Shown here piece by piece: positions 1-64,000 of a stretch of 64,000 bases of DNA. The stretch comes from Rhodovulum sp. MB263. Its GTDB lineage: Bacteria; Pseudomonadota; Alphaproteobacteria; Rhodobacterales; Rhodobacteraceae. How positions within the stretch are numbered: the first letter of the stretch is position 1; every line of letters starts with the position of its first letter. The stretch covers positions 1,984,001-2,048,000 of the forward strand of contig NZ_CP020384.1 of NCBI RefSeq assembly GCF_002073975.1. The letters run 5' to 3'. Made by a program: the position numbers and the translations under genes. Below the pieces are notes generated by a model that searched no databases, was not told where the DNA came from, and saw nothing but the letters and a program-made list of their open reading frames with translations.

Positions 1-11
1 AGTCGTGTCAT
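1..11 (-). CDS. Start of a gene cut by the window edge (possible ABC permease)
   Basis: An ATG lies one base after the stop of the solute-binding protein gene on the same strand, and only three codons (M-T-R) fit before the window ends. Operons of family-5 binding proteins commonly continue with a permease gene, so this is the expected position of one. The identification rests only on spacing and context; nothing of the protein can be seen. Confidence 0.35.
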
Positions 12-12
12 C

Positions 13-1845
13 TCAGTTCTCCTCTGACCACCAGACATCCGGCAGGAAGCCGACCCAGTCACCATAAACCGGAATGCGGGCCGGGTAATGCAGCCTTGCG
101 GAATGGGCAAGATGGGACTGCGGCGCATACCAGATCGGGATCACGTAGCGCCCCGTCGTCAGCACCCGGTCGAGCGCCCGCACGGCCGCCACGAAATCGC
201 TGCGCTCCTCCGCGCCCAGCAGGGTCCGGATCATCGCCTCGGCGGCAGGGCTGTCGATCCCCATCCAGTTGCCGGTGCCGGGGACCTCTACCCCGGCCGA
301 GCCCCAGTAGAGCCATTGCTCGTTGCCCGGCGAGAGCGACAGCGCCCGGGTGTAGAAGGTCATGTCGAAATCATAGCTGGTGGTGCGCTGGACATATTGC
401 GCGGTATCGACCTCGGTCACGCGGACCTCGGCGCCAAGACGCTGCAACGCATCGGCAAAGAGCGTGACGATCCGCGTGCTGTCCGTCGCCCCCTGCGGCA
501 GCAGGATCTCGAAGCGGAAGGGCCGGCCCTCGGCATTGCGCAAAACCCCGTCGCGGCCGACCCTCCAGCCCGCCTCTGCCAGCCGCTCGAGGGCCGCGCG
601 CAGGTTCCGCCGGTTCTGCGGCCGTCCGTCCGAGACCGGCAGGGCATAGCCCTCGAGCGCGCCGGGCAGGAGCGTATCGGCAAAGGGGGCGAGCAGCGCG
701 CGCACCTTGCCCTCGGCCGGGCCGGGCCGCATGCCGAGTTCGGAATTCGAGAAATACGAGGTGATCCGGGGCAGGGCGCTGCCGGTCATGGTCTGGTTGA
801 TGAACTCGAAGTTGAAGGCCAGCACCATCGCATCGCGCACCCGCCAGTCGGAGAAAAGCGCGCGGCGTGTGTTCATCGCCAGCCCGGCAATGCCCGAGGG
901 CCGTCCATGCGGGATGTCGGCACGCAGGATCGCGCCCGAGCGGATCGCCGGAAAGTCGTAGGCGGTCTGCCACTTGGCCTCGTTGGTCTCGCGGAAGACA
1001 TCGACCTCGCCCGCCTTCAGCGCCGAGAACAGCGCCGCGCCGTCGGCGTAATAGTCGTGGCGGATCTCGTCGAAATTGTGCTGGCCGCGGTTGAAGGGCA
1101 GATCGCGGCCCCAGTAGTCGGGGTTGCGCCTGAGCGTGACCTGGCGCCCGGGCTCGGCCGAGGCGATCACATAGGGCCCGCTGCCGATCGGGGGCTCCAG
1201 CCCGCTTTGCGCGAAGTCGCGGCCCTGCCATTGCGCCTTCTTCAGGATCGGCTTGAGCCCGAGGATCAAGGGCAGTTCGCGGTCGGGCGCGTTGAAGGTG
1301 AAGCGGACGCGGCGCGGCCCCACCGCCTCGGCCCGGGCGATCTTGTCATGGCCGTTGCGATACCGCGGATGGCCGATCCGGCCCAGCGTCTCGACCGACC
1401 AGAGCACATCCTCGACCGTGACCGGGCTGCCATCCGAGAACCGCGCCCCGGGGCGCAGGGTGAATTCGACCCAGTTCCGATCCGGGCCGGTCTCGACGGT
1501 TTCGGCAAGCAGGCCGTAAAGCGTGAAGGGTTCGTCCCAGGACCGGCCCAGGAGGCTTTCATAGCTTTCATGCGCCAGCGCCCAGGGCGGGGTGCCTTTC
1601 AGGATGAAGGGATTGAGGCTGTCGAAGCTGCCGGTCTCGCCCAGCACGATCCGGCCGCCCCTGGGGGCGTCGGGATTGACATAGGGCAGGGACGCAAAAT
1701 CGGGTGGCAGGGCCGGTGCGCCATACATGGCGATGCCATGGGCAGGGGGCCCGGCGGGGGTCTGCCCGGCAGAGAGAATCGTGGAGAGAATCATAGTAAA
1801 CGCGATTCCCGCGGCTCGGGCTGCGCGCTGGTGGATGGCTGTCAT
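13..1845 (-). CDS. Extracellular solute-binding protein family 5 (peptide/microcin C-type ABC transporter)
   Basis: Periplasmic substrate-binding component of an ABC importer of the oligopeptide class, resembling the YejA branch. The chosen ATG gives 610 residues and begins a signal peptide: basic residues near 6-9, then a hydrophobic stretch ending near residue 35. An in-frame extension to 1932 adds 29 very basic residues and is unlikely. The mature part shows the family start (PDAPRGG, then SFDSLNPFILKG) and the typical 'FTLRPGARFSDG' segment near residue 125. The length fits the YejA-like group (about 600 residues). The next gene downstream starts one base after its stop, so it is probably the first visible gene of an operon. 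The substrate cannot be told. Confidence 0.85.
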   Translation of the reverse strand: MTAIHQRAARAAGIAFTMILSTILSAGQTPAGPPAHGIAMYGAPALPPDFASLPYVNPDAPRGGRIVLGETGSFDSLNPFILKGTPPWALAHESYESLLGRSWDEPFTLYGLLAETVETGPDRNWVEFTLRPGARFSDGSPVTVEDVLWSVETLGRIGHPRYRNGHDKIARAEAVGPRRVRFTFNAPDRELPLILGLKPILKKAQWQGRDFAQSGLEPPIGSGPYVIASAEPGRQVTLRRNPDYWGRDLPFNRGQHNFDEIRHDYYADGAALFSALKAGEVDVFRETNEAKWQTAYDFPAIRSGAILRADIPHGRPSGIAGLAMNTRRALFSDWRVRDAMVLAFNFEFINQTMTGSALPRITSYFSNSELGMRPGPAEGKVRALLAPFADTLLPGALEGYALPVSDGRPQNRRNLRAALERLAEAGWRVGRDGVLRNAEGRPFRFEILLPQGATDSTRIVTLFADALQRLGAEVRVTEVDTAQYVQRTTSYDFDMTFYTRALSLSPGNEQWLYWGSAGVEVPGTGNWMGIDSPAAEAMIRTLLGAEERSDFVAAVRALDRVLTTGRYVIPIWYAPQSHLAHSARLHYPARIPVYGDWVGFLPDVWWSEEN

Positions 1846-1941
1846 GGGGCTCGGGCCTCGTTTCCGGCTGGCCTTGTTCCGGGCCTTGTTTTCTTTGCGT
1901 CGGACCCTACGCGGAGCGCTTTGGCTTTTCAAACTTTTAGC

Positions 1942-1970
1942 TTGGACCTCGGCGCGAGATTGCGTATAAA
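1942..1970 (+). promoter_or_regulatory. Sigma-70 type promoter of the short RNA
   Basis: TTGGAC at 1942-1947, exactly 17 bases, then TATAAA at 1965-1970. This is close to the consensus TTGACA-17-TATAAT, and it is the best-looking promoter in the window. Transcription would start near 1977. Confidence 0.65.
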
Positions 1971-1976
1971 GAGGGC

Positions 1977-2052
1977 ACTGCTCGATAGGTTTCTTGCCTG
2001 TATGAAACCTGCCTCAATAACTTAACGCCCGCTTCGTGCGGGCGTTTTTTTC
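1977..2052 (+). ncRNA. Candidate small RNA of about 75 nt
   Basis: A promoter-to-terminator unit with no reading frame. A near-consensus promoter ends at 1970. The predicted transcript folds into a 7-bp hairpin (AGGTTTC at 1987-1993 with GAAACCT at 2004-2010, ten-base loop), then a single-stranded linker, then a perfect 8-bp terminator stem (2025-2032 with 2038-2045) followed by a run of T. The linker 2011-2024 (GCCTCAATAACTTA) is unpaired and is the likely interaction region. It could be a trans-acting sRNA, or an attenuated leader of bdhA. The promoter and hairpins are seen; the function is unknown. Confidence 0.6.
2025..2052 (+). terminator. Rho-independent terminator of the short RNA
   Basis: Perfect stem ACGCCCGC / GCGGGCGT with loop TTCGT, followed directly by seven T residues interrupted only at the far end. 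It reads on the plus strand, away from the binding-protein gene. Confidence 0.85.
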
Positions 2053-2236
2053 TTTGCGCGGCAGTCGCATTTCCAATGTGAGACTCATCCGGCCCGATGG
2101 CCGGGCGGGAAATGACTACAGCCCGCGCAGGGCACACCCAATTCACGTTGGCTCCCGATGCCGTGTGTTTCCTGCTATCGCGGCAGCCATGCGCCATATA
2201 GGATTTCTGCAACTGCATTCACGAAAGAGGTTTTCC

Positions 2237-3010
2237 ATGTCGCTTTCCGGAAAAGTCGCCATCGTCACCGGCTCGAATTCGGGCATCGGGCTTGGTGTCG
2301 CGCATGAGCTGGCCCGGGCCGGGGCCGATGTCGTTCTGAACTCGTTCACCGACCGTGACGAGGATCACAAGCTGGCCGAAGACATGGCCGCACAGCACGG
2401 GGTGAAGGTCCGCTACATCAAGGCCGACATGTCGAAGGGCGAGGAGTGCCGTGCGCTGATCGAGAGCGCCGGGGCCTGCGATGTCCTGGTCAACAATGCG
2501 GGCATCCAGCATGTCGCCCGGATCGAGGAATTTCCGGTCGAGAAATGGGACGCGATCCTTGCCATCAATCTCAGCTCGGCCTTCCACACCACCGCCGCGG
2601 CGCTGCCGATGATGCGCAAGGCGGGCTGGGGACGGATCGTCAACATCGCCTCGGCCCATGGCCTGACCGCGAGCCCCTTCAAGAGCGCCTATGTCGCGGC
2701 CAAGCACGGCATCGTGGGCTTCACCAAGGTCACCGCGCTCGAGACCGCCGAAGAGCCCATCACCTGCAACGCGATCTGTCCGGGCTATGTGCTGACGCCG
2801 CTGGTCGAGGCGCAGATCCCCGATCAGATGAAGACGCATGACATGGACCGCGAGACGGTGATCCGCGAGGTGATGCTGGATCGCCAGCCCTCGAAGGAAT
2901 TCGCGACCGTCGAAGAGATCGGCGGCACGGCCGTGTTCCTCTGTTCGGATGCGGCGAAACAGATCACCGGCACGACGATCAGTGTCGATGGCGGCTGGAC
3001 CGCGCTGTGA
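2237..3010 (+). CDS. bdhA: D-3-hydroxybutyrate dehydrogenase (SDR family)
   Basis: Oxidises (R)-3-hydroxybutyrate to acetoacetate with NAD, the last step of polyhydroxybutyrate breakdown. At 257 residues it has the usual family length. Seen: the cofactor motif TGSNSGIG (11-18), NNAG (86-89), catalytic Asn111, Ser139, Tyr152 and Lys156, and the C-terminal VDGG. The start is set by AAAGAGG six bases upstream of the ATG; longer in-frame extension to 2036 runs through the terminator and is not credible. A patatin-like gene follows seven bases downstream, consistent with a PHB/lipid degradation unit. The 3-hydroxybutyrate specificity is inferred from overall similarity, in particular the conserved HGLTASPFKSAYVAAKHG segment, which is broken here only for naming the family. 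Confidence 0.88.
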   Translation: MSLSGKVAIVTGSNSGIGLGVAHELARAGADVVLNSFTDRDEDHKLAEDMAAQHGVKVRYIKADMSKGEECRALIESAGACDVLVNNAGIQHVARIEEFPVEKWDAILAINLSSAFHTTAAALPMMRKAGWGRIVNIASAHGLTASPFKSAYVAAKHGIVGFTKVTALETAEEPITCNAICPGYVLTPLVEAQIPDQMKTHDMDRETVIREVMLDRQPSKEFATVEEIGGTAVFLCSDAAKQITGTTISVDGGWTAL

Positions 3011-3017
3011 GCCGGCG

Positions 3018-4061
3018 ATGACAACCCGGCGCATCAATCTGGCGCTGCAGGGCGGGGGCGCGCATGGCGCCTTCACCTGGGGCGTCCTCGACCGGCTGCT
3101 GCAGGACCCCGAGATCGAGATCGCCGCGATCTCGGGCGCCTCGGCCGGCGCGATGAACGGTGCGGCGGTCAAGGCCGGGCTCGTTTCCGGCGGACATCAG
3201 ACCGCGCGCGAGACACTCGACTGGTTCTGGCAACAGGTCGGCGCGGTCGGCGACATGCGGCTGACCAGCTGGATGGCGGCCTTCCTGCCCGGCGCGGGCG
3301 CGGTGGCGCAATTCATGGAACAGGCGATGCCGGTCTCGCTGATCGACGCCGCCAGCCGCTCGGTCAGCCCCTATGCGCTGGGGCCGTTCTATCGCAACCC
3401 GCTGGAGCGGGTCGTGCGCCGGCTGGATTTCGGGCGCGTCTGCGCCCGGGCCGAGCCGCTTCTGTTCGTCGGCGCCACCAATGTGCGGACCGGCAAGGTG
3501 CGGATCTTCAAGGGCGACGAGATCAACAGCGACGTTCTGCTGGCCTCGGCCTGCCTGCCGACCCTGTTCCAGGCGGTCGAGATCGACGACCCCGCGACTG
3601 GCCGGACCGAGGCCTATTGGGATGGCGGCTATACCGGCAACCCGGCGCTCTTTCCGCTCTTCGCACCGGAACTGCCCGAGGATATCGTCGTGGTGTCGAT
3701 CAACCCGATGGAACGCGACGAGGTCCCGACCACGCCGCAGGACATCCAGAACCGCATCAACGAGATCAGCTTCAACTCTTCGCTCTTGCGCGAGTTGCGG
3801 TCGATCTCGCAGCTTCAGGAGCTTATCGACGAAGGCCGGATCGATCCCGGCCCGCTGAAGCTGCCGCGCATTCACATGATCTCGGATGACCGGCTGATGA
3901 ACAGCCTCAACATCGTCACCAAGCTGATGCCGAGCCCGATCGTTCTGGCCGAACTCAAGGCGGCCGGTCAGGCGGCGGCCGAGCGCTTCCTGTGCGAGGT
4001 CAAGCCCAACCTGCAGAAGGCCAGCAGCGTCGATCTCAGGCGGATCTGTGCGGATGGCTGA
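3018..4061 (+). CDS. Patatin-like phospholipase
   Basis: Serine hydrolase of the patatin family, 347 residues. The oxyanion-hole motif GGGAHG is at 12-17, the nucleophile motif GASAG puts the serine at 42, and the dyad aspartate is in DGG near residue 202. These are the catalytic features of the family, so it should be active on lipid esters. No signal peptide is visible, so it is cytoplasmic. It begins seven bases after bdhA and is probably co-transcribed. Patatin proteins have been linked to PHB granules and membrane lipid turnover, so a role in carbon storage is a reasonable inference but unproven. Confidence 0.85.
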   Translation: MTTRRINLALQGGGAHGAFTWGVLDRLLQDPEIEIAAISGASAGAMNGAAVKAGLVSGGHQTARETLDWFWQQVGAVGDMRLTSWMAAFLPGAGAVAQFMEQAMPVSLIDAASRSVSPYALGPFYRNPLERVVRRLDFGRVCARAEPLLFVGATNVRTGKVRIFKGDEINSDVLLASACLPTLFQAVEIDDPATGRTEAYWDGGYTGNPALFPLFAPELPEDIVVVSINPMERDEVPTTPQDIQNRINEISFNSSLLRELRSISQLQELIDEGRIDPGPLKLPRIHMISDDRLMNSLNIVTKLMPSPIVLAELKAAGQAAAERFLCEVKPNLQKASSVDLRRICADG

Positions 4062-4073
4062 GCCGGGACCGGC

Positions 4074-4688
4074 TCAGCTTCCCAGCAGCAGCCGCGCGGC
4101 GATGGCCCACATCACCACCGCGATCAGCCCGTCGAGCAGCCGCCAGGCGAGGGGGCGCGCCATGGCGGGAGCCAGAAGCCGCGCACCATAGCCGAGCGCG
4201 AAGAAGAAGCAGAACGAGGCGGCGACGGCCCCGAGGCCGAAGGCAAGCCGCGGCCCGCCGGGGCCGAACTCGGTCGAGATCGCGCCGATCAGGCCCAGCG
4301 TGTCGAGATAGACATGCGGGTTGAGCCAGGTCAGGGCCGCCGCTGTCCCGAGCACCGTCCAGACCGCGCCCGAGCGGCCGCTGGCCTCGAGCCGGTGTCC
4401 GCCTTTCAGCGCCGCGCGGGCGCGAAGCAAGCCATAGACGATCAGGAAGGCCGCGCCGCCCAGCGTCAGCGCCCCGGGCAGCCAGGGCAGGGCGCCGGTG
4501 ATGGCCCCGAAGCCGGCGACGCCGGCCGAGATCAGAAGCGCATCCGACAGCGCGCAGAACAGGCACAGCACGAAGACATGCGATTGCAGCAACCCCTGAC
4601 GCAGGACGAAGGCGTTCTGCGCGCCGATCGCCAGAATGAGAGACAGCGAGGTCGCGAAACCGGTCAGCGCCGGGGCCAGCAAGGTCAT
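4074..4688 (-). CDS. LysE/ArgO family amino-acid exporter
   Basis: Inner-membrane exporter of basic amino acids, 204 residues, with about six hydrophobic segments. The N-terminus 'LILAIGAQNAFVLRQGL' (near 17-33) is the hallmark of the LysE/ArgO branch, and the PHVYLDT motif near residue 124 is also typical. It converges with the patatin gene (12 bases apart) and follows the DUF502 gene on the same strand by 14 bases, so those two may form a small operon. Whether it exports lysine or arginine cannot be decided from sequence. Confidence 0.85.
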   Translation of the reverse strand: MTLLAPALTGFATSLSLILAIGAQNAFVLRQGLLQSHVFVLCLFCALSDALLISAGVAGFGAITGALPWLPGALTLGGAAFLIVYGLLRARAALKGGHRLEASGRSGAVWTVLGTAAALTWLNPHVYLDTLGLIGAISTEFGPGGPRLAFGLGAVAASFCFFFALGYGARLLAPAMARPLAWRLLDGLIAVVMWAIAARLLLGS

Positions 4689-4702
4689 CGTTCCATCTCG
4701 GA

Positions 4703-5479
4703 TCAGGCGCCGATCTTCTCGCGATCGCGCGTTCGCCGTGTCGCCTGCTGCAGCGCGCGCGGAGCAGCAGCTGCTGCGGCGGCCAGAACCTGCGGGTCCT
4801 CGGGCGAGACGAGCCCGGCCGAGATCACCATCTTGGCGGCTTCCTCGACGCTCATCTCAAGCTCGATCACCTCGCTCTGCGGCACGAAGAGAAGAAAGCC
4901 CGAGGTCGGGTTGGGCGTGGTCGGCAGGAACACCGACAGGATCGGGTCATCGGCCGGGACCAGCCGCCGGATCTCGCCCTTGGCATTGGTCGAGACGAAG
5001 GCGATGGCCCAGAGCCCCGGTCGCGGATACTGAATCAGGACGACGCGGTCGAAACTGGTCTCGGTCTGGGCGAAGACGGTCTCGGCGATCTGCTTGAGCC
5101 CGTTATAGACCGAGCGGATCACCGGCATCTGGCCCACGACCCGCTCGCCCCAGCCGATGAACGAACGTCCGATCATGCCCTTGGCCATCCAGCCGACGAC
5201 AAGCGTGAAGACGAGGAAGAAGATCACGCCGAGGCCACGGATATCGATGCCGATATATTGCTCGGGCTGGAACTTCTGCGGCACGAAGGGCAGCACGAAG
5301 CCGTCGATCCAGCCGGTCACGGTCCAGATCAGCCAGACGGTCAGCCCGACCGGGGCGATCACCACCAGACCGGCCAGAAAGTTGTTGCGCAGCCTGGCCA
5401 GCACGCCGCGCCAGAACTTGCGCGGTTGCGGGTCCTGCGGATCGGCCGGTTCGGCGGAGGGATCTTTGGGTTCGAACAT
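4703..5479 (-). CDS. DUF502 family membrane protein
   Basis: A 258-residue inner-membrane protein of the DUF502 family, whose function is not established. Seen: a proline-rich acidic N-terminus, a first hydrophobic segment near 35-55 (FLAGLVVIAPVGLTVWLIW region), a second near 85-105, the conserved GWGERVVGQMPVIRSVYNGLK-type motif around 110-130 (family signature), and a soluble C-terminal half ending in an alanine-rich and basic tail. Homologues are common in alphaproteobacteria. It lies immediately upstream of the LysE exporter on the same strand. Nothing in the sequence suggests a specific substrate. Confidence 0.85.
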   Translation of the reverse strand: MFEPKDPSAEPADPQDPQPRKFWRGVLARLRNNFLAGLVVIAPVGLTVWLIWTVTGWIDGFVLPFVPQKFQPEQYIGIDIRGLGVIFFLVFTLVVGWMAKGMIGRSFIGWGERVVGQMPVIRSVYNGLKQIAETVFAQTETSFDRVVLIQYPRPGLWAIAFVSTNAKGEIRRLVPADDPILSVFLPTTPNPTSGFLLFVPQSEVIELEMSVEEAAKMVISAGLVSPEDPQVLAAAAAAAPRALQQATRRTRDREKIGA

Positions 5480-5998
5480 GCTTGGCTGGATTCTCCCTTA
5501 TCGCCCCTTAGCTAGGCGCAGCACCGCCGCGCGACAATAGCCCCGGTCCGCCTGCGGACCAATTTGGAACCCTGGAGCCCGGCATGGCGGGCATGCGGCG
5601 CGGAGCTGCCTGTTTCCCGGGCGCTTTGCCTTGCGCGTGAAATCCTGCACGGAAGTCCGTGCGGGAAGGTCGGGGGCGGGAAGGTCGGGCCCCTCTGGGA
5701 GAGACGTCCGGAGGCGGGCACCATCATGCTGGATCGGGGCAGGATCAGTGCAGGATCGGGAAAAGCCCGCCATTTCTTTCTTTCCGGGATCCGGCAGACG
5801 CTCCGGCACGCCGGACAAACGGGGTATATTTGCACCCGGAACAGGAGGCAGGGCTTGTGCAGGGGGAAGAATGAGGGTATGGGCGCCTCACTTCGACAGG
5901 CGGGGCTGGGCCCTGCGGGGAGACATCCCGCAGCGGTCCGCCGGTTGGGCATATGCCCTTGACGTCCCGCCCAGGCGCAAACCGGAAAGGACAAGGAC
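5480..5998. other. Intergenic region upstream of rpsB
   Basis: About 520 bases between the divergent DUF502 and rpsB genes. Short frames here lack ribosome binding sites and family features. A direct repeat (GCGGGAAGGTCGGG twice, around 5660-5690) is present. TATATT at 5825-5830 could be a -10 element for rpsB, but no matching -35 was found. The last part (5830-5998) is probably the rpsB leader, ending in a ribosome binding site (GAAAGGACAAGG) before the ATG. Confidence 0.4.
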
Positions 5999-6775
5999 AT
6001 GGCGCTTCCCGATTTCTCCATGCGTCAGCTGCTGGAAGCTGGCGTTCACTTCGGTCACCAAACCCAGCGGTGGAACCCCCGCATGGCGCCCTATATCTAT
6101 GGCGACCGCAATGGCATCCACATCGTCGACCTGACCCAGACCGTCCCGATGCTGGACCAGGCGCTGAACGTGATCCGCGATACCGTGGCGCGTGGCGGCC
6201 GCATCCTCTTCGTCGGCACCAAGCGGCAGGCGCAGAAATCGGTGGCAGAGGCGGCCGAGAAATGCGCGCAATACTACATGAACCACCGCTGGCTCGGCGG
6301 CACGCTGACCAACTGGAAGACCGTCTCGCAGTCGATCAAGCGTCTGAACGAGATCGACGAGCGCATGGTTGCCGGCGCCGAGGGCCTGACCAAGAAGGAA
6401 CGGCTGCACATGGAGCGCGAGCAGATCAAGCTGCAGGCGTCTCTGGGCGGCATCCGCGAAATGGGCGGTCTGCCGGACCTTCTGTTCGTGATCGACGTGC
6501 GCAAGGAAGATCTGGCGATCCTCGAAGCCCGCAAGCTGGGCATTCCGGTGGTCGCCGTGGTCGACACCAACTGCTCGCCCGAGGGCGTGGACTACATCAT
6601 CCCTGGCAATGACGATGCGGCCCGTGCGATCCAGCTTTACTGCGATCTGGTCAGCCGTGCCGCGCTTGACGGCATGAGCGCGCAGATGAATGCCGCCGGC
6701 GTCGATCTCGGTGCGCTGGAAGCGGCGCCGGTCGAGGAACTGCTGGCCGACGCCCGGGCCGAGGGAGAGGCCTGA
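5999..6775 (+). CDS. rpsB: 30S ribosomal protein S2
   Basis: Ribosomal protein S2, 258 residues, part of the small subunit near the mRNA exit platform. The N-terminus ([20 protein letters not shown] region) and the [17 protein letters not shown] region are the family signatures. It is followed 80 bases downstream by tsf, the nearly universal bacterial order. The start is supported by a purine-rich binding site (GGAAAGGACAAGG) just upstream. The alanine/glutamate-rich C-terminal tail is usual in alphaproteobacteria. Confidence 0.97.
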
Positions 6776-6855
6776 GCCTCACCCCGTCACGGAATTGATA
6801 CCGGGCGCGGCTAGAGCCCGCCCGGTCACCCAAGGATTACGAGGAGAGCCGAACC

Positions 6856-7752
6856 ATGGCGATCACCGCTGCACTGGTGAAGGAACTGCGCGACAAGACC
6901 GGCGCGGGCATGATGGATGCCAAGAAGGCACTGACCGAGAATGACGGCAACATGGATGCCGCCATCGACTGGCTGCGTACCAAGGGGCTGGCCAAGGCCG
7001 CCAAGAAATCCGGCCGCACCGCCGCCGAGGGCCTCGTAGCCGTCGTCGTCGAGGGCGGCAAGGGGGTCGCGGTCGAGGTCAACTCGGAAACCGACTTCGT
7101 TGCCAAGAATGCCGAATTCCAGGCGATGGTCTCGGATATCGCCAAGGCGGCGCTTGGCGTCGACGATCTCGAGGCGCTGAAAGCGGCCGATCTCGGCGGC
7201 AAGTCGGTGGCCGACACGCTGACCGACAAGATCGCCACCGTCGGCGAGAACATGACCCTGCGCCGGATGGCCCGGATCGAGGGCGAGCAGGTCGTGGCCT
7301 ACGTCCATAACGCGGCGACCGAGGGCATGGGCAAGATCGGCGTCCTGGTCGCAATGAGCGGCGGCGACGAGGCCTTCGGGCGTCAGGTGGCGATGCATGT
7401 CGCCGCGGTGAACCCGGCGGCGCTGTCCGAGGCCGATATGGATCCGGCCGTGCTCGAGAAGGAACTTGCGGTTCAGACCGCCAAGGCGCTGGACGAGAAT
7501 GCCACCGCCGCCAAGCCGAAACCCGAGGCGGTGATCACCAACAACATCATTCCCGGCCGGATGAAGAAATTCATCTCGGAATCGACGCTGATGGGTCAGG
7601 CTTTCGTGGTGAACCCCGACCTGACCGTCGAGGCCGCGGCCCAGGCCGCCGGCGCCACCATCACCGGCTTTGTCCGGCTTGAGGTCGGCGAAGGCATCGA
7701 GAAGGCCGAGGAAGATTTCGCGGCCGAAGTGGCGAAGGTCGTCCAGGGCTGA
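6856..7752 (+). CDS. tsf: Elongation factor Ts
   Basis: Nucleotide exchange factor for EF-Tu, 298 residues, of normal length. The N-terminal UBA-like domain carries [19 protein letters not shown] (8-26), and the TDFVAKN motif (about 79-85) that contacts the EF-Tu magnesium site is intact. A strong binding site (GAGGAGAG) precedes the ATG. It pairs with rpsB upstream and ends at a clear terminator at 7780-7813, so the transcription unit is rpsB-tsf. Confidence 0.97.
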
Positions 7753-7779
7753 TCGAGCCCCGAGGCTGACAGAAACAGG

Positions 7780-7813
7780 CGGCGCGGCACCCGGACGGGG
7801 CCGCGCCGTTTTT
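7780..7813 (+). terminator. Rho-independent terminator of rpsB-tsf
   Basis: Stem CGGCGCGGC (7780-7788) pairs with GCCGCGCCG (7800-7808), loop of eleven bases, followed by TTTTT. It lies 27 bases after the tsf stop. Confidence 0.85.
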
Positions 7814-7848
7814 CATGCCGGCTCCGCGAGGCGCGGGGCAGGGGGATT

Positions 7849-9222
7849 TCACGAGGCCAGACGCGGCGGCGTCGCCTCGTCGCTCCTCTGGGTGGCGGCG
7901 GAGAGGGGATCGCTGTCGGCCTCTTCAAGGGAGGCGGCCGACACGACGCGGTTGCGGCCGCGGATCTTGGCGGCGTAAAGCGCCTTGTCGGCGCGGCGGA
8001 TGGCCGACCCGATACCGTCGTCGCCGGGCCTGACCATGCTGACCCCGAAGGAGGCGCTGACCGGATAGGGCATGGCCCCGATCCGCATCGACGCCTGGGC
8101 GGCAATGGTCCGGCGCAGCCGTTCCGCCATCTGCACCAGAAGCACCTCGGCAGAACTGGTCATCACCAGAAGAAATTCCTCGCCGCCCCAGCGCACAAGA
8201 AGATCGCTGTCGCCGAGCGAGCGGGTGACGACCTGCGCGATGTTGCAGAGCAACCTGTCGCCCGCGTCATGACCCAGCATGTCATTGACCGTCTTGAAGT
8301 GGTCGAGATCGAACAGCACGACGCCACGGACCTCGGTGCGCTCGCTCAGCGCCACCGACAGGCCGCGCCGGTTCAACGCCCCGGTCAGAGGATCGTGCCG
8401 GGCGGCGTATTCGAGCGCGAGGCTGGATTTCTCCATCAGATGGCCGATCGCCAGCACCAGCGCCAGCATGATCCAGCCGATGAAGCCGAAGGCCAGCTCC
8501 AGCGCAAGATGGCTGGCCGGATCGGGGCGCACGTTGAGGACGTAGAGAAACCCCGATATCCAGGGCACGAGCAGCGCCCCGCTTACAAGTGCACGGGTAT
8601 AGGTCCCATAGCTGGTGCGGGCGAAGAGCGGCCGCAGCAAGGGCTGATCCCGCAGGTTCAGCGTCTGGGCCGAACAGACCAGGATCATGATCGCCAGCGC
8701 ATAGGGAGACATCTCTCCGCGCCAGATCGTGAGGTTGAAGGCGAGCTTGAGCATGCCCATGGTGGTGCCGACCCAGGCCGCTGCAATAAACAAGAGCGCC
8801 GTCTGGCGTTGATGCGCTTCCGCCAGCAGCGCCATATTGAGCATCGCCAGCACGAAGGCGGTTTCGACCGAGAGAAGGCCCTGCGGTGCGATTCTCTCCA
8901 GGCTGTCTGCAAGCAAGGGGTGCCCGATGATCCGGGCCCAGCCGGGACTGGCGGCTTCGAACAGCCGTGCGGTTGCCAGCAGTGCGACGATGCAAGCCAG
9001 AATCCGACCGGGGCGGCGCAGGCCGGGCGCGCGGCGGCCGAGCAAAAAGAGCCCTCCGAATAGGGAAAATCCGACCGCCGGAAGAAGATGCAGCGCGGCC
9101 GCACTGTCTTCGGGCGGATCGATCAGGTTCTGCAGCAGCCCCAGACCGATCGCGATAAGAATGGCCAGGCCCAGAAGCCGGATCGTCAGGGTCTTTCGAG
9201 GCCTCTGGCCTTCGCTTGCCAT
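7849..9222 (-). CDS. Membrane-bound diguanylate cyclase (GGDEF)
   Basis: Makes cyclic di-GMP from GTP. The 457-residue protein has an N-terminal half of about seven hydrophobic segments (roughly residues 14-265), then a GGDEF domain beginning at RHDPLTGALNRRG. The metal-binding FDLDHFKTVND motif and the active-site GGEEF (about 345-349) are intact, so it should be active. The membrane half is not a sensor domain I can name, but it is shared with the divergent neighbour. I chose the ATG at 9222 (MASEG); a frame extending seven codons to 9243 needs a non-ATG start. See the paired paralogue at 9400. Confidence 0.88.
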   Translation of the reverse strand: MASEGQRPRKTLTIRLLGLAILIAIGLGLLQNLIDPPEDSAAALHLLPAVGFSLFGGLFLLGRRAPGLRRPGRILACIVALLATARLFEAASPGWARIIGHPLLADSLERIAPQGLLSVETAFVLAMLNMALLAEAHQRQTALLFIAAAWVGTTMGMLKLAFNLTIWRGEMSPYALAIMILVCSAQTLNLRDQPLLRPLFARTSYGTYTRALVSGALLVPWISGFLYVLNVRPDPASHLALELAFGFIGWIMLALVLAIGHLMEKSSLALEYAARHDPLTGALNRRGLSVALSERTEVRGVVLFDLDHFKTVNDMLGHDAGDRLLCNIAQVVTRSLGDSDLLVRWGGEEFLLVMTSSAEVLLVQMAERLRRTIAAQASMRIGAMPYPVSASFGVSMVRPGDDGIGSAIRRADKALYAAKIRGRNRVVSAASLEEADSDPLSAATQRSDEATPPRLAS

Positions 9223-9399
9223 CCTGATGCTCGCTCGACACAAAACTGCCTCAGGATAGGGCCGCGACAGGTTTAATATTTGGTTACCCGGAGCGCGCTT
9301 TGCGTGTCTCTGACGCAGAGTTATTAACCTTAACCCCGATTTAGGCGCGAAAAGTTACCCTGACGAGACCGATCTGCCGTCTCACCGGGGTGCCCGATC

Positions 9400-10704
9400 T
9401 TGTTCCATTCGACCACGACCAGCCATACCCAGCTGCCAACGCCTCAGGCGCTTCGCCTCCTCGGCCTGGCACTGCTGACCATCGCGACCTTCGGCACGCT
9501 GCATTCCATCCTGAACGCCGCTTCGCGCCATGTGCCTGTGCTGCATCCGGCCGAGGCTTTCGGCTTCGTGCTGTTCGCGCTTTCAGTGCTGTTGCGGGGC
9601 TGGAAAGCGCTGAAGCTTCTCTGGTGGAGCATGCTCGGAGGCTGCGTCGCGGTGCTCGCCGGGCTGCGCCTGATCGAAGGGCTGCTGCCGGGTGGCCCCT
9701 ATCTGGGCGAGGCCGTCGCGCTCTGGCCCGGGCGGATGCCGGGGCCCGTCTCCTTCGATCTGTCCACAACCTATGCCCTCATGACGCTGCATCTCTGCCT
9801 TGCCCTTCAGCCATTTCATCGCGGAGCGGCAATGACAGTGCTGGCGGCGGCCTGGGCCGGGATCTGGTGGAGCACCATGACGGATCTGTTCGAGGCAACG
9901 ATCTGGGGGCGCCCGGTTTCCGCCTTTTCGCTGAGTTGCATGGTTCTCGCCGGTCTTGCCATGACGCATATCCTGCGCTCGGAACGGTTGTTGCGCCCGC
10001 TCTTCTCGCATGAGGGGCATGGACGCCGGATGCGCATGCTTCTGGCTCTGGCGCTGATCGGGCCATGGTTCGTGGGCATTGCGACCCTGCATCTGGCGCC
10101 CCAGGCGGCATCGGCGCGGCTGTTGCTGCCCCCTCTGCTGGGGCTGTTCGGCGCGACGCAGCTGGCGCTGGTGCTGACGGTCGGGGTGCTGCTGGAGCGG
10201 ACGGCCCGTGCGGATGCGCGTGCCGAACTGTTCGACCCGGTGGCCGGGCGGGCCTGCAGGTTCCGGCCCGACCGGGATCTGATCGACGGCAAGGGGCCGG
10301 TCGGGGTGATCCTCTGCGCTCCCCGGCCTGGCGGTCGCGGCGCCGATCCGGAGGCAGATGAGCGCGAGATGCAGTCGGCGCTGCGGCGGGCGGTCCGCAA
10401 TCTTCGCGCCGAGGACAATATCGGGCGCTGGCGGCGGGACATGCTCATGGTTGTGGCTCATGTGCCGAGCGAGTCCGATCTGGCCCGGATCGGCGAACGC
10501 CTGGAACAGGTGCTGAGGCCGGAGCCGGACCGGCCGGTCGCCGCCATCGGGATCAGCATGTCGGCCTTCGGCGAAGCAAATCTCGAGGCGGCGTTGCGAC
10601 GTGCCGAGAATGCGCTTTACGTTGCCGAACGCCGCGGTGGCGGCTCCATCGTGCGGGGCTCGGAACTGGCGGAAACGGGGCAGGGGGCACTACAGGACCG
10701 GTAG
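9400..10704 (+). CDS. Membrane protein with degenerate GGDEF domain, paralogue of the neighbouring cyclase
   Basis: A 434-residue protein with the same plan as the divergent cyclase: about seven membrane segments, the shared RLLRPLF motif before the sixth segment, then a C-terminal domain aligned with GGDEF. At the position of the active site (residues 345-349, the same offset as in the neighbour) it reads RRDML instead of GGEEF, and the FDLDHFK metal motif is missing. It should not make cyclic di-GMP. It may be a regulator or a decaying copy. The start is a TTG nine bases after GGGG at 9387; no ATG is available nearby. Clean coding frame over its full length argues that it is still under selection. 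Confidence 0.75.
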   Translation: MFHSTTTSHTQLPTPQALRLLGLALLTIATFGTLHSILNAASRHVPVLHPAEAFGFVLFALSVLLRGWKALKLLWWSMLGGCVAVLAGLRLIEGLLPGGPYLGEAVALWPGRMPGPVSFDLSTTYALMTLHLCLALQPFHRGAAMTVLAAAWAGIWWSTMTDLFEATIWGRPVSAFSLSCMVLAGLAMTHILRSERLLRPLFSHEGHGRRMRMLLALALIGPWFVGIATLHLAPQAASARLLLPPLLGLFGATQLALVLTVGVLLERTARADARAELFDPVAGRACRFRPDRDLIDGKGPVGVILCAPRPGGRGADPEADEREMQSALRRAVRNLRAEDNIGRWRRDMLMVVAHVPSESDLARIGERLEQVLRPEPDRPVAAIGISMSAFGEANLEAALRRAENALYVAERRGGGSIVRGSELAETGQGALQDR

Positions 10705-11118
10705 CCCGTAAAAGGCCCTTCCTGACACATGAGAGGGGCGGCGAGGCCCCCCTAAATAGCCCGCCGCCCCTATTGGCCTTTCCGTAAGCCGCCCGTTGGA
10801 TCGGGCAGCCTGACCGAAAAGGCGCAGAACCAGACCGACGAACAATAGACAGTCCAATCCTGCTCCGGTCTCCCGGTCCGGCGTTCACCGCGAAAAGATG
10901 CGATTCAGCACCGATCATGTTCCCTGGCCCAAGGCCACCACTCACGGAACGGCTAAAAATTGCCTACTTACCGGCCGAAAAGATAGTATGGTAATCCGTA
11001 CTTATATTGGTTAAAAAATCAAATGATTTCAACCTTTAGGCGAGGTGTTGTTGTGTGAAAACCGCCCCGATATAACGTTGCGTCATTTCCGGTCGGAGCG
11101 ATGCGGGCAAGAACCTGC
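10705..11118. other. Intergenic region, two converging genes
   Basis: About 410 bases with no convincing gene. It holds a terminator-like hairpin at 10735-10770. The stretch 10970-11040 is distinctly AT-rich (tttaaatc-like, e.g. TTGGTTAAAAAATC) compared with the genome; I see no gene or defined site in it. Confidence 0.4.
10735..10770 (+). terminator. Possible terminator after the degenerate GGDEF gene
   Basis: GGGGCGGCG (10735-10743) is perfectly complementary to CGCCGCCCC (10762-10770), with an 18-base loop. The base run after it (TATTGG) is only weakly T-rich, so efficiency is uncertain. It starts 31 bases after the stop codon. Confidence 0.5.
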
Positions 11119-11874
11119 TTATGGCGACTCGGCGCGGAAGATCTGGTTCTGAAACCAGGCCTTCAACACGGCCTGCGCGGTGGTCTCGACATCCAGCGAC
11201 TCGCGGGCGAGCCGGAGATGCTTTTCGACCGTGGCCTGGGTGACGCCGAGAATGGTGGCGATATCGAGCGTGGTCTTGCCGTCGCCGACCCATTCCAGAA
11301 CCTCGCGCTGGCGTGGCGTCAGGGGCGGGCGCTGCGCGGCATAAGGGAGGTTGTGTACCTTCAGATGCATCACATCGTTCATCAGCTGGATCACGTCGCC
11401 ATGCTTGGCCCAGATCCGATCGACATCGTCCTGGCTCAGACCCGGCCGCGCCGTCAGGCCGATCGCGCCCTTGGAACGGACCGATATCTCGCAGAAGCTG
11501 ATCGTGTAGCCTGCGATCACGCCCATGTCTCGATTGAATTTCAGGACGTCCAGTTCCTCCGGCGTCAGCTCGCCGCGCGCCAGCCGGTCGGAGACCAGTC
11601 GCCAGCTGCTGGTGCCTTCATGCTTCGCGGCCCAGCGGACCATGGGTGCGTTCTTGTAGAGGCCCTTGTCGACGAAATTGCGCACATATTCGGGCGAATG
11701 GTTCGACAGCACGATCACGTCGTCTCGGTCGCCGAAACTGTTGGCGGCACGAAAGCGGGTGAAGCCATAGATCAGCCGGTCGAAGCCGAAAGCGGCCATC
11801 TTGCGGGTATGAAGCGCCCAGAGTTCCTCGAGGCTGCGCGCGGCGATCAATGCGCTCATGTATTCGAGGCTCAT
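11119..11874 (-). CDS. LuxR family transcriptional regulator (autoinducer-binding type), no adjacent luxI
   Basis: DNA-binding regulator of 251 residues. The N-terminal two thirds look like an autoinducer-binding domain (a segment with FGFDRLIYGFTR near 24-35), and the C-terminus is a LuxR helix-turn-helix: LTPRQREVLEWVGDGKTTLDIA near 185-206, then VEKHLRLARESLDV. No synthase gene lies nearby, so it is a 'solo' LuxR or acts with a distant luxI. The start is the ATG at 11874; the frame stays open to 12147, but the added 91 residues are low-complexity and run into the dif site. It is the last chromosomal gene before the prophage. Confidence 0.85.
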   Translation of the reverse strand: MSLEYMSALIAARSLEELWALHTRKMAAFGFDRLIYGFTRFRAANSFGDRDDVIVLSNHSPEYVRNFVDKGLYKNAPMVRWAAKHEGTSSWRLVSDRLARGELTPEELDVLKFNRDMGVIAGYTISFCEISVRSKGAIGLTARPGLSQDDVDRIWAKHGDVIQLMNDVMHLKVHNLPYAAQRPPLTPRQREVLEWVGDGKTTLDIATILGVTQATVEKHLRLARESLDVETTAQAVLKAWFQNQIFRAESP

Positions 11875-12148
11875 GAAGACCCCATACGGCCGCGTTGTCG
11901 TGCATGCCGGCACGACAAAGCGACCCGCTGAATGCGGCCAAAGTGCAGGCGCGTCCGGATATCTGGAACCGTGACGACTGCAGGAGGATGGTTTTTCGGG
12001 CGCAAATTCGGTCAGGCACCGTCTAGCCTTTGTTATCAGGGCATATTGTTCCGTCAATTGGAACACGAGGGAGGGACCGAAGGAAACCCCTGAGTTGCAG
12101 GGAATGTCGAATTGGTCGCAGCTTCCGGCGCAGCGCGACAGCATCATT

Positions 12149-12176
12149 TGTTTACATAATCATGATTATCGGACCT
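12149..12176 (-). other. attL: hybrid dif site, left end of the prophage
   Basis: Read on the minus strand: XerC arm AGGTCCGATAA (12166-12176), central TCATGA (12160-12165), XerD arm TTATGTAAACA (12149-12159). The 11-6-11 layout and the XerD arm match the known dif pattern (E. coli XerD arm TTATGTTAAAT). The XerD arm is the chromosomal half and the XerC arm is the phage half. Its partner lies at 18452-18479. Confidence 0.85.
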
Positions 12177-12192
12177 GTGCTACCGCTCGGTT

Positions 12193-12212
12193 GTGACGCT
12201 GTGTTGCGTCAC
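12193..12212 (+). promoter_or_regulatory. Palindrome upstream of the first prophage gene
   Basis: GTGACGC (12193-12199) and GCGTCAC (12206-12212) form a perfect 7-bp inverted repeat with a six-base centre, 20 bases before the first phage start codon. It could be an operator or a hairpin in the leader. In the circular phage this spot is joined to the noncoding region at 17973-18463. Confidence 0.4.
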
Positions 12213-12232
12213 CTGTAACTGAGAGGTTTCCT

Positions 12233-12367
12233 ATGAAAAACACGGTTCTCCGTGCCACGCTGACCACGGCGGCGAAGTCCGTTCTGCCTGCGCTGCTCGG
12301 CGCGCTCGGCACTCTGGCAGCAGTGGCCTACTCCGAGGGCTATCGCGCGTTCTGCGGGCTGCTGTGA
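12233..12367 (+). CDS. Small phage membrane peptide, 44 residues
   Basis: First gene of the prophage. The binding site GAGAGG sits seven bases before the ATG. The peptide has a basic start (MKNTVLRATLTTAAKS), a hydrophobic helix around residues 17-33 rich in Ala, Leu and Gly, and a short tail ending in FCGLL. It resembles small membrane peptides seen in many microviruses, with no assigned role. It could act in lysis or envelope contact. One base separates its stop from the next start codon. Confidence 0.6.
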   Translation: MKNTVLRATLTTAAKSVLPALLGALGTLAAVAYSEGYRAFCGLL

Positions 12368-12368
12368 C

Positions 12369-12608
12369 ATGCAGGCAGATCGCGCACCCCTCCAAACCTA
12401 TGAGCAAGCCATCTGGCGGCTCGTTCAGTCCGTCGTTTCCGAGAAGTTCGACGCGGCACAGATCGACCTGGCCGTTGATATCGTCGCCGATATCTTCTGG
12501 GTCGCGGACAAGAAAGTCCTAGAGGACGTTGCCAAGGCCTCCTCCGGCCTTGGCCGGTGCTCGGCGGATGCTCCTGCCCGCCGCTCTCATAGCGGGATCT
12601 GCGCCTAA
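12369..12608 (+). CDS. Phage hypothetical protein, 79 residues
   Basis: Not recognised. The 79-residue product has a possible helical segment (residues 10-45, QTYEQAIWRLVQSVVSEKF region and a hydrophobic IVADIF stretch) and a basic, serine-rich C-terminus. Its ATG is one base after the previous stop, and its TAA overlaps the ATG of VP2 (TAATG at 12606-12610), so translation is very probably coupled. The overlap pattern, not the sequence, is the main evidence that it is a gene. Confidence 0.6.
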   Translation: MQADRAPLQTYEQAIWRLVQSVVSEKFDAAQIDLAVDIVADIFWVADKKVLEDVAKASSGLGRCSADAPARRSHSGICA

Positions 12609-13444
12609 TGGATCCCGTTGTCACTGGCTCCCTTATCTCGGGCGGCGCCAGCCTTCTTGGCGGCCTTTTCGGCAGCAAGAAGAAGGCGAAATATGTCGTC
12701 CCCGACTATGGAAAAATCCGCGCACGGGCCGAGGCGGCCGGGTTCAATCCCCTGACCGCCTTGACCTCTGCTCCGGGCGCTGTTGCGTCGGCCGGGCAGA
12801 ATTACATGGGTCAGGCCATTGCCGATGCCGGTCTGCTGCTCGCGGACGGCCTTGCCAAGAAGGCCGAGAAAACCGGCGAGCTTCAGAAGGCGCGTGAACA
12901 AAACGCGCAGTTGAAAGAGCGTGTTCAGCAGCTTACCATCCGTCCCCGTGTTGGCGGCATCTACGCCAACAACGTCAATACGCCGTCCATTCGTGCGGCA
13001 GTTGGGGGTGACGATGCGCGTTCTGTTCAGAATGTGGCTGGTGGGGACGCTTCTGGCGCTGGCGCTTCTGGCGCTGGGCATCCTTCTGGGCAGTCTCGCC
13101 CACTAGAAGCCCCGTCCCCCGTCGATCTTAGGCGCGGAGTTGATCTTCGCCCGGTCAACTCGTCGCCGGGCTTTATGCAGGTGGACAATCCGCTTCTCCC
13201 GGCACCGTTGCGCGTTCCTACGCTCGACGGCGATGAGCCAATGCACTGGTACGATTATCCCGATCTGATCGTGCCCGCTGCGATCATGGGTTGGGAAGTC
13301 GGCAAGCCGTGGCTTAAGCGCAAAATCGGTGCGGAAGTCGGGCCAGAGCGCGACCTTATCCGCTTTCCTCGTTCCTCGATCCCGCCGGATCAGCGGTCCG
13401 CTTTCGAGCGAATCAACGATTGGCGCAAGTGGTGGGAACGATGA
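12608..13444 (+). CDS. Microvirus DNA pilot protein VP2 (H-like minor spike/pilot protein)
   Basis: Minor virion protein that forms the DNA-delivery tube in microviruses (H in phiX174). The 278-residue product begins with a Gly/Ser-rich hydrophobic helix (residues 6-22), followed by a basic patch (KKKAK) and the AEAAGFNPLTAL segment (about 42-53) that is the clearest VP2 signature. A long helical region rich in Ala, Lys, Glu and Gln (about 75-115) follows and fits the coiled-coil tube. Start and stop overlap neighbours (TAATG before, ATGA after). A second reading frame with a membrane peptide is nested at 13014-13106. Confidence 0.85.
   Translation: MDPVVTGSLISGGASLLGGLFGSKKKAKYVVPDYGKIRARAEAAGFNPLTALTSAPGAVASAGQNYMGQAIADAGLLLADGLAKKAEKTGELQKAREQNAQLKERVQQLTIRPRVGGIYANNVNTPSIRAAVGGDDARSVQNVAGGDASGAGASGAGHPSGQSRPLEAPSPVDLRRGVDLRPVNSSPGFMQVDNPLLPAPLRVPTLDGDEPMHWYDYPDLIVPAAIMGWEVGKPWLKRKIGAEVGPERDLIRFPRSSIPPDQRSAFERINDWRKWWER
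13014..13106 (+). CDS. Nested membrane peptide inside VP2: candidate holin/lysis peptide
   Basis: A 30-residue frame in the +1 register relative to VP2. A good binding site, GGGGGT at 13004-13009, lies four bases before the ATG. The peptide starts MRVLFRMW, with two arginines, and continues as one strong hydrophobic helix (residues 7-27, Leu/Ala/Gly), ending SLAH. This is the composition of single-helix lysis peptides such as phiX174 E (which is also nested in another gene). As the phage encodes a signal-less amidase, a pore-forming partner would be needed. The role is inference; the nested frame and binding site are seen. Confidence 0.5.
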   Translation: MRVLFRMWLVGTLLALALLALGILLGSLAH

Positions 13445-13545
13445 GCCGCCGTCCGAAGCGCTGCAAGGGCTGCGCCGCTCGTAGGGTCGCGCTGTCCCGC
13501 TCTCTCAAGAAAATCTCCCAACGCCTTAGAAGGAAAAAGAAATGA
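13441..13545 (+). CDS. Small basic DNA-binding (J-like) peptide, 34 residues
   Basis: A 34-residue peptide between VP2 and VP1, overlapping both by ATGA junctions (13441-13444 and 13542-13545). About 40 percent of its residues are Arg or Lys, with a final RRKKK tail, so it should bind the packaged ssDNA like protein J of phiX174 (38 residues). It also has a CKGC pair near residues 8-11 that could bind a metal. It is too short for ordinary gene callers. Position between the pilot and capsid genes and composition support the call. Confidence 0.7.
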   Translation: MSRRPKRCKGCAARRVALSRSLKKISQRLRRKKK

Positions 13546-15131
13546 GCTATCAGAACGCGCGCAATGTGCGCCGCGAAAGCCGTACCCTTGTCGGCCGCTT
13601 CCGGGGTGGCAAGCTCGCCCCCGTCATGGCCGTGGCCGTCCGTGGCAATGAAGGCGGGTTCCTGTCTCAGAAGATCACGCTGGAACTCGACCCCATCGCG
13701 GGCCGCATGATCACGCCCATCACCGGCGAGTTCATCTCGGTTTTCGTCCCGGTGCAGGCGGTCGACGCCATAAAGGACCCGGATGCGGCCTATGCCGGCA
13801 TGACCGAAGTCCTTCGCGAGAAGCTGCTTTCCGGCAATCCGCTGTTCGATCTGGAACCGGAGAGCGAGATTTCGCGGCGCTGCGGGGTCAATCCCCGCTC
13901 CATTGGCGGCGTGAAGAAGGTCAATGAGATCGTCCGCCTTGGACATAACGCCGCCGTCAACTTCCTGCGGCAGCGGAAATATGTGAAGGCCAAGCAGGTT
14001 CTGCATTCGAACACGGCTATCACCCCTGCCCTGATCTCGCAGACCGTGCTGGACCGGCTGAACGGCGTTCTTGACCCGGAGGACCGGGTCAACGGCCGAA
14101 TTCAGTTTTCCGGTGATATTCCGGTGCGCGGTATTGGTTATCTCGGTCGCCAAGATGGCGGCATTGACAGCGGTTATGGCATTGGGGATGGCAGGTATCT
14201 GAGGCAAACCGGGGATAAACCCAACACTGTGTCTGGCCCGCTTCGTGCAAACGGAGGTTCTTCCAGTAACGCGGGCGTCGCTATTGAAGCGGATGCCGAT
14301 AATATCCCTCAGATCTTTGCGGATCTCGCGGGCGCGGCGGATATCAGCCTGACCGACTTCTACAACGCCGAAACCATGGATCGACTGACCCGTGCGATGC
14401 GCGAGTTTGTCGACGCCAATCCGCAATACGGCGAGGAAATGGCGCTCCGCTGGGCGCATGGGCTCTCGGTCGATACCGGCAAGATGCCTTTCATCATTTC
14501 CCAGCAATCGCGCGTGTTCGGCCGCTCCATCGTCGGTGCCACGGACACGACGGGCGTTGAGGGCGACGTGATGCGCTCTGACATGATGCTGCAACTGTCC
14601 TTCTCGGTTCCGATCCCCAGGACGGAGCTTGGCGGCATCGTCATGACCTTCGCCACCATCAAGCCCGACGAAACCCTGTCGTCGCAGCCGCACCCGTATC
14701 TGTCGGACGTCTGGGGCCTGGATAATTTCGTCGCCGATGAATTGGCGCTTGATCCGGTTCCGGTGACTGTCCGGGACCTCGACAGCGATTGCGCCGCAGC
14801 CGATGAAAGCACCGTTGCGCTCTATGTCGGCCATAACGGCCTCAAGCGGACCTATGTCCATTACGGCCTTGGCCGTCAGCTCGACCCCGAAACGGTCGAG
14901 AACAAGACCGCCGTCTGGCAGCTTGAGGTGCCTATGTCGGTTACGCCTGAAAGCGTGATCTACCCCGAAGACCTCGAACATTACCCCTTCGCGGACCAGC
15001 AGGCCGAGGTCTGCACCTACGTCGTCAACTCGACCGCAGTCGTCCAGACCCCGACCATTTTCGGCCCGACTCCCGTCGAGGAGCTGGCCATCCTCGAAGA
15101 TGAAAACGTGTTCGGAGACCTCGAAGAATGA
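13542..15131 (+). CDS. Microvirus major capsid protein VP1 (F-like)
   Basis: Main shell protein, 529 residues, within the 500-600 residue range of microvirus VP1. The N-terminus is polar and carries the conserved 'LVGRFRGGKLAPVM' region, and the middle contains a glycine-rich loop (residues about 195-250, GYLGRQDGGIDSG) that is probably the exposed insertion. The C-terminal half contains FGRSIVGATDTTGVEGDV (about 326-343) and a region with many Pro-Thr-Val segments. It is translationally coupled with the J-like peptide before and the next gene after (both ATGA). Identification rests on these features plus the VP2 and VP4 neighbours; a structure prediction would settle it. Confidence 0.88.
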   Translation: MSYQNARNVRRESRTLVGRFRGGKLAPVMAVAVRGNEGGFLSQKITLELDPIAGRMITPITGEFISVFVPVQAVDAIKDPDAAYAGMTEVLREKLLSGNPLFDLEPESEISRRCGVNPRSIGGVKKVNEIVRLGHNAAVNFLRQRKYVKAKQVLHSNTAITPALISQTVLDRLNGVLDPEDRVNGRIQFSGDIPVRGIGYLGRQDGGIDSGYGIGDGRYLRQTGDKPNTVSGPLRANGGSSSNAGVAIEADADNIPQIFADLAGAADISLTDFYNAETMDRLTRAMREFVDANPQYGEEMALRWAHGLSVDTGKMPFIISQQSRVFGRSIVGATDTTGVEGDVMRSDMMLQLSFSVPIPRTELGGIVMTFATIKPDETLSSQPHPYLSDVWGLDNFVADELALDPVPVTVRDLDSDCAAADESTVALYVGHNGLKRTYVHYGLGRQLDPETVENKTAVWQLEVPMSVTPESVIYPEDLEHYPFADQQAEVCTYVVNSTAVVQTPTIFGPTPVEELAILEDENVFGDLEE

Positions 15132-15586
15132 GCGCTGAAATCACCCGCAAGACTCGCCTTGTCTCGGCCAATGGCGGGACGCTCGATATCGTCAGTCATG
15201 ACGGTGAAATCCTCGGTCAGATTGCGGTCCCTGCCGGGGCAGTCCCGGCGGCGCAGTACCTGGGCCTTGTGCCCGAGGGCTGTCACCTCGAAGTCGCGGA
15301 CGGCCTCGCCGCGCTCAATCCGCGTCACCGGATCGGCATTCAGCCGCATCCGCACGCGCGCGAGACCGGCGCCAACCCGGATTATGTGCCGACCTCGGCC
15401 ACCCGGCTCGAGCGCGAAATGCGCCTGACGCTGGCCCGGATGCAGACCGCGACAAAGCGCGTCGAGGCCCGCGAGCGCGCCCTTTCCGCGATCGAGCGCG
15501 TTCCGCAGGCCCCGGCCGAGGTGCCGCCGGTCGAAGAACCGCCCGTCGAGGTGATCGAGGACGACGAGGGCCAAAGTGTCGAGTAG
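15128..15586 (+). CDS. Phage hypothetical protein after VP1, acidic tail
   Basis: A 152-residue product starting in an ATGA overlap with VP1. It has a mixed N-terminal half (residues 1-95), a helical segment around 98-125 (repeated Arg/Glu/Leu), and a Pro/Glu-rich acidic C-terminus (PPVEEPPVE, ending DDEGQSVE). Acidic, helical, small proteins next to the capsid gene are often scaffolding proteins (VP3 in gokushoviruses), but I see no signature that proves it. It is a candidate scaffold only. Confidence 0.6.
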   Translation: MSAEITRKTRLVSANGGTLDIVSHDGEILGQIAVPAGAVPAAQYLGLVPEGCHLEVADGLAALNPRHRIGIQPHPHARETGANPDYVPTSATRLEREMRLTLARMQTATKRVEARERALSAIERVPQAPAEVPPVEEPPVEVIEDDEGQSVE

Positions 15587-15902
15587 GCGCTACGTCAAAC
15601 GTACCTGGCGCGTCCCGAAGGATCGGGGCGCGCTGGAATGCTTCGCCACGCTGGTCAAGAAGTCCCTTCGAAAGCACGGCTGGCCTGCGGATGTTGAACT
15701 CCGCTCGCCTAATCAGTGCTTCTTTATCCGCCATGTGGACGGAGGCGATGAGTTGCCTCCCGACTTCCAAGAGGCCGCGGAAATCGCGGTCCGCATTCTC
15801 GCGCGAACCTATCGCGTCGAGGTCGAGCAACATTCCAATTTCGTCAGCCTCAAGCGCCTCTATCGAGTGACGCCCGGAGGACACTTCCGAGAAGAGAAGT
15901 AA
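15576..15902 (+). CDS. Phage hypothetical protein, 108 residues
   Basis: Not recognised. It starts at a GTG that overlaps the end of the previous gene by 11 bases, with GAGGG five bases upstream. The product is basic at its N-terminus (RRYVKRTWR), and contains a compact mixed region with an exposed-looking 'SPNQCFFIRHVDGGDELP' stretch near residues 42-60. It ends four bases before the amidase start. The overlapping layout suggests it is translated with its neighbours. Confidence 0.6.
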   Translation: MSSRRYVKRTWRVPKDRGALECFATLVKKSLRKHGWPADVELRSPNQCFFIRHVDGGDELPPDFQEAAEIAVRILARTYRVEVEQHSNFVSLKRLYRVTPGGHFREEK

Positions 15903-15906
15903 CCCC

Positions 15907-16347
15907 ATGATTTATCAAGGAAATGAACGCCTCCCCGTGCGGGAGGCGGTGCTTCACTGCGCCGCGATCAAAGACGGCCAGTTTGCACACTTCACCCCGT
16001 TCCAAGCCTTCGTCACCGTCAATCAGTGGCATTTGGAACGGGGGTTCAACGGCTTCGGCTATCACGGTCTTTTCATGCCGGACGGGTCGTGGTTCCCCGG
16101 GCGCCCGTTCGAGATGATCGGCGCCCACGTCAAGGGCCACAATACCGGCACCCTCGGCTTTCTGCTGATCGAAAGCCGCCAGATCACCGATATGGGCCGG
16201 TTCGAGGACTTCTTTACCGAGGCCCAGCGGTGCGCCCTCACGGCCAAGCTGGCCGAGCTTCCCGGCCTAGAGACGGTCTCGGGGCATAACGACTATGCCC
16301 CGAAGCTCTGCCCCGGCTTCAAGGTTCGGTCCGAGGACTGGCTTTGA
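15907..16347 (+). CDS. N-acetylmuramoyl-L-alanine amidase (T7 lysozyme-like endolysin)
   Basis: Cuts the amide bond between the sugar chain and the peptide of peptidoglycan. The 146-residue Amidase_2 protein has zinc ligands in the right order and spacing: His17 (LHCAA), His127 (SGHNDY) and Cys135 (KLCPGF), compared with His17, His122 and Cys130 in T7 lysozyme (about 151 residues). Tyr52 and Lys133 are candidates for the catalytic pair. It has no signal peptide, so release to the periplasm would need a pore. It sits in the late gene block and probably serves as the lysis enzyme or, packed in virions, as an entry enzyme. Confidence 0.87.
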   Translation: MIYQGNERLPVREAVLHCAAIKDGQFAHFTPFQAFVTVNQWHLERGFNGFGYHGLFMPDGSWFPGRPFEMIGAHVKGHNTGTLGFLLIESRQITDMGRFEDFFTEAQRCALTAKLAELPGLETVSGHNDYAPKLCPGFKVRSEDWL

Positions 16348-16772
16348 CCCCGTGGGACGATCCCGAGCTGCGCGCTCAGCAGCTCGAACTGGAAGCCGCG
16401 CGGCGCGACTTCCTCAAGCCGGTCGCGCAATTGCCAGCCTCCCGGCAAGCCGCGTGGGTCGCGACGCTGCGGGTCCAGTGGACCCCGGAAATGCACCGGC
16501 TCGACCGTATCCGCAGCGGCCCCCGGACCTGCCCGCGCTTAGCGCCCTGCCCCGGCCCCCTAACGAACGTGGGGGCCGGGGCTTTGCATCCCCCTTGTTC
16601 CAGCATGCACTTTAAGGAACTCAACACATGTGCACCCGACCTATCGAACAAGACGGTTTCACTTTCGCCTGCCGGACCTGCGATGAGTGTATCTCGACAC
16701 GTCGCCACCAATGGGTGGCACGGGCCATGGCCGAAAAAACCGGCTGGCCCCACACCCTGTGCATTGCCCTGA
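16344..16772 (+). CDS. Possible phage gene with TTG start overlapping the amidase and VP4
   Basis: A frame that begins at a TTG in the amidase stop (TTGA) and runs 142 codons, overlapping the first 145 bases of VP4. Its first 65 codons use GC-rich third positions and give a charged helical sequence (DDPELRAQQLELEAARRD region); the part after the hairpin at 16549 is Pro/Cys-rich and unlike protein. The N-terminal part may be a real gene whose original end has been lost. I would not be surprised if only the first 60 residues are translated. Confidence 0.4.
   Translation: MTPWDDPELRAQQLELEAARRDFLKPVAQLPASRQAAWVATLRVQWTPEMHRLDRIRSGPRTCPRLAPCPGPLTNVGAGALHPPCSSMHFKELNTCAPDLSNKTVSLSPAGPAMSVSRHVATNGWHGPWPKKPAGPTPCALP
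16549..16582 (+). terminator. Perfect 12-bp hairpin before VP4
   Basis: GCCCCGGCCCCC (16549-16560), ten-base loop, GGGGGCCGGGGC (16571-16582), followed by TTTGC. It is a very stable stem and would act as a terminator or an mRNA processing signal between the capsid-amidase block and VP4, as phiX174 does with weak terminators between genes. A role in packaging or replication of the ssDNA is an alternative. Confidence 0.65.
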
Positions 16773-17869
16773 CCTATGCCGATGACACCGAAGAAAACCG
16801 CGATGCCGCCCGTATGTTCTGCTATGCAGACGTTCGCGCCTTCTTCGCCCGCCTGCGTGCTGCGGCCCGTCGCCATGCCGAGGCCCATCGGCTGAACGCC
16901 CCGCCGGTTATCCGGTTTCTCTGCGCCGGAGAACAAGGGGACCGCAACGGCCGGTGCCACTGGCACCTCATCATCTATTCCAATGTCGATCTGCTCCATC
17001 TGGGCGAATACCGCCATCGCGGGCGCGTGGTGACCAAGCGTCCCGATATGATGAGCGTCGGCAAGCGCAAGATCCGTCTCGACTGGTCCCTCTGGGGCCG
17101 TGGCTTCGTTACCCTGCAAGACCCCGATGAAGGGGCCATGCACTATGTGTTGAGTTACTGTCTCAAAGACCAGTTCACCGAAGAAAATTCCAAAGGGACG
17201 ATGCGTTACGCCTCGGCCGAGAACTTCGCGACTGGTCTCTTCCGGATGAGCAAGCGCCCCGCCATTGGCTCCCGATGGTTCTGGGATAAGCTGGCGTCCT
17301 ACGCCGACAAGGGCGCGGTCATGCCGGAACTTAAATTCCGCGTTCCCGGCTTGTCCGGGTATTGGGTGCCCTCTGGCAGCTGGCGGAAACACGCCCTTTG
17401 GGCGCTCGTCGCGCTGAACCAGCGCGCAGTATGGACCAGAGGCGCTCCCGCGCCGCAGTGGTCCTCTCTCATTGCATCTTTGGCGGACCTAGAGGCGGAC
17501 TCAGCGATACTTACCGGGCCGTGGTGCCCTGAGGAAGAGGAGGTCAGCATTGACTACGAAATCGAGAAAAGGGCGCGGGAGGTCGCAGGACGACAAAGAG
17601 AAGCTGAAATTGTCCGAAAATGCGGGCGTGAGCTTCCCTGTCGGGCCTGCCTCGACAACCATTCCGAAGAAACCCTTGCAGCCCTCGGGGTTGTCCGCGT
17701 CCCTCAAGAGACGGAAGTTGAATTCTCCTACCGCGCCGCACCCGGCTTCGAAGCTCCCGAAGCTCGGTGGAAGCGTCCCGGCAAGGGTATCAACCCCCAT
17801 TGCCGTCTCTCCCATCTCGAAGACCGCCGTCGCGTCTTCCCGGCATCGGCAGGCCGATCCGGTTCTTGA
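16628..17869 (+). CDS. Microvirus replication initiator VP4 (HUH endonuclease, gpA-like)
   Basis: Rolling-circle initiator that nicks the phage plus-strand origin and stays linked to the 5' end through a tyrosine. The 413-residue protein starts with Cys15, Cys18 and Cys21 (CRTCDEC), a likely metal site in this family. The HUH motif is HWH at 111-113 (GRCHWHLIIY), and the catalytic motif is YVLSYCLK at 173-180, giving two candidate tyrosines (173 and 177) plus Lys180. The binding site AAGGA lies ten bases upstream of the ATG. The C-terminal 100 residues are polar, basic and overlap another frame at 17550. All catalytic residues are present, so it should be functional. Confidence 0.9.
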   Translation: MCTRPIEQDGFTFACRTCDECISTRRHQWVARAMAEKTGWPHTLCIALTYADDTEENRDAARMFCYADVRAFFARLRAAARRHAEAHRLNAPPVIRFLCAGEQGDRNGRCHWHLIIYSNVDLLHLGEYRHRGRVVTKRPDMMSVGKRKIRLDWSLWGRGFVTLQDPDEGAMHYVLSYCLKDQFTEENSKGTMRYASAENFATGLFRMSKRPAIGSRWFWDKLASYADKGAVMPELKFRVPGLSGYWVPSGSWRKHALWALVALNQRAVWTRGAPAPQWSSLIASLADLEADSAILTGPWCPEEEEVSIDYEIEKRAREVAGRQREAEIVRKCGRELPCRACLDNHSEETLAALGVVRVPQETEVEFSYRAAPGFEAPEARWKRPGKGINPHCRLSHLEDRRRVFPASAGRSGS

Positions 17870-17972
17870 CCGCCCAGAGGACGGCCGGACCTGCAAGGCG
17901 CGGCCCTCCGATACCCGCTCCAAGGGCGGCGGCTCCCGCCCCTTTGTCCCTTGGTGTGATCGCAAACGCTGA
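17550..17972 (+). CDS. Possible overlapping phage gene in the VP4 3' end
   Basis: A 140-residue frame that starts at a TTG inside VP4 with a strong binding site (AGGAGG at 17538-17543, with a purine run before it) and continues 103 bases beyond the VP4 stop. The product is rich in Ser, Pro, Lys and Arg, without a recognisable fold, and would be a disordered basic protein. It could be a ssDNA-binding or packaging peptide. In microviruses overlapping genes at the gene A end are normal (A*, B, K, C in phiX174), which makes it plausible, but only the binding site and the open frame support it. Confidence 0.4.
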   Translation: MTTKSRKGRGRSQDDKEKLKLSENAGVSFPVGPASTTIPKKPLQPSGLSASLKRRKLNSPTAPHPASKLPKLGGSVPARVSTPIAVSPISKTAVASSRHRQADPVLDRPEDGRTCKARPSDTRSKGGGSRPFVPWCDRKR

Positions 17973-18040
17973 TTTCGCGGAACGTTCCAGCCAACTTGTT
18001 GGATCGCGGACGCAGGGGCGAAATCCTCCCTTTGGGGGTG

Positions 18041-18076
18041 CCCCCCATTGAAAAAGGGGGGAGAGGCTCCCCCCGG
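18041..18076 (+). repeat. Alternating C/G hairpins
   Basis: CCCCCC (18041-18046) can pair with GGGGGG (18056-18061), loop ATTGAAAAA. Alternatively GGGGGGAG (18056-18063) pairs with CTCCCCCC (18067-18074), loop AGG. Only one of the two can form at a time. They lie about 80 bases after the VP4-overlapping frame and may terminate late transcription or prime second-strand synthesis. Confidence 0.5.
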
Positions 18077-18220
18077 GGGTCGCAACAGGCGCAGTCTGTG
18101 GGCAGTTAGCACGGCCTTTCCGTTCGCTCTGCGCGCGCTGCCACATGCGCCCAATGCGACCTCTACACTTTACCGGGTGTCGTTTGCGTTCTTGCTTCGT
18201 CGCGGGTAGATTTATCCACG

Positions 18221-18260
18221 CCCCCGAAACTGAAACTTCAAGATATTGAAGTTTCGGGGG
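18221..18260 (+). repeat. Two mutually exclusive inverted repeats, origin candidate
   Basis: Hairpin A: GAAACTTCAA (18232-18241) with TTGAAGTTTC (18246-18255), loop GATA, 10 bp perfect. Hairpin B: CCCCCGAAACT (18221-18231) with AGTTTCGGGGG (18250-18260), 11 bp perfect. They share the 3' arm, so they compete. Two stable, competing stems in noncoding phage DNA are typical of replication origins on ssDNA. Confidence 0.55.
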
Positions 18261-18451
18261 GGTGGGTAAATCGGCTGTTTCGTTCGCTCTACGCTCGCTG
18301 CAATCCACACCTTATGGTTGAGCGCACAAAAAGGCGGCACTTAGAGAGACGTTTTCTTGTTCTCCCTCCGTTCACGCCCTATCCTGTTGTCAAGTTGTGG
18401 CGAAAACGCTACAGGTTGCCCCCTCCCCTAAATATTCTGTCCCGAACAGCG

Positions 18452-18479
18452 ATTTTACAATTTCATGATTATCGGATCA
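18452..18479 (-). other. attR: hybrid dif site, right end of the prophage
   Basis: Read on the minus strand: XerC arm TGATCCGATAA (18469-18479, chromosomal half), centre TCATGA (18463-18468), XerD arm AATTGTAAAAT (18452-18462, phage half). It shares TCATGATTATCGGA with attL exactly. The phage XerD arm departs from the dif consensus, as seen in other phages that use XerCD. Confidence 0.85.
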
Positions 18480-18706
18480 TGATCTGGCGGTGCGGGACAG
18501 CACCACTCTTCGCTCCCGTAGCCCCGCCGGAGCCAATACCCCTGAATGGCCGCTCTCTCTGGATGGCCATAAGATCTGACGTGACGCCGGGAATCCCTCT
18601 TTCTGTCCCGCAAGCCACGGCCCCGCCATGATAAAACACCCGCCCGTCACGCGGCAGAATGCGGAAATGGCGCGACCGGCCCCGAAGCGGTTTCGGGCGT
18701 TCGCGG

Positions 18707-19909
18707 TCACGGGTCTTCGTCGGCACCTCCGGTCCCGACCGAAGCGCTGTCCCGGTCCAGCAGGTATTCATAACGGCTGTCGGTCAGCGTCTCGAGAAAC
18801 GCAACCAGTGCGTCGATCCGTTCGTCATCGAGCGCCGGCCCGGTGGTGAGCTTGTCCATCGAGAGCGTGTCCGGAACCTCGGGCGCGGCCCAGGGCGCAC
18901 CGGTCTCGGGGTCGATCTGGCGCGCCGCCGCCTTGCTGTTGTACTTGTTGTAGAACAGGATGACGGTGCGCAGATTCTCGAACACGCCATTATGCATGTA
19001 AGGTCCGGTCACGGCCACGTTGCGCAGCGTCGGCACCTTGAACTTGCCCGCCTCTGCAGGATCCTCGACCGCCGGATTGGCCAAAAGCCCGAGATCTGGC
19101 CCTGCGGCGCCGTTGACCTCGCGCGCTGCCGCATTCGCCGGAACGCCGATATTGTGATAGCTGTAATCGGTGAAGGTCTCATCCGCGGCCATCGGCGACT
19201 TGCGCAGCTGATGGCACAGATTGCAGTTGGTGAATTGCTGCGAGAAGAACAGAAGCCGGCCAAGCTCTTCCTTGTCCGTCAGTTGAACTTCGCCGCGCAA
19301 GTATCTGTCATATCTGGAATCAAAGGGCGCGAAACGATCGGTCTCCTCGAACGCGGCAATGGCGGAGGTCGCGGCGCGGAAGACGGCTTCGGGATCGTCG
19401 GGCGTCGCGTCGCCGTAAAGCGCGCTCAGCGTCGCGCCATAGCGCGGATTCTCGAGGATGCGGGCGGCCGCCTCCCCGACATCGTCGAGCCCCATCTCGA
19501 TCGGATTCAGCGGCGGTCCGGCCGCCTGCTCGGCCAGACCGGCGGCGCGGCCGTCATGGAACTGGCCGCCGATATAGATGCCGTCGGCGCGCCGGCCGAA
19601 GGGCGGTGAGAACCGGGCATAGGCGGCGGTCGGCGTGTTGCGGTCGCCAAGCGACTGCCCATCCGCACCGAGCGAGACCGCCCGCCCGGCCAGCGTCGGC
19701 CGCGGGTCGGTGAAGGCATGGTCCGGATCGTGGCAGGTGGCACAGGCCTGGCTCCGCGACTTCGAGAGATTGACGTCGAAGAACAGCGCCTCGCCGAAAG
19801 CCTCGGGAGAGCTGTAGGCCCCCTCCTCCGGCTCGGCAGCGCCAAGCGTGCCGCCTGTCAGCAGCGCCGCAACCAGCGCCAGTCCGGCTCCCGTACCGGT
19901 TCGTTTCAT
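18707..19909 (-). CDS. Di-heme cytochrome c peroxidase / MauG family protein
   Basis: Periplasmic di-heme protein, 400 residues. The ATG at 19909 starts a signal peptide (MKRTG, hydrophobic to about residue 24, AAEP after it). Two CxxCH heme-binding sites are seen: CATCH (56-60) and CNLCH (229-233). The VPTLRNVAVTGPYMHNGVF segment near 290 is characteristic of the MauG/CcpA superfamily. It may reduce hydrogen peroxide or carry out an oxidation; substrate not known. A longer frame to 20149 is rejected because it crosses the phoB terminator region. It is the first chromosomal gene right of the prophage. Confidence 0.85.
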   Translation of the reverse strand: MKRTGTGAGLALVAALLTGGTLGAAEPEEGAYSSPEAFGEALFFDVNLSKSRSQACATCHDPDHAFTDPRPTLAGRAVSLGADGQSLGDRNTPTAAYARFSPPFGRRADGIYIGGQFHDGRAAGLAEQAAGPPLNPIEMGLDDVGEAAARILENPRYGATLSALYGDATPDDPEAVFRAATSAIAAFEETDRFAPFDSRYDRYLRGEVQLTDKEELGRLLFFSQQFTNCNLCHQLRKSPMAADETFTDYSYHNIGVPANAAAREVNGAAGPDLGLLANPAVEDPAEAGKFKVPTLRNVAVTGPYMHNGVFENLRTVILFYNKYNSKAAARQIDPETGAPWAAPEVPDTLSMDKLTTGPALDDERIDALVAFLETLTDSRYEYLLDRDSASVGTGGADEDP

Positions 19910-20024
19910 CTTTCCGATCCCCTGCTCGCTCAGATCATCGCGGCCGGCTGCGTCCTGAGCCGCCCCGAACCCGCGCGCAGCATAGGGACCGCCCGCGCCG
20001 GGATCAATTCCTGAGAAAAAAAAT

Positions 20025-20080
20025 CGGAAACGCCGGGCCGGAAACAATCGAACGGAAACACTCGACCGGAAATGCCCGGC
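20025..20080 (-). repeat. Four 14-base tandem repeats inside a terminator-like hairpin
   Basis: CGGAAAC (or CGGAAAT in the last copy) begins at 20025, 20039, 20053 and 20067, each followed by seven variable bases. The variable parts of the first and last copies (GCCGGGC and GCCCGGC) are complementary, and on the minus strand the stem is followed after nine bases by a run of eight T. It therefore looks like the terminator of the pho operon with the repeats in its loop. An operator role for the downstream gene is also possible. Confidence 0.55.
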
Positions 20081-20085
20081 CGACC

Positions 20086-20778
20086 TCAGCCGAGGGCGTA
20101 GCCTGCCCCGCGGACCGTGCGAACCGGATCCGGGCCGCCATGTTGGCACAGCGCCTTCCGCAGCCGCCCGATATGGACATCGACGGTGCGGGTATCGACA
20201 TAGATGTCGCGCCCCCAGACCCGGTCGAGAAGCTGTTCGCGGCTCCAGACCCGGCCGGGCTTTTCCATGAAGGTCGAGAGCAGCCGGAATTCGGTCGGGC
20301 CGAGCTTCAACGGCTTTTCCGAACGGAACACCTTGTGGGTTTCGGCATCGAGCAGGATGTCCTCGAATTCGAGCCGCTGGCCCACGGTCGCCGGACGGGT
20401 GCGCCGCAGCTGGGCGCGGACCCGCGCCATCAGCTCGACCACCGAATAAGGCTTGACCACATAGTCGTCGGCGCCGGTTTCCAGCCCGCGGACCCGGTCG
20501 ACCTCCTCCGAGCGGGCCGAGAGCATGATGATCGGCACGCCCCGGGTCTCGGGCCGGGTCTTCAGACGACGGCAGACCTCGATCCCCGAGACCGAGGGCA
20601 GCATCCAGTCCAGCACGATGATGTCGGGCGCGTGCTCCTCGACCAGCAAAAGCGCCTCTTCGCCATTCCCGGCCTTCGAGACCCGGAAGCCTTCGGCCTG
20701 CAGGTTGTAGGCCAGAACTTCGCGCTGCGCGGGTTCGTCCTCGACGATCAGGATGGTCGGCTGTTCGCTCGGGCTCAT
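20086..20778 (-). CDS. phoB: Phosphate regulon response regulator PhoB
   Basis: Response regulator, 230 residues. Receiver domain with phospho-acceptor Asp in IIVLDWML (near 54) and conserved Lys in VVKPY; C-terminal OmpR/PhoB winged helix domain (GPTEFRLLSTFMEKPGRVWSREQLLDRVWG region). It activates pho genes under phosphate starvation after phosphorylation by PhoR. It is the last gene of the phoR-pstSCAB-phoU-phoB run on this strand, four bases after phoU. The identity rests on sequence plus this context. Confidence 0.95.
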   Translation of the reverse strand: MSPSEQPTILIVEDEPAQREVLAYNLQAEGFRVSKAGNGEEALLLVEEHAPDIIVLDWMLPSVSGIEVCRRLKTRPETRGVPIIMLSARSEEVDRVRGLETGADDYVVKPYSVVELMARVRAQLRRTRPATVGQRLEFEDILLDAETHKVFRSEKPLKLGPTEFRLLSTFMEKPGRVWSREQLLDRVWGRDIYVDTRTVDVHIGRLRKALCQHGGPDPVRTVRGAGYALG

Positions 20779-20782
20779 CGGC

Positions 20783-21505
20783 TCAACTCCTGAGCGTTTC
20801 GACCGAGGTGCGGTCGGCCTTGGGCCGGTCGTCCTCGGGCATGTGGCCGGTGGCCAGGTAGATCACCTGCTCGGCGATGGAGGTGACATGATCGCCCATG
20901 CGCTCGATGTTCTTGGCGATGAAATGCAGATGCATGCAGGCGGTGATGTTGCGCGGATCCTCCATCATGAAGGTCAGGAATTCGCGGAACAAGGCATTAT
21001 ACATCTGGTCGACCTCGAGATCGCGCTGGCGCACATCCTCGGCCAGTTCGGCATCGCGCTGGATATAGGCGTCGAGCGCATCCTTCAGCATCAGCTCGAC
21101 CGCCTTGGCCATCCGCCGGATCGCCCCGGCCGCGCCCTCCATCGGGGCCATCTGCACCAGGACGCCGGTGCGCTTGGCCATGTTCTTGGCATAATCGCCG
21201 CAGCGTTCGAGATTGGCCGAGATCTTCATCACCGACAGCACCGTGCGCAGATCGCCGGCCGAGGGCTGGCGCAGCGCAAGCAGCCGCGCGGCCTCCTCGT
21301 TGACCTGTTCCTCGAGCGCGTCGATGGCCTTGTCGCCGTCGCGCACGCGCTCGGCCAGTTCCTCGTCGCGCGTCTCGAGCGAGGTCGCGGCCTCGAGGAT
21401 CGCGATCTCGACCAGCCCGCCCATCTTCATGATGAGCGCTTGGATCGATTCGAGCTCGCGGTCGTAGGATTTGACGATATGCGGGTCTTTCATAACATCC
21501 GACAT
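20783..21505 (-). CDS. phoU: Phosphate transport regulator PhoU
   Basis: Negative regulator of the pho system that links PstSCAB transport to PhoR, 240 residues. It has two PhoU domains with the conserved helical motifs around ECGDYAKNMAKR and ERMGDHVTSIAEQV (near 110 and 200), in which acidic residues bind metal. The ATG at 21505 is preferred over a 30-codon upstream extension, since the extension is basic and without a binding site. It lies between pstB and phoB with short spacers. Confidence 0.94.
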   Translation of the reverse strand: MSDVMKDPHIVKSYDRELESIQALIMKMGGLVEIAILEAATSLETRDEELAERVRDGDKAIDALEEQVNEEAARLLALRQPSAGDLRTVLSVMKISANLERCGDYAKNMAKRTGVLVQMAPMEGAAGAIRRMAKAVELMLKDALDAYIQRDAELAEDVRQRDLEVDQMYNALFREFLTFMMEDPRNITACMHLHFIAKNIERMGDHVTSIAEQVIYLATGHMPEDDRPKADRTSVETLRS

Positions 21506-21518
21506 GAAAGGTCCTTTC

Positions 21519-22316
21519 TCAGCCGATGCGGCCGGTGATGTAGCTCTCGGTGCGGGGATCGCCCGGATTTGTGAAGATCTTCGCCGTCTCGCCATATTCG
21601 ACCAGACTGCCGAGATGGAAAAACGCGGTGCGCTGGCTGACGCGCGCGGCCTGCTGCATCGAATGGGTCACGATCACCACCGAATATTGCGTGCGCAGCT
21701 CGTCGATCAGCTCCTCGACCTGGGCGGTGGCGATCGGGTCGAGCGCCGAGCAGGGCTCGTCCATCAGCAAAACCTCGGGTTCGGTCGCGACGGCGCGGGC
21801 GATGCAGAGCCGTTGCTGCTGGCCGCCCGAAAGCCCGGTGCCGGGTGCCTGCAGGCGGTCCTTGACCTCGTCCCAGATCGCCGCGCGCCGCAGCGAGCGC
21901 TCGACGATCTCGTCCAGATCGGCCTTGCTGCGGGCCAGCCCGTGGATGCGCGGCCCGTAGGCGACATTGTCATAGATCGACTTGGGAAACGGGTTCGGCT
22001 TCTGGAACACCATGCCGACCTTGGCGCGCAGCTGCACCGGATCCACGCGCGGATCGTAGATGTCCTCGCCGTCCAGACGGATGTCGCCCTCGACCCGGCA
22101 GATGTCGATGGTGTCGTTCATCCGGTTCAGGCAGCGCAGGAAGGTGGATTTGCCGCAGCCCGAGGGGCCGATGAAGGCGGTCACGGTCTTGTCCGCGATA
22201 TCGATATCGACATCGCGGATGGCCTGGCTGTTGCCGTAATAGACCTGGCAGCCATGGGCCGCGATCTTGGTCTCTCCGGTCACCGTCGCCCGCGCAAGAT
22301 CGGAATTGTCATACAT
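21519..22316 (-). CDS. pstB: Phosphate ABC transporter ATP-binding protein PstB
   Basis: ATPase of the high-affinity phosphate importer, 265 residues. Walker [10 protein letters not shown] (about 44-52), signature LSGGQQQRL, Walker [14 protein letters not shown] and H-loop VTHS are all present. An AGGA binding site is eight bases upstream of the ATG at 22316; the first in-frame methionine further upstream (22346) overlaps pstA. It works with PstA and PstC encoded just upstream. Confidence 0.95.
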
Positions 22317-22339
22317 GTCGGAGGTCCTTTCGCAGCCGA

Positions 22340-23725
22340 TCACCACCGGCGCTCGAAGCGGCGGCGCAGCAGGATGGCGATGATGTTCATTGTCATCAGG
22401 AAGACGAGCAGCAGGATGATGCCGCCCCAGGCCCGTTCATAGAAGGCCGGATCGGCGCGCTTGGCCCATTCGTAGATCTGGGCCGGCATGGCCGAGTTCG
22501 GCGCCATGAAGCCCGAGGCGACGCCGTCGGGATAGTTCGAGGCGACAAAGCCCACCATCCCGATCAGCAGAAGCGGCGCGGTTTCGCCCAGCGCCTGGGC
22601 CAGCCCGAGGATGGTGCCGGTCAGGATGCCGGGCATCGCCAGCGGCAGCACATGGTGGAACACCGCCTGCATCTTCGAGGCCCCTACCCCCAGGGCCGCA
22701 TCGCGGATCGAGGGCGGCACCGCCTTCAGCGCGGCGCGGGTCGAGATGATGATGGTCGGCAGCGTCATCAGCGACAGCACCAGCCCGCCGACCAGCGGCG
22801 CGGATTGCGGCAGATGCACGAACTGGATGAAGACCGCGAGCCCGAGGATCCCGAAGACGATCGAGGGCACGGCGGCGAGATTGGAAATGTTCACCTCGAT
22901 CAGGTCGGTGATGCGGTTCTGCGGCGCGAATTCCTCGAGATAGATCGAGGCCCCGACCCCGATCGGCAGCGCCAACGCCAGCACCACGATCATCATGTAG
23001 AACGACCCCAGCATGGCGACGCCGATCCCGGCCTGTTCGGGGCGCGCGTCCGAGGCGTCGGGCCCGGTGATGAAGGCAAGGTTGAAGGCCTTGGTCGCGA
23101 TGCCCGCCTCGCGCAGCTTGTCGATCAGATCCAGGTGGGCCGCGTCGAGGTTCTTGTCGCGCTCGATCGAGGCGCGGCTGACGCGTCCCTTGAGATAGCC
23201 GTCGACCCGCGACGAGGCGAGGATGCGCACCGTCACGGTCTGGCCGATCAGGCTTGGATCGGCCAGCACCATGTCGCGCAGGGTCGAGCGTGCCCCGTCC
23301 GAGAACAGCTTGTCGAGCGGCGAGGAAAAGCCCTTGATCATGGCATCGGCCAGCGGCGTCTCGATGCCATGGGCCTCGATCTCGCGCAGCATCGCCTCGC
23401 GCAGCAGCGGCGAATAGGCGAAGGTCTTGACCGACTTGATATCGTCCAGATTGCGAGTGCCGGTCTTGTCCAGCACATCCTCGCGGAATTCGATCTGCAG
23501 CGTGTAGCCGGTCTGCTGGAAGGCGCCGATCCCGTTGGTGACGATGGCGTAAAGCAGCGCCGCGAGGAAGAAGAGCCCGATGCCGACCGCCACGATCCCG
23601 TAAAGCCGGAACCGGGTCTCGGCGGCGTTGCGGCGGCGGGTGCGGGCATCGGCCGTCAAAAGCGAGCCTGTGCGGGCGGGTGCGGCCGGAACCGGGCGCA
23701 CATCCGAGACGGGGATGTCGGTCAT
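22340..23725 (-). CDS. pstA: Phosphate ABC transporter permease PstA (long form)
   Basis: Inner-membrane permease, 461 residues. The C-terminal half has the six-helix permease fold with the EAA-type loop near residue 365. The first 190 residues are an extra region with one membrane segment near 40 and a periplasmic part; this long N-terminus (DUF3333-type) is common in alphaproteobacterial PstA and absent from E. coli PstA (about 296 residues). Its start overlaps the pstC stop by four bases. Confidence 0.93.
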
Positions 23726-25185
23726 TCGTACTGCTCCCGGTACTTGCGCACGATATAAAGGGCAAAGATGTTCAGCCCCAGCGTGATGACGAAAAGCGTC
23801 ATCCCCAGCGCGAAGGCGACCAGCGCCTCGGGGCTTGCGAAATCGGCATCGCCGGTCAGCTGGCTGACGATCTTGGCGGTCACGGTCGTCATCGCATCGA
23901 AGGGGTTCATCGACAGCTTGGCCGCGGCCCCTGCCCCCAGCACCACGATCATGGTCTCGCCGATGGCCCGGCTCGCGGCCAGCAGGATCGCGCCCACGAT
24001 GCCCGGCAGCGCTGCCGGAAGCACCACCTGCTTGACGGTCTCGGACCGGGTCGCGCCCAGCCCGAGCGAGCCGTCGCGCATCGATTGCGGCACCGCGTTG
24101 ATGATGTCATCGGACAGCGAGCTGACGAAGGGGATCAGCATGATGCCCATCACCAGCCCCGCCGTAATCACCGCCGTTCCGGCCTGCATCAGCCCGACCC
24201 CGTCCTGGCCGAAGACCTTCAGCAGCAGCGGCCCGACCGTCAAGAGCGCGAACAGCCCGTAGACGATGGTGGGAATGCCCGCCAGCACCTCGAGCATGGG
24301 CTTGGCGACGGCGCGGACATGGGAGGAGGCGTATTCCGACAGGTAAAGTGCCGCGAAAAGCCCGATCGGCACCGACACCGCCAGCGCGATGACCGAGATG
24401 TAGAAGGTGCCCCACAGAAGTGGCAGGATGCCAAGCTCGGAGCCGCCGCCGAAGCTGGGGCTCCAGGTGGTGCCGAAGAAGAACTCCCGCGCGGGATAAA
24501 GCCGGAAGAAATCGATGGTGTTGAAGATCAGCGACAGCACGATGCCGATGGTGGTCAGTATGGCGACGGTCGCGGCGAAGATCAGGGCATAGCGGATGCC
24601 TGTCTCGACCGAATTGCGGGCGCGGAAGGTCGGCGTGGTGCGGATCAGCGACAGCGCGAAGCCGCCCATCGCCAGCGCCAGCACCGCCACTGTCATCGCG
24701 ATCCGGCCCTCGCCCGACAGCGTGCGATAGCGCTGAGCGGCGTAAAGCTCGGGCGCGCCGACATTCGATCCCAGCGCCACGCCGACCGCGCCCAGCCGGT
24801 TACGGATATCGGTAAAGCCGGCGCGGATGTCGCGCGCCTCGCGGCGGGTCATCTCGCCCTCGGCCACCGCCTTGTCGAGCCCCTCGGCCACCCGGCGCAC
24901 ATCGCTCATCACCAGACCGCGTGTCGTGCCCCCGGTGATGGCCGCCTCGGGCAGCAGCGCCGAAACCCGCGCATCGATGGCGACGGGCTGAACCAGCAGC
25001 CAGACCCCCAGCATCAGGAAGGCCGGAACCATGGTCACAAGCGCCACATTGGTGCCGTAATAGGCCGGCAGCGAATGCAGCAGGCGTATGTCGCCCCCCG
25101 CCCCGCCAAGCGCCCGGCGCCGTCCCAGCACGAAGCCGAGCGCGCCCAGGGCGAGCAGGATGAGGACGAGCCAGAAAACAGGCAT
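23722..25185 (-). CDS. pstC: Phosphate ABC transporter permease PstC (long form)
   Basis: Partner permease of PstA, 487 residues. The first membrane helix is at about 3-20, followed by two more helices and a periplasmic insert (about 80-150), then the standard six-helix core. It is longer than the E. coli protein (319 residues) but usual for the alphaproteobacterial form. It is placed 78 bases downstream of pstS, after a strong hairpin, and overlaps pstA. Confidence 0.93.
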   Translation of the reverse strand: MPVFWLVLILLALGALGFVLGRRRALGGAGGDIRLLHSLPAYYGTNVALVTMVPAFLMLGVWLLVQPVAIDARVSALLPEAAITGGTTRGLVMSDVRRVAEGLDKAVAEGEMTRREARDIRAGFTDIRNRLGAVGVALGSNVGAPELYAAQRYRTLSGEGRIAMTVAVLALAMGGFALSLIRTTPTFRARNSVETGIRYALIFAATVAILTTIGIVLSLIFNTIDFFRLYPAREFFFGTTWSPSFGGGSELGILPLLWGTFYISVIALAVSVPIGLFAALYLSEYASSHVRAVAKPMLEVLAGIPTIVYGLFALLTVGPLLLKVFGQDGVGLMQAGTAVITAGLVMGIMLIPFVSSLSDDIINAVPQSMRDGSLGLGATRSETVKQVVLPAALPGIVGAILLAASRAIGETMIVVLGAGAAAKLSMNPFDAMTTVTAKIVSQLTGDADFASPEALVAFALGMTLFVITLGLNIFALYIVRKYREQYE

Positions 25186-25211
25186 GACCGCTCCGTCTTT
25201 GAAATGACAAT

Positions 25212-25262
25212 CCCTCGAACCGGGGCGGGCAGCCGGTCCGCCGCCCGCCCCGAAGTCGAGGG
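25212..25262 (-). terminator. Stable hairpin between pstS and pstC
   Basis: On the minus strand directly after the pstS stop: CCCTCGA plus CTT plus CGGGGCGGGC pair with GCCCGCCCCG plus GT plus TCGAGGG across a 12-base loop (17 bp in all). No T run follows, so it is more likely an mRNA stabiliser or partial attenuator that keeps pstS mRNA above pstCAB, as in other binding-protein operons. Confidence 0.6.
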
Positions 25263-25263
25263 C

Positions 25264-26298
25264 TTAGTTGCTCATGGTTTCTTCGTTGGCAACCTTCGCC
25301 TGGGTCGCGGCCAGCTCGGGGTCGGACACGAGGCCATAGGCCGCCAGCGGGCCGTCGGGGCCGGCCATCTCGTCAGAGACGAAGAATTCGGCGAATTCCT
25401 TCAGGCCGGGGATCACGCCGATATGGGCCTTCTTGATGTAGAAGTAGAGCGGGCGCGACACCGGGTAATCGCCCGAGGCGATGGTCTCGGTCGAGGGCGC
25501 GACACCCGACATGGTCGCCACTTTCAGCGTGTCGGTGTTGTTCTCGTAGAAGGCCAGTCCGAACACGCCGATGCCGTTCGGGTTGGAATCGATCCGGGCC
25601 AGCGTCTCGGTATAGTCGCCGTCGATATCGACCGAGCGGCCATCGGTGCGGACGGTCTTGCAGGCCTTCTCGGCGGCTTTCTCGTCCAGCCCCATGGCTT
25701 CCATCTCGGCCATCGCGCCGGTCTCTTCACAGCCCTGGATCAGGACCTTTTCCTCGAACACTTCACGGGTGCCATGCTTGGTGCCGGGGATGAAGGCGGC
25801 GATGTCGACGGCGGGCAGCTCGGGATTGGCATCGGCCCAGGTCGCGTTCGGATTGGCGACCATCTTGCCGTCGACCGGCAGCTCGGCGGCCAGCGCGCGA
25901 TAGATGTCGGCGGGCGTGAAGGCGGTGAAGGCGGGGCCGTTCAGCTGGCTCGCGAAGACGATGCCGTCATAGCCGATCCGGACCTCGATGATGTCCGAGA
26001 CGCCATTGGCCTTGCAGGCCTCGACTTCCTTGTCCTTGATCGCGCGCGACGCGTTCGCGATGTCGATCGAGGTTTCGCCGACGCCTTCGCAGAAGCGTTT
26101 CAGGCCGGCCGAGGAGCCGCCCGATTCCACCACCGGGGTCGGAAAGTCGAAATTCTCGCCGAAGGCCTCGGCGACGATCGAGGCATAGGGCAGCACGGTC
26201 GAGGACCCGGCCACCTGCACATTGTCGCGCGCGGCGGCGGCGGTCGCGGAAACGGCGGCGATGGCCAGTGCCGAGGCGGTCAGTTTCGCAAGGGACAT
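25264..26298 (-). CDS. pstS: Phosphate-binding protein PstS
   Basis: Periplasmic phosphate-binding protein, 344 residues. The signal peptide ends near AAAARDN, and the mature protein begins with the conserved VQVAGSSTVLPYASIVAEAF region; the GGSSAG motif near 70 and SRAIKDKE near 95 bind phosphate in this family. The start ATG is set by AGGAGC. A Pho box lies about 90 bases upstream. It is the first pst gene, after phoR. Confidence 0.95.
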   Translation of the reverse strand: MSLAKLTASALAIAAVSATAAAARDNVQVAGSSTVLPYASIVAEAFGENFDFPTPVVESGGSSAGLKRFCEGVGETSIDIANASRAIKDKEVEACKANGVSDIIEVRIGYDGIVFASQLNGPAFTAFTPADIYRALAAELPVDGKMVANPNATWADANPELPAVDIAAFIPGTKHGTREVFEEKVLIQGCEETGAMAEMEAMGLDEKAAEKACKTVRTDGRSVDIDGDYTETLARIDSNPNGIGVFGLAFYENNTDTLKVATMSGVAPSTETIASGDYPVSRPLYFYIKKAHIGVIPGLKEFAEFFVSDEMAGPDGPLAAYGLVSDPELAATQAKVANEETMSN

Positions 26299-26376
26299 GG
26301 AAAGCTCCTGATTGGTTCTGGCCACCCGGTTTCCGGCGGCCTCGGGCGGGTCGTAATCCTGCGTCGCCAATCTTTT

Positions 26377-26405
26377 GTGACAAATGCGTAACGGTTTCAT
26401 GACAA
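26377..26405 (-). promoter_or_regulatory. Pho box upstream of pstS
   Basis: On the minus strand: TTGTCAT, GAAA, CCGTTAC, GCAT, TTGTCAC, AAAA. This is three 7-mers with 4-base spacers in an 11-base period, as in the PhoB box (CTGTCAT with A-rich spacers). It lies in the 160-base gap between phoR and pstS and should bind PhoB. Confidence 0.8.
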
Positions 26406-26462
26406 GCGCCCGGCCCGGCCGCGACATCTTGTGTCGATGCGCAATTATGCCGCCTCAGGTTG

Positions 26463-27503
26463 CTAAATCGTTGGAAGCGTCACCGAAAACGTGCTTCCCT
26501 TGCCGGGCGTGCTGTCGATGCGGAAACGGCCGCGATGCCGGTTGACGATATGCTTGACGATCGCAAGCCCCAGACCGGTGCCGCCCATCTCGCGCGAGCG
26601 GTGGTTGTCGACACGGTAGAACCGCTCTGTCAGGCGCGGGATATGCACCGGGTCGAAACCCTCGCCTTCGTCGATCACGTCGACCCTGAGGCCGGGGCCG
26701 CGAAAGGCCAACTCGCGTTCCGAGCGGGTCATCTCCAGCCGCAGAACGCCGCCCGAGCCGCCATATTTGATGCCGTTCTCGATGAGGTTGTGAAACACCT
26801 GGGTCAGCTGGTCCTCGTCGCCCAGCACAGGCGCCTCCGCCTCGGCCCCGCTCAGCGTCAGCGCGACCCCGGCCTCCTCGGCAAGCGGGCGCAGGGTCTG
26901 CACCGCGCTGCGCAACAGCGCCGCCACATCGACCCGCGCACCGGGCCGCATCCGTTCCTCGGCCTCGACCCGGCTGAGCGACAGAAGGTCGGCTACCAGC
27001 CGGTTCATGCGCTCGGCCTCGCGCGCCATGATGCCGAGAAACCGCTCGCGCGCCGACTCGTCATCGCGCGCAGGCCCGCGCAGCGTCTCGATGAACCCCA
27101 TCAGCGCGGTCAGCGGCGTCTTCAGTTCGTGACTGACATTGGCGACGAAATCGCGACGGATCTGCCCGGCCTGCTCGAGATCGGAAATGTCGGTGAAGCT
27201 GAGCACCACGCCGCCCGCGGCGACCCCGACGAGCGGGCTGGCGGTGACGTCATAGGTCGTGTCGCGGCCAAGCGCGCTGCGCGGATAGCGCGCCCGGCGG
27301 GGCTGACGCAGCCGCAGGGCCTCCTCGACGCAGTCGAGCAGCGCCGGATGGCGCAGGACGGTGATGTAATGCCGCCCGGCGCCGGCCGCCCCGAACAGCG
27401 CCTCGGCGGCGCCGTTCATGCCGCTGATCCGCTCGTCCGCCCCGATCAGCAGAACCGGAACCGGCACCCCGGCGATGATCGACAATCCGAGAGATTCGTT
27501 CAC
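26463..27503 (-). CDS. phoR: Phosphate sensor histidine kinase PhoR
   Basis: Kinase that phosphorylates PhoB under phosphate limitation, 346 residues. It has a PAS domain (about 15-110), a dimerisation domain with the phospho-acceptor His in FVANVSHELKTPLTAL, and a catalytic ATPase domain (N box ENGIKYG, G boxes GTGLGLAIVKH and GKGSTF). Unlike E. coli PhoR I do not see two N-terminal membrane helices, so it may be soluble or peripheral. It lies upstream of pstS, with 165 bases between start of pstS and its own stop. Confidence 0.92.
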   Translation of the reverse strand: MNESLGLSIIAGVPVPVLLIGADERISGMNGAAEALFGAAGAGRHYITVLRHPALLDCVEEALRLRQPRRARYPRSALGRDTTYDVTASPLVGVAAGGVVLSFTDISDLEQAGQIRRDFVANVSHELKTPLTALMGFIETLRGPARDDESARERFLGIMAREAERMNRLVADLLSLSRVEAEERMRPGARVDVAALLRSAVQTLRPLAEEAGVALTLSGAEAEAPVLGDEDQLTQVFHNLIENGIKYGGSGGVLRLEMTRSERELAFRGPGLRVDVIDEGEGFDPVHIPRLTERFYRVDNHRSREMGGTGLGLAIVKHIVNRHRGRFRIDSTPGKGSTFSVTLPTI

Positions 27504-27580
27504 CTTTCACCCCATTGCGGCAATGACCCCGGTCGCCCCTGACGTGACGGCCAAACGCGACGGAACCGACCTTTAGGCAA

Positions 27581-27609
27581 TTGCCAGATTGGACGGTCTC
27601 GCGCTATAG
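27581..27609 (+). promoter_or_regulatory. Possible promoter of the 27712 gene
   Basis: TTGCCA at 27581-27586, 17 bases, CTATAG at 27604-27609. A second weaker candidate is TTGACA at 27641-27646, 17 bases, TGTTCA. Either could serve the small plus-strand gene; no other evidence. Confidence 0.35.
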
Positions 27610-27711
27610 GCTGACAAGTGTGCATGGCGTAACAGACATGTTGACAGTTTGGTTAACCGAGTTTGTTCAGACATTGGGCCATCACGGCCAGTCGCCAAAG
27701 GGAGTGCGACT

Positions 27712-28092
27712 ATGGGAAACACCAGCACAGACCGATCCGCGCAGATGGCCTCCGCGATCACCAGCACCGGAATGGTGCTTCTGATCGGGTTCGATCAGCT
27801 CGAACAACCGCAACTGGGGATGCCTTTCGCCGGAGCGCGTTGCGAACATCTGCCCTATGCCCTGGTGCAGGCCGCGCTGTCGTCGATCCAATGCGTCGAC
27901 ATGATCGTCTCGCCGCTGCTGACCGACGAGTTCGACGCGATGGACCTGGCCCAGCAGCTTCAGCTCGGCGGCTATCGCGGGCTTTACGTCGTGGTGACCC
28001 CGGTTCTGCCCGATACCGAGATCATCCGGCGGGAAATCGCCGCGCATTGTCCGAAGCTGACGGTGCATATGATCCCGCGCGCGCGGCATTAG
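27712..28092 (+). CDS. Hypothetical protein, 126 residues
   Basis: Not recognised. The product is soluble and alpha/beta in look: a hydrophobic strand (GMVLLIGFD), helix, a segment DMIVSPLLTDEFDAMDLAQQL and a strand GLYVVVTP near 90. This alternation resembles a degenerate receiver-like fold, but key aspartates for phosphorylation are not evident. The ATG at 27712 follows GGGA nine bases upstream. It stands alone between phoR and the carbonic anhydrase-like gene. Confidence 0.6.
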   Translation: MGNTSTDRSAQMASAITSTGMVLLIGFDQLEQPQLGMPFAGARCEHLPYALVQAALSSIQCVDMIVSPLLTDEFDAMDLAQQLQLGGYRGLYVVVTPVLPDTEIIRREIAAHCPKLTVHMIPRARH

Positions 28093-28159
28093 CAGGGCTT
28101 CCGCCGCGGTCGACAGGATCGGCGCAAGACGGCGCTGCCGCCCAGCGGCACCTCCGCGC

Positions 28160-28687
28160 TCACCCGGCCGTCAGACCGGTGCGGTAGCGCGCGGCATTCT
28201 CGCGATAGTGACGCGCGGACCGGCGCAGCCCTTCGATCGCATCGGCATCGAGCTGGCGCACGAATTTGGCAGGCGCGCCCATCACCAGGCTGTTATCGGG
28301 GATTTCCTTGCCCTCGGTCACCAGCGCCCCCGCGCCGATCAGGCAGTTCCGCCCGATCCTGGCCCCGTTCAGCACCGTCGCGCCCATCCCGATCAGGGTA
28401 TTCTCGCCAATGGTGCAGCCATGCAGCATCGCCTTGTGGCCAATGGTACAGCCCGCGCCGATGGTCAGCGGATAGCCCATATCGGTATGGCAGACGGTGT
28501 TTTCCTGGATATTGGTCCCCTCGCCCACCGTGATCGGCTCGTTGTCGCCGCGCAGCGTGGCGCCGAACCAGACCGAGGCGCCCGTCCCGAGGATCACCTT
28601 GCCGATCACATTGGCATCGGGCGCGATCCAGACATCGCCGTCCTCGGGCAGGGTCGGCGTAACTCCGTCAAGCGTGTAGAGGGTCAT
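28160..28687 (-). CDS. Gamma-type carbonic anhydrase-like hexapeptide protein
   Basis: A 175-residue left-handed beta-helix protein of the gamma carbonic anhydrase group (YrdA/PaaY type). Repeated hexapeptides (for example [14 protein letters not shown] and [16 protein letters not shown]) run from about 20 to 130, and three histidines ([16 protein letters not shown]) match the metal ligand pattern. Function may be carbonic anhydrase or metal-binding without activity. Its start overlaps the gmk stop by four bases, so it is co-transcribed with gmk. Confidence 0.83.
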
Positions 28688-29325
28688 GGCAGGGCCTCGA
28701 ATTCGGCCTGAAGCGCGCGCACATGCCCGGTCAGGCCGGGCTGCTGGCTGCGTCTCAGGCGGGTGGCGGTCAGGATGGTCTTGAGCTTCTCTTCGGTGGC
28801 GTCGAGATCGTCATTCACCAGCACGAAATCGTAGCCGTCCCAGTGGCTGATCTCGTCCCAGCTTTTCTGCATCCGTCCGGCGATGGTCTCGGCTGTGTCC
28901 TGGCCGCGGTCGACCAGACGCCGGCGCAGCTCAGCGATCGAGGGCGGCAGCAGGAAGACCGACAGCGTGTTCGGGCCGAGCGCCGAGGCGCGGATCTGTT
29001 GCGCCCCCTGCCAGTCGATATCGAACAGCACGTCCTGCCCGGCCTCGATGGCGGCCCGCACCGGCGCCTCGGGCGAGCCGTAGAAATTGCCGAAGACATG
29101 GGCATGTTCCAGCATCGCGCCCCGCGCCACCTGGGCCTTGAAGGCGGGCTCGGTCAGGAAATGGTAATCCTTGCCGTCGATCTCGCCGGGCCGCGGCGCC
29201 CGGGTCGTGGCCGAGACCGAGAACGCGATTTCGGGGTCCCAGGCACGCAGCCTGCGGGCCAGGGTCGATTTGCCCGCGCCCGAGGGCGAGGACAGGATGA
29301 TCAGCAATCCGCGCCGTGCCGCCAT
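28684..29325 (-). CDS. gmk: Guanylate kinase
   Basis: Converts GMP to GDP with ATP, 213 residues. P-loop [12 protein letters not shown] (11-22) and GMP-binding residues ([17 protein letters not shown]) are in place. It sits between the YicC gene upstream (six bases) and the carbonic anhydrase gene downstream (four-base overlap). YicC-gmk pairs are common in proteobacteria. Confidence 0.95.
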
Positions 29326-29331
29326 CGGTTC

Positions 29332-30225
29332 TTACTCCACGTTCTGGACCTGTTCGCGCATCTGATCGATGGCCGCCTTGAGGTCAAGCCCGACCCGGGT
29401 CAGCCCGGCCGACTGGGCCTTGGAACAGAGCGTGTTGGCCTCGCGGTTGAATTCCTGCATCAGGAAGTCGAGCCTGCGACCGACCGGCTCGCCGGAGGCC
29501 AGAAGCGCCCTGGCGGCGGCGACATGGGCGCGGAGCCGGTCGAGTTCTTCGGTGACATCGGCCTTGACCGCGATCATCGCCAGTTCCTGCGCCACCCGGT
29601 CGGGATCGGCCCCCGCGACCGCCTCCATCACCCGGGCGAGGCTCGCCCGCAGCGTTTCCCCGATCTGGTCGCGTCGGGCCTCGGCGGCCTCGGCTGCGCG
29701 GTCGGTCAGTGACGAAATTGTGGCGAGATGGTCGCAAAGCACCCGTTCCAGTGCCGCGCCCTCGCTGGCCCGCATTGTCATGAATTCGTCAAGAAGCGGG
29801 GTCAGATCGGCGCTCAGCGCGGCCAGGAGCGGGGCGGTCTCGGGCTCGGGCTCGGCGCTCTCGGCCAGCCCGCGCAAGGCGAGGATCTCGACCGCGCTCG
29901 ACGGCGCAAGCGACAGCCCCTGACGGGCCGCCTCGGCCTCGACATGACCCAGCATCGCCAGCACCGAGCGCAGGACCGCCGGGTCGATCTGCAGCCCGCC
30001 CCGCCCCGAATCGCGGGCCGAAATGCGCAGGTTCAGGGTCAGGCTGCCGCGCGTCACACGGCTCTGGACCGCCGCGCGCACCGCGGGTTCGAGCCCGGGC
30101 ACCCAGTCCGGCAGGCGCAGACGGAGGTCGAGCCCCTTGCCGTTCACGCCGCGCAATTCCCATGTCCAGGCATGGGTTTCCGTCTGCCCGGACCGGGCGG
30201 CAAAGGCGGTCATCGACTGCAACAT
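29332..30225 (-). CDS. YicC family protein (endoribonuclease/RNA regulator)
   Basis: A 297-residue protein of the YicC family. In E. coli YicC is an endoribonuclease that affects RyhB decay. The N-terminus MLQSMTAFAAR, the ELRGVNGKGLDLRLRLP segment (about 24-40) and the C-terminal DFLMQEFNREANTLCSKAQ motif (about 254-272) are the family signatures. It is followed by gmk after six bases, which supports the call. Confidence 0.88.
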   Translation of the reverse strand: MLQSMTAFAARSGQTETHAWTWELRGVNGKGLDLRLRLPDWVPGLEPAVRAAVQSRVTRGSLTLNLRISARDSGRGGLQIDPAVLRSVLAMLGHVEAEAARQGLSLAPSSAVEILALRGLAESAEPEPETAPLLAALSADLTPLLDEFMTMRASEGAALERVLCDHLATISSLTDRAAEAAEARRDQIGETLRASLARVMEAVAGADPDRVAQELAMIAVKADVTEELDRLRAHVAAARALLASGEPVGRRLDFLMQEFNREANTLCSKAQSAGLTRVGLDLKAAIDQMREQVQNVE

Positions 30226-30383
30226 GGAGCCGTTAACCTTCGGTATAGAAAAGGCGCGAATACGTGGCCATTTTGTGGCAAATTCCTTTCAACGGGGATC
30301 GTCCCGCGATAGCACTTATGGCAGGGGGCGACAATGTCGCGGTCACGCTGCCCGCGGCGATACCGAGATGCAAGGAGACTGCC

Positions 30384-31022
30384 ATGGCGGAGTCCGAGAC
30401 CCATCCCCGCGCTGCGGTGATCGCATTGTCGGGATATCGAACCGGTGGCGCCCTGTCCGCCCTGGACGACATCGAACGCTACTGGACGCAGCTGCGCGAC
30501 GATCAGGGCGGTCTGCCCAGCCGGACCCAGCTTGACCCGCGCGGATTCTCCCGGGCGCTGTCGAACTGTTTCGTGGCCGAGGCCATGGCACCGCGCCACC
30601 TGCGGCTGCGGCTGACCGGCCAGCACATGACCGATCTGATGGGCATGGACATGCGCGGCATGCCGCTTTCGGCGATGATCCTGCCGGAATCGCGCCCGGA
30701 GCTGGAAGACAAGATCGAGGCGCTCATGACCGGCGATGGCACAGCGCTCCGGCTGACGCTGATCTCGCCGCGCAGCTATAACCGGGCGGCGCTGTTCGCG
30801 GGCATGCTGCTGCTGCCCCTGGCGCGCGAGAACGGCACCCCCGCCAAGATCCTCGGTGCGCTGGCAACGGTCGGCACCGTCGGCTGGACGCCCCGGCGCT
30901 TCCAGATCCTTGGCGAGACCGCCAATCCCGCCCAGCGCCCTGCCCTTGCCGAGGGCGAGAGTGGCCGCCCGAAACTGACGGTCATCCAAGGCGGCGTCGA
31001 GGAACCCGAACCGGCCTGCTGA
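30384..31022 (+). CDS. PAS domain protein (PAS_5 / DUF1488-like group of Rhodobacterales)
   Basis: A 212-residue protein with an N-terminal PAS_5-type region (residues about 15-150): LDPRGFSRALSNCFVAEAM, then RLTGQHMTDLMGMDMRGMPLSAM, typical of alphaproteobacterial motility or stress-associated PAS proteins. The C-terminus is Pro/Glu-rich and disordered. The binding site AAGGAGA lies seven bases upstream of the ATG at 30384; a frame start at 30264 is upstream but without a binding site. The ligand and target are not known. The PAS_5 family name is given from memory of the motif. Confidence 0.65.
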   Translation: MAESETHPRAAVIALSGYRTGGALSALDDIERYWTQLRDDQGGLPSRTQLDPRGFSRALSNCFVAEAMAPRHLRLRLTGQHMTDLMGMDMRGMPLSAMILPESRPELEDKIEALMTGDGTALRLTLISPRSYNRAALFAGMLLLPLARENGTPAKILGALATVGTVGWTPRRFQILGETANPAQRPALAEGESGRPKLTVIQGGVEEPEPAC

Positions 31023-31080
31023 ATTTTCCGAACTGTCCTGCGCGGGGCCCGGGCGACGGGGATCGCCCGTCCGGATCAAG

Positions 31081-31119
31081 ACACCCGCCCGCCAGGAAGG
31101 TGCGCGGGGTTTTTATTTT
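31081..31119 (+). terminator. Terminator after the PAS gene
   Basis: ACCCGC and GCGGGGT arms around a 13-base loop (31082-31110), followed by TTTTTATTTT. It reads on the plus strand about 60 bases after the stop. Confidence 0.6.
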
Positions 31120-31207
31120 AAATCCGACAGATGCAGCCGCTATCTCATGCAATGCGGCAAGACTGGGGCAGCGGCGGCGCCAGGCCGCTCCTGCCCGTCC
31201 GGCCCGA

Positions 31208-32584
31208 TCACATCGCCGCGGCCGCGGCCGCGGCGTCATTGCGCGCCGACAGTTCCTCGGCCACGAGGAAGGCCAGCTCCAGCGCCTGGCTGGCATTGAG
31301 CCGCGGGTCGCAGGCGGTGTGATAGCGCGAGGACAGATCCTCGTCGGTCACGGCGCGCACGCCGCCGGTGCATTCGGTCACGTCCTTGCCGGTCATCTCG
31401 AAATGCACCCCGCCCGGGATCGAGCCCTCGGCCTTGTGCACGGCAAAGAACTCCTGCACTTCGCGCAGCACCGCATCGAAGGGCCGGGTCTTGAACCCGC
31501 TCGCCGATTTGATGGTGTTGCCATGCATCGGGTCGCAGACCCAGAGCACCTCGGCCCCCATCTCGCGCACCACGCGGATGAGCCGCGGCAGGTGATCGCC
31601 CACCTTGCCCGCGCCGAAGCGCGATATCAGCGTCAGCCGTCCCGGCACATTGTCGGGGTTCAGCTTCCCGATCAGGACCTTGAGATCGTCCTCGACCATC
31701 GAGGGGCCGCATTTGAGCCCGATCGGGTTCATCACGCCGCGGCAGAACTCGACATGCGCGCCGTCGATCTGACGGGTGCGGTCGCCGATCCAGATCATGT
31801 GGCCCGAGCCAGCGATCCAGTTGCCCGAGGTCGAGTCGATCCGCGTCAGGGCCTCTTCATATTCCAGAAGAAGCGCCTCATGCGAGGTGAAGAAGTCGAC
31901 CGACGAGAGCCCGTTCATGGTCTCGCCATTGACACCCGCCGCGGTCATGAAGGCCAGCGTGTCGCTGATCCGGTTGGCCATGTCGCGGTATTTCTCGGCC
32001 TCGTCGCGCTCGAGAAAGCCCAGCGTCCAGGCATGCACCCGGTGGATATCGGCAAAGCCGCCCTTCGAGAAGGCGCGCAGCAGATTAAGCGAGGCCGCGG
32101 CCTGGGTATAGGCCTGCAGCATCCGCGACGGGTCGGGGATGCGCGCCTCGGGGGTGAAATCGAAACCGTTGACGATGTCGCCGCGATAGCTGGGCAGTTC
32201 GGTCCCGTTCAGGGTCTCGGTCGCGGCCGAACGCGGCTTGGCGAACTGGCCCGCCATCCGGCCGACCTTGACCACCGGCACCTTGGCGCCCCAGGTCAGC
32301 ACGATGGCCATCTGCAGAAGCACCTTGAAGGTGTCGCGGATGGTGTCGGCGGAAAATTCAGAAAAGCTCTCGGCACAGTCGCCGCCCTGCAGCAGGAAGG
32401 CCTTGCCCTGCGCCGCCTGTCCGAGTTTCGCCGTCAGGTTCCGGGCCTCGCCCGCGAAGACCAGAGGCGGATACTTGGCAAGCTGCGCCTCGACGGCGGC
32501 CAGTGCCGCCGGATCGGTGTAATCGGGCATCTGCACCCGCGGGCGCGCACGCCAATCCGATTTCTGCCAGGTCGTCATCGTCAT
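31208..32584 (-). CDS. 3-deoxy-7-phosphoheptulonate synthase, class II
   Basis: First step of the shikimate pathway: condenses phosphoenolpyruvate with erythrose 4-phosphate. The 458-residue protein is the plant-like class II type (aroA/DAHPS-II). Seen: [12 protein letters not shown] (about 66-77), [14 protein letters not shown], the metal and substrate motifs [11 protein letters not shown] and [13 protein letters not shown], and CDPMHGNT (about 350). The C-terminus ends in an unusual run of alanines. The start ATG at 32584 is one of two close methionines; the upstream frame to 32935 is rejected. No transcriptional attenuator was found in the leader. Confidence 0.92.
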
Positions 32585-32795
32585 GGTTCCATGCTCGTCA
32601 TCAGTTCCGGCCTTATAGGTCGTCGGGGCGCATCCGGCTACCCGGAATTCGCCCTGTGCCCGGGCACGCCGCGATCCGCATGCAATCCGCGCGCGCCGGA
32701 CGGTCGGTTCGGCAACGCTGCGCAACACCGCGCCGGGCCTTGATCCCGGCAGGCAAACCTGTATCGCTGATCGGACAAGACGCGCGGAGGGACCT

Positions 32796-33809
32796 TTGCC
32801 AGCAGCTCCCGAGAGATACGGCCCAAGCTTGGCGGCCGCTGCCGAAGGGCGGACGCAAGACCTCGTTTTCGTCCTGCTCGACCGCTTCACGATGATGAGC
32901 TTCGCGGGTGCCATCGAGCCCTTTCGCATCGCCAACCGGATGGCAGGCCGGACGCTCTACCGCTGGCGCCTGGCCGCAGAGGGCGGCGAAGAGGTGAGCT
33001 GCTCGAACGGCACGCGGGTCAGGCCCGATATCGGCCTCGAGCCGCTGGGGCGCGACGAGATGGTGATCGTCTGCGGCGGCCTCGACATCCAGGCGGCGAC
33101 CACGCGGACGCTGGTTTCATGGCTCCGGCGCGAGGCGCGCAAGGGGCTTGCGATGGCCGGGATCTGCACCGCCGCGCATGCTCTTGCCAGGGCCGGGCTG
33201 CTCGACGGCCGGCGCGCGACGATCCACTGGGAGAACCAGGACGGCTTTCTCGAGGATTTCCACGAGATCGAGCTGACCCGCTCGGTCTTCGTGATCGACG
33301 GCAACCGGATGACGACGGCGGGCGGAACCGCCTCGATCGACCTCGCGCTGACGCTGATCGCCCGGACCCATGGCCAGGATCTGGCCAATGCGGTGGCCGA
33401 TCAGCTGATCTATTCCTCGATCCGCACCGATCAGGACACCCAGCGGCTGTCGGTCCCGACCCGGATCGGGGTGCGCCACCCCAAGCTCAGCCAGGTCATC
33501 CAGGTGATGGAGAAGAACCTCGAGGACCCGATCTCGCCCGCGACGCTGGCGCGCGATGTCGGCATGTCGACGCGTCAGCTGGAACGGCTGTTCCGGCGCT
33601 ATCTGAACCGCAGCCCCAAGCGCTATTACATGGAGCTGAGACTGTCGAAGGCGCGCAACCTTCTGATGCAGACCGACATGAGCGTCATCAACGTGGCGCT
33701 GGCCTGCGGCTTCGCCTCGCCCAGCCATTTCTCGAAATGCTACCGCGCGCATTACGACACCACGCCCTATCGCGAGCGTGGCAGCCGGAGCGGACGCGCC
33801 GAGGCCTGA
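32796..33809 (+). CDS. GlxA family transcriptional regulator (DJ-1/PfpI domain plus AraC HTH)
   Basis: A 337-residue regulator. Residues 20-190 form a DJ-1/PfpI-like domain with the elbow [13 protein letters not shown] at about 124, where Cys is at the usual nucleophile position. The C-terminal 100 residues are two AraC helix-turn-helix motifs ([41 protein letters not shown]). The start is a TTG at 32796, set by GGAGG at 32786-32790 with five-base spacing. Related proteins (CdhR, GbdR) control carnitine and betaine catabolism; the local target is unknown. Confidence 0.8.
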
Positions 33810-33959
33810 GCGCCCGCCCCTGTTGTCCCTTCCCCGCCGCCTGTATGGCGCTGCGGCATTCCGCATCGGGACATGACCTGAACCCGAAGACACCCTTTCC
33901 TTTGCGAAAATTGCGAATTAACGTTTTGCGGGATTTCATTCCGAAAGGGAGTTGACAGG

Positions 33960-35141
33960 ATGAAGAAGCTGCTTCTGGCCAGCGCGGCCACATTGGCCTG
34001 CGCGGGCGGCGCGAATGCCGAGGATATCAAGATCGGCGTTCTGCTGGGTTTCACCGGGCCGATCGAATCCATGTCCGTCGCCATGGGCGCCGGGGCCGAT
34101 CTGGCGATCAAGGAGGTCAATGACAGCGGCAGGCTTCTGAACGGCGAGACCGTGGTTGCGGTGCGCGGCGACTCGACCTGCATCGACAGCTCTGCAGCGA
34201 CGGCCGCGGCCGAACGCATGATCACCTCGGACGGCGTCAAGGGGATCATGGGCGCGGCCTGTTCGGGCGTGACCGGTGCGGTGCTTCAGAACGTGGCGCG
34301 GCCCAACGGCATGGTGATGATCTCGCCTTCGGCGACCTCGCCGGCGCTGTCCGACATGGAGGATGACGGGCTGTTCTTCCGCACCGCGCCCTCCGATGCC
34401 CGTCAGGGCGAGGTCATGGCGAGCATCCTGAAGGATGACGGGATCGACTCGGTCGCGCTGACCTATACCAACAACGATTACGGCAAGGGCCTGGCCAACA
34501 GCTTCGAGACCGCCTTCACCGCCGCCGGCGGCACGGTGACGATCTCGACCGCGCATGAGGATGACAAAGGCGACTATTCCGCCGAAGTCGGCGCGCTGGC
34601 CGCCGCCGGGGGCGATCTGCTGCTGGTGGCGGGCTATGCCGACCGGGGCGGCGCGGGCATCGTGCGCTCGGCCCTCGATCTGGGCGCCTTCGACCGCTTC
34701 CACTTCCCCGACGGCATGGTCTCGGACGCCACCACCGAGAAATTCGGCGACGAGATCGACGGCTCGACCGGTCAGCTGCCTGGCAATGACAGGCCCGGCG
34801 CCGAGAAATACGCCGAGATCGTGGACGGGGCCTTCGATTCCACCGCGATCTTCTCGGGCGAAAGCTATGATGCGACGGCGCTGCTCCTGCTGGCGATGCA
34901 GGCGGCGGGCTCGACCGATCCGCAGGTCTACAAGGACAAGATCATGGACGTGGCCAACGCGCCCGGCGAAGAGATCTACCCGGGCGAGCTGGACAAGGCG
35001 CTTCGGATCCTCGCCGAGGGCGGTGAGATCGACTATGTCGGCGCCACCGCGCTGGAGTTCATCGGAGGCGGCGAGAGCCGGGGCAATTACCGCGTTGTCA
35101 AGGTCGAGGACGGCGAGTTCGTGGCGACCGGTTATCGCTAA
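33960..35141 (+). CDS. Branched-chain amino-acid ABC transporter substrate-binding protein
   Basis: Periplasmic binding protein of the HAAT/LivK family, 393 residues. The signal peptide covers about residues 1-20 (LLLASAATLACAGGANA), and the mature protein begins EDIKIGVLLGFTGPIESM, the family start. A binding site (GGGAG) precedes the ATG by seven bases. It leads the livGFHM genes and is followed by a hairpin at 35206. The substrate may be branched-chain amino acids or another amide, as in many Rhodobacteraceae copies. Confidence 0.85.
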   Translation: MKKLLLASAATLACAGGANAEDIKIGVLLGFTGPIESMSVAMGAGADLAIKEVNDSGRLLNGETVVAVRGDSTCIDSSAATAAAERMITSDGVKGIMGAACSGVTGAVLQNVARPNGMVMISPSATSPALSDMEDDGLFFRTAPSDARQGEVMASILKDDGIDSVALTYTNNDYGKGLANSFETAFTAAGGTVTISTAHEDDKGDYSAEVGALAAAGGDLLLVAGYADRGGAGIVRSALDLGAFDRFHFPDGMVSDATTEKFGDEIDGSTGQLPGNDRPGAEKYAEIVDGAFDSTAIFSGESYDATALLLLAMQAAGSTDPQVYKDKIMDVANAPGEEIYPGELDKALRILAEGGEIDYVGATALEFIGGGESRGNYRVVKVEDGEFVATGYR

Positions 35142-35205
35142 GCGACATAAAATTGCGCATTTTTGCCCCTAAATGCGGCAAAGTGTCGGCCTGACGGAAG
35201 AAAAG

Positions 35206-35229
35206 GCGGCCCGGGGTTTTCCGGGCCGC
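35206..35229 (+). terminator. Hairpin between the binding-protein gene and livG
   Basis: GCGGCCCGG (35206-35214), loop GGTTTT, CCGGGCCGC (35221-35229): perfect 9-bp stem, no T run after it. It probably stabilises the binding-protein message or gives partial termination before livG. Confidence 0.55.
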
Positions 35230-35270
35230 TCCCATGATGTAGGCACGCGGCTCGTATCGGGAGGCTGGGC

Positions 35271-36071
35271 TTGATCCGGGTAGACAATCTTCACAGGCAT
35301 TTCGGCGGGTTCCACGCCGTGGACGGCGCCTCGATCGAGATCGCCACGGGCTCCATCACCGGGCTCATCGGACCGAATGGCGCGGGCAAGTCGACATTGT
35401 TCAACGTCATTGCCGGCGTGCTGCCCCCGACCTCGGGGCGGGTGATCATGAATGGCGAGGATATCACCGGGCTGAAGCCGCATGAGTTGTTCCACAAGGG
35501 GCTGCTCCGGACCTTCCAGATCGCGCATGAATTCTCGTCGATGACGGTGCGCGAGAACCTGATGATGGTGCCTGCGGGGCAGTCGGGCGAAAGTTTGTGG
35601 TCGGCCTGCTTCCGCCGCGGCCGCATCTCCGATGAGGAACGCGCGCTGGCCCGCAAGGCCGACGAGGTGCTGGACTTCCTGACCATCTCGCATGTCGCCG
35701 ACGAGAAGGCGGGCAATCTCTCGGGCGGACAGAAGAAGCTTCTGGAGCTTGGGCGCACGATGATGGTGGACGCCAAGATCGTGTTTCTCGACGAGGTGGG
35801 CGCGGGGGTGAACCGGACGCTGCTGAACACCATCGGGGACGCCATCGTGCGGCTCAATCGCGAGCGCGGCTACACCTTCTGCGTGATCGAACATGACATG
35901 GATTTCATCGGCCGGCTTTGCGACCCGGTGATCGTGATGGCCGAGGGCAAGGTGCTGGCCCAGGGCAAGGCGGATGAGATCATGCAGAACGAGGCGGTGA
36001 TCGAGGCCTATCTGGGCACCGGGCTGAAGAACAGGATCAAGGCGGCCCCCGCTTCCGGGGCCGGTATCTGA
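35271..36071 (+). CDS. livG: High-affinity branched-chain amino-acid ABC transporter ATPase LivG
   Basis: ATP-binding protein of 266 residues. Walker A GPNGAGKST (about 34-42), signature LSGGQKKLLELG, Walker B IVFLDEVGAGV and H-loop EHDMDF are complete. The start is a TTG at 35271 (gctTGATCC context). It lies about 130 bases after the binding protein and 70 bases before livF, with ABC permeases encoded further on. The LivG/LivF pair of ATPases is diagnostic of this transporter type. Confidence 0.88.
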   Translation: MIRVDNLHRHFGGFHAVDGASIEIATGSITGLIGPNGAGKSTLFNVIAGVLPPTSGRVIMNGEDITGLKPHELFHKGLLRTFQIAHEFSSMTVRENLMMVPAGQSGESLWSACFRRGRISDEERALARKADEVLDFLTISHVADEKAGNLSGGQKKLLELGRTMMVDAKIVFLDEVGAGVNRTLLNTIGDAIVRLNRERGYTFCVIEHDMDFIGRLCDPVIVMAEGKVLAQGKADEIMQNEAVIEAYLGTGLKNRIKAAPASGAGI

Positions 36072-36174
36072 GAGCGGTGATATCTGAAACCAGTATCTCA
36101 AGCCGGCCGTCCGCGCCTCTGGCGGGCCTTGGCAGGGGGATTTGGACCAGGAAGAAGGACGAGAAGGCGCGCGG

Positions 36175-36885
36175 ATGGAAGACCCATTCCTGATCGGAGA
36201 CCGGATGACCGGCGGCTATGGCGGGGCCGATATCCTGCATGGCTGCACGGTGGCGGTCGAGAAGGGCGAGATCGCGGTGATCGTGGGCCCCAACGGCGCC
36301 GGCAAGTCCACCGCGATGAAGGCGGTCTTCGGGATGCTGGACCTTCGTTCGGGCGCGGTCCGGCTGAATGGCGAGGATATCACACGGCTGAGCCCGCAGG
36401 CGCGGGTCGCCAAGGGCATGGCCTTCGTGCCGCAGACCAACAACATCTTCGCCTCGATGACGGTCGAGGAGAATCTCGAGATGGGCGCCTTCCTGCGCCG
36501 CGACGACATTTCGGCCACCATCGAGGAAGTCTATCAGCTTTTCCCGATCCTGCGCGAAAAGCGCCGTCAGGCGGCGGGCGAGCTGTCGGGCGGGCAGCGC
36601 CAGCAGGTCGCGGTGGGCCGCGCGCTGATGACCCGGCCCTCGGTCCTGATGTTGGACGAGCCCACGGCGGGCGTCAGCCCGATCGTGATGGATGAGCTGT
36701 TCGACCGGATCATCGAGGTCGCGCGCACCGGCATCTCGATCCTGATGGTGGAACAGAACGCGCGCCAGGCGCTGGAGATCGCCGACAAGGGCTATGTGCT
36801 GGTGCAGGGCCGCAACGCCTATACCGATTCCGGGCGCGCCCTGCTCGACGATCCCGAGGTGCGGCGCACCTTCCTGGGAGGTTGA
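36175..36885 (+). CDS. livF: Branched-chain amino-acid ABC transporter ATPase LivF
   Basis: Second ATP-binding protein, 236 residues. Walker A GPNGAGKST, signature LSGGQRQQVAVGRALM, Walker B VLMLDEPTAGVSP and H-loop EQNARQ (Gln/Asn variant typical of LivF) are present. The ATG at 36175 is chosen; a TTG at 36142 with AGGGGG upstream is an alternative that would add eleven polar residues. Its end overlaps the upstream region of a small secreted protein gene. Confidence 0.87.
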   Translation: MEDPFLIGDRMTGGYGGADILHGCTVAVEKGEIAVIVGPNGAGKSTAMKAVFGMLDLRSGAVRLNGEDITRLSPQARVAKGMAFVPQTNNIFASMTVEENLEMGAFLRRDDISATIEEVYQLFPILREKRRQAAGELSGGQRQQVAVGRALMTRPSVLMLDEPTAGVSPIVMDELFDRIIEVARTGISILMVEQNARQALEIADKGYVLVQGRNAYTDSGRALLDDPEVRRTFLGG

Positions 36886-36887
36886 GC

Positions 36888-37325
36888 ATGCGGCATGTCT
36901 TCATACTGGCGGGTCTTCTGGCCCTGTCGGCCGGGATGGCCGAGGCCCGGGATCTGCGGCTCGACTGCGTCGCCCGGCAGGTCTGCGTCAGCAATATCGA
37001 GCCGGGCCGCGCGAGCTGTCAGCAGACCGAATTGCGCTACGGGCTCGAGGTCGGGCGCAAGACCGGCGCCAAGGTGGTGATGACCCCCGAGGGCGATCAG
37101 GCCGGACGGTTCTATGAGTTCCGCCGCCTGCCCGGGCATGAGGGCATCCTGCTGCAGGCCAGCGGCGGCGCGCTCGAGGCGGGTCAGGGCGCGGGCGCGC
37201 TGACCGTGTTCGAGACGCTCGATTTCGTGCTGACCCGGCACAGCGCCCTGCGGCCGGAGCCCGAGGGCGACACGGTGCGGGCGATCGCGGTCGACATCTA
37301 TGGCAGCTGTGCCGAGAGTGAATGA
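36888..37325 (+). CDS. Small secreted protein inside the liv operon
   Basis: Not recognised. The 145-residue product has a signal peptide (MRHVFILAGLLALSAGMAEA) and four cysteines in the mature part (CVARQVC, RASC, SC near the end), which suggests a periplasmic disulfide protein. The binding site GGGAGG (36876-36881) is six bases before the ATG and overlaps the end of livF. It lies between livF and livH, so it is co-expressed with the transporter. Its role is unknown; possible periplasmic accessory. Confidence 0.65.
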   Translation: MRHVFILAGLLALSAGMAEARDLRLDCVARQVCVSNIEPGRASCQQTELRYGLEVGRKTGAKVVMTPEGDQAGRFYEFRRLPGHEGILLQASGGALEAGQGAGALTVFETLDFVLTRHSALRPEPEGDTVRAIAVDIYGSCAESE

Positions 37326-37533
37326 AACCGGTCGGGGCGCGCTCCGGGCTGCGCCGAGCCGTTCGAAGGAGAGACGCGATGACCGATGACGCAAGCATCG
37401 CCCGGCTGCGGTGCCCCGCATCCGATCCTTGCCGCCCGGAGGGCCGGTCTGCGCGCGCGGGCCGGGGCGCGACACGCCCTGTCTGTCCGGCCGGGCGGAC
37501 GGTTGCCGCGACATATATCGGGACCTGCCAGTG

Positions 37534-38544
37534 ATGGAATTTCTCAACGCCCTCGTGACCTTCGCAAATTTCGTTCTGGTTCCGGCCACGGCCTACGGGG
37601 CGCAGCTGGCGCTGGGCGCGCTCGGGGTCACGCTGATCTACGGCATCCTTCGCTTCTCGAATTTCGCCCATGGCGACACCATGGCCTTCGGGACGATGAT
37701 GACCATTCTCGCAACCTGGGCGCTGCAGGGCGCGGGCGTCTCCTTCGGGCCGCTGCCGACGGCGCTTCTGGCCCTGCCCGCAGGGATTGCCGCGACCGCG
37801 CTTCTGGTGCTGGGAACGGACCGGCTGGTCTATCGCTTCTACCGGGCGCAGCGTGCAAAGCCCGTGATCCTCGTGATCGTGTCGATGGGGGTCATGTTCA
37901 TCCTCAACGGCGTGGTCCGGATCGTGATCGGGCCGGACGAACAGCGGTTTGCCGATGGCGAGCGCTTCATCGTCACCGCGCGCGAATTCAAGACCCTGAC
38001 CGGGCTTGACGAGGGGCTGGCGATCCGCACCACGCAGGGGCTGACCATCGTGACCGCGGTGATCGTGGTGGCGCTGCTGTTCTGGTTCCTGAACCGCACC
38101 CGCACCGGCAAGTCGATGCGCGCCTTCTCCGACAATGAGGACCTGGCCTTGCTGTCAGGGATCAACCCCGAACGCGTGGTGGCCATCACCTGGATCATCG
38201 TCGCCGCGCTCGCGACAATCGCGGGCGTGCTGTACGGGCTCGACAAGTCGTTCAAGCCCTTCACCTATTTCCAGCTTCTTCTGCCGATCTTCGCGGCGGC
38301 CATCGTCGGCGGGCTCGGCAGCCCGGTCGGTGCCATCGCGGGCGGGTTTCTCATCGCCTTTTCCGAGGTCACGGTGACCTATGCCTGGAAGAAGGTGCTG
38401 ACCTATATCCTGCCCGAGGACCTGGCGCCTGACGGGCTGGTCCAGCTTCTGAGCACCGATTACAAGTTCGCGGTCAGCTTCGTGATCCTGGTGATCGTGC
38501 TCCTGTTCCGCCCGACGGGGCTTTTCCGGGGGAAAACGGCATGA
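37534..38544 (+). CDS. livH: Branched-chain amino-acid ABC transporter permease LivH
   Basis: Inner-membrane permease of 336 residues with about eight hydrophobic segments. The region YGAQLALGALGVTLIYGILRFSNFAHGD near 20-48 is the classic LivH start, and the EAA-like sequence around 200-230 is present. Its stop overlaps the livM start (ATGA at 38541-38544). The start is the ATG at 37534; a GTG at 37531 is equally possible. Confidence 0.88.
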   Translation: MEFLNALVTFANFVLVPATAYGAQLALGALGVTLIYGILRFSNFAHGDTMAFGTMMTILATWALQGAGVSFGPLPTALLALPAGIAATALLVLGTDRLVYRFYRAQRAKPVILVIVSMGVMFILNGVVRIVIGPDEQRFADGERFIVTAREFKTLTGLDEGLAIRTTQGLTIVTAVIVVALLFWFLNRTRTGKSMRAFSDNEDLALLSGINPERVVAITWIIVAALATIAGVLYGLDKSFKPFTYFQLLLPIFAAAIVGGLGSPVGAIAGGFLIAFSEVTVTYAWKKVLTYILPEDLAPDGLVQLLSTDYKFAVSFVILVIVLLFRPTGLFRGKTA

Positions 38545-39839
38545 CCAAGCGCGATATCGGGCTTTTCGCCCTGGTGGCTCTTCTGATCGCCGGAACCGGC
38601 ATGCTGCAAAGCTGGAACGCGGCTCTCTACATCCTGAATTACGGCCTGATCTCGGCGGTCATGGCCCTGGGCGTGAATATGCAATGGGGCTATGCCGGGC
38701 TCTTCAATATCGGCGTCATGGGCTTCAGCGCGCTTGGCGGGCTGGCGGTGGTGATCGTCTCCATGGCGCCGGTCGGCGAGGCCTGGTCGGCCGGCGCCCC
38801 CCGCGTCCTGCTGGCGCTGGCGGTCGGGCTGGGGGTGATCCTCGGCGCGATCCAGATCTGGCGGCGGATCGGCCACGGCACGCTGCGCGGACTGGCGATG
38901 GTGGTCTGGCTGGTCGCCGGGTTCTTCCTCTACCGCGCCGTCTTCGACCCGGCCGTATCGGCGATCGAGGCGATCGACCCGGCCGCCACCGGCTATCTCG
39001 GCGGGCTCGGATTGCCGGTGCTTCTGGCCTGGCCGGTCGGTGCGCTGTTTGCGGCGGGGGCGGCCTGGGTGATCGGCAAGACCGCGCTGGGGCTGCGGGC
39101 CGATTATCTGGCCATCGCCACGCTCGGGATCGCCGAGATCATCATCGCGGTCCTGAAGAACGAGGACTGGCTGAGCCGCGGCGTCAAGAACGTGAACGGC
39201 ATTCCGCGCCCGGTGCCCTATGAGGTCGATCTTCAGGCCAATGCCGCCTTCGTCGCGAGGGCCGAAGCGCTGGGGCTCGATCCGACGACCGCCTCGACCA
39301 TCTTCGTCAAGCTGCTTTATGCCGGGCTTTTCGCGGCGGTCCTGATCGCGCTGATCTGGCTGTGCGAGAAGGCGCTGAAATCGCCCTGGGGCCGGATGAT
39401 GCGGGCGATCCGCGACAACGAGACCGCCGCCGCCGCCATGGGCAAGGATGTCACCCGTCGCCATCTTCAGGTCTTCGTGCTCGGCTCGGCGATCTGCGGG
39501 CTCGCGGGGGCGATGATGATCACCTATGACAGCCAGCTGACCCCGGGCTCGTTCCAGCCGCTGCGCTTCACCTTCCTGATCTGGGTGATGGTGATCGTCG
39601 GCGGCTCGGGTAACAACTGGGGCGCGGTGCTGGGCGGCTTCCTGATCTGGTTCCTCTGGGTCCAGGTCGAGCCCCTGAGCGCCTGGTTCATGGGCGCGAT
39701 CACCTCTGGCATGGCCGATGGCTCTGCGCTGAAGACCCATCTTCTGGACAGTGTGGCGCATATGCGGCTGCTGACCATGGGCGTGGTGCTTCTGGTGGTG
39801 CTGCGGTTCAGCCCGCGTGGTCTGATCCCGGAACGCTAG
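38541..39839 (+). CDS. livM: Branched-chain amino-acid ABC transporter permease LivM
   Basis: Partner permease, 432 residues, with about ten hydrophobic segments. YGLISAVMALGVNMQWGYAGLFNIGVMGFSALGG (about 34-67) is a typical LivM motif; the segment RAIRDNETAAAAMGKDV (about 290-306) is the EAA-type loop. The protein is longer than the E. coli one because of an extra region at about 75-160 with two membrane segments. It closes the operon: binding protein, livG, livF, secreted protein, livH, livM. Confidence 0.88.
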   Translation: MTKRDIGLFALVALLIAGTGMLQSWNAALYILNYGLISAVMALGVNMQWGYAGLFNIGVMGFSALGGLAVVIVSMAPVGEAWSAGAPRVLLALAVGLGVILGAIQIWRRIGHGTLRGLAMVVWLVAGFFLYRAVFDPAVSAIEAIDPAATGYLGGLGLPVLLAWPVGALFAAGAAWVIGKTALGLRADYLAIATLGIAEIIIAVLKNEDWLSRGVKNVNGIPRPVPYEVDLQANAAFVARAEALGLDPTTASTIFVKLLYAGLFAAVLIALIWLCEKALKSPWGRMMRAIRDNETAAAAMGKDVTRRHLQVFVLGSAICGLAGAMMITYDSQLTPGSFQPLRFTFLIWVMVIVGGSGNNWGAVLGGFLIWFLWVQVEPLSAWFMGAITSGMADGSALKTHLLDSVAHMRLLTMGVVLLVVLRFSPRGLIPER

Positions 39840-39847
39840 GCCGAAAA

Positions 39848-40123
39848 TCAGCCGTTACAGGCGCAACCGGCTCCCTTGTGGCACGTCCGGTCGCGGCTGA
39901 TGCAGCTGTCGCCGCAAGCCTTGCCCTTGCGGCAGACCCTGCAGCAGGCGGCCTGATGGATGGTTGCCTCAGGCGGCCTTCCGACCGAAAGCAGCCGCTC
40001 GACAGGCGATGGCGCGGCCGACAGCATCGGCCCCTGCCCCTGTACCTGGGGTTGCGCGACGGCGCTTCCTGCCCATAGGATAAGGCAAAGACCGCGAAGC
40101 ACCGGCCTTAGTTGTCTGATCAT
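39848..40123 (-). CDS. Small secreted Cys-rich protein
   Basis: A 91-residue product with a signal peptide (MIRQL..., hydrophobic to about 20, AVA before the mature start) and a C-terminal domain of about 35 residues with nine cysteines (CCRVCRKGKACGDSC..., ending CHKGAGCACNG). The KGKACGDSCISRD-type motif is a conserved feature of small proteobacterial secreted proteins of unknown role, perhaps metal-binding. AGGAGG is eight bases upstream of the start. It converges with livM with only eight bases between, and is divergent from the nucleotidyltransferase. Confidence 0.72.
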   Translation of the reverse strand: MIRQLRPVLRGLCLILWAGSAVAQPQVQGQGPMLSAAPSPVERLLSVGRPPEATIHQAACCRVCRKGKACGDSCISRDRTCHKGAGCACNG

Positions 40124-40270
40124 CCGACAGTCCTCCTTGTCAGACATGTTCAATGCTTTTCGCCGCTGTCGGGCAAATATGTGACGCAAGTACGGCTTTG
40201 CGCAGAAAGCAACAAGCGGACCGGAACGCGCACGACGATCGCCACAGACCGTTCGAAAGGGGGAACGGCC

Positions 40271-40873
40271 GTGAAGACCGACATTCTGATCCTGGTTCCT
40301 GCCGCAGGGGCCCCGTCGCGGACACATGGCCGCGACAAGCTTCTGGAATGCGTTGGCGGCGAGGCGTTGTTGCGCCGTCAGGTGCGGGTGGCGGGCGCGA
40401 GCGGCGCAGAGGTGCTGGTGACCTTGCCCCGCCATGCGGCGGGGCCCCGGGCCGAACAGCTTGACGCCCTGCCCCATCTCAGGGTCGCCTATGTCGATCC
40501 GTCCGATGAGATGGCCGCCTCGCTCCGCGCGGGTGCTGCAGCGGCCGGGGCTGCGGGGGCGCGCGGGCTGATGCTGTTTCTGCCGGATCTGCCCGGGATC
40601 GAGACCGGCGATCTGCTCCGGATGATCGATGCCTTCGCCAAGGCGCCCGATCTCTGCCTGCGCGCCATGACCGAAGATGGCCGCCCAGGGCATCCGGTGC
40701 TGTTTCCGGCGCGGCTATTTCCGGCCTTGGCCGCGGTCGCGGACGATACCGGCGGGCACGACCTGCTTGCTGCCGAGACCGTCCGCCCCGTCGTTCTAGA
40801 GGGCGCGCGCGCCGTCACCGATCTCGACACGCCCGAGGCCTGGGCGGTGTGGTGCGCGCAAACCGGTCTCTAG
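40271..40873 (+). CDS. MobA/MocA-like nucleotidyltransferase
   Basis: A 200-residue protein of the NTP transferase family related to molybdenum cofactor cytidylyltransferase (MocA) and MobA. Seen: the N-terminal LVPAAGAPSRTHGRDKLLE (near 7-25) nucleotide-binding loop, a later LMLFLPDLPGIETGDLLRM (near 98-116) with the metal aspartate, and GHPVLFPARLF (about 140). GTG start with GGGGGAAC upstream. The molybdopterin role fits moaA downstream, but the loop has Pro in place of a usual Ser, so specificity is uncertain. Confidence 0.75.
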   Translation: MKTDILILVPAAGAPSRTHGRDKLLECVGGEALLRRQVRVAGASGAEVLVTLPRHAAGPRAEQLDALPHLRVAYVDPSDEMAASLRAGAAAAGAAGARGLMLFLPDLPGIETGDLLRMIDAFAKAPDLCLRAMTEDGRPGHPVLFPARLFPALAAVADDTGGHDLLAAETVRPVVLEGARAVTDLDTPEAWAVWCAQTGL

Positions 40874-41096
40874 CTGTCCGCCCCCGGCAGAGGGATCTTG
40901 CGGCTCTGTTCCCATCATCCGGGGCCCTGCGGGCGTGCGGGCCTCAGCCGCCGAGATCTCGGCAGGGGGATGCCCAAGAGGATCATGGTCACCGCAGGGA
41001 CGCCGCCGTTACGCCCCCGTGCTTCCGGAGCCTCGATCTTTGCCAAAGCCAGCGGGCACACGGCCCTGCCGGCGCGCCAGGGACAGGCGCGCGCCT

Positions 41097-41528
41097 TCAG
41101 ATCTCTCCGGCCACCCGCATCTGTCTTGCATAGGCATAGAACAGGATCGCCATCGCCGCTGCGCCCGCGATCATCGCATCGCCGAAATAGCCCGCGACCT
41201 CGGTCAGGCCGGGTGTCTGGAAGACGATCAGCCAGACCGCCGCGACGGTCATTCCCAGCGCCGAGAAGCCCAGCACCCAAGGTGCCGCGCCGACCCTGAG
41301 AAACAGCAGCACCCCGCCGAGCAGCCCGCCCCAGACCGCGACCGCCCAGGCCCCGTCGACAAAGGCCGGAACCGAGGTGAAATAGGCGGCCTGGGTCTGG
41401 GTGAAAAGCTGCAGATAGGGGGCAACGCCATATTGCGTCATCACGTAATCGGCACATCCGGCAAGGTTCCAGAGGACTGCCAGGATCGCCACCGGCATCA
41501 TGTGCCAGGCCTCGGTCTCGTCGGACAT
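41097..41528 (-). CDS. Hypothetical integral membrane protein
   Basis: A 143-residue protein with four hydrophobic segments (about 9-27, 47-70, 78-102, 110-135) and few charges, so it is an inner-membrane protein. The segment FLRVGAAPWVLGFSALGM between helices 3 and 4 suggests similarity to small sugar/DoxX-like proteins, but I cannot assign a family. It runs on the minus strand between two gaps; no operon partner is apparent. Confidence 0.6.
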   Translation of the reverse strand: MSDETEAWHMMPVAILAVLWNLAGCADYVMTQYGVAPYLQLFTQTQAAYFTSVPAFVDGAWAVAVWGGLLGGVLLFLRVGAAPWVLGFSALGMTVAAVWLIVFQTPGLTEVAGYFGDAMIAGAAAMAILFYAYARQMRVAGEI

Positions 41529-41900
41529 CTTCCTTCCTCTGTTTTCAGACGCGCGCGCCGTTGGATCGTGCCGCCTGGGGCTGGTCCTGTCCAGCGGGTG
41601 CGACGTTATGCAAAAGCTGCGCGCCGGGCGCAAGACCCGGTCTTCGGCCATTCACCTCCGGACGAGCGGTTCCTGCCCGTTCTCGGGGCGCGATTGCCTG
41701 CAAAGCGCGCAGCGGGCGCAAAGGCGCGGCGAAGCTCATCGCCGGTTCCGATCGCGTTCGGAAGGCCGGGGCGACGGGACCCGCGTCTGGCCTCGGGACG
41801 GCAATACCGGGATGAGGCAAGGACTGCGGCCCGGCCGCTCCGGTCCCGATCCGGTGCCGGACAGGTCTGGCGGGAGCGGCTGCCTTCGCGCCGCTAGAGG
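41529..41900. other. Gap with no clear gene
   Basis: About 370 bases between a membrane protein gene and the lipoprotein gene. The open frames here are GC-bias shadows and lack ribosome binding sites. I see no RNA signal or terminator in it. Confidence 0.4.
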
Positions 41901-42554
41901 TCATTCGGAGGCGTAGACCTTGAGATTCGTCAGCGAGATCAACGGAACCTCCAGCGCCTGCATCGCGGAAAGCGATACCCGCGTTCCCGCTCCGGACGCG
42001 CCGCCGCTCGGGCGCAGTTCGACCTGCACGCTCTTGCCCGATACCGGATCGGCCAGCCGGCCCCTGCGGATCTCGTCGGTGAGCGGGGTCAGCGCCCAGA
42101 AACCGGGATCGGTCGGATCGCCGAGCGAGGCCGTGGTCACGCCGAGCTCGCGCTCGAAGCCCAGCACCGGGGCCGTGGCCTCTTCGAGCCCGGCCGGCGC
42201 GGTGGCGCCGGTCGCACCTTCGGCACCAGAGGCAAGCGCGCCCGGCTCGGGCGGAAGCGCTTCGATCACCGACAGAGGCGGTCCCGCGACGGCTTCGTCC
42301 GGCTGTTGCGACGACGCGGCGCCACCGGAGAGCCCGCCCAGGCCGTTGCACCCGGCCAGCATGACGAGAAGGCCCGCCCCCGAAAGGCGCAGGACCGGAC
42401 CCGTCCCCGGTCTGTCCCCGGCTCCGGCACCAAGCCCGGCCTCGGGTCCCGGCCGCTGGCCCCGGCCCCGGAAAAGGCCGGCTCTTCCGTCGTCCCGGAG
42501 GGCTGTTCCCGGCGCTCTTCCCCCGGCCCGGGGGCGCACGATCTCGCGCGGCAT
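41901..42554 (-). CDS. Putative lipoprotein with hydrophobic anchor, unknown function
   Basis: The real gene is the 3' part of a long open frame. Downstream of the lipobox-like VMLAGC (Cys at about residue 68 from the ATG at 42554) there are 150 residues: a Pro/Ala-rich linker, then a conserved-looking C-terminal domain (about 140-217: LGVTTASLGDPTDPGFW..., ending TNLKVYASE). This resembles proteins misnamed 'D-galactarate dehydratase' in Rhodobacteraceae. The start is uncertain: if it is a lipoprotein, translation should begin close to the lipobox rather than at 42554. Divergent from moaA by about 100 bases. Confidence 0.6.
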   Translation of the reverse strand: MPREIVRPRAGGRAPGTALRDDGRAGLFRGRGQRPGPEAGLGAGAGDRPGTGPVLRLSGAGLLVMLAGCNGLGGLSGGAASSQQPDEAVAGPPLSVIEALPPEPGALASGAEGATGATAPAGLEEATAPVLGFERELGVTTASLGDPTDPGFWALTPLTDEIRRGRLADPVSGKSVQVELRPSGGASGAGTRVSLSAMQALEVPLISLTNLKVYASE

Positions 42555-42656
42555 GGGCGGTCTCCCTGTTGGCAATGTCGCCTGCCAGCCTAACGGCTTC
42601 GAACCGGAGCCGAAAGGCGCTTGCCGCAGCTTCCCCCAGGCCTTAGGGTCTGCGAC

Positions 42657-43670
42657 ATGATGCTGCAGCCGCCCCTTGTCGACCCCTTCGCCCGCGCGAT
42701 CACCTATCTCAGGGTCTCGGTCACCGACCGCTGCGACTTCCGCTGTGTCTATTGCATGGCCGAGAACATGACCTTCCTGCCAAAGCGCGAGCTGCTGACG
42801 CTGGAAGAGCTGGACCGGCTCTGTTCGGCCTTCATCGGGCTCGGGGTGAAGAAGCTTCGCATCACCGGCGGCGAACCTCTGGTCCGGCGCGACATCCTCA
42901 CCTTCTTCCGCGCCATGGGCCGCCATCTCGACAGCGGCGCGCTGGACGAGCTGACCGTGACCACCAACGGCTCGCAGCTCGAAAAACACGCCGCCGCGCT
43001 GCATGCCGCCGGGGTGCGCCGCGTGAATATCAGCCTCGACACGCTGAACGACGAGAAATTCGCCCGCGTCACCCGCTGGGGCCGACTGGCCCAGGTGATG
43101 CGCGGAATCGATGCGGCGCAGGCGGCCGGGCTTCGGATCAAGATCAACACCGTTGCGCTGAAGGGGTTCAACGAGGACGAGCTGTTCGACCTGGTCGACT
43201 GGTGCGCCGCGCGCGACATGGACCTGACCTTCATCGAGGTCATGCCGATGGGCGATCTGGGCAATGATTACCGGGTCGGCCAGTACTGGTCCGTGCGCGA
43301 TGTGCGCACGCAGCTCGAGGAGCGCTTCACGGCCGTCGATCTGGCCGAGCGTACCGGCGGCCCCGCGCGCTATGTGCGGCTGGCCGAGACCGGCCAGAAG
43401 ATCGGCTTCATCACCCCGCTGTCGCATAATTTCTGCGAAAGCTGCAACCGGGTGCGGCTGACCTGCACGGGCGAGCTGTACATGTGCCTCGGCCAGGAGG
43501 ACCGCGCCGATCTGCGCGCGCCGCTGCGCGACCATCCCGACAGCAACGCGCCGCTGATCGGGGCGATCCGCGCCGCCATCGCGGCCAAGCCCGAGGGCCA
43601 TGACTTCGACTATTCGCGCCAGCGCGCCGACGGTCAGGTCAGCCGCCATATGAGCCATACCGGCGGCTGA
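42657..43670 (+). CDS. moaA: GTP 3',8-cyclase MoaA (radical SAM)
   Basis: First step of molybdenum cofactor synthesis, 337 residues. N-terminal radical SAM cluster Cys26, Cys30, Cys33 ([10 protein letters not shown]), GGEP motif near 75, and a C-terminal [4Fe-4S] cluster ligated by cysteines in [15 protein letters not shown] (about 260-274). It ends in RHMSHTGG, the Gly-Gly tail of MoaA, needed for activity. The ATG at 42657 precedes a second Met; both fit. It is alone here, and the other moa genes are elsewhere. Confidence 0.93.
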
Positions 43671-43818
43671 CCCCGGGGCTATTGCGACGGTGCAGCGCAG
43701 GTCGCGGCCGGCTCGGAAATTTCTATGGAAATCAAACGGGAAACATCCTAGGCAGGGGTCGTTTTAACCGCAGCCACTGTTCTTGGCGCGTTTCACGATT
43801 TGCCGAAGTTACGACCGA

Positions 43819-44553
43819 ATGACCAAGACCGCGCCGAGCTCCCCTGACGAAGACATCATCGCTCTCGACCCGAAGGACAGCATTGCCGAAGGCGGTGAGC
43901 GCTGGGTCTTCCTGCATCCCGACTACCCGCAGGTCCTGATCAAGGTTCTGAAGCCCCGCAAGACCGAGATGTTCGACCGCTGGTGGACCTTCGGCCATCT
44001 GTCGCAGCGTTTCCTGCCCGCTTCGCGCTACCGCTCGACCGCAAAGCAATATGACGAATACCGCCGTCTGGTGATGGAGAACCTCTTCGATCCGGATTTC
44101 GAGCTGCCGGTCGCGCATCTTTACGGCTTCGTGAAGACGAGCCTCGGCTATGGCTGCCTGACCGAGCATATCACCGACGGAAGCGGCGGCACCGCGCTCA
44201 ACCTGCAACAGCGGATCGAGGCCGGCACCTTCACCGAAGCCGACCGCGAGGGCCTGAACCGGTTTGTCGAGCGGCTTTACGACATCAGCATCTGCGCCGC
44301 CGATATGGGGCCTGCGAATTTCGTCTATGGCCATCGCGGCAGCGGCCGGCCCGGCAGCAATGGCGCCCCGCAATGGGTTCTGGTCGACGGGTTCGGCGAC
44401 CGCTATGCCATCACCGCCCGCACCTATTCCCGCCGGATCCGGCTGCGCGGCATGGACAGCCGGTTCCGCAAGGGCAAGAAGGTCCGTGGCCTGCGCTGGT
44501 GCTCCGACGCGCGCCAGTTCGAATTCGAGGACGGCTACCGCCTGATCACCTGA
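43819..44553 (+). CDS. YrbL-like (PhoP regulatory network) family protein
   Basis: A 244-residue protein of the YrbL/PF10707 family, with a degenerate kinase-like look: a glycine-rich loop (DSIAEGGERWVF), Lys in IKVLKP (near 41), and a helix-rich C-terminal part with LYDISICAADMGPANFVYG (about 150-170) similar to a catalytic-loop remnant. Function in E. coli is unknown. The start at 43819 is chosen from the ATG preceded by GAC-rich sequence; no strong binding site. It converges with the aminotransferase gene at 44591. Confidence 0.65.
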   Translation: MTKTAPSSPDEDIIALDPKDSIAEGGERWVFLHPDYPQVLIKVLKPRKTEMFDRWWTFGHLSQRFLPASRYRSTAKQYDEYRRLVMENLFDPDFELPVAHLYGFVKTSLGYGCLTEHITDGSGGTALNLQQRIEAGTFTEADREGLNRFVERLYDISICAADMGPANFVYGHRGSGRPGSNGAPQWVLVDGFGDRYAITARTYSRRIRLRGMDSRFRKGKKVRGLRWCSDARQFEFEDGYRLIT

Positions 44554-44590
44554 GCGGGCGCGCCTTGGCGGCGCGCCCCTGCCCCCGGGA

Positions 44591-45961
44591 TCAGCCCAGC
44601 ACCGCCCTGACGGCTCTCGCCGTGACATCGACCACCCGGTCGGCCTCGTCCCGGGTCAGGCAGAGCGGCGGCGCGAAGCCGATGATGTCGCCCTGCGGCA
44701 TGGCCCGGGCGATCACGCCCTCTTTCAGCATCGCAGCCACCACCGCGCCCGCGACCTTGCCCGGCGGGTCGTAGAAGGTCCGCGAGCCCTTGTCCTCGAC
44801 CAGCTCGACCGCGCAAAGCATGCCCTCGCCGCGAATGTCGCCGACATGGGCGTGCTCGCTCAGCGCGGTCTTCATCGCAGTGACGAAATAGCCGCCCGTT
44901 TCGGCCGCGTTCTTCACCAGCCCCAGATCGTCGATGAGCCTGAGATTGGCGATGCCCGCCGCCGCCCCGATGGGATGCGCCGAATAGGTCCAGCCATGGC
45001 CGATGGGGCCGAATTCGTCGGTGCCCTCTTCCAGAACCTTCCACATCCGCTCCGACACGATGGACCCCGAGAGCGGCGCATAGGCCGAGGTCAGCCCCTT
45101 GGCGATGGTGATGAGATCGGGTTTCAGCCCGTATTTCGAGGACCCGAACATCTCGCCCAGACGGCCGAAGCCGGTGACGACCTCATCGACGATCAGCAGG
45201 ATATCGTGCTTTTCAAGGATCGGCTGGATCGCGTCCCAATAGCCCGCGGGCGGCGGCACGATCCCGCCCGTGCCCAGCACCGGCTCGCCGATGAAGGCCG
45301 CGATGGTGTCGGCCCCTTCGCGCGCGATCAGCGCCTCGAGCTCGGCCGCGCAATGGGCCACGAAATCGGCCTCGGTCATGTCGAGATCGGGGCGGCGGTA
45401 GTAATAGGGCGCCTCGGTATGAAGGATCGGTGCCAGCGGCAGGTCGAACTTGTTGTGGAACCCCGCAAGCCCGGTCAGCGAGCCCGTCATCAGCCCCGAG
45501 CCGTGATAGCCCCGCCAGCGGCTGATGATCTTCTTCTTCGCTGGCCGCCCGCGCACGTTGTTGTAATACCAGACAAGCTTGATGTTGGTCTCGTTCGCGT
45601 CCGAGCCGCCAAGACCGAAATAGACCTTGGACATGTGATCGGGCGCGCGGTCCATGACCATCTTGGCCAGCGTGATCGAGGCTTCGGTGCCGTGCCCCAC
45701 ATAGGCATGGTAATAGGACAGCTGGCGCGCCTGTTCGGCGATGGCCTCGGCGATCTCGCTCCGCCCGTAGCCCACATTCACGCAGTAAAGCCCGGCAAAG
45801 GCATCCAGCAGCCGGGTGCCGTCGCGATCCTCGATGAAGACGCCCTGCCCGCCCGAGATCACCCGCTCGGGCGCCTCGCCGCGGGCGAATTGCGCCAGAT
45901 GGGTCGAGGGGTGGAAGAAGCTCTCCCGGTCCCACTGTTCCAGCATGTCGTTCTTCAGCAT
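44591..45961 (-). CDS. Class III aminotransferase, probable L-2,4-diaminobutyrate transaminase (DoeD-like)
   Basis: PLP-dependent aminotransferase of fold type I class III, 456 residues. The PLP-binding lysine is in LITIAKGLTSAY (near 280), with the class motif IVDEVVTGFGRLGEMF (near 245-260) and SDANETNIKL (about 107-116). Divergent from the ectoine hydrolase gene 320 bases away, which suggests it is the aminotransferase of ectoine breakdown (DoeD), making aspartate semialdehyde from diaminobutyrate. Taurine-, putrescine- or beta-alanine-type substrates are possible alternatives, so no symbol is given. Confidence 0.72.
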   Translation of the reverse strand: MLKNDMLEQWDRESFFHPSTHLAQFARGEAPERVISGGQGVFIEDRDGTRLLDAFAGLYCVNVGYGRSEIAEAIAEQARQLSYYHAYVGHGTEASITLAKMVMDRAPDHMSKVYFGLGGSDANETNIKLVWYYNNVRGRPAKKKIISRWRGYHGSGLMTGSLTGLAGFHNKFDLPLAPILHTEAPYYYRRPDLDMTEADFVAHCAAELEALIAREGADTIAAFIGEPVLGTGGIVPPPAGYWDAIQPILEKHDILLIVDEVVTGFGRLGEMFGSSKYGLKPDLITIAKGLTSAYAPLSGSIVSERMWKVLEEGTDEFGPIGHGWTYSAHPIGAAAGIANLRLIDDLGLVKNAAETGGYFVTAMKTALSEHAHVGDIRGEGMLCAVELVEDKGSRTFYDPPGKVAGAVVAAMLKEGVIARAMPQGDIIGFAPPLCLTRDEADRVVDVTARAVRAVLG

Positions 45962-46281
45962 CCGCCGTGTCCTTTCTTCCGGCATCGCGCCCGGCCGCAA
46001 GACCGGGCCAGACGACCGGTCCAGACGGCGGGACATGATGCGTTTCGGTCCGGGGCATGGGCCCCCTGCCCCTCACACCTAGCCCGGAACGCCCGTTCTT
46101 CCCACCCCATCGCCCGGAAAGGCGGCAGCCGGGCGGGCAAGGCCGGGCCATCGGCAGCCCGCCCCTGCCCGCCCCCTTGACGTGGCAGGGCGGCTTCTGT
46201 CTCATCGGCCGCATCGCCCCCTTTACCCCCTTTCCGTCCCGGTCCGCCCGGCGGCGGCCTGCCGCAAGGAGCCCTCTGCCC
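45962..46281. other. Divergent promoter region of the ectoine-like cluster
   Basis: About 320 bases between two divergent genes. A possible promoter for the plus-strand genes is TTGACG (46177-46182), 17 bases, TCTCAT (46200-46205); the -10 is weak. No operator palindrome stands out. Confidence 0.35.
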
Positions 46282-47493
46282 ATGACCGAAGAAATCGTCC
46301 AGTTCGGCTATGCCGCCGAAGGCCGCGCGCCCTTCTCGCTGGCCGAATACGAACGGCGGCTTGGACTGGTGCGACGGGCGATGGAGGAAAAGGGCATCGA
46401 CATCCTCTTTGTCGAGGACCCGTCGAACATGGCCTGGCTGACGGGCTATGACGGCTGGTCCTTCTATGTGCATCAAGGCGTGCTGGTCTTTCACGATGCC
46501 GACCCGATGTGGTGGGGCCGCCAGATGGACGCAAACGGTGCAGTGCGCACGGTCTGGATGGCGGGCGCCCATATCACGCATTATTCCGACGCCTATGTGC
46601 AATCGACCGAGCGCCACCCGATGCAGCATCTGGCGGGGCTTCTGCACGATCTGGGCTATGGCGCCCGGCGGATCGGGGTCGAGATGGAGAATTACTATTT
46701 CTCGGCCAAGGCCTATGTGACGCTGCGCGACGCCCTGCCCGAAGCGCATCTGGTCGATGCCACGGCGCTCGTGAACTGGCAGCGCACGGTCAAATCCGAC
46801 GAGGAACTCGACTTCATGCGCCGTGCCGCCTCGATCTCGGAACGGATGATCGACGGGGTTCTGGACCGGATCGAGCCGGGCCTGCCCAAGAACGAGCTGG
46901 TGGCCGATCTCTACCGCGACGCGCTGGCAGGCAATGGCGACTGGGGCGATTATCCGGCCATCGTGCCGCTTCTGCCTTCGGGCAAGGATGCCTCGGCCTC
47001 GCATCTGACCTGGGACGGGCGGCCCTTCGAGAGCGGCGAGGCCACCTTCTTCGAGATCTCGGGCTGTTACCGCCGCTATCACGCGCCCTTCTGCCGGACG
47101 ATCTTCCTGGGCGAACCACCCGATTACATGCGCGCCGCCGAAGCCGCGCTGATCGAGGGGATCGAGGCCGGGCTCTGGGCCGCCAAGGCCGGCAACCGCG
47201 CCTGCGACATCGCCAATGCGCTGGCTGCGCCGCTGGAACGCGCGGGCATCCGGCGGGGCGCGCGCTGCGGCTATCCGGTCGGGCTCAGCTATCCGCCCGA
47301 CTGGGGCGAGCGCACGATCTCGCTGCGCGAAGAGGACGACACCCTGCTGGAGCCGGGCATGACCTTCCATTTCATGCCCGGCCTCTGGATGGAGAACTGG
47401 GGGCTCGAGATCACGGAATCGATCCTGATCCGCGAGGAGGGCCCGGCCGAGACCCTGTGCAACCGCCCCCGCAAGCTCTATGTGAAACCCTGA
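46282..47493 (+). CDS. doeA: Ectoine hydrolase-like M24 peptidase (DoeA/EutD)
   Basis: Opens the ectoine ring to N-acetyl-diaminobutyrate. The 403-residue protein is a 'pita-bread' M24 family member with the DoeA N-terminal pattern: FVEDPSNMAWLTGYDGWSFYVHQG (about 37-60) and WWGRQMDANGAVRT. The metal-binding region in the C-terminal half is divergent from true aminopeptidases (ectoine hydrolase lacks several metal ligands). The length matches DoeA (about 399 residues). AAGGAG lies ten bases upstream. It overlaps the downstream M20 gene by three bases. Confidence 0.8.
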   Translation: MTEEIVQFGYAAEGRAPFSLAEYERRLGLVRRAMEEKGIDILFVEDPSNMAWLTGYDGWSFYVHQGVLVFHDADPMWWGRQMDANGAVRTVWMAGAHITHYSDAYVQSTERHPMQHLAGLLHDLGYGARRIGVEMENYYFSAKAYVTLRDALPEAHLVDATALVNWQRTVKSDEELDFMRRAASISERMIDGVLDRIEPGLPKNELVADLYRDALAGNGDWGDYPAIVPLLPSGKDASASHLTWDGRPFESGEATFFEISGCYRRYHAPFCRTIFLGEPPDYMRAAEAALIEGIEAGLWAAKAGNRACDIANALAAPLERAGIRRGARCGYPVGLSYPPDWGERTISLREEDDTLLEPGMTFHFMPGLWMENWGLEITESILIREEGPAETLCNRPRKLYVKP

Positions 47494-48653
47494 TGACCCG
47501 GCTTGACGACACCTGCGCGATCCTCGCCGATCTGGTGGCCTTTCCCACCGTTTCGTCCGAGTCGAACCTCGAGATGATCGTCCATATCGCCGCGCTTCTG
47601 GGCGATCTGGGCGCGCGGGTCGATCTGTTTCACGACGCGACCGGGCACAAGGCGAACCTCTTCGCGACGCTGGGGCCGCGCAACACCGATGGCGGGATCG
47701 TGTTGTCGGGCCATACCGACGTGGTACCGGTCGCCGATCAGGACTGGTCGACCGACCCGTTTACGCTGCACGAGGCCGACGGGCGGCTTTACGGGCGCGG
47801 CACCTGCGACATGAAGGGGTTCATCGCCGCCTGCCTTGCCATGGCGCCGCTCTATGCCGGGCTCGAGCTCACCCGCCCGCTCCATTTCGCCTTCACCCAT
47901 GACGAGGAGGTCGGTTGTCTCGGCGGGCAGGCGCTGGTGGCCGAGCTTTCGGCCCGCGGACTGCGTCCCGCCATCGCGCTGATCGGCGAGCCGACCGAGA
48001 TGCGCATCGTCGAAGCCCACAAGGGCTGCTGCGAATACACCGTCGAATTCCACGGCCGCGAAGGCCATGGCTCGAACCCGGATGCGGGCGTGAACGCGGC
48101 CGAAGCCGCCGTGCGCTATGTCACCCGCCTGATGCGGCTGGCCGACGACCTCAAGGCCCGTGCGCCGGAGGACAGTCCGTTCGAGCCGCCCTGGACCACG
48201 GTCAATCTCGGGCGGATCTCGGGCGGGCATGCCCATAACGTGATCCCGGGCAAGGCCGAGGTCGCCTGGGAAATGCGCCCGGTGCGCTCGGACGATATCG
48301 CCTTCGTCAAGGAGGCGATGGCGCGCCATGTGGCCGAGCTTCTGCCCGACATGCAGGCGGTGGCTCCCGAGGCCCGCATCCTGACCCATGTGATCGGCGA
48401 GGTGGTCGGGCTCGAGCCCCTGGCAGGGAACGCCGCGCGCAGGCTCCTGGCCGAGCTCACCGGACAGGAGCGCGCCGAGACGGTGCCGTTCTCGACCGAG
48501 GCCGGGCTGTTCCAGAGCCTCGGCTGCGCCGCCGCCGTCTGCGGCCCCGGCGCCATCGCCCAGGCCCACAAACCCGACGAATATGTCAGCCGCGACCAGC
48601 TGGCCCAATGCCTTACGATGCTGGAGGGGCTGGCCGGAGTGCTGACTGCCTGA
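47493..48653 (+). CDS. M20 family deacetylase, ArgE-like
   Basis: A 386-residue metallohydrolase of the ArgE/DapE family, related to acetylornithine deacetylase. Zinc ligands: His in LSGHTDVVPV (about 73-82), Asp in YGRGTCDMKGF (about 98-108), Glu pair in HDEEVGCLGG (about 132-140), and a C-terminal His in AHKPDEYV (about 360-367). It starts in the stop of doeA (TGATG overlap), so it is in the same operon. Here it probably removes the acetyl group from N-acetyl-diaminobutyrate, replacing the DoeB (M14) enzyme found in other ectoine operons; this role is inferred. Confidence 0.85.
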   Translation: MTRLDDTCAILADLVAFPTVSSESNLEMIVHIAALLGDLGARVDLFHDATGHKANLFATLGPRNTDGGIVLSGHTDVVPVADQDWSTDPFTLHEADGRLYGRGTCDMKGFIAACLAMAPLYAGLELTRPLHFAFTHDEEVGCLGGQALVAELSARGLRPAIALIGEPTEMRIVEAHKGCCEYTVEFHGREGHGSNPDAGVNAAEAAVRYVTRLMRLADDLKARAPEDSPFEPPWTTVNLGRISGGHAHNVIPGKAEVAWEMRPVRSDDIAFVKEAMARHVAELLPDMQAVAPEARILTHVIGEVVGLEPLAGNAARRLLAELTGQERAETVPFSTEAGLFQSLGCAAAVCGPGAIAQAHKPDEYVSRDQLAQCLTMLEGLAGVLTA

Positions 48654-49002
48654 GGCCGCATCTCGGCGCGTTCGGCCTGGCCCGGATCGCCCAGTTCCTA
48701 CGCAGACTGCGTGGCACCGGCCGATCAGCGGCCATCAGGGCCTGCGGTTGATCTGTCGCAATACCCGCGCCGATCCTTCATCCAGTCCTGTCGCGTCGTG
48801 GTGCAATCGTCGCCGAGGCGCTGCCAAGCCAGAACAATTTTCTTCTGGTTCAGGCTTCCGCGCAGCGGGGTACACGGCCTTAGAAGTCTTCTATGGAGTC
48901 AATGCGATGCATGGCCCCGAGCCTGCCTCGCGATTCTGGGGTCAGGATGCATTTATTTCGGTCGCGCAGCATGCTTCACGGCTCCGAAAACGGAGCGGCG
49001 AG
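48654..49002. other. Gap before the IS remnant
   Basis: About 350 bases with no gene I can support. The last 40 bases before the transposase-like frame (TTCACGGCTCCGAAAACGGAGCGG, split here as context) hold a short palindrome (GGCTCCG / CGGAGC, around 48976-48998) that might be near an end of the element; not proven. Confidence 0.35.
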
Positions 49003-49764
49003 ATGAGCGATCTCTTCTGGCTGACCGAGGCGCAGATGGCACGTGTGGCCCCTTTTTTCCGAAGTCTCATGGTAAGCCCCCCCCCGGGGGGGGGGCGACA
49101 GGCGCGTGTTGGGTGGGATTATCATCATCAATCGCAATAGCTTACGTTGGCGGGATGCGCCGAGGGAATATGGTCCGCATAAGACGCTCAGCCGGTGGAA
49201 GCGGTGGAGCGAGAAAGGCATCTTCGCCCGGATGATGGCAGGTCTGGCCGCTGAGCACGGCGAAGAGAAGACCGTGATGATCGCCGCGACATATCTCAAG
49301 GCCCATCGAACGGCGACCAGCATGGCCGCCAAAAAGGAGGGCGTGGTCGTCTGATCGGCCGAACCAAAGGCGGCATGAACGCCAAGCTGCACGCCATCTG
49401 CGACAGTCAGTGACGACCGATCGACCTGTTCGTCACCGCCGGACAGGTGAGCGATTACATCGGCGCACGGGCCCTGCTGAGCGGCCTGCCAAACGTCTAA
49501 TGGCGGCTCGGGAATCTCGGCTACGATGCCGACTGGTTCGGAGAAGCGTTGCAGGACAAGGGCATACGCGCCTGCATCCCCGGCCGGAAACAACGGAAGA
49601 CGCCCGCCAAATACGATAAGCGACGCTACAAGTGGCGCAACCGGATCGAGATCATGTTCGGCAGGCTCAAGGATTGCAGGCGCGTCGCGACCCGCTATGA
49701 CCGATGCCCAAAGGTGTTCCTATCAGCCATCGCTCTCGCGGCGGTCGTCATCTATTGGTTATGA
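49003..49764 (+). pseudogene. Decayed IS5-family transposase
   Basis: A broken transposase. The 5' part reads MSDLFWLTEAQMARVAPFF, then a shift in the poly-T (after 49050) to FPKSHGKP, an inserted C9G10 tract at 49077-49095, then RRVLGGIIIINRNSLRWRDAP, the IS5 N-terminal motif. Later there is another shift at about 49350 (KKEGVVV, stop) and stops at about 49411 and 49498. The last part, YKWRNRIEIMFGRLKDCRRVATRYDR (about 49630-49700), is the conserved C-terminal DDE region. Terminal inverted repeats were not identified. It is not functional. Confidence 0.8.
49077..49095. repeat. C9G10 homopolymer palindrome
   Basis: Nine C followed by ten G, inside the transposase remnant. It is a perfect self-complementary tract. 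It may be a real insertion by slippage or a sequence/assembly artefact. Confidence 0.6.
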
Positions 49765-49841
49765 ATCCTGCCCCTAACACCGGCCTGATCGCTTGGCAGG
49801 CCGAGCAAAGACCGCCCCGGAGTTTTATCTCGACTTAGAAA

Positions 49842-49925
49842 TGGTGCGGGTGGTCGGACTCGAACCGACACTCCTTGCGGAAAGGGTGTTTGAGACCCTC
49901 GCGTCTACCATTCCGCCACACCCGC
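49842..49925 (-). tRNA. tRNA-Leu (CAA)
   Basis: An 84-base tRNA on the minus strand, with encoded CCA at the 3' end (49842-49844). Acceptor GCGGGTG pairs with CACCCGC, discriminator A. Anticodon stem AGGGT / ACCCT with loop CTCAAAC gives anticodon CAA. A long variable arm is present, and the T-arm reads GGTTCGAGTCC, typical of class II leucine tRNAs. It lies downstream of the IS remnant. Confidence 0.93.
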
Positions 49926-50241
49926 ACCTGTCGCCCCGCCGGTCATCCCGGGGAGCGGAACCCTGTCAAACCCATCACGCCGTCGGGCTCGGTCCGGCGC
50001 GAAGGGCCCGGTTCTGCCCCGGGCGCGGATCGGACAGAGCGCAGCGGCGTGAAAACGATTCGCCTTGCCGGGCAGGAAATCCGGGGCCTTCCGCCGCGGA
50101 TCATCCGGTTCCTTGCCAGATCCTGTCCGATCCTCTAGCGCGCGCATCCGGAACGGTCAATCGTCCGTCAGCGGCAGCCGGCCCCGCTTGACGCCGCCTC
50201 CCTTGCATGGCTTCTGGGCGCCAGACTTGCCGGGGGCCAGA
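49926..50241. other. Gap upstream of the DedA gene
   Basis: About 315 bases without a supported gene. It probably contains the promoters for tRNA-Leu on one strand and for the DedA gene on the other; I did not find a convincing promoter. Confidence 0.35.
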
Positions 50242-50820
50242 ATGATCCGACGCCTTTACGACTGGACGCTGTCGCTGGCCGACAGCCGGAACGCGATGTG
50301 GGCGCTGTTCATCGTGGCCTTCATCGAAAGCTCGATCTTCCCGATCCCGCCCGATGTGCTGATGGTGCCGATGATCCTGGCGCGGCCCTCGCGCGCCTTC
50401 GCCATTGCCGGCGTGGCACTGGCGGGCTCGGTGCTGGGCGGGCTGGCGGGCTATGGCATCGGCGGGGCCTTCTTCGACCAGATCGGCCGCCCGGTGCTCG
50501 AATTCTACGGCAAGGACGCCTATTTCGAGCAGTTCCGCGCGCGCTATAACGACTATGGCGCCTGGGCGGTGCTGATCGCCGGCGTCACGCCCTTTCCCTA
50601 CAAGGTTATCACCATCCTGTCGGGCTCGACCGGCCTCAATCTCGGCATCTTCCTGGTCGCAAGCCTGATTGCCCGGGGGATCCGGTTCTTCCTGGTCGCG
50701 GCGCTGTTGTGGAAGTTCGGCGCCCCGATACGCATGTTCATCGAGAAGTATCTGGGGCTTCTCTTCACGCTTTTCGTTCTGCTGCTGATTGGCGGCTTCT
50801 ATGCAGTGAGGTTCCTGTGA
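50242..50820 (+). CDS. DedA/YqaA family membrane protein
   Basis: A 192-residue inner-membrane protein of the SNARE-associated/DedA family (YqaA type). Seen: FIESSIFPIPPDVLMVPMIL (near 28-47), GYGIGGAFFD, then a conserved Arg-containing FRARYNDYGAWAVLIAGVTPFPYKVITILSG (about 100-130). These proteins take part in membrane lipid or ion balance. It overlaps dsbB by four bases (GTGA), so the two are translated together. Confidence 0.85.
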   Translation: MIRRLYDWTLSLADSRNAMWALFIVAFIESSIFPIPPDVLMVPMILARPSRAFAIAGVALAGSVLGGLAGYGIGGAFFDQIGRPVLEFYGKDAYFEQFRARYNDYGAWAVLIAGVTPFPYKVITILSGSTGLNLGIFLVASLIARGIRFFLVAALLWKFGAPIRMFIEKYLGLLFTLFVLLLIGGFYAVRFL

Positions 50821-51293
50821 CGGCAACGCGCAACCAACTGATCCTGCTGGCGGCGGGCGCCTCCGCAGCCAGCCTTCTGGCGGCTTTCGGCTTCGAGCAT
50901 CTGGGCGGGCTTGCGCCTTGCAAGCTCTGCCTCTGGCAACGCTGGCCGCATGCCGTGGCGCCGATCCTCGGTCTGCTGGCCGTGGCGATCGGCGGGCGCA
51001 TGCTGGCGCTGAGCGGGATGGTGACGATGGCGGTCTCGACCGGGCTTGGGGTCTATCACTCGGGGGTCGAGCGGCACTGGTGGACCGGGCCGTCCTCCTG
51101 CACCGGCAGCGGGCCGAGCCTGTCTCAGATGACCCCCGAGCAGATCCTGAACCCCAGCCTCGTCCAGCCCGTCGTGCTGTGCGACCGGATCGCCTGGGAG
51201 CTGTTCGGGCTTACCATGGCCAATTACAACGTGCTCCTCTCGGCCGTCCTGGTCGTGGTCTGGGCGATGGCCCTGGCGCGCGGCCGCGCCTGA
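50817..51293 (+). CDS. Disulfide bond formation protein DsbB family
   Basis: Reoxidises periplasmic disulfide catalysts through quinone. The 158-residue protein has four membrane segments and the first cysteine pair APCKLCLWQRWPH (residues about 35-47); the second pair is probably the cysteines in SSCTGSGP and VVLCDR (about 100 and 122). GTG start overlapping the DedA stop. Partner DsbA is not in the window. Confidence 0.88.
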   Translation: MTATRNQLILLAAGASAASLLAAFGFEHLGGLAPCKLCLWQRWPHAVAPILGLLAVAIGGRMLALSGMVTMAVSTGLGVYHSGVERHWWTGPSSCTGSGPSLSQMTPEQILNPSLVQPVVLCDRIAWELFGLTMANYNVLLSAVLVVVWAMALARGRA

Positions 51294-51310
51294 CCGCCGC
51301 GCTGCCAGGC

Positions 51311-51580
51311 TCAGTTCAGCCGGAATTCCCCCACGACATTGCGCCATTCGCCCGAGGAGATCCTCTTTCTGTGGGTGAAACGCACCGAATGCAGCGGCCC
51401 CTCGATCGTCTCCTGCCAGAACTCGATGAACTTGAAGAGCCGCGGATGATCGGGGGCAAGATCGTAGTCCTGCCAGATGAAGCTGTTGAGAACGTTCCTG
51501 AAATCCGGCATGCGGTAATACAGTTCGGCTGTGGTGAGGCCGTAGCCCCTGAGCATAAGCTCGGTCTCGGAAAGCGACAT
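51311..51580 (-). CDS. usg: Usg family protein
   Basis: An 89-residue protein of the alphaproteobacterial Usg family, named from its place next to trpF in Caulobacter. The sequence ELMLRGYGLTTAELYYRMPDFRNVLNSFIWQDYDLAPDHPRLFKFIEFW matches the whole family length. Function is not known. It is divergent from gyrA and convergent with dsbB. Confidence 0.85.
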   Translation of the reverse strand: MSLSETELMLRGYGLTTAELYYRMPDFRNVLNSFIWQDYDLAPDHPRLFKFIEFWQETIEGPLHSVRFTHRKRISSGEWRNVVGEFRLN

Positions 51581-51775
51581 GTCTGAGCCCTCCTGTCGCT
51601 GCGGGATGTGATCAGCTTGCCAGAGCAAGGTTGATTTTCAATGAAAACAGGATGTTGGCACTCTTTCCGGGGGGCTGCCAGATCCTGGGTCGGTCTGCGG
51701 TTGCACCCAACATGAAGCTTCTGATAAAGTTCCTCCAACAATATCTGGAATTTCCCCGAAAGGCCGGGTCCCAAG

Positions 51776-54535
51776 TTGAACGACACGCCGGACACCCCCG
51801 AAAACGAAGACGATAACGGTTCTGGTAAGGGGCCCGAGCGTCCCGGATATGACGGTCCCGTCATCGCGATCGAGAAGGAGATGCAAAAATCCTATCTCGA
51901 TTACGCGATGAGCGTGATCGTGAGCCGGGCGATCCCGGACCTGCGCGACGGGCTGAAACCGGTGCACCGCCGGATCCTGTTCGCGATGCACGAGACCGGC
52001 AACACCCATGACAAGCCCTACCGCAAGTCGGCGCGGCCGGTGGGCGACACGATGGGGAAATACCACCCGCACGGCGATTCCGCGATTTACGACGCCTTGG
52101 TGCGGATGGCACAGCCCTTCTCGATGTCGCTGCCGCTTCTGGATGGTCAGGGCAACTTTGGCTCGATGGACGGCGACAATGCCGCGGCCATGCGTTATAC
52201 CGAGGTCCGGATGGCCAAGGCGGCGCAGGCGCTGCTGACCGATATCGAAAAGGATACGGTCGACTTCCAGGACAACTATGACGGCAAGGACAAGGAACCG
52301 ACGGTCCTGCCGGCGCGGTTCCCCAACATGCTGGTCAACGGCGCGGGCGGCATCGCCGTCGGCATGGCCACCAACATCCCGCCGCATAATCTGGGCGAGG
52401 TCGTCGATGCGACGCTGGCGCTGATCGAGGACCCGGACCTGACCAGCGAACAGCTGATGCAGTACATCCCGGCCCCCGACTTTCCCACCGGCGGGCTGAT
52501 CCTCGGCCGGTCCGGCGCGCGCAAGGCCTATCTCGAGGGGCGCGGCTCGGTCATCCTGCGGGCCAAGACCCGGGTCGAGGAGATCCGCAAGGACCGCTAC
52601 GCGATCGTCATCGACGAGATCCCCTATCAGGTGAACAAGTCGACGATGATCGAGAGGATCGCCGAGGCCGCCCGCGACAAGCGGATCGAGGGCATCGCCC
52701 ATGTGCAGGACGAATCCGACCGGGTCGGCGTCCGGGTCGTGATCGAGCTGAAACGCGACGCGACCCCCGATGTGGTGCTGAACCAGCTGTTCCGCTTCAC
52801 CCCGATGCAGACCTCCTTCGGCTGCAACATGCTGGCGCTGAACGGCGGCCGGCCCGAGACCCTGACGCTGCGCGACTTCTTGTCCCATTTCATCGCCTTC
52901 CGCGAAGAGGTCGTGGCCCGGCGCACCGCGTTCGAGCTGCGAAAGGCGCGCGAGCGCAGCCATATCCTCTGCGGTCTGGCGGTCGCGGTCTCTAATGTCG
53001 ACGAGGTGGTGGCGACGATCCGCGCCTCGACCGATGCGGCCGAAGCCCGCGTCAAGCTGATGGAGCGGCGCTGGCCCGCCCAGGAGATCGCCGATTACAT
53101 CAAGCTGATCGACGACCCGACCCATACCATGAACGAGGACGGCACCTACAACCTCTCCGAGATTCAGGCCCGCGCGATCCTCGATCTCAGGCTTCAGCGC
53201 CTGACCCAGATCGGGGTCAAGGAGGTCACCGACGAGCTCGAAGAACTGGCCGCCAGGATCAAGGACTATCTCGACATCCTGCGCTCGCGCGAACGGATCA
53301 TGGCGATCATCGGCACCGAGCTGCGCGAGGTTCGCGAACAGTTCGCGGTGCCGCGCCGGACCGAGATCGCCGACTGGTCGGGCGACATGGAAGACGAGGA
53401 CCTGATCGAGCGCGAGGACATGGTGGTGACCGTCACCCAGTCCGGCTATATCAAGCGCACGCCGCTCGCCGAATTCCGCAGCCAGAACCGCGGCGGCAAG
53501 GGGCTCGCCTCGATGGCGACCAAGGAAGACGATGTCGTCACCACGCTTTTCGTCGCCAATACCCATACCCAGCTTCTGTTCTTCACCACCGACGGGATGG
53601 TCTACGAGCTGAAATGCTGGCGCCTGCCGCAGGCGGGACGCACAGCCCGCGGCAAGGCCATCGTCAATATCCTGCCGATCGACATGGGCATATCGATTGC
53701 CGCCTTGATGAAGATCGACGAGCCCGAGGACGAGTGGGAGAACCTGCAGGTCGTCTTCGCCACCTCGGCGGGCGATGTGCGGCGCAACCGGTTGTCGGAC
53801 TTCACCAATATCAAGCGCAACGGCAAGATCGCGATGAAGCTGCCCGAGGGGGTCAGCCTCGTGAATGTCTCGATCTGCGATGCTCAGGACGATGTGATGC
53901 TGGTCACGGCAACCGGCCGGGCGATCCGCTTCGCGACCACGGATGTGCGGGTCTTCTCGGGCCGCGACTCGACCGGGGTGCGGGGCATCCGGCTGGCCGA
54001 GGGTGACAGCGTGGTCTCGATGTCGGTCATCCGCCACTTCTCGGCCGATCCGGCCGAACGTGCGGCCTATCTGAAACAGCGCCGGCTGATGGCGGGCGTC
54101 ACCGACGAGAATGGCGAAGCCGACGAGGATGAAGAGGCGGTCGAGGTCGGTCAGCTTTCGCCCGCGCGCTATGCCGAAATGTCGGCGGCCGAGGATCTGA
54201 TCCTGACCATCACCGCGCGCGGCCAAGGCAAGATCAGTTCCAGCCACGACTACCCGGTGCGCGGCCGCGGCGGCCAGGGCGTGCAGGCCATCGACAAGGC
54301 GCTGCGCGGCGGCCCGCTGGTCGCGTCCTTCCCGGTCGAGATGGACGATCAGGTAATGCTGGCCACTTCGCGCGGGCAGTCGATCCGGGTGCCGGTCGAT
54401 CAGATCAGCTTCCGCTCGCGCTCGGCCGGCGGCGTGCGGGTGCTGGATGCGGCGACGGGCGAAGAGGTCGTCTCGGTCGCGCGGATTGCCGATCAGGGCG
54501 AAAACGGGGACGAAGAGGACGTGTCGGTCGAATAA
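51776..54535 (+). CDS. gyrA: DNA gyrase subunit A
   Basis: Type II topoisomerase subunit, 919 residues. The TTG start gives an acidic N-terminus before the conserved [20 protein letters not shown] (29-48). Active-site Tyr141 in MRYTEVRM. The quinolone-resistance region reads [10 protein letters not shown] (98-106) with Ser102 and Asp106, the susceptible residues (E. coli Ser83, Asp87). The C-terminal beta-pinwheel carries the GyrA box Gln-Arg-Arg-Gly-Gly-type sequence (here QNRRGGKGLA about 560) and repeated blades. It follows usg with 195 bases between. Confidence 0.96.
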
Positions 54536-54927
54536 GGCCGGATCGCGTCCGCCCCGCTGCCTCAGGACGGCATGCCCCCGAAGCATCCTGCGTGTTTGCG
54601 CCATGTCGATGGCGCGGACCTGCCTGACTGACCTCCCTTCGTTCAGGACGCATAATCGCGACCGCAGGATGAAGACACTCACGGGGCTGTTTTGCAATTT
54701 GCCCCTTATGGCCCACCTGGATGCGTCCTTGCGCAAGATCCTGACGGTTTACGGGGGGCGCGGACTTCGCAGACTGCCGCACGATCCGCGCCGTGGTACC
54801 GGAAAGCGTTCCGGCGGGCGCCGGTGTGCCCATCCTCTGGTTTTGCACCGCCAGAAGATCGTCATCCGCATGCAGCCGAAGCCGGAGCCCCTTTCCTTCG
54901 CCGCCGCTGCCCGCTAGATCGGGCGCC
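54536..54927. other. Gap between gyrA and trmFO
   Basis: About 390 bases. An 82-codon frame at 54669-54917 has GC-rich third positions, but a poor binding site and no family features, so I leave it out. Otherwise no signals were seen. Confidence 0.35.
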
Positions 54928-56271
54928 ATGACAGAGACACTTCATATCGTCGGCGGCGGCATGGCCGGGGCCGAGGCCGCCTGGCAGGCCGCCCGGGCGG
55001 GGATCGACGTGGTGATCCACGAGATGCGCCCGAAGACCGGCACCTTCGCGCATAAATCCGGCGATCTCGCCGAAATGGTCTGCTCGAACTCGTTCCGCTC
55101 GGACGACGACGAACAGAATGCCGTGGGGCTTCTTCATTGGGAGATGCGCGCGGCGGGCAGCCTGATCATGGACATGGCCGACACCCACCGCCTGCCTGCG
55201 GGCGGCGCGCTGGCCGTCGACCGCGAGGCCTTTTCGCAAGGCGTCACGACCCGGCTTATGGACCACCCGAAGATCCGGCGTGAAGATGCTGAAATCACGT
55301 CCCTTCCAGAGGACGGCCACTGGATCTTCGCGACCGGCCCGCTGACCTCGGACGCGCTGGGTCAGGCGATCCGCACCGAGACAGGCGCCGAGGCGCTGGC
55401 CTTTTTCGACGCCATCGCGCCCATCGTTCATTTCGACAGCATCGACCTCACGAAAGCCTGGTTCCAGTCGCGCTATGACAAGGGCGAGACCGAGGAAGAG
55501 CGCACCGCCTATCTGAACTGCCCGATGGACCGCGACCAGTACGAAGCCTTCATCGACGCCCTGCTGACGGCCGAGAAGACCGCATTTCACGAGGGTGAGA
55601 CGGCGGGCTATTTCGACGGCTGCCTGCCGATCGAGGTGATGGCCGAGCGCGGCCGCGAGACGCTGCGCCATGGTCCGATGAAGCCGGTGGGGCTGACCAA
55701 TCCGCATGCGCCCGACATCAAGGCCCATGCCATCGTCCAGCTGCGCCGCGACAATGCGCTGGGGACGCTCTACAATATCGTGGGCTTCCAGACCAAGATG
55801 AAGTACGGCGCGCAAACCGATGTTTTCCGGATGATTCCGGGGCTGGAGAATGCCCGTTTCGCGCGGCTGGGCGGCATTCACCGCAACACCTTCCTGAATT
55901 CGCCGACCCTGCTCGATGCCGAATTGCGGCTGAAATCGAAGCCCCATATCCGCTTTGCCGGACAGATCACCGGGGTCGAGGGCTATGTCGAATCCTCGGC
56001 GATGGGGCTTCTGGCCGGGCGGCTGGCCGCGGCGGCGATCCAGGGCCGCAGCCTGCCCGCGGTGCCTGCCACCACGGCGACGGGCGCGCTCGTGATCCAT
56101 ATCACCGGCGGCGCCGAGGCGAAGACCTTCCAGCCCATGAACGTCAATTTCGGGCTCTTCCCGCCGGTCGACGGGCTGAAGGGCGGACGGCGCGGACGGC
56201 GCGACCGCTACAAGGGCTATAGCGACCGTGCCAAAGCGGACTGGACCGCCTGGCTGGGCGCGGCGGGCTGA
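54928..56271 (+). CDS. trmFO: Methylenetetrahydrofolate-tRNA-(uracil-5-)-methyltransferase TrmFO
   Basis: Makes m5U54 in tRNA with folate and FAD, 447 residues. FAD-binding [10 protein letters not shown] (9-18), folate region [10 protein letters not shown] (about 50-59), and catalytic Cys-containing segment [29 protein letters not shown] (about 228-257) are present. The start at 54928 places the Rossmann motif right after MTETLHIV. TrmFO is used by Gram-positive bacteria and alphaproteobacteria in place of TrmA. Confidence 0.95.
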
Positions 56272-56335
56272 GCGCTTCACATTCGCGCCGCGCGCCCCAT
56301 ATAGGACGCGACCGCTCCCGATCCGCCGAGGCCCG

Positions 56336-56530
56336 ATGCTCTACGTTCTCGCCCTGTTCCTGCCGCCGCTCTCGATCCTGCTGATCGGGCGTTGGTTCGT
56401 CGCGCTGGTGACGCTGGTGATCTGGATCCCGGCGATCATCTTCTCGGGCGGGCTGACCCATCCGATGTTCATCATCCTGGCCTGGATCCTAATCTTTCAG
56501 CGCGGGGCAGACCGCCGGGCGGGGCTTTAG
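56336..56530 (+). CDS. Small two-helix membrane protein (Pmp3-like)
   Basis: A 64-residue protein with two long hydrophobic segments (about 3-20 and 24-54), containing FLPPLSILLIGRW near residue 8 and WIPAIIF near 30. This is close to the UPF0057/Pmp3 pattern (FLPP...WIPG..), but the second motif is changed. If it is Pmp3-like it may protect the membrane under salt stress. It starts 65 bases after trmFO. Confidence 0.65.
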   Translation: MLYVLALFLPPLSILLIGRWFVALVTLVIWIPAIIFSGGLTHPMFIILAWILIFQRGADRRAGL

Positions 56531-56572
56531 GCACTCTGGCCCTTGCCCCCGGCGCGCGCTAGCAAAGGCGTC

Positions 56573-57403
56573 ATGCGCACCCGCTTTGCCCCTTCTCCCA
56601 CCGGCCCCCTGCATCTGGGCCATGCCTTCGCGGCCCTGACCGCGTTCGGGCGCGGCGAGATGCTGCTGAGGATCGAGGATATCGACACCGCCCGGTCACG
56701 CCCCGAATGGGAGGCGCAGATCCATGACGATCTGACCTGGCTCGGGCTCGACTGGCCGCGCCCGGTGCTGCGCCAGTCCGAGCGGCTCGCGGCCTATCGC
56801 GCCGCGCTCGACCGGCTGGGGGCGATGGGGCTGACCTATCCCTGCCGCTGCCGCCGCAGCGATATCCGCGCCGCCCTGTCGGCACCGCAGGCGGGCGCGC
56901 CGGTATTGGGACCCGACGGGCTGGTCTATCCCGGTACCTGCCGGGGGCGAAGGCTGGCAGAAGCCGGGCCCGGGGACGCGATCCGGCTCGACATGGCCCG
57001 GGCGCTCGAGCGGCTGGGCCCCGCCCTGCCCGGCTTCACCGAGACCGGGCCCGCACAGCCGGGACGGCACCGGCTTGACGCGCGCGCGCTGATCGAAACC
57101 GTGGGCGATGTGGTTCTCGCCCGGCGCGATCTGGGCACCTCCTACCATCTGGCCGTGGTGGTCGATGACGCCTTCCAGCAGATCGACGAGGTCACGCGCG
57201 GCGAGGATCTGTTCGAGGCGACCCCGATCCATGTGCTGCTGCAGGCGCTGCTGGGCCTGCCGACGCCTGCCTATCACCACCACCGGCTGATCCTGGACGC
57301 GGCCGGCAAGCGGCTGGCCAAGCGCGACGACGCCCGCGCCATCGCCGCCTATCGCACCGAGGGGGCAACGCCTGCCGACATCCGCCGCATGGTCGGGCTT
57401 TAA
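56573..57403 (+). CDS. gluQ: Glutamyl-Q tRNA(Asp) synthetase
   Basis: Attaches glutamate to queuosine of tRNA-Asp, 276 residues. It is a truncated glutamyl-tRNA synthetase lacking the anticodon domain. Signatures: RFAPSPTGPLHLGHA (4-18), the zinc site Cys in YPCRCRRSDIR and YPGTCRG, and KRLAKRDDARAI (about 245-256) as the KMSKS-like loop. It ends in a four-base overlap with the convergent hisI gene. Confidence 0.93.
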   Translation: MRTRFAPSPTGPLHLGHAFAALTAFGRGEMLLRIEDIDTARSRPEWEAQIHDDLTWLGLDWPRPVLRQSERLAAYRAALDRLGAMGLTYPCRCRRSDIRAALSAPQAGAPVLGPDGLVYPGTCRGRRLAEAGPGDAIRLDMARALERLGPALPGFTETGPAQPGRHRLDARALIETVGDVVLARRDLGTSYHLAVVVDDAFQQIDEVTRGEDLFEATPIHVLLQALLGLPTPAYHHHRLILDAAGKRLAKRDDARAIAAYRTEGATPADIRRMVGL

Positions 57404-57759
57404 TCCGCCATCGGCGACAGGATCTCGACCTCGGCCCCGTCGCGGATCGCGGTGTAGAAACAGCTCCGGCGGTTTGTATGGCAGGCCGGGCCCGCCTGCT
57501 CGACCAGCACCAGCAGGCAGTCGCGGTCGCAATCGACGCGCATCTCGATCAGGCGCTGGACATGGCCGCTGGTCTCGCCCTTGACCCAGAAGGCCTGGCG
57601 CGAGCGCGACCAGTAGGTGACGCGCCCGGTTTCCAGCGTGCGCGCCACCGCCTCGGCATTCATCCAGGCCATCATCAGCACCGTTCCGGCCTCGTCCTGG
57701 GCAATGGTCGGGATCAGCCCGTCCGCATTATAGGTGAGGCTCGCTGGGTCGAAGGCCAT
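57400..57759 (-). CDS. hisI: Phosphoribosyl-AMP cyclohydrolase
   Basis: Third step of histidine synthesis, 119 residues. Zinc/magnesium ligands in MRVDCDRDCLLVLVEQAG (about 73-90: Asp, Asp, Cys) and CHTNRRSCFY (about 92-101), and the substrate motif MMAWMNAEAVART. It converges with gluQ and stands apart from other his genes. Start ATG at 57759 with GGAGTTCCC upstream. Confidence 0.93.
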   Translation of the reverse strand: MAFDPASLTYNADGLIPTIAQDEAGTVLMMAWMNAEAVARTLETGRVTYWSRSRQAFWVKGETSGHVQRLIEMRVDCDRDCLLVLVEQAGPACHTNRRSCFYTAIRDGAEVEILSPMAD

Positions 57760-57826
57760 TCGGGAACTCCTTTGAATTCGGGCGCGCGCGGGTTATTTAG
57801 GAAAGATGCGCGGGGAAGGAAACGCC

Positions 57827-58282
57827 ATGCAGGCCCAGAACGATCTGATCAAGCTCTATTCGCAGAAGATCCTGGCACTCGCCGCCGAGATCCCGCATCT
57901 CGACCGGCTCGAGGCGCCGATGGGCACGGCGCGCAAGCGCTCGCCGCTTTGCGGCTCGACGGTCACGGTCGATCTCGATGTCAGGGACGGGCGGATCATA
58001 CGCTTCGGGCAGGATGTGAAGGCCTGTGCGCTCGGTCAGGCCGCGGCCTCGGTCGTGGGCTCGGCCATCATCGGATGCAGCCGCGCCCAGATCGAGACCG
58101 CGCGCGACCAGTTGCACGCGATGCTGAAGCAGGAGGGCCCGGTGCCCGCCGCCCCCTTCGAGGGGCTCGAGGTGCTGCTGCCCGCACGGGACTACAAGAA
58201 CCGCCATGCCTCGATCATGCTGTCGCTCGAAGCCACGCTCGATGCCTTCGACGCGGCCGAGGCCGCAGCCTCCTGCGCCTGA
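57827..58282 (+). CDS. Iron-sulfur scaffold protein, NifU/IscU N-terminal type (SufU-like)
   Basis: A 151-residue IscU-type scaffold. Cysteines in SPLCGSTVTVDL (Cys42), DVKACALGQAAASVV (Cys66, with the conserved pattern C-A-x-G) and SAIIGC (Cys80-like) would hold the cluster; the C-terminus is extended with a second helix. SufU in Gram-positive bacteria and this alphaproteobacterial type deliver sulfur or clusters. GGAAGGAAAC precedes the ATG. Divergent from hisI. Confidence 0.82.
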   Translation: MQAQNDLIKLYSQKILALAAEIPHLDRLEAPMGTARKRSPLCGSTVTVDLDVRDGRIIRFGQDVKACALGQAAASVVGSAIIGCSRAQIETARDQLHAMLKQEGPVPAAPFEGLEVLLPARDYKNRHASIMLSLEATLDAFDAAEAAASCA

Positions 58283-58418
58283 GCCACGGGCTCCGTTCCC
58301 CAAGAGAAGATTGCAGCCTCGGGTTCGCGCATGGCCCGAACCGGCAGGACGATGCGCCCGGGCGCGGCGCAGCCCGTAAGGCCGAGCGCCGGGACCGAGG
58401 TCCCTGCGCTCGACCGGA

Positions 58419-59813
58419 TCAGCGGGTGATGAGTTCGGGCCCCATCAGCGATGTCGGCAGCCAGGTCGAGATCCAGGGCACATAGGTCACCAGGATCAGG
58501 AACACGAAAAGCACCGCGAGGAAGGGCAGCGCCGCGCGCACCACCCGCATCATCGGCATGCCCGCCACACCCGAGGTGACGAAGAGGTTCAGCCCGACCG
58601 GCGGCGTGATCATCCCGATCTCCATGTTCACCACCATGATGATGCCGAGGTGGATCGGATCGACGCCCAGCTCGACGGCGATCGGGAAGACCAGCGGTGC
58701 CACGATCACGATCAGCCCCGAGGGCTCCATGAACTGGCCGCCGATCAGCAGGATCACGTTGACCACGATCAGGAACATGATCTTGCCGAAACCGGCCTCG
58801 AGCATCGCGCCGGCGATCTTCTGCGGGACCTGCTCGTCGGTCAGCACATGCTTGAGGATCAGCGCATTGGCGATGATGAACATCAGCATGATCGTGAGCT
58901 TGGCCGCATCGAGGAGCGTGCGCCTCGTGTCGCGGTGGATGAAGCCGGTCAAAAGCGCCTGCGGCTTCTGCCAGAGCGCCACGGGCCCGCGCCCGTCCCG
59001 CGGTTTCAGCGGGCCCATGTCGCGATAGACGAAGATCGCGATCAGGAAGGCATAGACCGAGGCGACCGCGGCGGCTTCGGTCGGCGTGAAGATGGCCGAG
59101 GCGACGCCCGGAATGCCGTAGATGCCGCCCATGATGATGGCGATCAGCATCAGCCCCCAGAAGGCCTCGCGGAAGCTTTCCCAGACCTCGCCCCAGCCCT
59201 GCCATTCGCCCTTGGGCATGCCCTTGACATGGGCCATCACATAGATCGCGGTCATCAGCATCAGGCCCGCGAGGGTGCCGGGGATGACGCCCGCGAGGAA
59301 CATCCGCCCGACCGAGACATCGGTCGCCGAGGCATAGACCACCATCACGATGGAGGGCGGGATGAGAATGCCCAGCGTGCCCGCGTTGCAGATCACCCCG
59401 GCCGCGAAATCGCGGCTGTAGCCGACCTTGCGCATCGCCGCGATCACGATCGAGCCGATGGCGACCACGGTCGCGGGCGACGAACCCGAGAGGGCTGCGA
59501 ACAGCATGCAGGCAAAGACGCCCGCGATGGCCAGCCCGCCCCGCATATGCCCGACGCAGGCGATGGCAAAGCGGATGATCCGCCGCGCGACGCCGCCCGT
59601 CGACATGAAGCTCGAGGCCAGGATGAAGAAGGGAATGGCCAGAAGCGTGTAATGCCCCGCCATCGCCTGATAGAGCGACTGCGCCACCGCGGCCAGCGAG
59701 GTATCGGAAAACAGCAGCAGGAAGATGATCGAGGCCATGCCCAGCGAGACCGCGATCGGCACGCCGATCAGGAGAAACCCGACAACCATGACAAACAACA
59801 ACACGACATGCAT
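58419..59813 (-). CDS. dctM: TRAP transporter large permease DctM
   Basis: Large membrane subunit of a tripartite ATP-independent periplasmic transporter, 464 residues with about 12-13 hydrophobic segments. The region IFLLLFSDTSLAAVAQSLYQAMAGHYTLLAIPFFILASSFMSTGGVARRIIRF (about 28-80) is the typical DctM first part. An extra loop at about 270-330 (KPRDGRGPVALWQK) is seen. It is the last gene of dctPQM; the DctQ start is three bases upstream. Confidence 0.92.
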   Translation of the reverse strand: MHVVLLFVMVVGFLLIGVPIAVSLGMASIIFLLLFSDTSLAAVAQSLYQAMAGHYTLLAIPFFILASSFMSTGGVARRIIRFAIACVGHMRGGLAIAGVFACMLFAALSGSSPATVVAIGSIVIAAMRKVGYSRDFAAGVICNAGTLGILIPPSIVMVVYASATDVSVGRMFLAGVIPGTLAGLMLMTAIYVMAHVKGMPKGEWQGWGEVWESFREAFWGLMLIAIIMGGIYGIPGVASAIFTPTEAAAVASVYAFLIAIFVYRDMGPLKPRDGRGPVALWQKPQALLTGFIHRDTRRTLLDAAKLTIMLMFIIANALILKHVLTDEQVPQKIAGAMLEAGFGKIMFLIVVNVILLIGGQFMEPSGLIVIVAPLVFPIAVELGVDPIHLGIIMVVNMEIGMITPPVGLNLFVTSGVAGMPMMRVVRAALPFLAVLFVFLILVTYVPWISTWLPTSLMGPELITR

Positions 59814-59816
59814 GGT

Positions 59817-60512
59817 TCAGGCGTCCTTCTCGCGGGCGGCTTCCTCGACCGCGTCTTCGGCTTCATGGCTGACGATCAGCCCCTGCTGGCGGCCGGTGAC
59901 GATCCGGAATGCCGCCTCGACCAGCCTGTACAGCATCATCGCCACGCCGAAGGGAATGATCGCATAGGGCACGGCGATAGGGAGTTTCTCGTAAGGGTCC
60001 TCGCCCTCGGGCAGGAACAGATATTCCAGCGGCGCGCGCAGGATCTCGGGCAGCGGGATCCGTTCGGTCGGCACGTAGCCGCGATAATCCCAGGGCTTAA
60101 GTTCCTTGAGGCCGGTCGGGAACCAGTGCCCGGTGGTCGGCGGAAGGTTGGCAAAGGGCGCCCAGTAATCCCAGGCCCCCTTCATCATCAGCGCCGCATA
60201 GACCAGGCAGATCGCCACCGCGACCAGCGACAACAGCCGCTGGCTTCGCGACGACACCATGTTGAGGACTGCGTCCACGCCGAGGTGCATGGTGATCTTG
60301 AAGCCATAGGCGATGCCGAACAGCACCAGCCAGGCAAACAGGGTCAGCGTCAGCTCGAGGCTCCAGACCAGGCTTGCGTTAAAGCCGTAACGCAGCACCA
60401 CGTTGACAAAGGTGACCAGCACCATGAGCCCCAGAAGAAGGGCGATCACCGTCTCTTCGACGGCATGAACCGCGCGCCCCAGCGCGGTCCTTGGCCGATA
60501 GGCTCCACTCAT
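59817..60512 (-). CDS. dctQ: TRAP transporter small permease DctQ
   Basis: Small membrane subunit, 231 residues with four hydrophobic segments; the pattern VLRYGFNASLVWSLELTLTLFAWLVLFG near 40-67 is a DctQ signature. It is longer than usual (about 160-200) because of a polar loop between helices 3 and 4 (about 120-170, with PTERIPLPEILRAPLEYLF). It lies between dctP and dctM in the operon. Confidence 0.88.
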   Translation of the reverse strand: MSGAYRPRTALGRAVHAVEETVIALLLGLMVLVTFVNVVLRYGFNASLVWSLELTLTLFAWLVLFGIAYGFKITMHLGVDAVLNMVSSRSQRLLSLVAVAICLVYAALMMKGAWDYWAPFANLPPTTGHWFPTGLKELKPWDYRGYVPTERIPLPEILRAPLEYLFLPEGEDPYEKLPIAVPYAIIPFGVAMMLYRLVEAAFRIVTGRQQGLIVSHEAEDAVEEAAREKDA

Positions 60513-60600
60513 CGCCCCAAGCCTCCCTCTGGCATGGCGAAACCGCGCCGGGAACGGCGGCCCCCTGACGGAAGCCGCCGCCCTGCACGGTCACAAAGCG

Positions 60601-61599
60601 TCAGTATTGTTCGTTGATTTCCTGCGCCACCGCGATGGCATCGGCACCGACATCGGCCTCGAACTGGGCCCAGACCGGTTTCATGACGTCAACCCAGGCC
60701 TGACGCTGCTCGGGCGTCAGCGTGCGCACCGTGGTGCCCGCCTCGATGATCGCCTGCTTGGCCGCTTCGTTGACATTGGTCGATTCGGTGTTCCGCTCGA
60801 CCGTCACCTCCTGCAGGATCGTGGCAAGCTGGTCGCGGATCTCGGGATCGAGCCCCTCCCACCATTCGACCGAGGTCACGACCATGTAGTCGATCACGCC
60901 GTGATTGGATTCGGTGATGCCGTCCTGCACCTCGAAGAATTTCTGGGTGTAGATGTTCGACCAGGTATTCTCCTGGCCGTCGACGACGCCGGTCTGCAAC
61001 GCGCCATAGACCTCGGAGAAGGCCATCGGCTGCGGGCTGGCATCGAGCGCCTCCATCTGCGCCACCAGCACGTCCGAGGCCTGCACCCGGAATTTCAGCC
61101 CTTTGGCATCCCCGGGCAGCAGCAGCGGCTTGTCGGCCGAGAACTGCTTGAGCCCGTTATGCCAGAAGGCCAGCCCCAGAAGGCCCCGGCGCATCATCGA
61201 CTGCTTCATCGCCTCGCCGGTCTCGGAGGTCTGGAACGCGTCGATGGCGTCCATGTTCTTGAACATGAAGGGCAGATCGAAGATCCGCAGCTTCTTGGTG
61301 TATTTCTCGAATTTCGACAGCGACGGCGCGGCCATCTGCACATCGCCGTTCAGCATCGCCTCCAGCACCTTGTCGTCATCGTAAAGCGTGGTGTTGGGAT
61401 AGACCTCCATGCAAACCTTGCCGTCCATCTCCTTGTTGACCCGCGAGGCGAGCAGGTCGGCGGCAAGCCCCTTGGGGCTGGTCGCGCTGGTCACATGGCT
61501 GAACTTGATCACGGTCTCGCCCGGATCGCAGTCCGCAAGAGCGGCTCCGGCGGACAGGGTCAGCGCCATGGCCGTGGCGACGGTAGTCAGAGCTTTCAT
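60601..61599 (-). CDS. dctP: TRAP transporter substrate-binding protein DctP
   Basis: Periplasmic binding protein, 332 residues. The signal peptide is at 1-22 (ending AALAD), and the mature protein begins PGETVIKFSHVTSATSPKG; the carboxylate-binding Arg region (FRVQASDVLVAQMEALDASPQPMAFSEVYGALQTGVVDGQENTWSNI near 160-210) is typical of C4-dicarboxylate DctP. AGGGAGG is seven bases upstream. Substrate likely malate, succinate or fumarate. Confidence 0.9.
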   Translation of the reverse strand: MKALTTVATAMALTLSAGAALADCDPGETVIKFSHVTSATSPKGLAADLLASRVNKEMDGKVCMEVYPNTTLYDDDKVLEAMLNGDVQMAAPSLSKFEKYTKKLRIFDLPFMFKNMDAIDAFQTSETGEAMKQSMMRRGLLGLAFWHNGLKQFSADKPLLLPGDAKGLKFRVQASDVLVAQMEALDASPQPMAFSEVYGALQTGVVDGQENTWSNIYTQKFFEVQDGITESNHGVIDYMVVTSVEWWEGLDPEIRDQLATILQEVTVERNTESTNVNEAAKQAIIEAGTTVRTLTPEQRQAWVDVMKPVWAQFEADVGADAIAVAQEINEQY

Positions 61600-62475
61600 G
61601 CGATCCTCCCTTGAGATCTGTTTTGGTGTCTGACGCCCTCCCCCTCGAGGACGCAGGCCCGGTTTATTGCCGATGATACATCTAGTCTCAAGTGGAACCA
61701 ATTGCCCATACTAGGGAACTGCGCGCAAAAGTCGCCCCCCCTGGGAACCCGCCTGTCAAAGCCCTTGCCGGTCGATTGCGGCCATTCCTCCGGTCAGAAA
61801 CGGTTGCACGCGGTTTCTCGTCGACCGGCCGCCGCATCCCGCAGTTGGCCGAATTGCGCGAAAGCCCCGCAATCCCTGTCCGTGGCGCCGGAATTGCGGT
61901 GGCGCGGTCGTGGGCATCCTGCCGGGGCCGAGGCGCAATCGGAAACCGGGATTGTCGAAATGGCAACCGGTATTCGAGGCAATATCGCCTCCGCTCCCGC
62001 CATCGCCCGGCGCCGTGAGATCGATGTGTCGGAGCGAAGCCCGCACTCCTGCGGCCATGCGAGGGCCACTGGCAGAGATGCGCCGCAACCGCGGACGGGC
62101 CAGAGGCATGTCGGCAAAGGTCACCGAGAGAGACCGCGTGCACTGCAATCTGCCGGGTCTGATCTTTTCCTTGCCAGATTTTAATATTCTTCCAAATATC
62201 AAAAGAACTAAAGGCGATTGCACCGGAGAATGTATCGCCGCCGGGAAGACATTCTGCCCTGGCCGCGCGGAAGACATGATGTCCCTATCGGTGATGCGGC
62301 ATGGTTTCGCCCCGGACATTCCCGCTTGATTTGAGTCATGGTGGCGGCTACCGCAATTGGCGAAAACCTGGCCCGCCGGGTGATAACGGCATTGCGACCT
62401 GCCTGAGGCCGCTATTGGGGTTTTCCCGCCCGAGAAGGACACCTAGAAGGAGGAACGGGGCATCTGCCCCGTCAC
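61600..62475. other. Long gap between dctP and fpr
   Basis: About 875 bases, the longest gene-free stretch outside the phage. A 228-codon minus-strand frame (61756-62442) has an odd composition (many Arg, Gly, Pro, His), no binding site and no domain, so it is treated as a shadow. 62160-62230 is AT-rich (for example TTTTAATATTCTTCC) and might hold promoters. I see no terminator or operator that I can defend. Confidence 0.4.
62445..62473 (+). promoter_or_regulatory. Ribosome binding site and hairpin before fpr
   Basis: AGAAGGAGG at 62445-62453 is followed by a perfect 7-bp hairpin (ACGGGGC 62455-62461, loop ATCT, GCCCCGT 62466-62472). The hairpin lies between the binding site and the start codons GTG (62476) and ATG (62485). 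Folding it brings the binding site to four bases from the GTG or 13 bases from the ATG. Confidence 0.5.
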
Positions 62476-62484
62476 GTGACACTG

Positions 62485-63300
62485 ATGAACCAGCAGACTG
62501 CCGTGACAGAGCCCGCCAAGAAAACCCTGCCCGATGCGCAGACCGTGACCGAGGTCCGCCACTATACCGACCGGTTGTTCTATTTTCGCACGTCGCGGCC
62601 GCAATCGCTGCGGTTCCGTTCGGGCGAGTTCGTGATGATCGGGCTGCCCGGCGATAACGGCAAGCCGATCATGCGCGCCTATTCGATCGCCTCGCCCTCC
62701 TGGGATGACGGGCTCGACTTCTATTCGATCAAGGTCCAGGACGGCCCGCTGACCTCGAAGCTGCAGCATATCCAGCCCGGCGACGAGATCATCCTGCGGC
62801 CCAAGCCCGTCGGCACGCTAGTCCTGGACGCGCTCCTGCCCGGCAAGCGGCTGTGGTTCCTCGCGACCGGCACCGGCATCGCCCCCTTCGCCAGCCTGAT
62901 GCGCGACCCCGATACCTATGAGCGGTATGACGAGGTCATCATGATGCATACCTGCCGCGAGGTGGCGGAACTGGAATTCGGGCGCCAGCTGGTCGAGAGC
63001 CTGCCCGAAGACCCGCTGATCGGGGAATTCGTCGGCAACAAGCTGAAATACTACCCCACGACCACCCGTGAGACCTCGAAATGGATGGGGCGGGTCACCG
63101 ACAACCTCGCCTCGGGCAAGGTCTTCGCCGATCTCGGCCTCGCGGGCACGCAGATGGATCCGGCCACCGACCGCGCCATGGTCTGCGGCTCGCTCGATTT
63201 CAACAAGGACGTGATGGCGATCATGGAAGGCTGGGGCCTCAATGAGGGCGCCAATTCCGAGCCTGCCGAATATGTGGTCGAGAAGGCCTTCGTCGGCTGA
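62485..63300 (+). CDS. fpr: Ferredoxin-NADP(+) reductase
   Basis: FAD enzyme that moves electrons between NADPH and ferredoxin or flavodoxin, 271 residues from the ATG at 62485. FAD-binding RAYSIASPSWDD (about 62-73), NADP-binding GTGIAPFASLMRD (about 128-140), and the C-terminal EYVVEKAFVG, of the bacterial subclass with a C-terminal extension that controls hydride transfer. A GTG at 62476 is an alternative start that would add three residues. Rhodobacter FPR takes part in oxidative stress and nitrogen fixation electron flow. Confidence 0.9.
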   Translation: MNQQTAVTEPAKKTLPDAQTVTEVRHYTDRLFYFRTSRPQSLRFRSGEFVMIGLPGDNGKPIMRAYSIASPSWDDGLDFYSIKVQDGPLTSKLQHIQPGDEIILRPKPVGTLVLDALLPGKRLWFLATGTGIAPFASLMRDPDTYERYDEVIMMHTCREVAELEFGRQLVESLPEDPLIGEFVGNKLKYYPTTTRETSKWMGRVTDNLASGKVFADLGLAGTQMDPATDRAMVCGSLDFNKDVMAIMEGWGLNEGANSEPAEYVVEKAFVG

Positions 63301-63395
63301 CATCCCGCCATCAGGCAGCTTCAGATGCGCCCTGTCCGGATCTCTCCCCGGGCGGGGCGTTTCTGTATCCGGGGCGACAGATCCGCGCAGCGAGA

Positions 63396-63433
63396 TAAAA
63401 AAACCGCCGCACTCCCGGGCAGGAGGCGGCGGT
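63396..63433 (-). terminator. Rho-independent terminator of the small SOS-type gene
   Basis: Minus strand: ACCGCCGC (63433-63426 region) pairs with GCGGCGGT (63410-63403), 15-base loop, followed by TTTTTT. It lies about 90 bases downstream of the 51-residue gene and also after fpr on the other strand. Confidence 0.8.
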
Positions 63434-63521
63434 CAGGAAGCGGTCCGGCGCACGGAAGAGGCAGACTTCGAAACGACCCGGGGACGGGTCCGGCACTGGA
63501 CAGCAGGCAGAGGGAACAGTC

Positions 63522-63677
63522 TCAGACGAGGCCCGGCAGATGCAGCCCCGCGATCAGCAGAACCATCAGTGCAGCAGCTCCCGCGGCGTCCTGCCAAAGC
63601 GTGGCGCGGCAGCGGTTCAGAACGGATCTCAGCTCGGTCAGCATGGGTTTGGGCTCCCGTTTGATCGGTGTTGCCAT
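63522..63677 (-). CDS. 51-residue membrane protein under a LexA-type box; candidate SOS cell-division inhibitor
   Basis: A short gene on the minus strand. The product starts with a basic, soluble segment (MATPIKREPKPMLTELRSVLNRCRATLWQD) and ends with one hydrophobic helix (residues about 31-50, Ala/Leu/Met/Val/Ile rich), so it should be a single-pass inner-membrane protein. A GTTC-N7-GTTC box lies 31-45 bases upstream of the ATG, and a terminator follows, so it is a complete unit. It lies after recG, a DNA repair gene. By analogy with Caulobacter SidA (29 residues, SOS-induced, blocks division) it may stop division after DNA damage. The binding site is weak. The box and coding unit are seen; the role is inferred. 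Confidence 0.65.
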   Translation of the reverse strand: MATPIKREPKPMLTELRSVLNRCRATLWQDAAGAAALMVLLIAGLHLPGLV

Positions 63678-63707
63678 TTTGTTCTCATTTTCAGGGGTGC
63701 CTGTAAA

Positions 63708-63722
63708 GAACTTTTTAGGAAC
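63708..63722 (-). promoter_or_regulatory. LexA (SOS) box, GTTC-N7-GTTC
   Basis: Minus strand reads GTTC, CTAAAAA, GTTC, the exact alphaproteobacterial LexA consensus described for Rhodobacter and Caulobacter. It lies between recG and the 51-residue gene, 31 bases from the latter's start codon. Confidence 0.8.
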
Positions 63723-63750
63723 ATTTTGATTTGCCTTCCGAATCAGCTCG

Positions 63751-64000
63751 TTAACCGACCTTGATAAGACGAATCGCCTTGTCGCGCTCCATCAGCCAGA
63801 GCAGCACGCGCACCGCCTGCCCGCGCGGCCCGGCAAGTTCCGGATCCTCGGCCAGAAGCCTGCGCGCATCGCTTTGCGCGACCGCCATCAGCCCCGCCTG
63901 CCGTTCCAGATCGGCGATGCGAAAGCGCGGCAGGCCCGATTGCGCCGTGCCGATCAGATCGCCCGCGCCACGCATCGCCAGGTCTTCCTCGGCGATCCGG
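63751..64000 (-). CDS. recG: ATP-dependent DNA helicase RecG (C-terminal part)
   Basis: The C-terminal 83 residues of RecG, which remodels stalled replication forks and branched DNA. The visible part reads RIAEEDLAMRGAGDLIGTAQSGLPRFRIADLERQ at its start, the motif that identifies RecG (the RGxGxxxGxxQSG motif VI region), and ends MERDKAIRLIKVG. The start of the gene lies outside the window. Stop at 63751; the downstream SOS-type gene starts 74 bases later. Confidence 0.92.
   Translation of the reverse strand, partial: RIAEEDLAMRGAGDLIGTAQSGLPRFRIADLERQAGLMAVAQSDARRLLAEDPELAGPRGQAVRVLLWLMERDKAIRLIKVG

What the first reader, a model, noticed from the sequence alone, without database searches (positions are those of the whole stretch)
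63522..63722. SOS-box-controlled 51-residue membrane protein next to recG, possible SidA-like division inhibitor
A perfect GTTC-N7-GTTC box lies 31 bases before a gene for a single-pass membrane peptide, followed by a good terminator. Alphaproteobacteria lack SulA; Caulobacter uses tiny membrane proteins (SidA, 29 residues) for SOS arrest. This gene fits the same plan in a Rhodobacteraceae-like genome, in a repair-gene context.
Basis: partly seen in the sequence, partly recalled or inferred. Interest (0 to 1): 0.85.

Follow-up and report, generated by a model that had tools for sequence, protein, structure and literature searches.

The report
Hidden SOS membrane microprotein beside recG
Nearly every sampled genus of a large bacterial family (Rhodobacteraceae) carries, usually next to a DNA-repair gene, an unnamed gene for a tiny membrane protein with a conserved DNA-damage switch, a good candidate for the brake that stops these bacteria dividing while their DNA is repaired.

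Summary
The ORF (63522-63677, minus strand), perfect LexA box (63708-63722), recG 3' end and strong terminator are there. The true start is most likely Met12 (63644): 40 residues, box 63 nt upstream, because 118 of 118 homologous loci have an ATG there. A lone box proves little (117 in the genome); conservation decides. Of 118 loci, one per genus, 113 keep a perfect box and 113 keep recG next door. A second LexA-like site usually lies 38 bp further on. In four loci without recG upstream, box and gene stay together. By profile or position, 139 of 149 sampled Rhodobacteraceae genera carry it; 0 of 28 recG loci of other Alphaproteobacteria do (two with short flanks). The protein is under purifying selection, has one hydrophobic helix with a D-x-x-G core, and matches no Pfam or NCBIfam family. 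Best reading: a LexA-controlled checkpoint protein that, like Caulobacter SidA, blocks septum synthesis. LexA control is strongly inferred; the division target is untested, and homology to SidA was neither shown nor directly tested.

The parts
63522..63644 (-). CDS of the 40-aa single-pass membrane protein (start = Met12 of the 51-aa ORF; stop 63522-63524)
   Evidence: ATG at this position in 118 of 118 homologous loci, length 40 aa in 98 of 118; pN<pS in 1267 of 1275 pairs
63645..63677 (-). 11-codon upstream extension of the 51-aa ORF, probably not translated
   Evidence: No SD; overlaps the second LexA-like element; in L001-L004 it begins ATG, ATG, GTG, GTA
63654..63658 (-). Shine-Dalgarno-like GGGAG
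   Evidence: Sequence; SD-like motif in 111 of 118 homologous loci
63708..63722 (-). LexA box 1, GTTCCTAAAAAGTTC
   Evidence: perfect box upstream of the gene in 113 of 118 loci
63702..63707 (-). inferred -35 element TTTACA abutting box 1
   Evidence: TTTACA in 69 and TTTACT in 17 of 113 anchored loci; a sigma-70 consensus scan lists no promoter here
63679..63684 (-). inferred -10 slot GAACAA, 17 bp after the -35; first half of LexA-like site 2
   Evidence: GAACAA in 101 of 113 anchored loci; it agrees with TATAAT at only 2 of 6 bases, so the promoter role is inference from position
63670..63684 (-). LexA-like site 2, GAACAAAATGGCAAC (reversed box with one mismatch)
   Evidence: GAAC-N7-[GC]AAC in 101 of 118 loci; 38 bp from box 1 in 91 of 98; perfect GAAC-N7-GAAC in several diverged relatives
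63394..63434 (-). intrinsic terminator
   Evidence: -25.8 kcal/mol, z -4.85, then a U run
63751..64000 (-). 3' end of recG (runs off the window)

Best explanation
The gene is a LexA-repressed SOS gene. In undamaged cells LexA sits on box 1 next to the -35 and on a weaker reversed site over the -10 slot, and shuts the promoter (inferred from anatomy and conservation). DNA damage removes LexA, and a short mRNA ending at a strong terminator makes a 40-residue protein. The protein enters the inner membrane with its mostly positive N-terminus inside and a tail of a few residues outside (inferred). Its conserved helix positions (D19, G22, L26, L30, P37) dock on a polytopic membrane partner. The most likely partner is FtsW or its FtsI/FtsN complex, where binding holds septal peptidoglycan synthesis inactive so that cells filament until repair ends (inferred by analogy with SidA; not shown).
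For: Protein real: 16 of 16 genus genomes, 127 of 149 genera by profile at E<=0.01, 349 of 390 genomes of the order sample at E<=0.001; mean dN/dS 0.25, dN<dS in 63 of 63 genus pairs with finite dS (66 pairs in all). LexA control: box in 113 of 118 loci; box plus small TM ORF also in 19 of 26 and 15 of 16 recG loci of genomes with weak or no profile hit; box kept in four loci with no recG in the 2.4-3 kb held upstream; LexA in 143 of 149 genera, and a perfect box at 30 of 30 lexA loci examined, the best-scoring 30; own recA, uvrA and lexA carry such boxes. Membrane: net charge zero after residue 20 in 111 of 118; conservation along the helix is periodic at 100 degrees (106 of 20,000 shuffles as strong); D-x-x-G present in 117 of 118, which suggests a specific protein partner. 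Division: no SulA in 16 of 16; small TM proteins do this job in other SOS systems (passages of PMC4211646; PMC13396833); a Caulobacter lexA mutant filaments because of sidA (passage of PMC12700426).
Against: No expression, phenotype or interaction data. No homologue of known function. Outside the family the profile finds nothing convincing (best E 0.0076 in a 290-aa frame). LexA-controlled small membrane proteins can have other roles. The YneA TM helix alone binds FtsW but does not inhibit (passage of PMC13396833), and this protein has no domain beyond its helix. The inferred -10 is a poor consensus match, and no sigma-70-like site was listed. Six of 18 profile-negative genera with a RecG match lack box and gene there. 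G084, rated 100% complete, has the gene and box but no LexA hit.
Confidence: 0.6

Rival explanations
1. SOS-induced regulator of some other inner-membrane protein (for example a kinase such as CckA, a membrane protease, a transporter or a respiratory complex), acting by helix-helix contact but not on the divisome.
For: The periodic conservation and the D-x-x-G core predict a protein partner but do not name it. A LexA site at cckA of R. capsulatus is recalled and mentioned in a passage of PMC6473078.
Against: The single-TM SOS proteins discussed in PMC4211646 and PMC13396833 (passages) act on septum synthesis. The only conserved neighbour seen is recG.
Confidence: 0.22
2. TisB-type peptide that depolarises the membrane and favours persistence after DNA damage.
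For: LexA-type control, tiny size, one TM helix; a two-site operator would fit a toxic product.
Against: In the window protein the TM stretch is not amphipathic (hydrophobic moment 0.01-0.05 for windows starting at residues 19-23) and has no net charge. A periodic conserved pattern and near-universal presence at one locus do not look like a type I toxin. No Rfam match in 63300-63800.
Confidence: 0.12
3. Lysis or particle-release (holin-like) helper for gene transfer agents or prophages.
For: A link of LexA with gene transfer agent control in this family is recalled; not tested here.
Against: No convincing homologue in 50,697 phage records (best E 3), none in viral contigs by a close-match scan; usually next to recG.
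Confidence: 0.04
4. Chance ORF and chance box.
For: The genome has 117 perfect boxes.
Against: Conservation of box, gene, spacing and codons across the family.
Confidence: 0.01

Closest known systems
SidA of Caulobacter crescentus (29 aa)
   Same: SOS-controlled single-pass inner-membrane microprotein in an alphaproteobacterium with a GTTC-N7-GTTC LexA motif (passages of PMC4211646, PMC12700426)
   Different: Homology not shown; the present family is 31-47 aa, usually directly downstream of recG, with a two-site operator; target unknown
DidA of Caulobacter (71 aa)
   Same: small single-TM protein, DNA-damage context
   Different: DidA is SOS-independent (DriD) and binds FtsN (PMC4211646, passages)
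YneA (B. subtilis), SosA (S. aureus), ChiZ (M. tuberculosis)
   Same: SOS-induced membrane inhibitors of late division; YneA binds FtsW TM7 by its TM helix, the others are so modelled with low confidence (PMC13396833, passages)
   Different: YneA and ChiZ have a LysM domain outside the membrane; the present protein has only a few residues there
TisB (E. coli)
   Same: LexA-controlled tiny membrane protein (recalled)
   Different: TisB is an amphipathic type I toxin with antisense control (recalled); the present helix is not amphipathic

Membership tests
LexA (SOS) regulon of Alphaproteobacteria | GTTC-N7-GTTC operator in the promoter region, conserved | tested here: met
LexA (SOS) regulon of Alphaproteobacteria | LexA in the genome, with such boxes at its own gene | tested here: met
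   Own lexA over cut-off with a box at its start; perfect boxes at 30 of 30 lexA loci examined, of 143 found
LexA (SOS) regulon of Alphaproteobacteria | Induction by DNA damage, dependent on RecA and LexA | not testable with these tools
   No expression data
SidA | Sequence homology to Caulobacter SidA | tested here: inconclusive
SidA | SOS-induced single-TM microprotein | tested here: inconclusive
   Microprotein and operator present; induction itself not tested
SidA | Blocks division through FtsW/FtsI/FtsN | not testable with these tools
   Needs experiments
SulA | PF03846 domain | tested here: not met
   The protein matches no Pfam family; 0 of 16 genus genomes match PF03846, and of 14 control genomes it rings in E. 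coli alone
TisB-type type I toxin | amphipathic membrane helix | tested here: not met
   Window protein: hydrophobic moment 0.01-0.05 in windows starting at residues 19-23
TisB-type type I toxin | antisense RNA antitoxin | tested here: inconclusive
   No Rfam match in 63300-63800; a new antisense RNA would not be seen
YneA/ChiZ (TM + LysM) | LysM domain | tested here: not met
   Of 49 members scanned, one matches anything in Pfam at E<=0.1 (DUF6234, E 0.051); no room for a domain

The most novel reading that the evidence does not exclude
A previously undescribed, family-wide SOS checkpoint of the Rhodobacteraceae. It is a minimal transmembrane peptide whose working core is an acidic residue and a glycine about one helical turn apart (D-x-x-G, in some species in a protein of only 31 residues). 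It is held by an unusual operator that covers both the -35 and the -10, acts as the clade's missing SulA equivalent by direct helix docking on FtsW, and arose independently of SidA.
Probability: 0.45. Interest if true: 0.75.

Novelty: new member of a known kind. Interest (0 to 1): 0.62.

Why it matters
The passages seen here name no SOS division inhibitor for Rhodobacteraceae, and this genus shows no SulA. A gene without a named family that carries a near-universal SOS operator in this clade is a direct, easily tested candidate. The deep natural variation (31-47 aa around a D-x-x-G core) would also be a compact natural data set on how a bare transmembrane helix might silence septal cell-wall synthesis. 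No model in Pfam, NCBIfam or PHROGs covers it, so annotation pipelines may well leave it out or unnamed.

Tried and rejected
Lone-box significance: rejected as sufficient evidence, since 6 other perfect boxes lie in the window (4 inside mechanical ORFs of 200 aa or more) and 117 in the genome.

A weight matrix from 41 lexA-promoter boxes did not place this box among the 12 best sites of the window. The lexA boxes have their own spacer preference, so I do not take this matrix as a general LexA matrix; the result is against a simple score-based argument and is told as it stands.

Promoter consensus: one search lists no sigma-70-like site in 62500-64000; the -35/-10 reading rests on conservation and spacing alone.

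The 51-aa start was set aside; against this, 51 of 118 homologous loci do have some in-frame upstream start codon within 25 codons.

Mobile or phage origin: no convincing phage homologue (3 records, best E 3), no viral contig by close match, one plasmid record, a 1.58 Mb Pseudorhodobacter turbinis replicon (E 4e-3).

Structure: AlphaFold gives a single helix 2-39 (pLDDT 88.5, pTM 0.47), no PDB fold match at E<=10 and no PDB sequence match at E<=1. This adds little.

Profile hits outside the family (33 genomes, E 0.0076 to 0.1) were judged noise by score; four of them lie in frames under 90 aa and were not examined further.

RNA families: no Rfam match.

Literature: full-text searches. Searches found no paper; the rows listed by the others show no title or abstract start that describes this gene. 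Searches listed only 25 of 36 and 15 of 379 papers. Passages only were read of PMC4211646, PMC6473078, PMC11580390, PMC13396833 and PMC12700426; the other listed papers were not read. The R. capsulatus LexA paper (recalled, 10.1128/JB.00839-15) is not held and could list the box.

Full report
WHAT IS THERE. On the minus strand, 28 bp after the recG stop (63751-63753), lies a perfect GTTC-N7-GTTC box (63708-63722), followed by a small gene (ORF 63522-63677) and a strong intrinsic terminator (63402-63434 plus a U run; -25.8 kcal/mol, 0 of 200 shuffles as stable). The upstream neighbour is RecG by NCBIfam (851 bits, cut-off 785). The genome belongs to Rhodovulum: two same-genus genomes of the unnamed set share contig lengths and positions with records titled Rhodovulum kholense and R. 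visakhapatnamense.

START CODON. Homologues mostly align from about residue 6-12 of the 51-aa ORF on. In 118 of 118 loci (one per genus) an ATG sits at the Met12 position, and 111 of 118 have an SD-like motif within 18 nt. The upstream ATG has no SD and lies inside the second LexA-like element, about where transcription should begin if the promoter reading is right. The protein is therefore most likely MLTELRSVLNRCRATLWQDAAGAAALMVLLIAGLHLPGLV, 40 aa.

IT IS A GENE. It is found in 16 of 16 genomes of the genus. With a 49-sequence profile it is found in 127 of 149 Rhodobacteraceae genera (one genome each, E<=0.01) and in 349 of 390 genomes, 135 of 139 genera, of the order sample (E<=0.001). Of 66 genus pairs, 63 have a finite dS and all 63 have dN<dS (mean dN/dS 0.25); pN<pS holds in 1267 of 1275 pairs over 51 loci.

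THE OPERATOR IS CONSERVED WITH IT. Of 118 loci, 113 have a perfect direct box upstream and 113 have recG directly upstream on the same strand. The five without a perfect direct box are L296, L298, L302, L305 and L307; L305 keeps a perfect reversed box, and L296 and L307 keep the one-mismatch reversed site. Three further genera (L072, L073, L080) have box and recG too. A second element, GAAC-N7-[GC]AAC, is present in 101 of 118 (CAAC in 93, GAAC in 9), 38 bp from box 1 in 91 of the 98 loci with both. Between them lies a -35-like TTTACA touching box 1, then 17 bp, then GAACAA (101 of 113 anchored loci) on what would be the -10 slot. Against this, GAACAA agrees with TATAAT at only 2 of 6 bases and the consensus scan lists no promoter here. 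In diverged relatives the second element is often a perfect reversed box, which supports reading it as a LexA site. An extra GTTC half-site 6 bp before box 1 is present in 91 of 113, but not in this genome. The full box/-35/-10 arrangement is matched by 99 of 118 small-gene promoters and by none of 20 fetched stretches of this genome around other boxes or its lexA locus; a looser box-then-GAAC pattern occurs in 109 of 118, in two of those 21 stretches, and in 6 of 30 lexA loci. Of the five loci without recG in the flank held, four (L234/L050, L290/L310, L228/L311, L274/L312) have no recG in the 2.4-3 kb upstream and still keep box and gene; the fifth (L247) begins too near a contig end to tell. 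The box therefore belongs to the small gene, not to recG.

GENOMES WITHOUT A PROFILE HIT. Of the 22 such genera, 18 gave a RecG match, and 12 of those 18 still have an SOS box (either orientation) plus a 36-43 aa single-TM ORF right after recG. Six do not (L157, L161, L162, L163, L164, L169, the last a marginal RecG match), and four had no RecG match. The six genera with weak profile hits (L144, L145, L146, L151, L153, L156) all have box and ORF. The total by profile or position is 139 of 149 genera. In the order sample 41 genomes had no profile hit, 20 of them were listed, and all 20 were looked at: 18 have box and ORF (15 of the 16, plus G038, G116 and G592), and G560 and G702 do not. In several species of genus g24 the protein is only 31 aa. 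The control of 28 recG loci from other alphaproteobacterial genomes gave 0 with box and ORF; two of the 28 have short downstream flanks (24 and 261 bp), and one has a lone box without an ORF. Random placements in box-rich Rhodobacteraceae loci gave 2 of 5,000.

LEXA CONTEXT. LexA is found in 143 of 149 genera; the 30 lexA loci examined, the best-scoring ones, all carry a perfect box near the start. In this genome boxes lie at the starts of genes that match RecA, UvrA, LexA and the PA0069 radical SAM family, and of two genes with weaker matches, a Y-family polymerase (ImuB by recall) and a photolyase. Results against: the matrix made from lexA boxes does not favour this box, and G084, rated 100% complete, and three incomplete genomes (G043, G048, G162) carry the small gene without a LexA hit, so co-occurrence is not strict.

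THE PROTEIN. Residues 1-18 have net charge 0 or more in 107 of 118, and residues 21-end have net charge zero in 111 of 118, so N-in topology with a short outer tail is inferred. Among the 98 forms of exactly 40 aa, D19 and G22 are invariant, residue 25 is A or S in 97, L34 is kept in 97 and P37 in 91. Conservation along residues 19-38 is strongest at a helical angle of 100 degrees (10-degree steps; 106 of 20,000 shuffles as strong), with D19, G22, L26, L30, 33 and P37 on one side, while the conserved positions 25, 34 and 36 lie at its edges. D-x-x-G is present in 117 of 118, 14 of 19 and 15 of 15 proteins of the three sets. The helix of the window protein is not amphipathic. This points to a specific helix-helix contact and away from a TisB-like pore.

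MECHANISM. Shown by sequence: gene, operator, synteny, conservation, charge and hydrophobicity pattern. Inferred from knowledge of SOS systems: LexA repression and damage induction. Inferred by analogy, not shown: inhibition of septal synthesis via FtsW/I/N. Background: SidA (29 aa) and DidA target FtsW/I/N in Caulobacter (passages of PMC4211646); in a Caulobacter lexA mutant filamentation is due to sidA (passage of PMC12700426); YneA binds FtsW TM7 by its TM helix, and AlphaFold 3 models that their authors call not of high confidence place SidA, SosA and ChiZ there too (passages of PMC13396833). The same paper says that the YneA TM helix alone binds but does not block division, so a tail-less helix like this one would have to act differently from YneA and more like SidA.

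KNOWN OR NEW. No Pfam or NCBIfam family (in one search one of 49 members matched DUF6234 at E 0.051), no PHROG beyond single-member hits at E 0.041 and 0.092, no PDB match. The paper searches named under Tried and rejected listed nothing on this gene by title or abstract start; subscription journals are mostly missing from that library. I file it as a new protein family of a known kind (SOS-controlled membrane microprotein, probable division inhibitor).

On rereading the calls I mended the length range (31-47 aa), the wording on charge, the LexA-less genomes, the control with short flanks and the order-sample count, and added the promoter scan.

Noticed in passing
G000:C1:595234-595270 (L181): Three overlapping GTTC-N7-GTTC boxes in 11-bp phase, between a short ORF that looks like groES and one that looks like an inorganic pyrophosphatase (both recalled, not scanned); an unusual operator.
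   Followed up: no
L174 (G000:C1:1198176-1198190): A perfect GTTC-N7-GTTC lies inside a gene that looks like ftsW (identity recalled from sequence, not scanned); probably chance.
   Followed up: no
window 18359-18373: A perfect box in a stretch without a convincing gene start nearby; function unclear.
   Followed up: partly
window 56345-56359: A perfect box inside a 100-aa ORF (56228-56530) that looks like a UPF0057/PMP3-type membrane protein, between genes resembling trmFO and gluQRS (all recalled).
   Followed up: partly
L050 (6.1 kb): Here the small gene and its box are not next to recG but near genes resembling a NifU-like scaffold, gluQRS and trmFO (recalled from sequence).
   Followed up: partly
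L010, L040, L051; L153, L155: The second operator is a perfect reversed LexA box in these, whereas most of the family keeps a fixed one-mismatch version (CAAC), as if a weakened site were selected.
   Followed up: partly
L313, L317, L318, L320, L324, L325 (genus g24): The protein is cut down to 31 residues, almost only the transmembrane helix, with the D-x-x-G core kept.
   Followed up: partly
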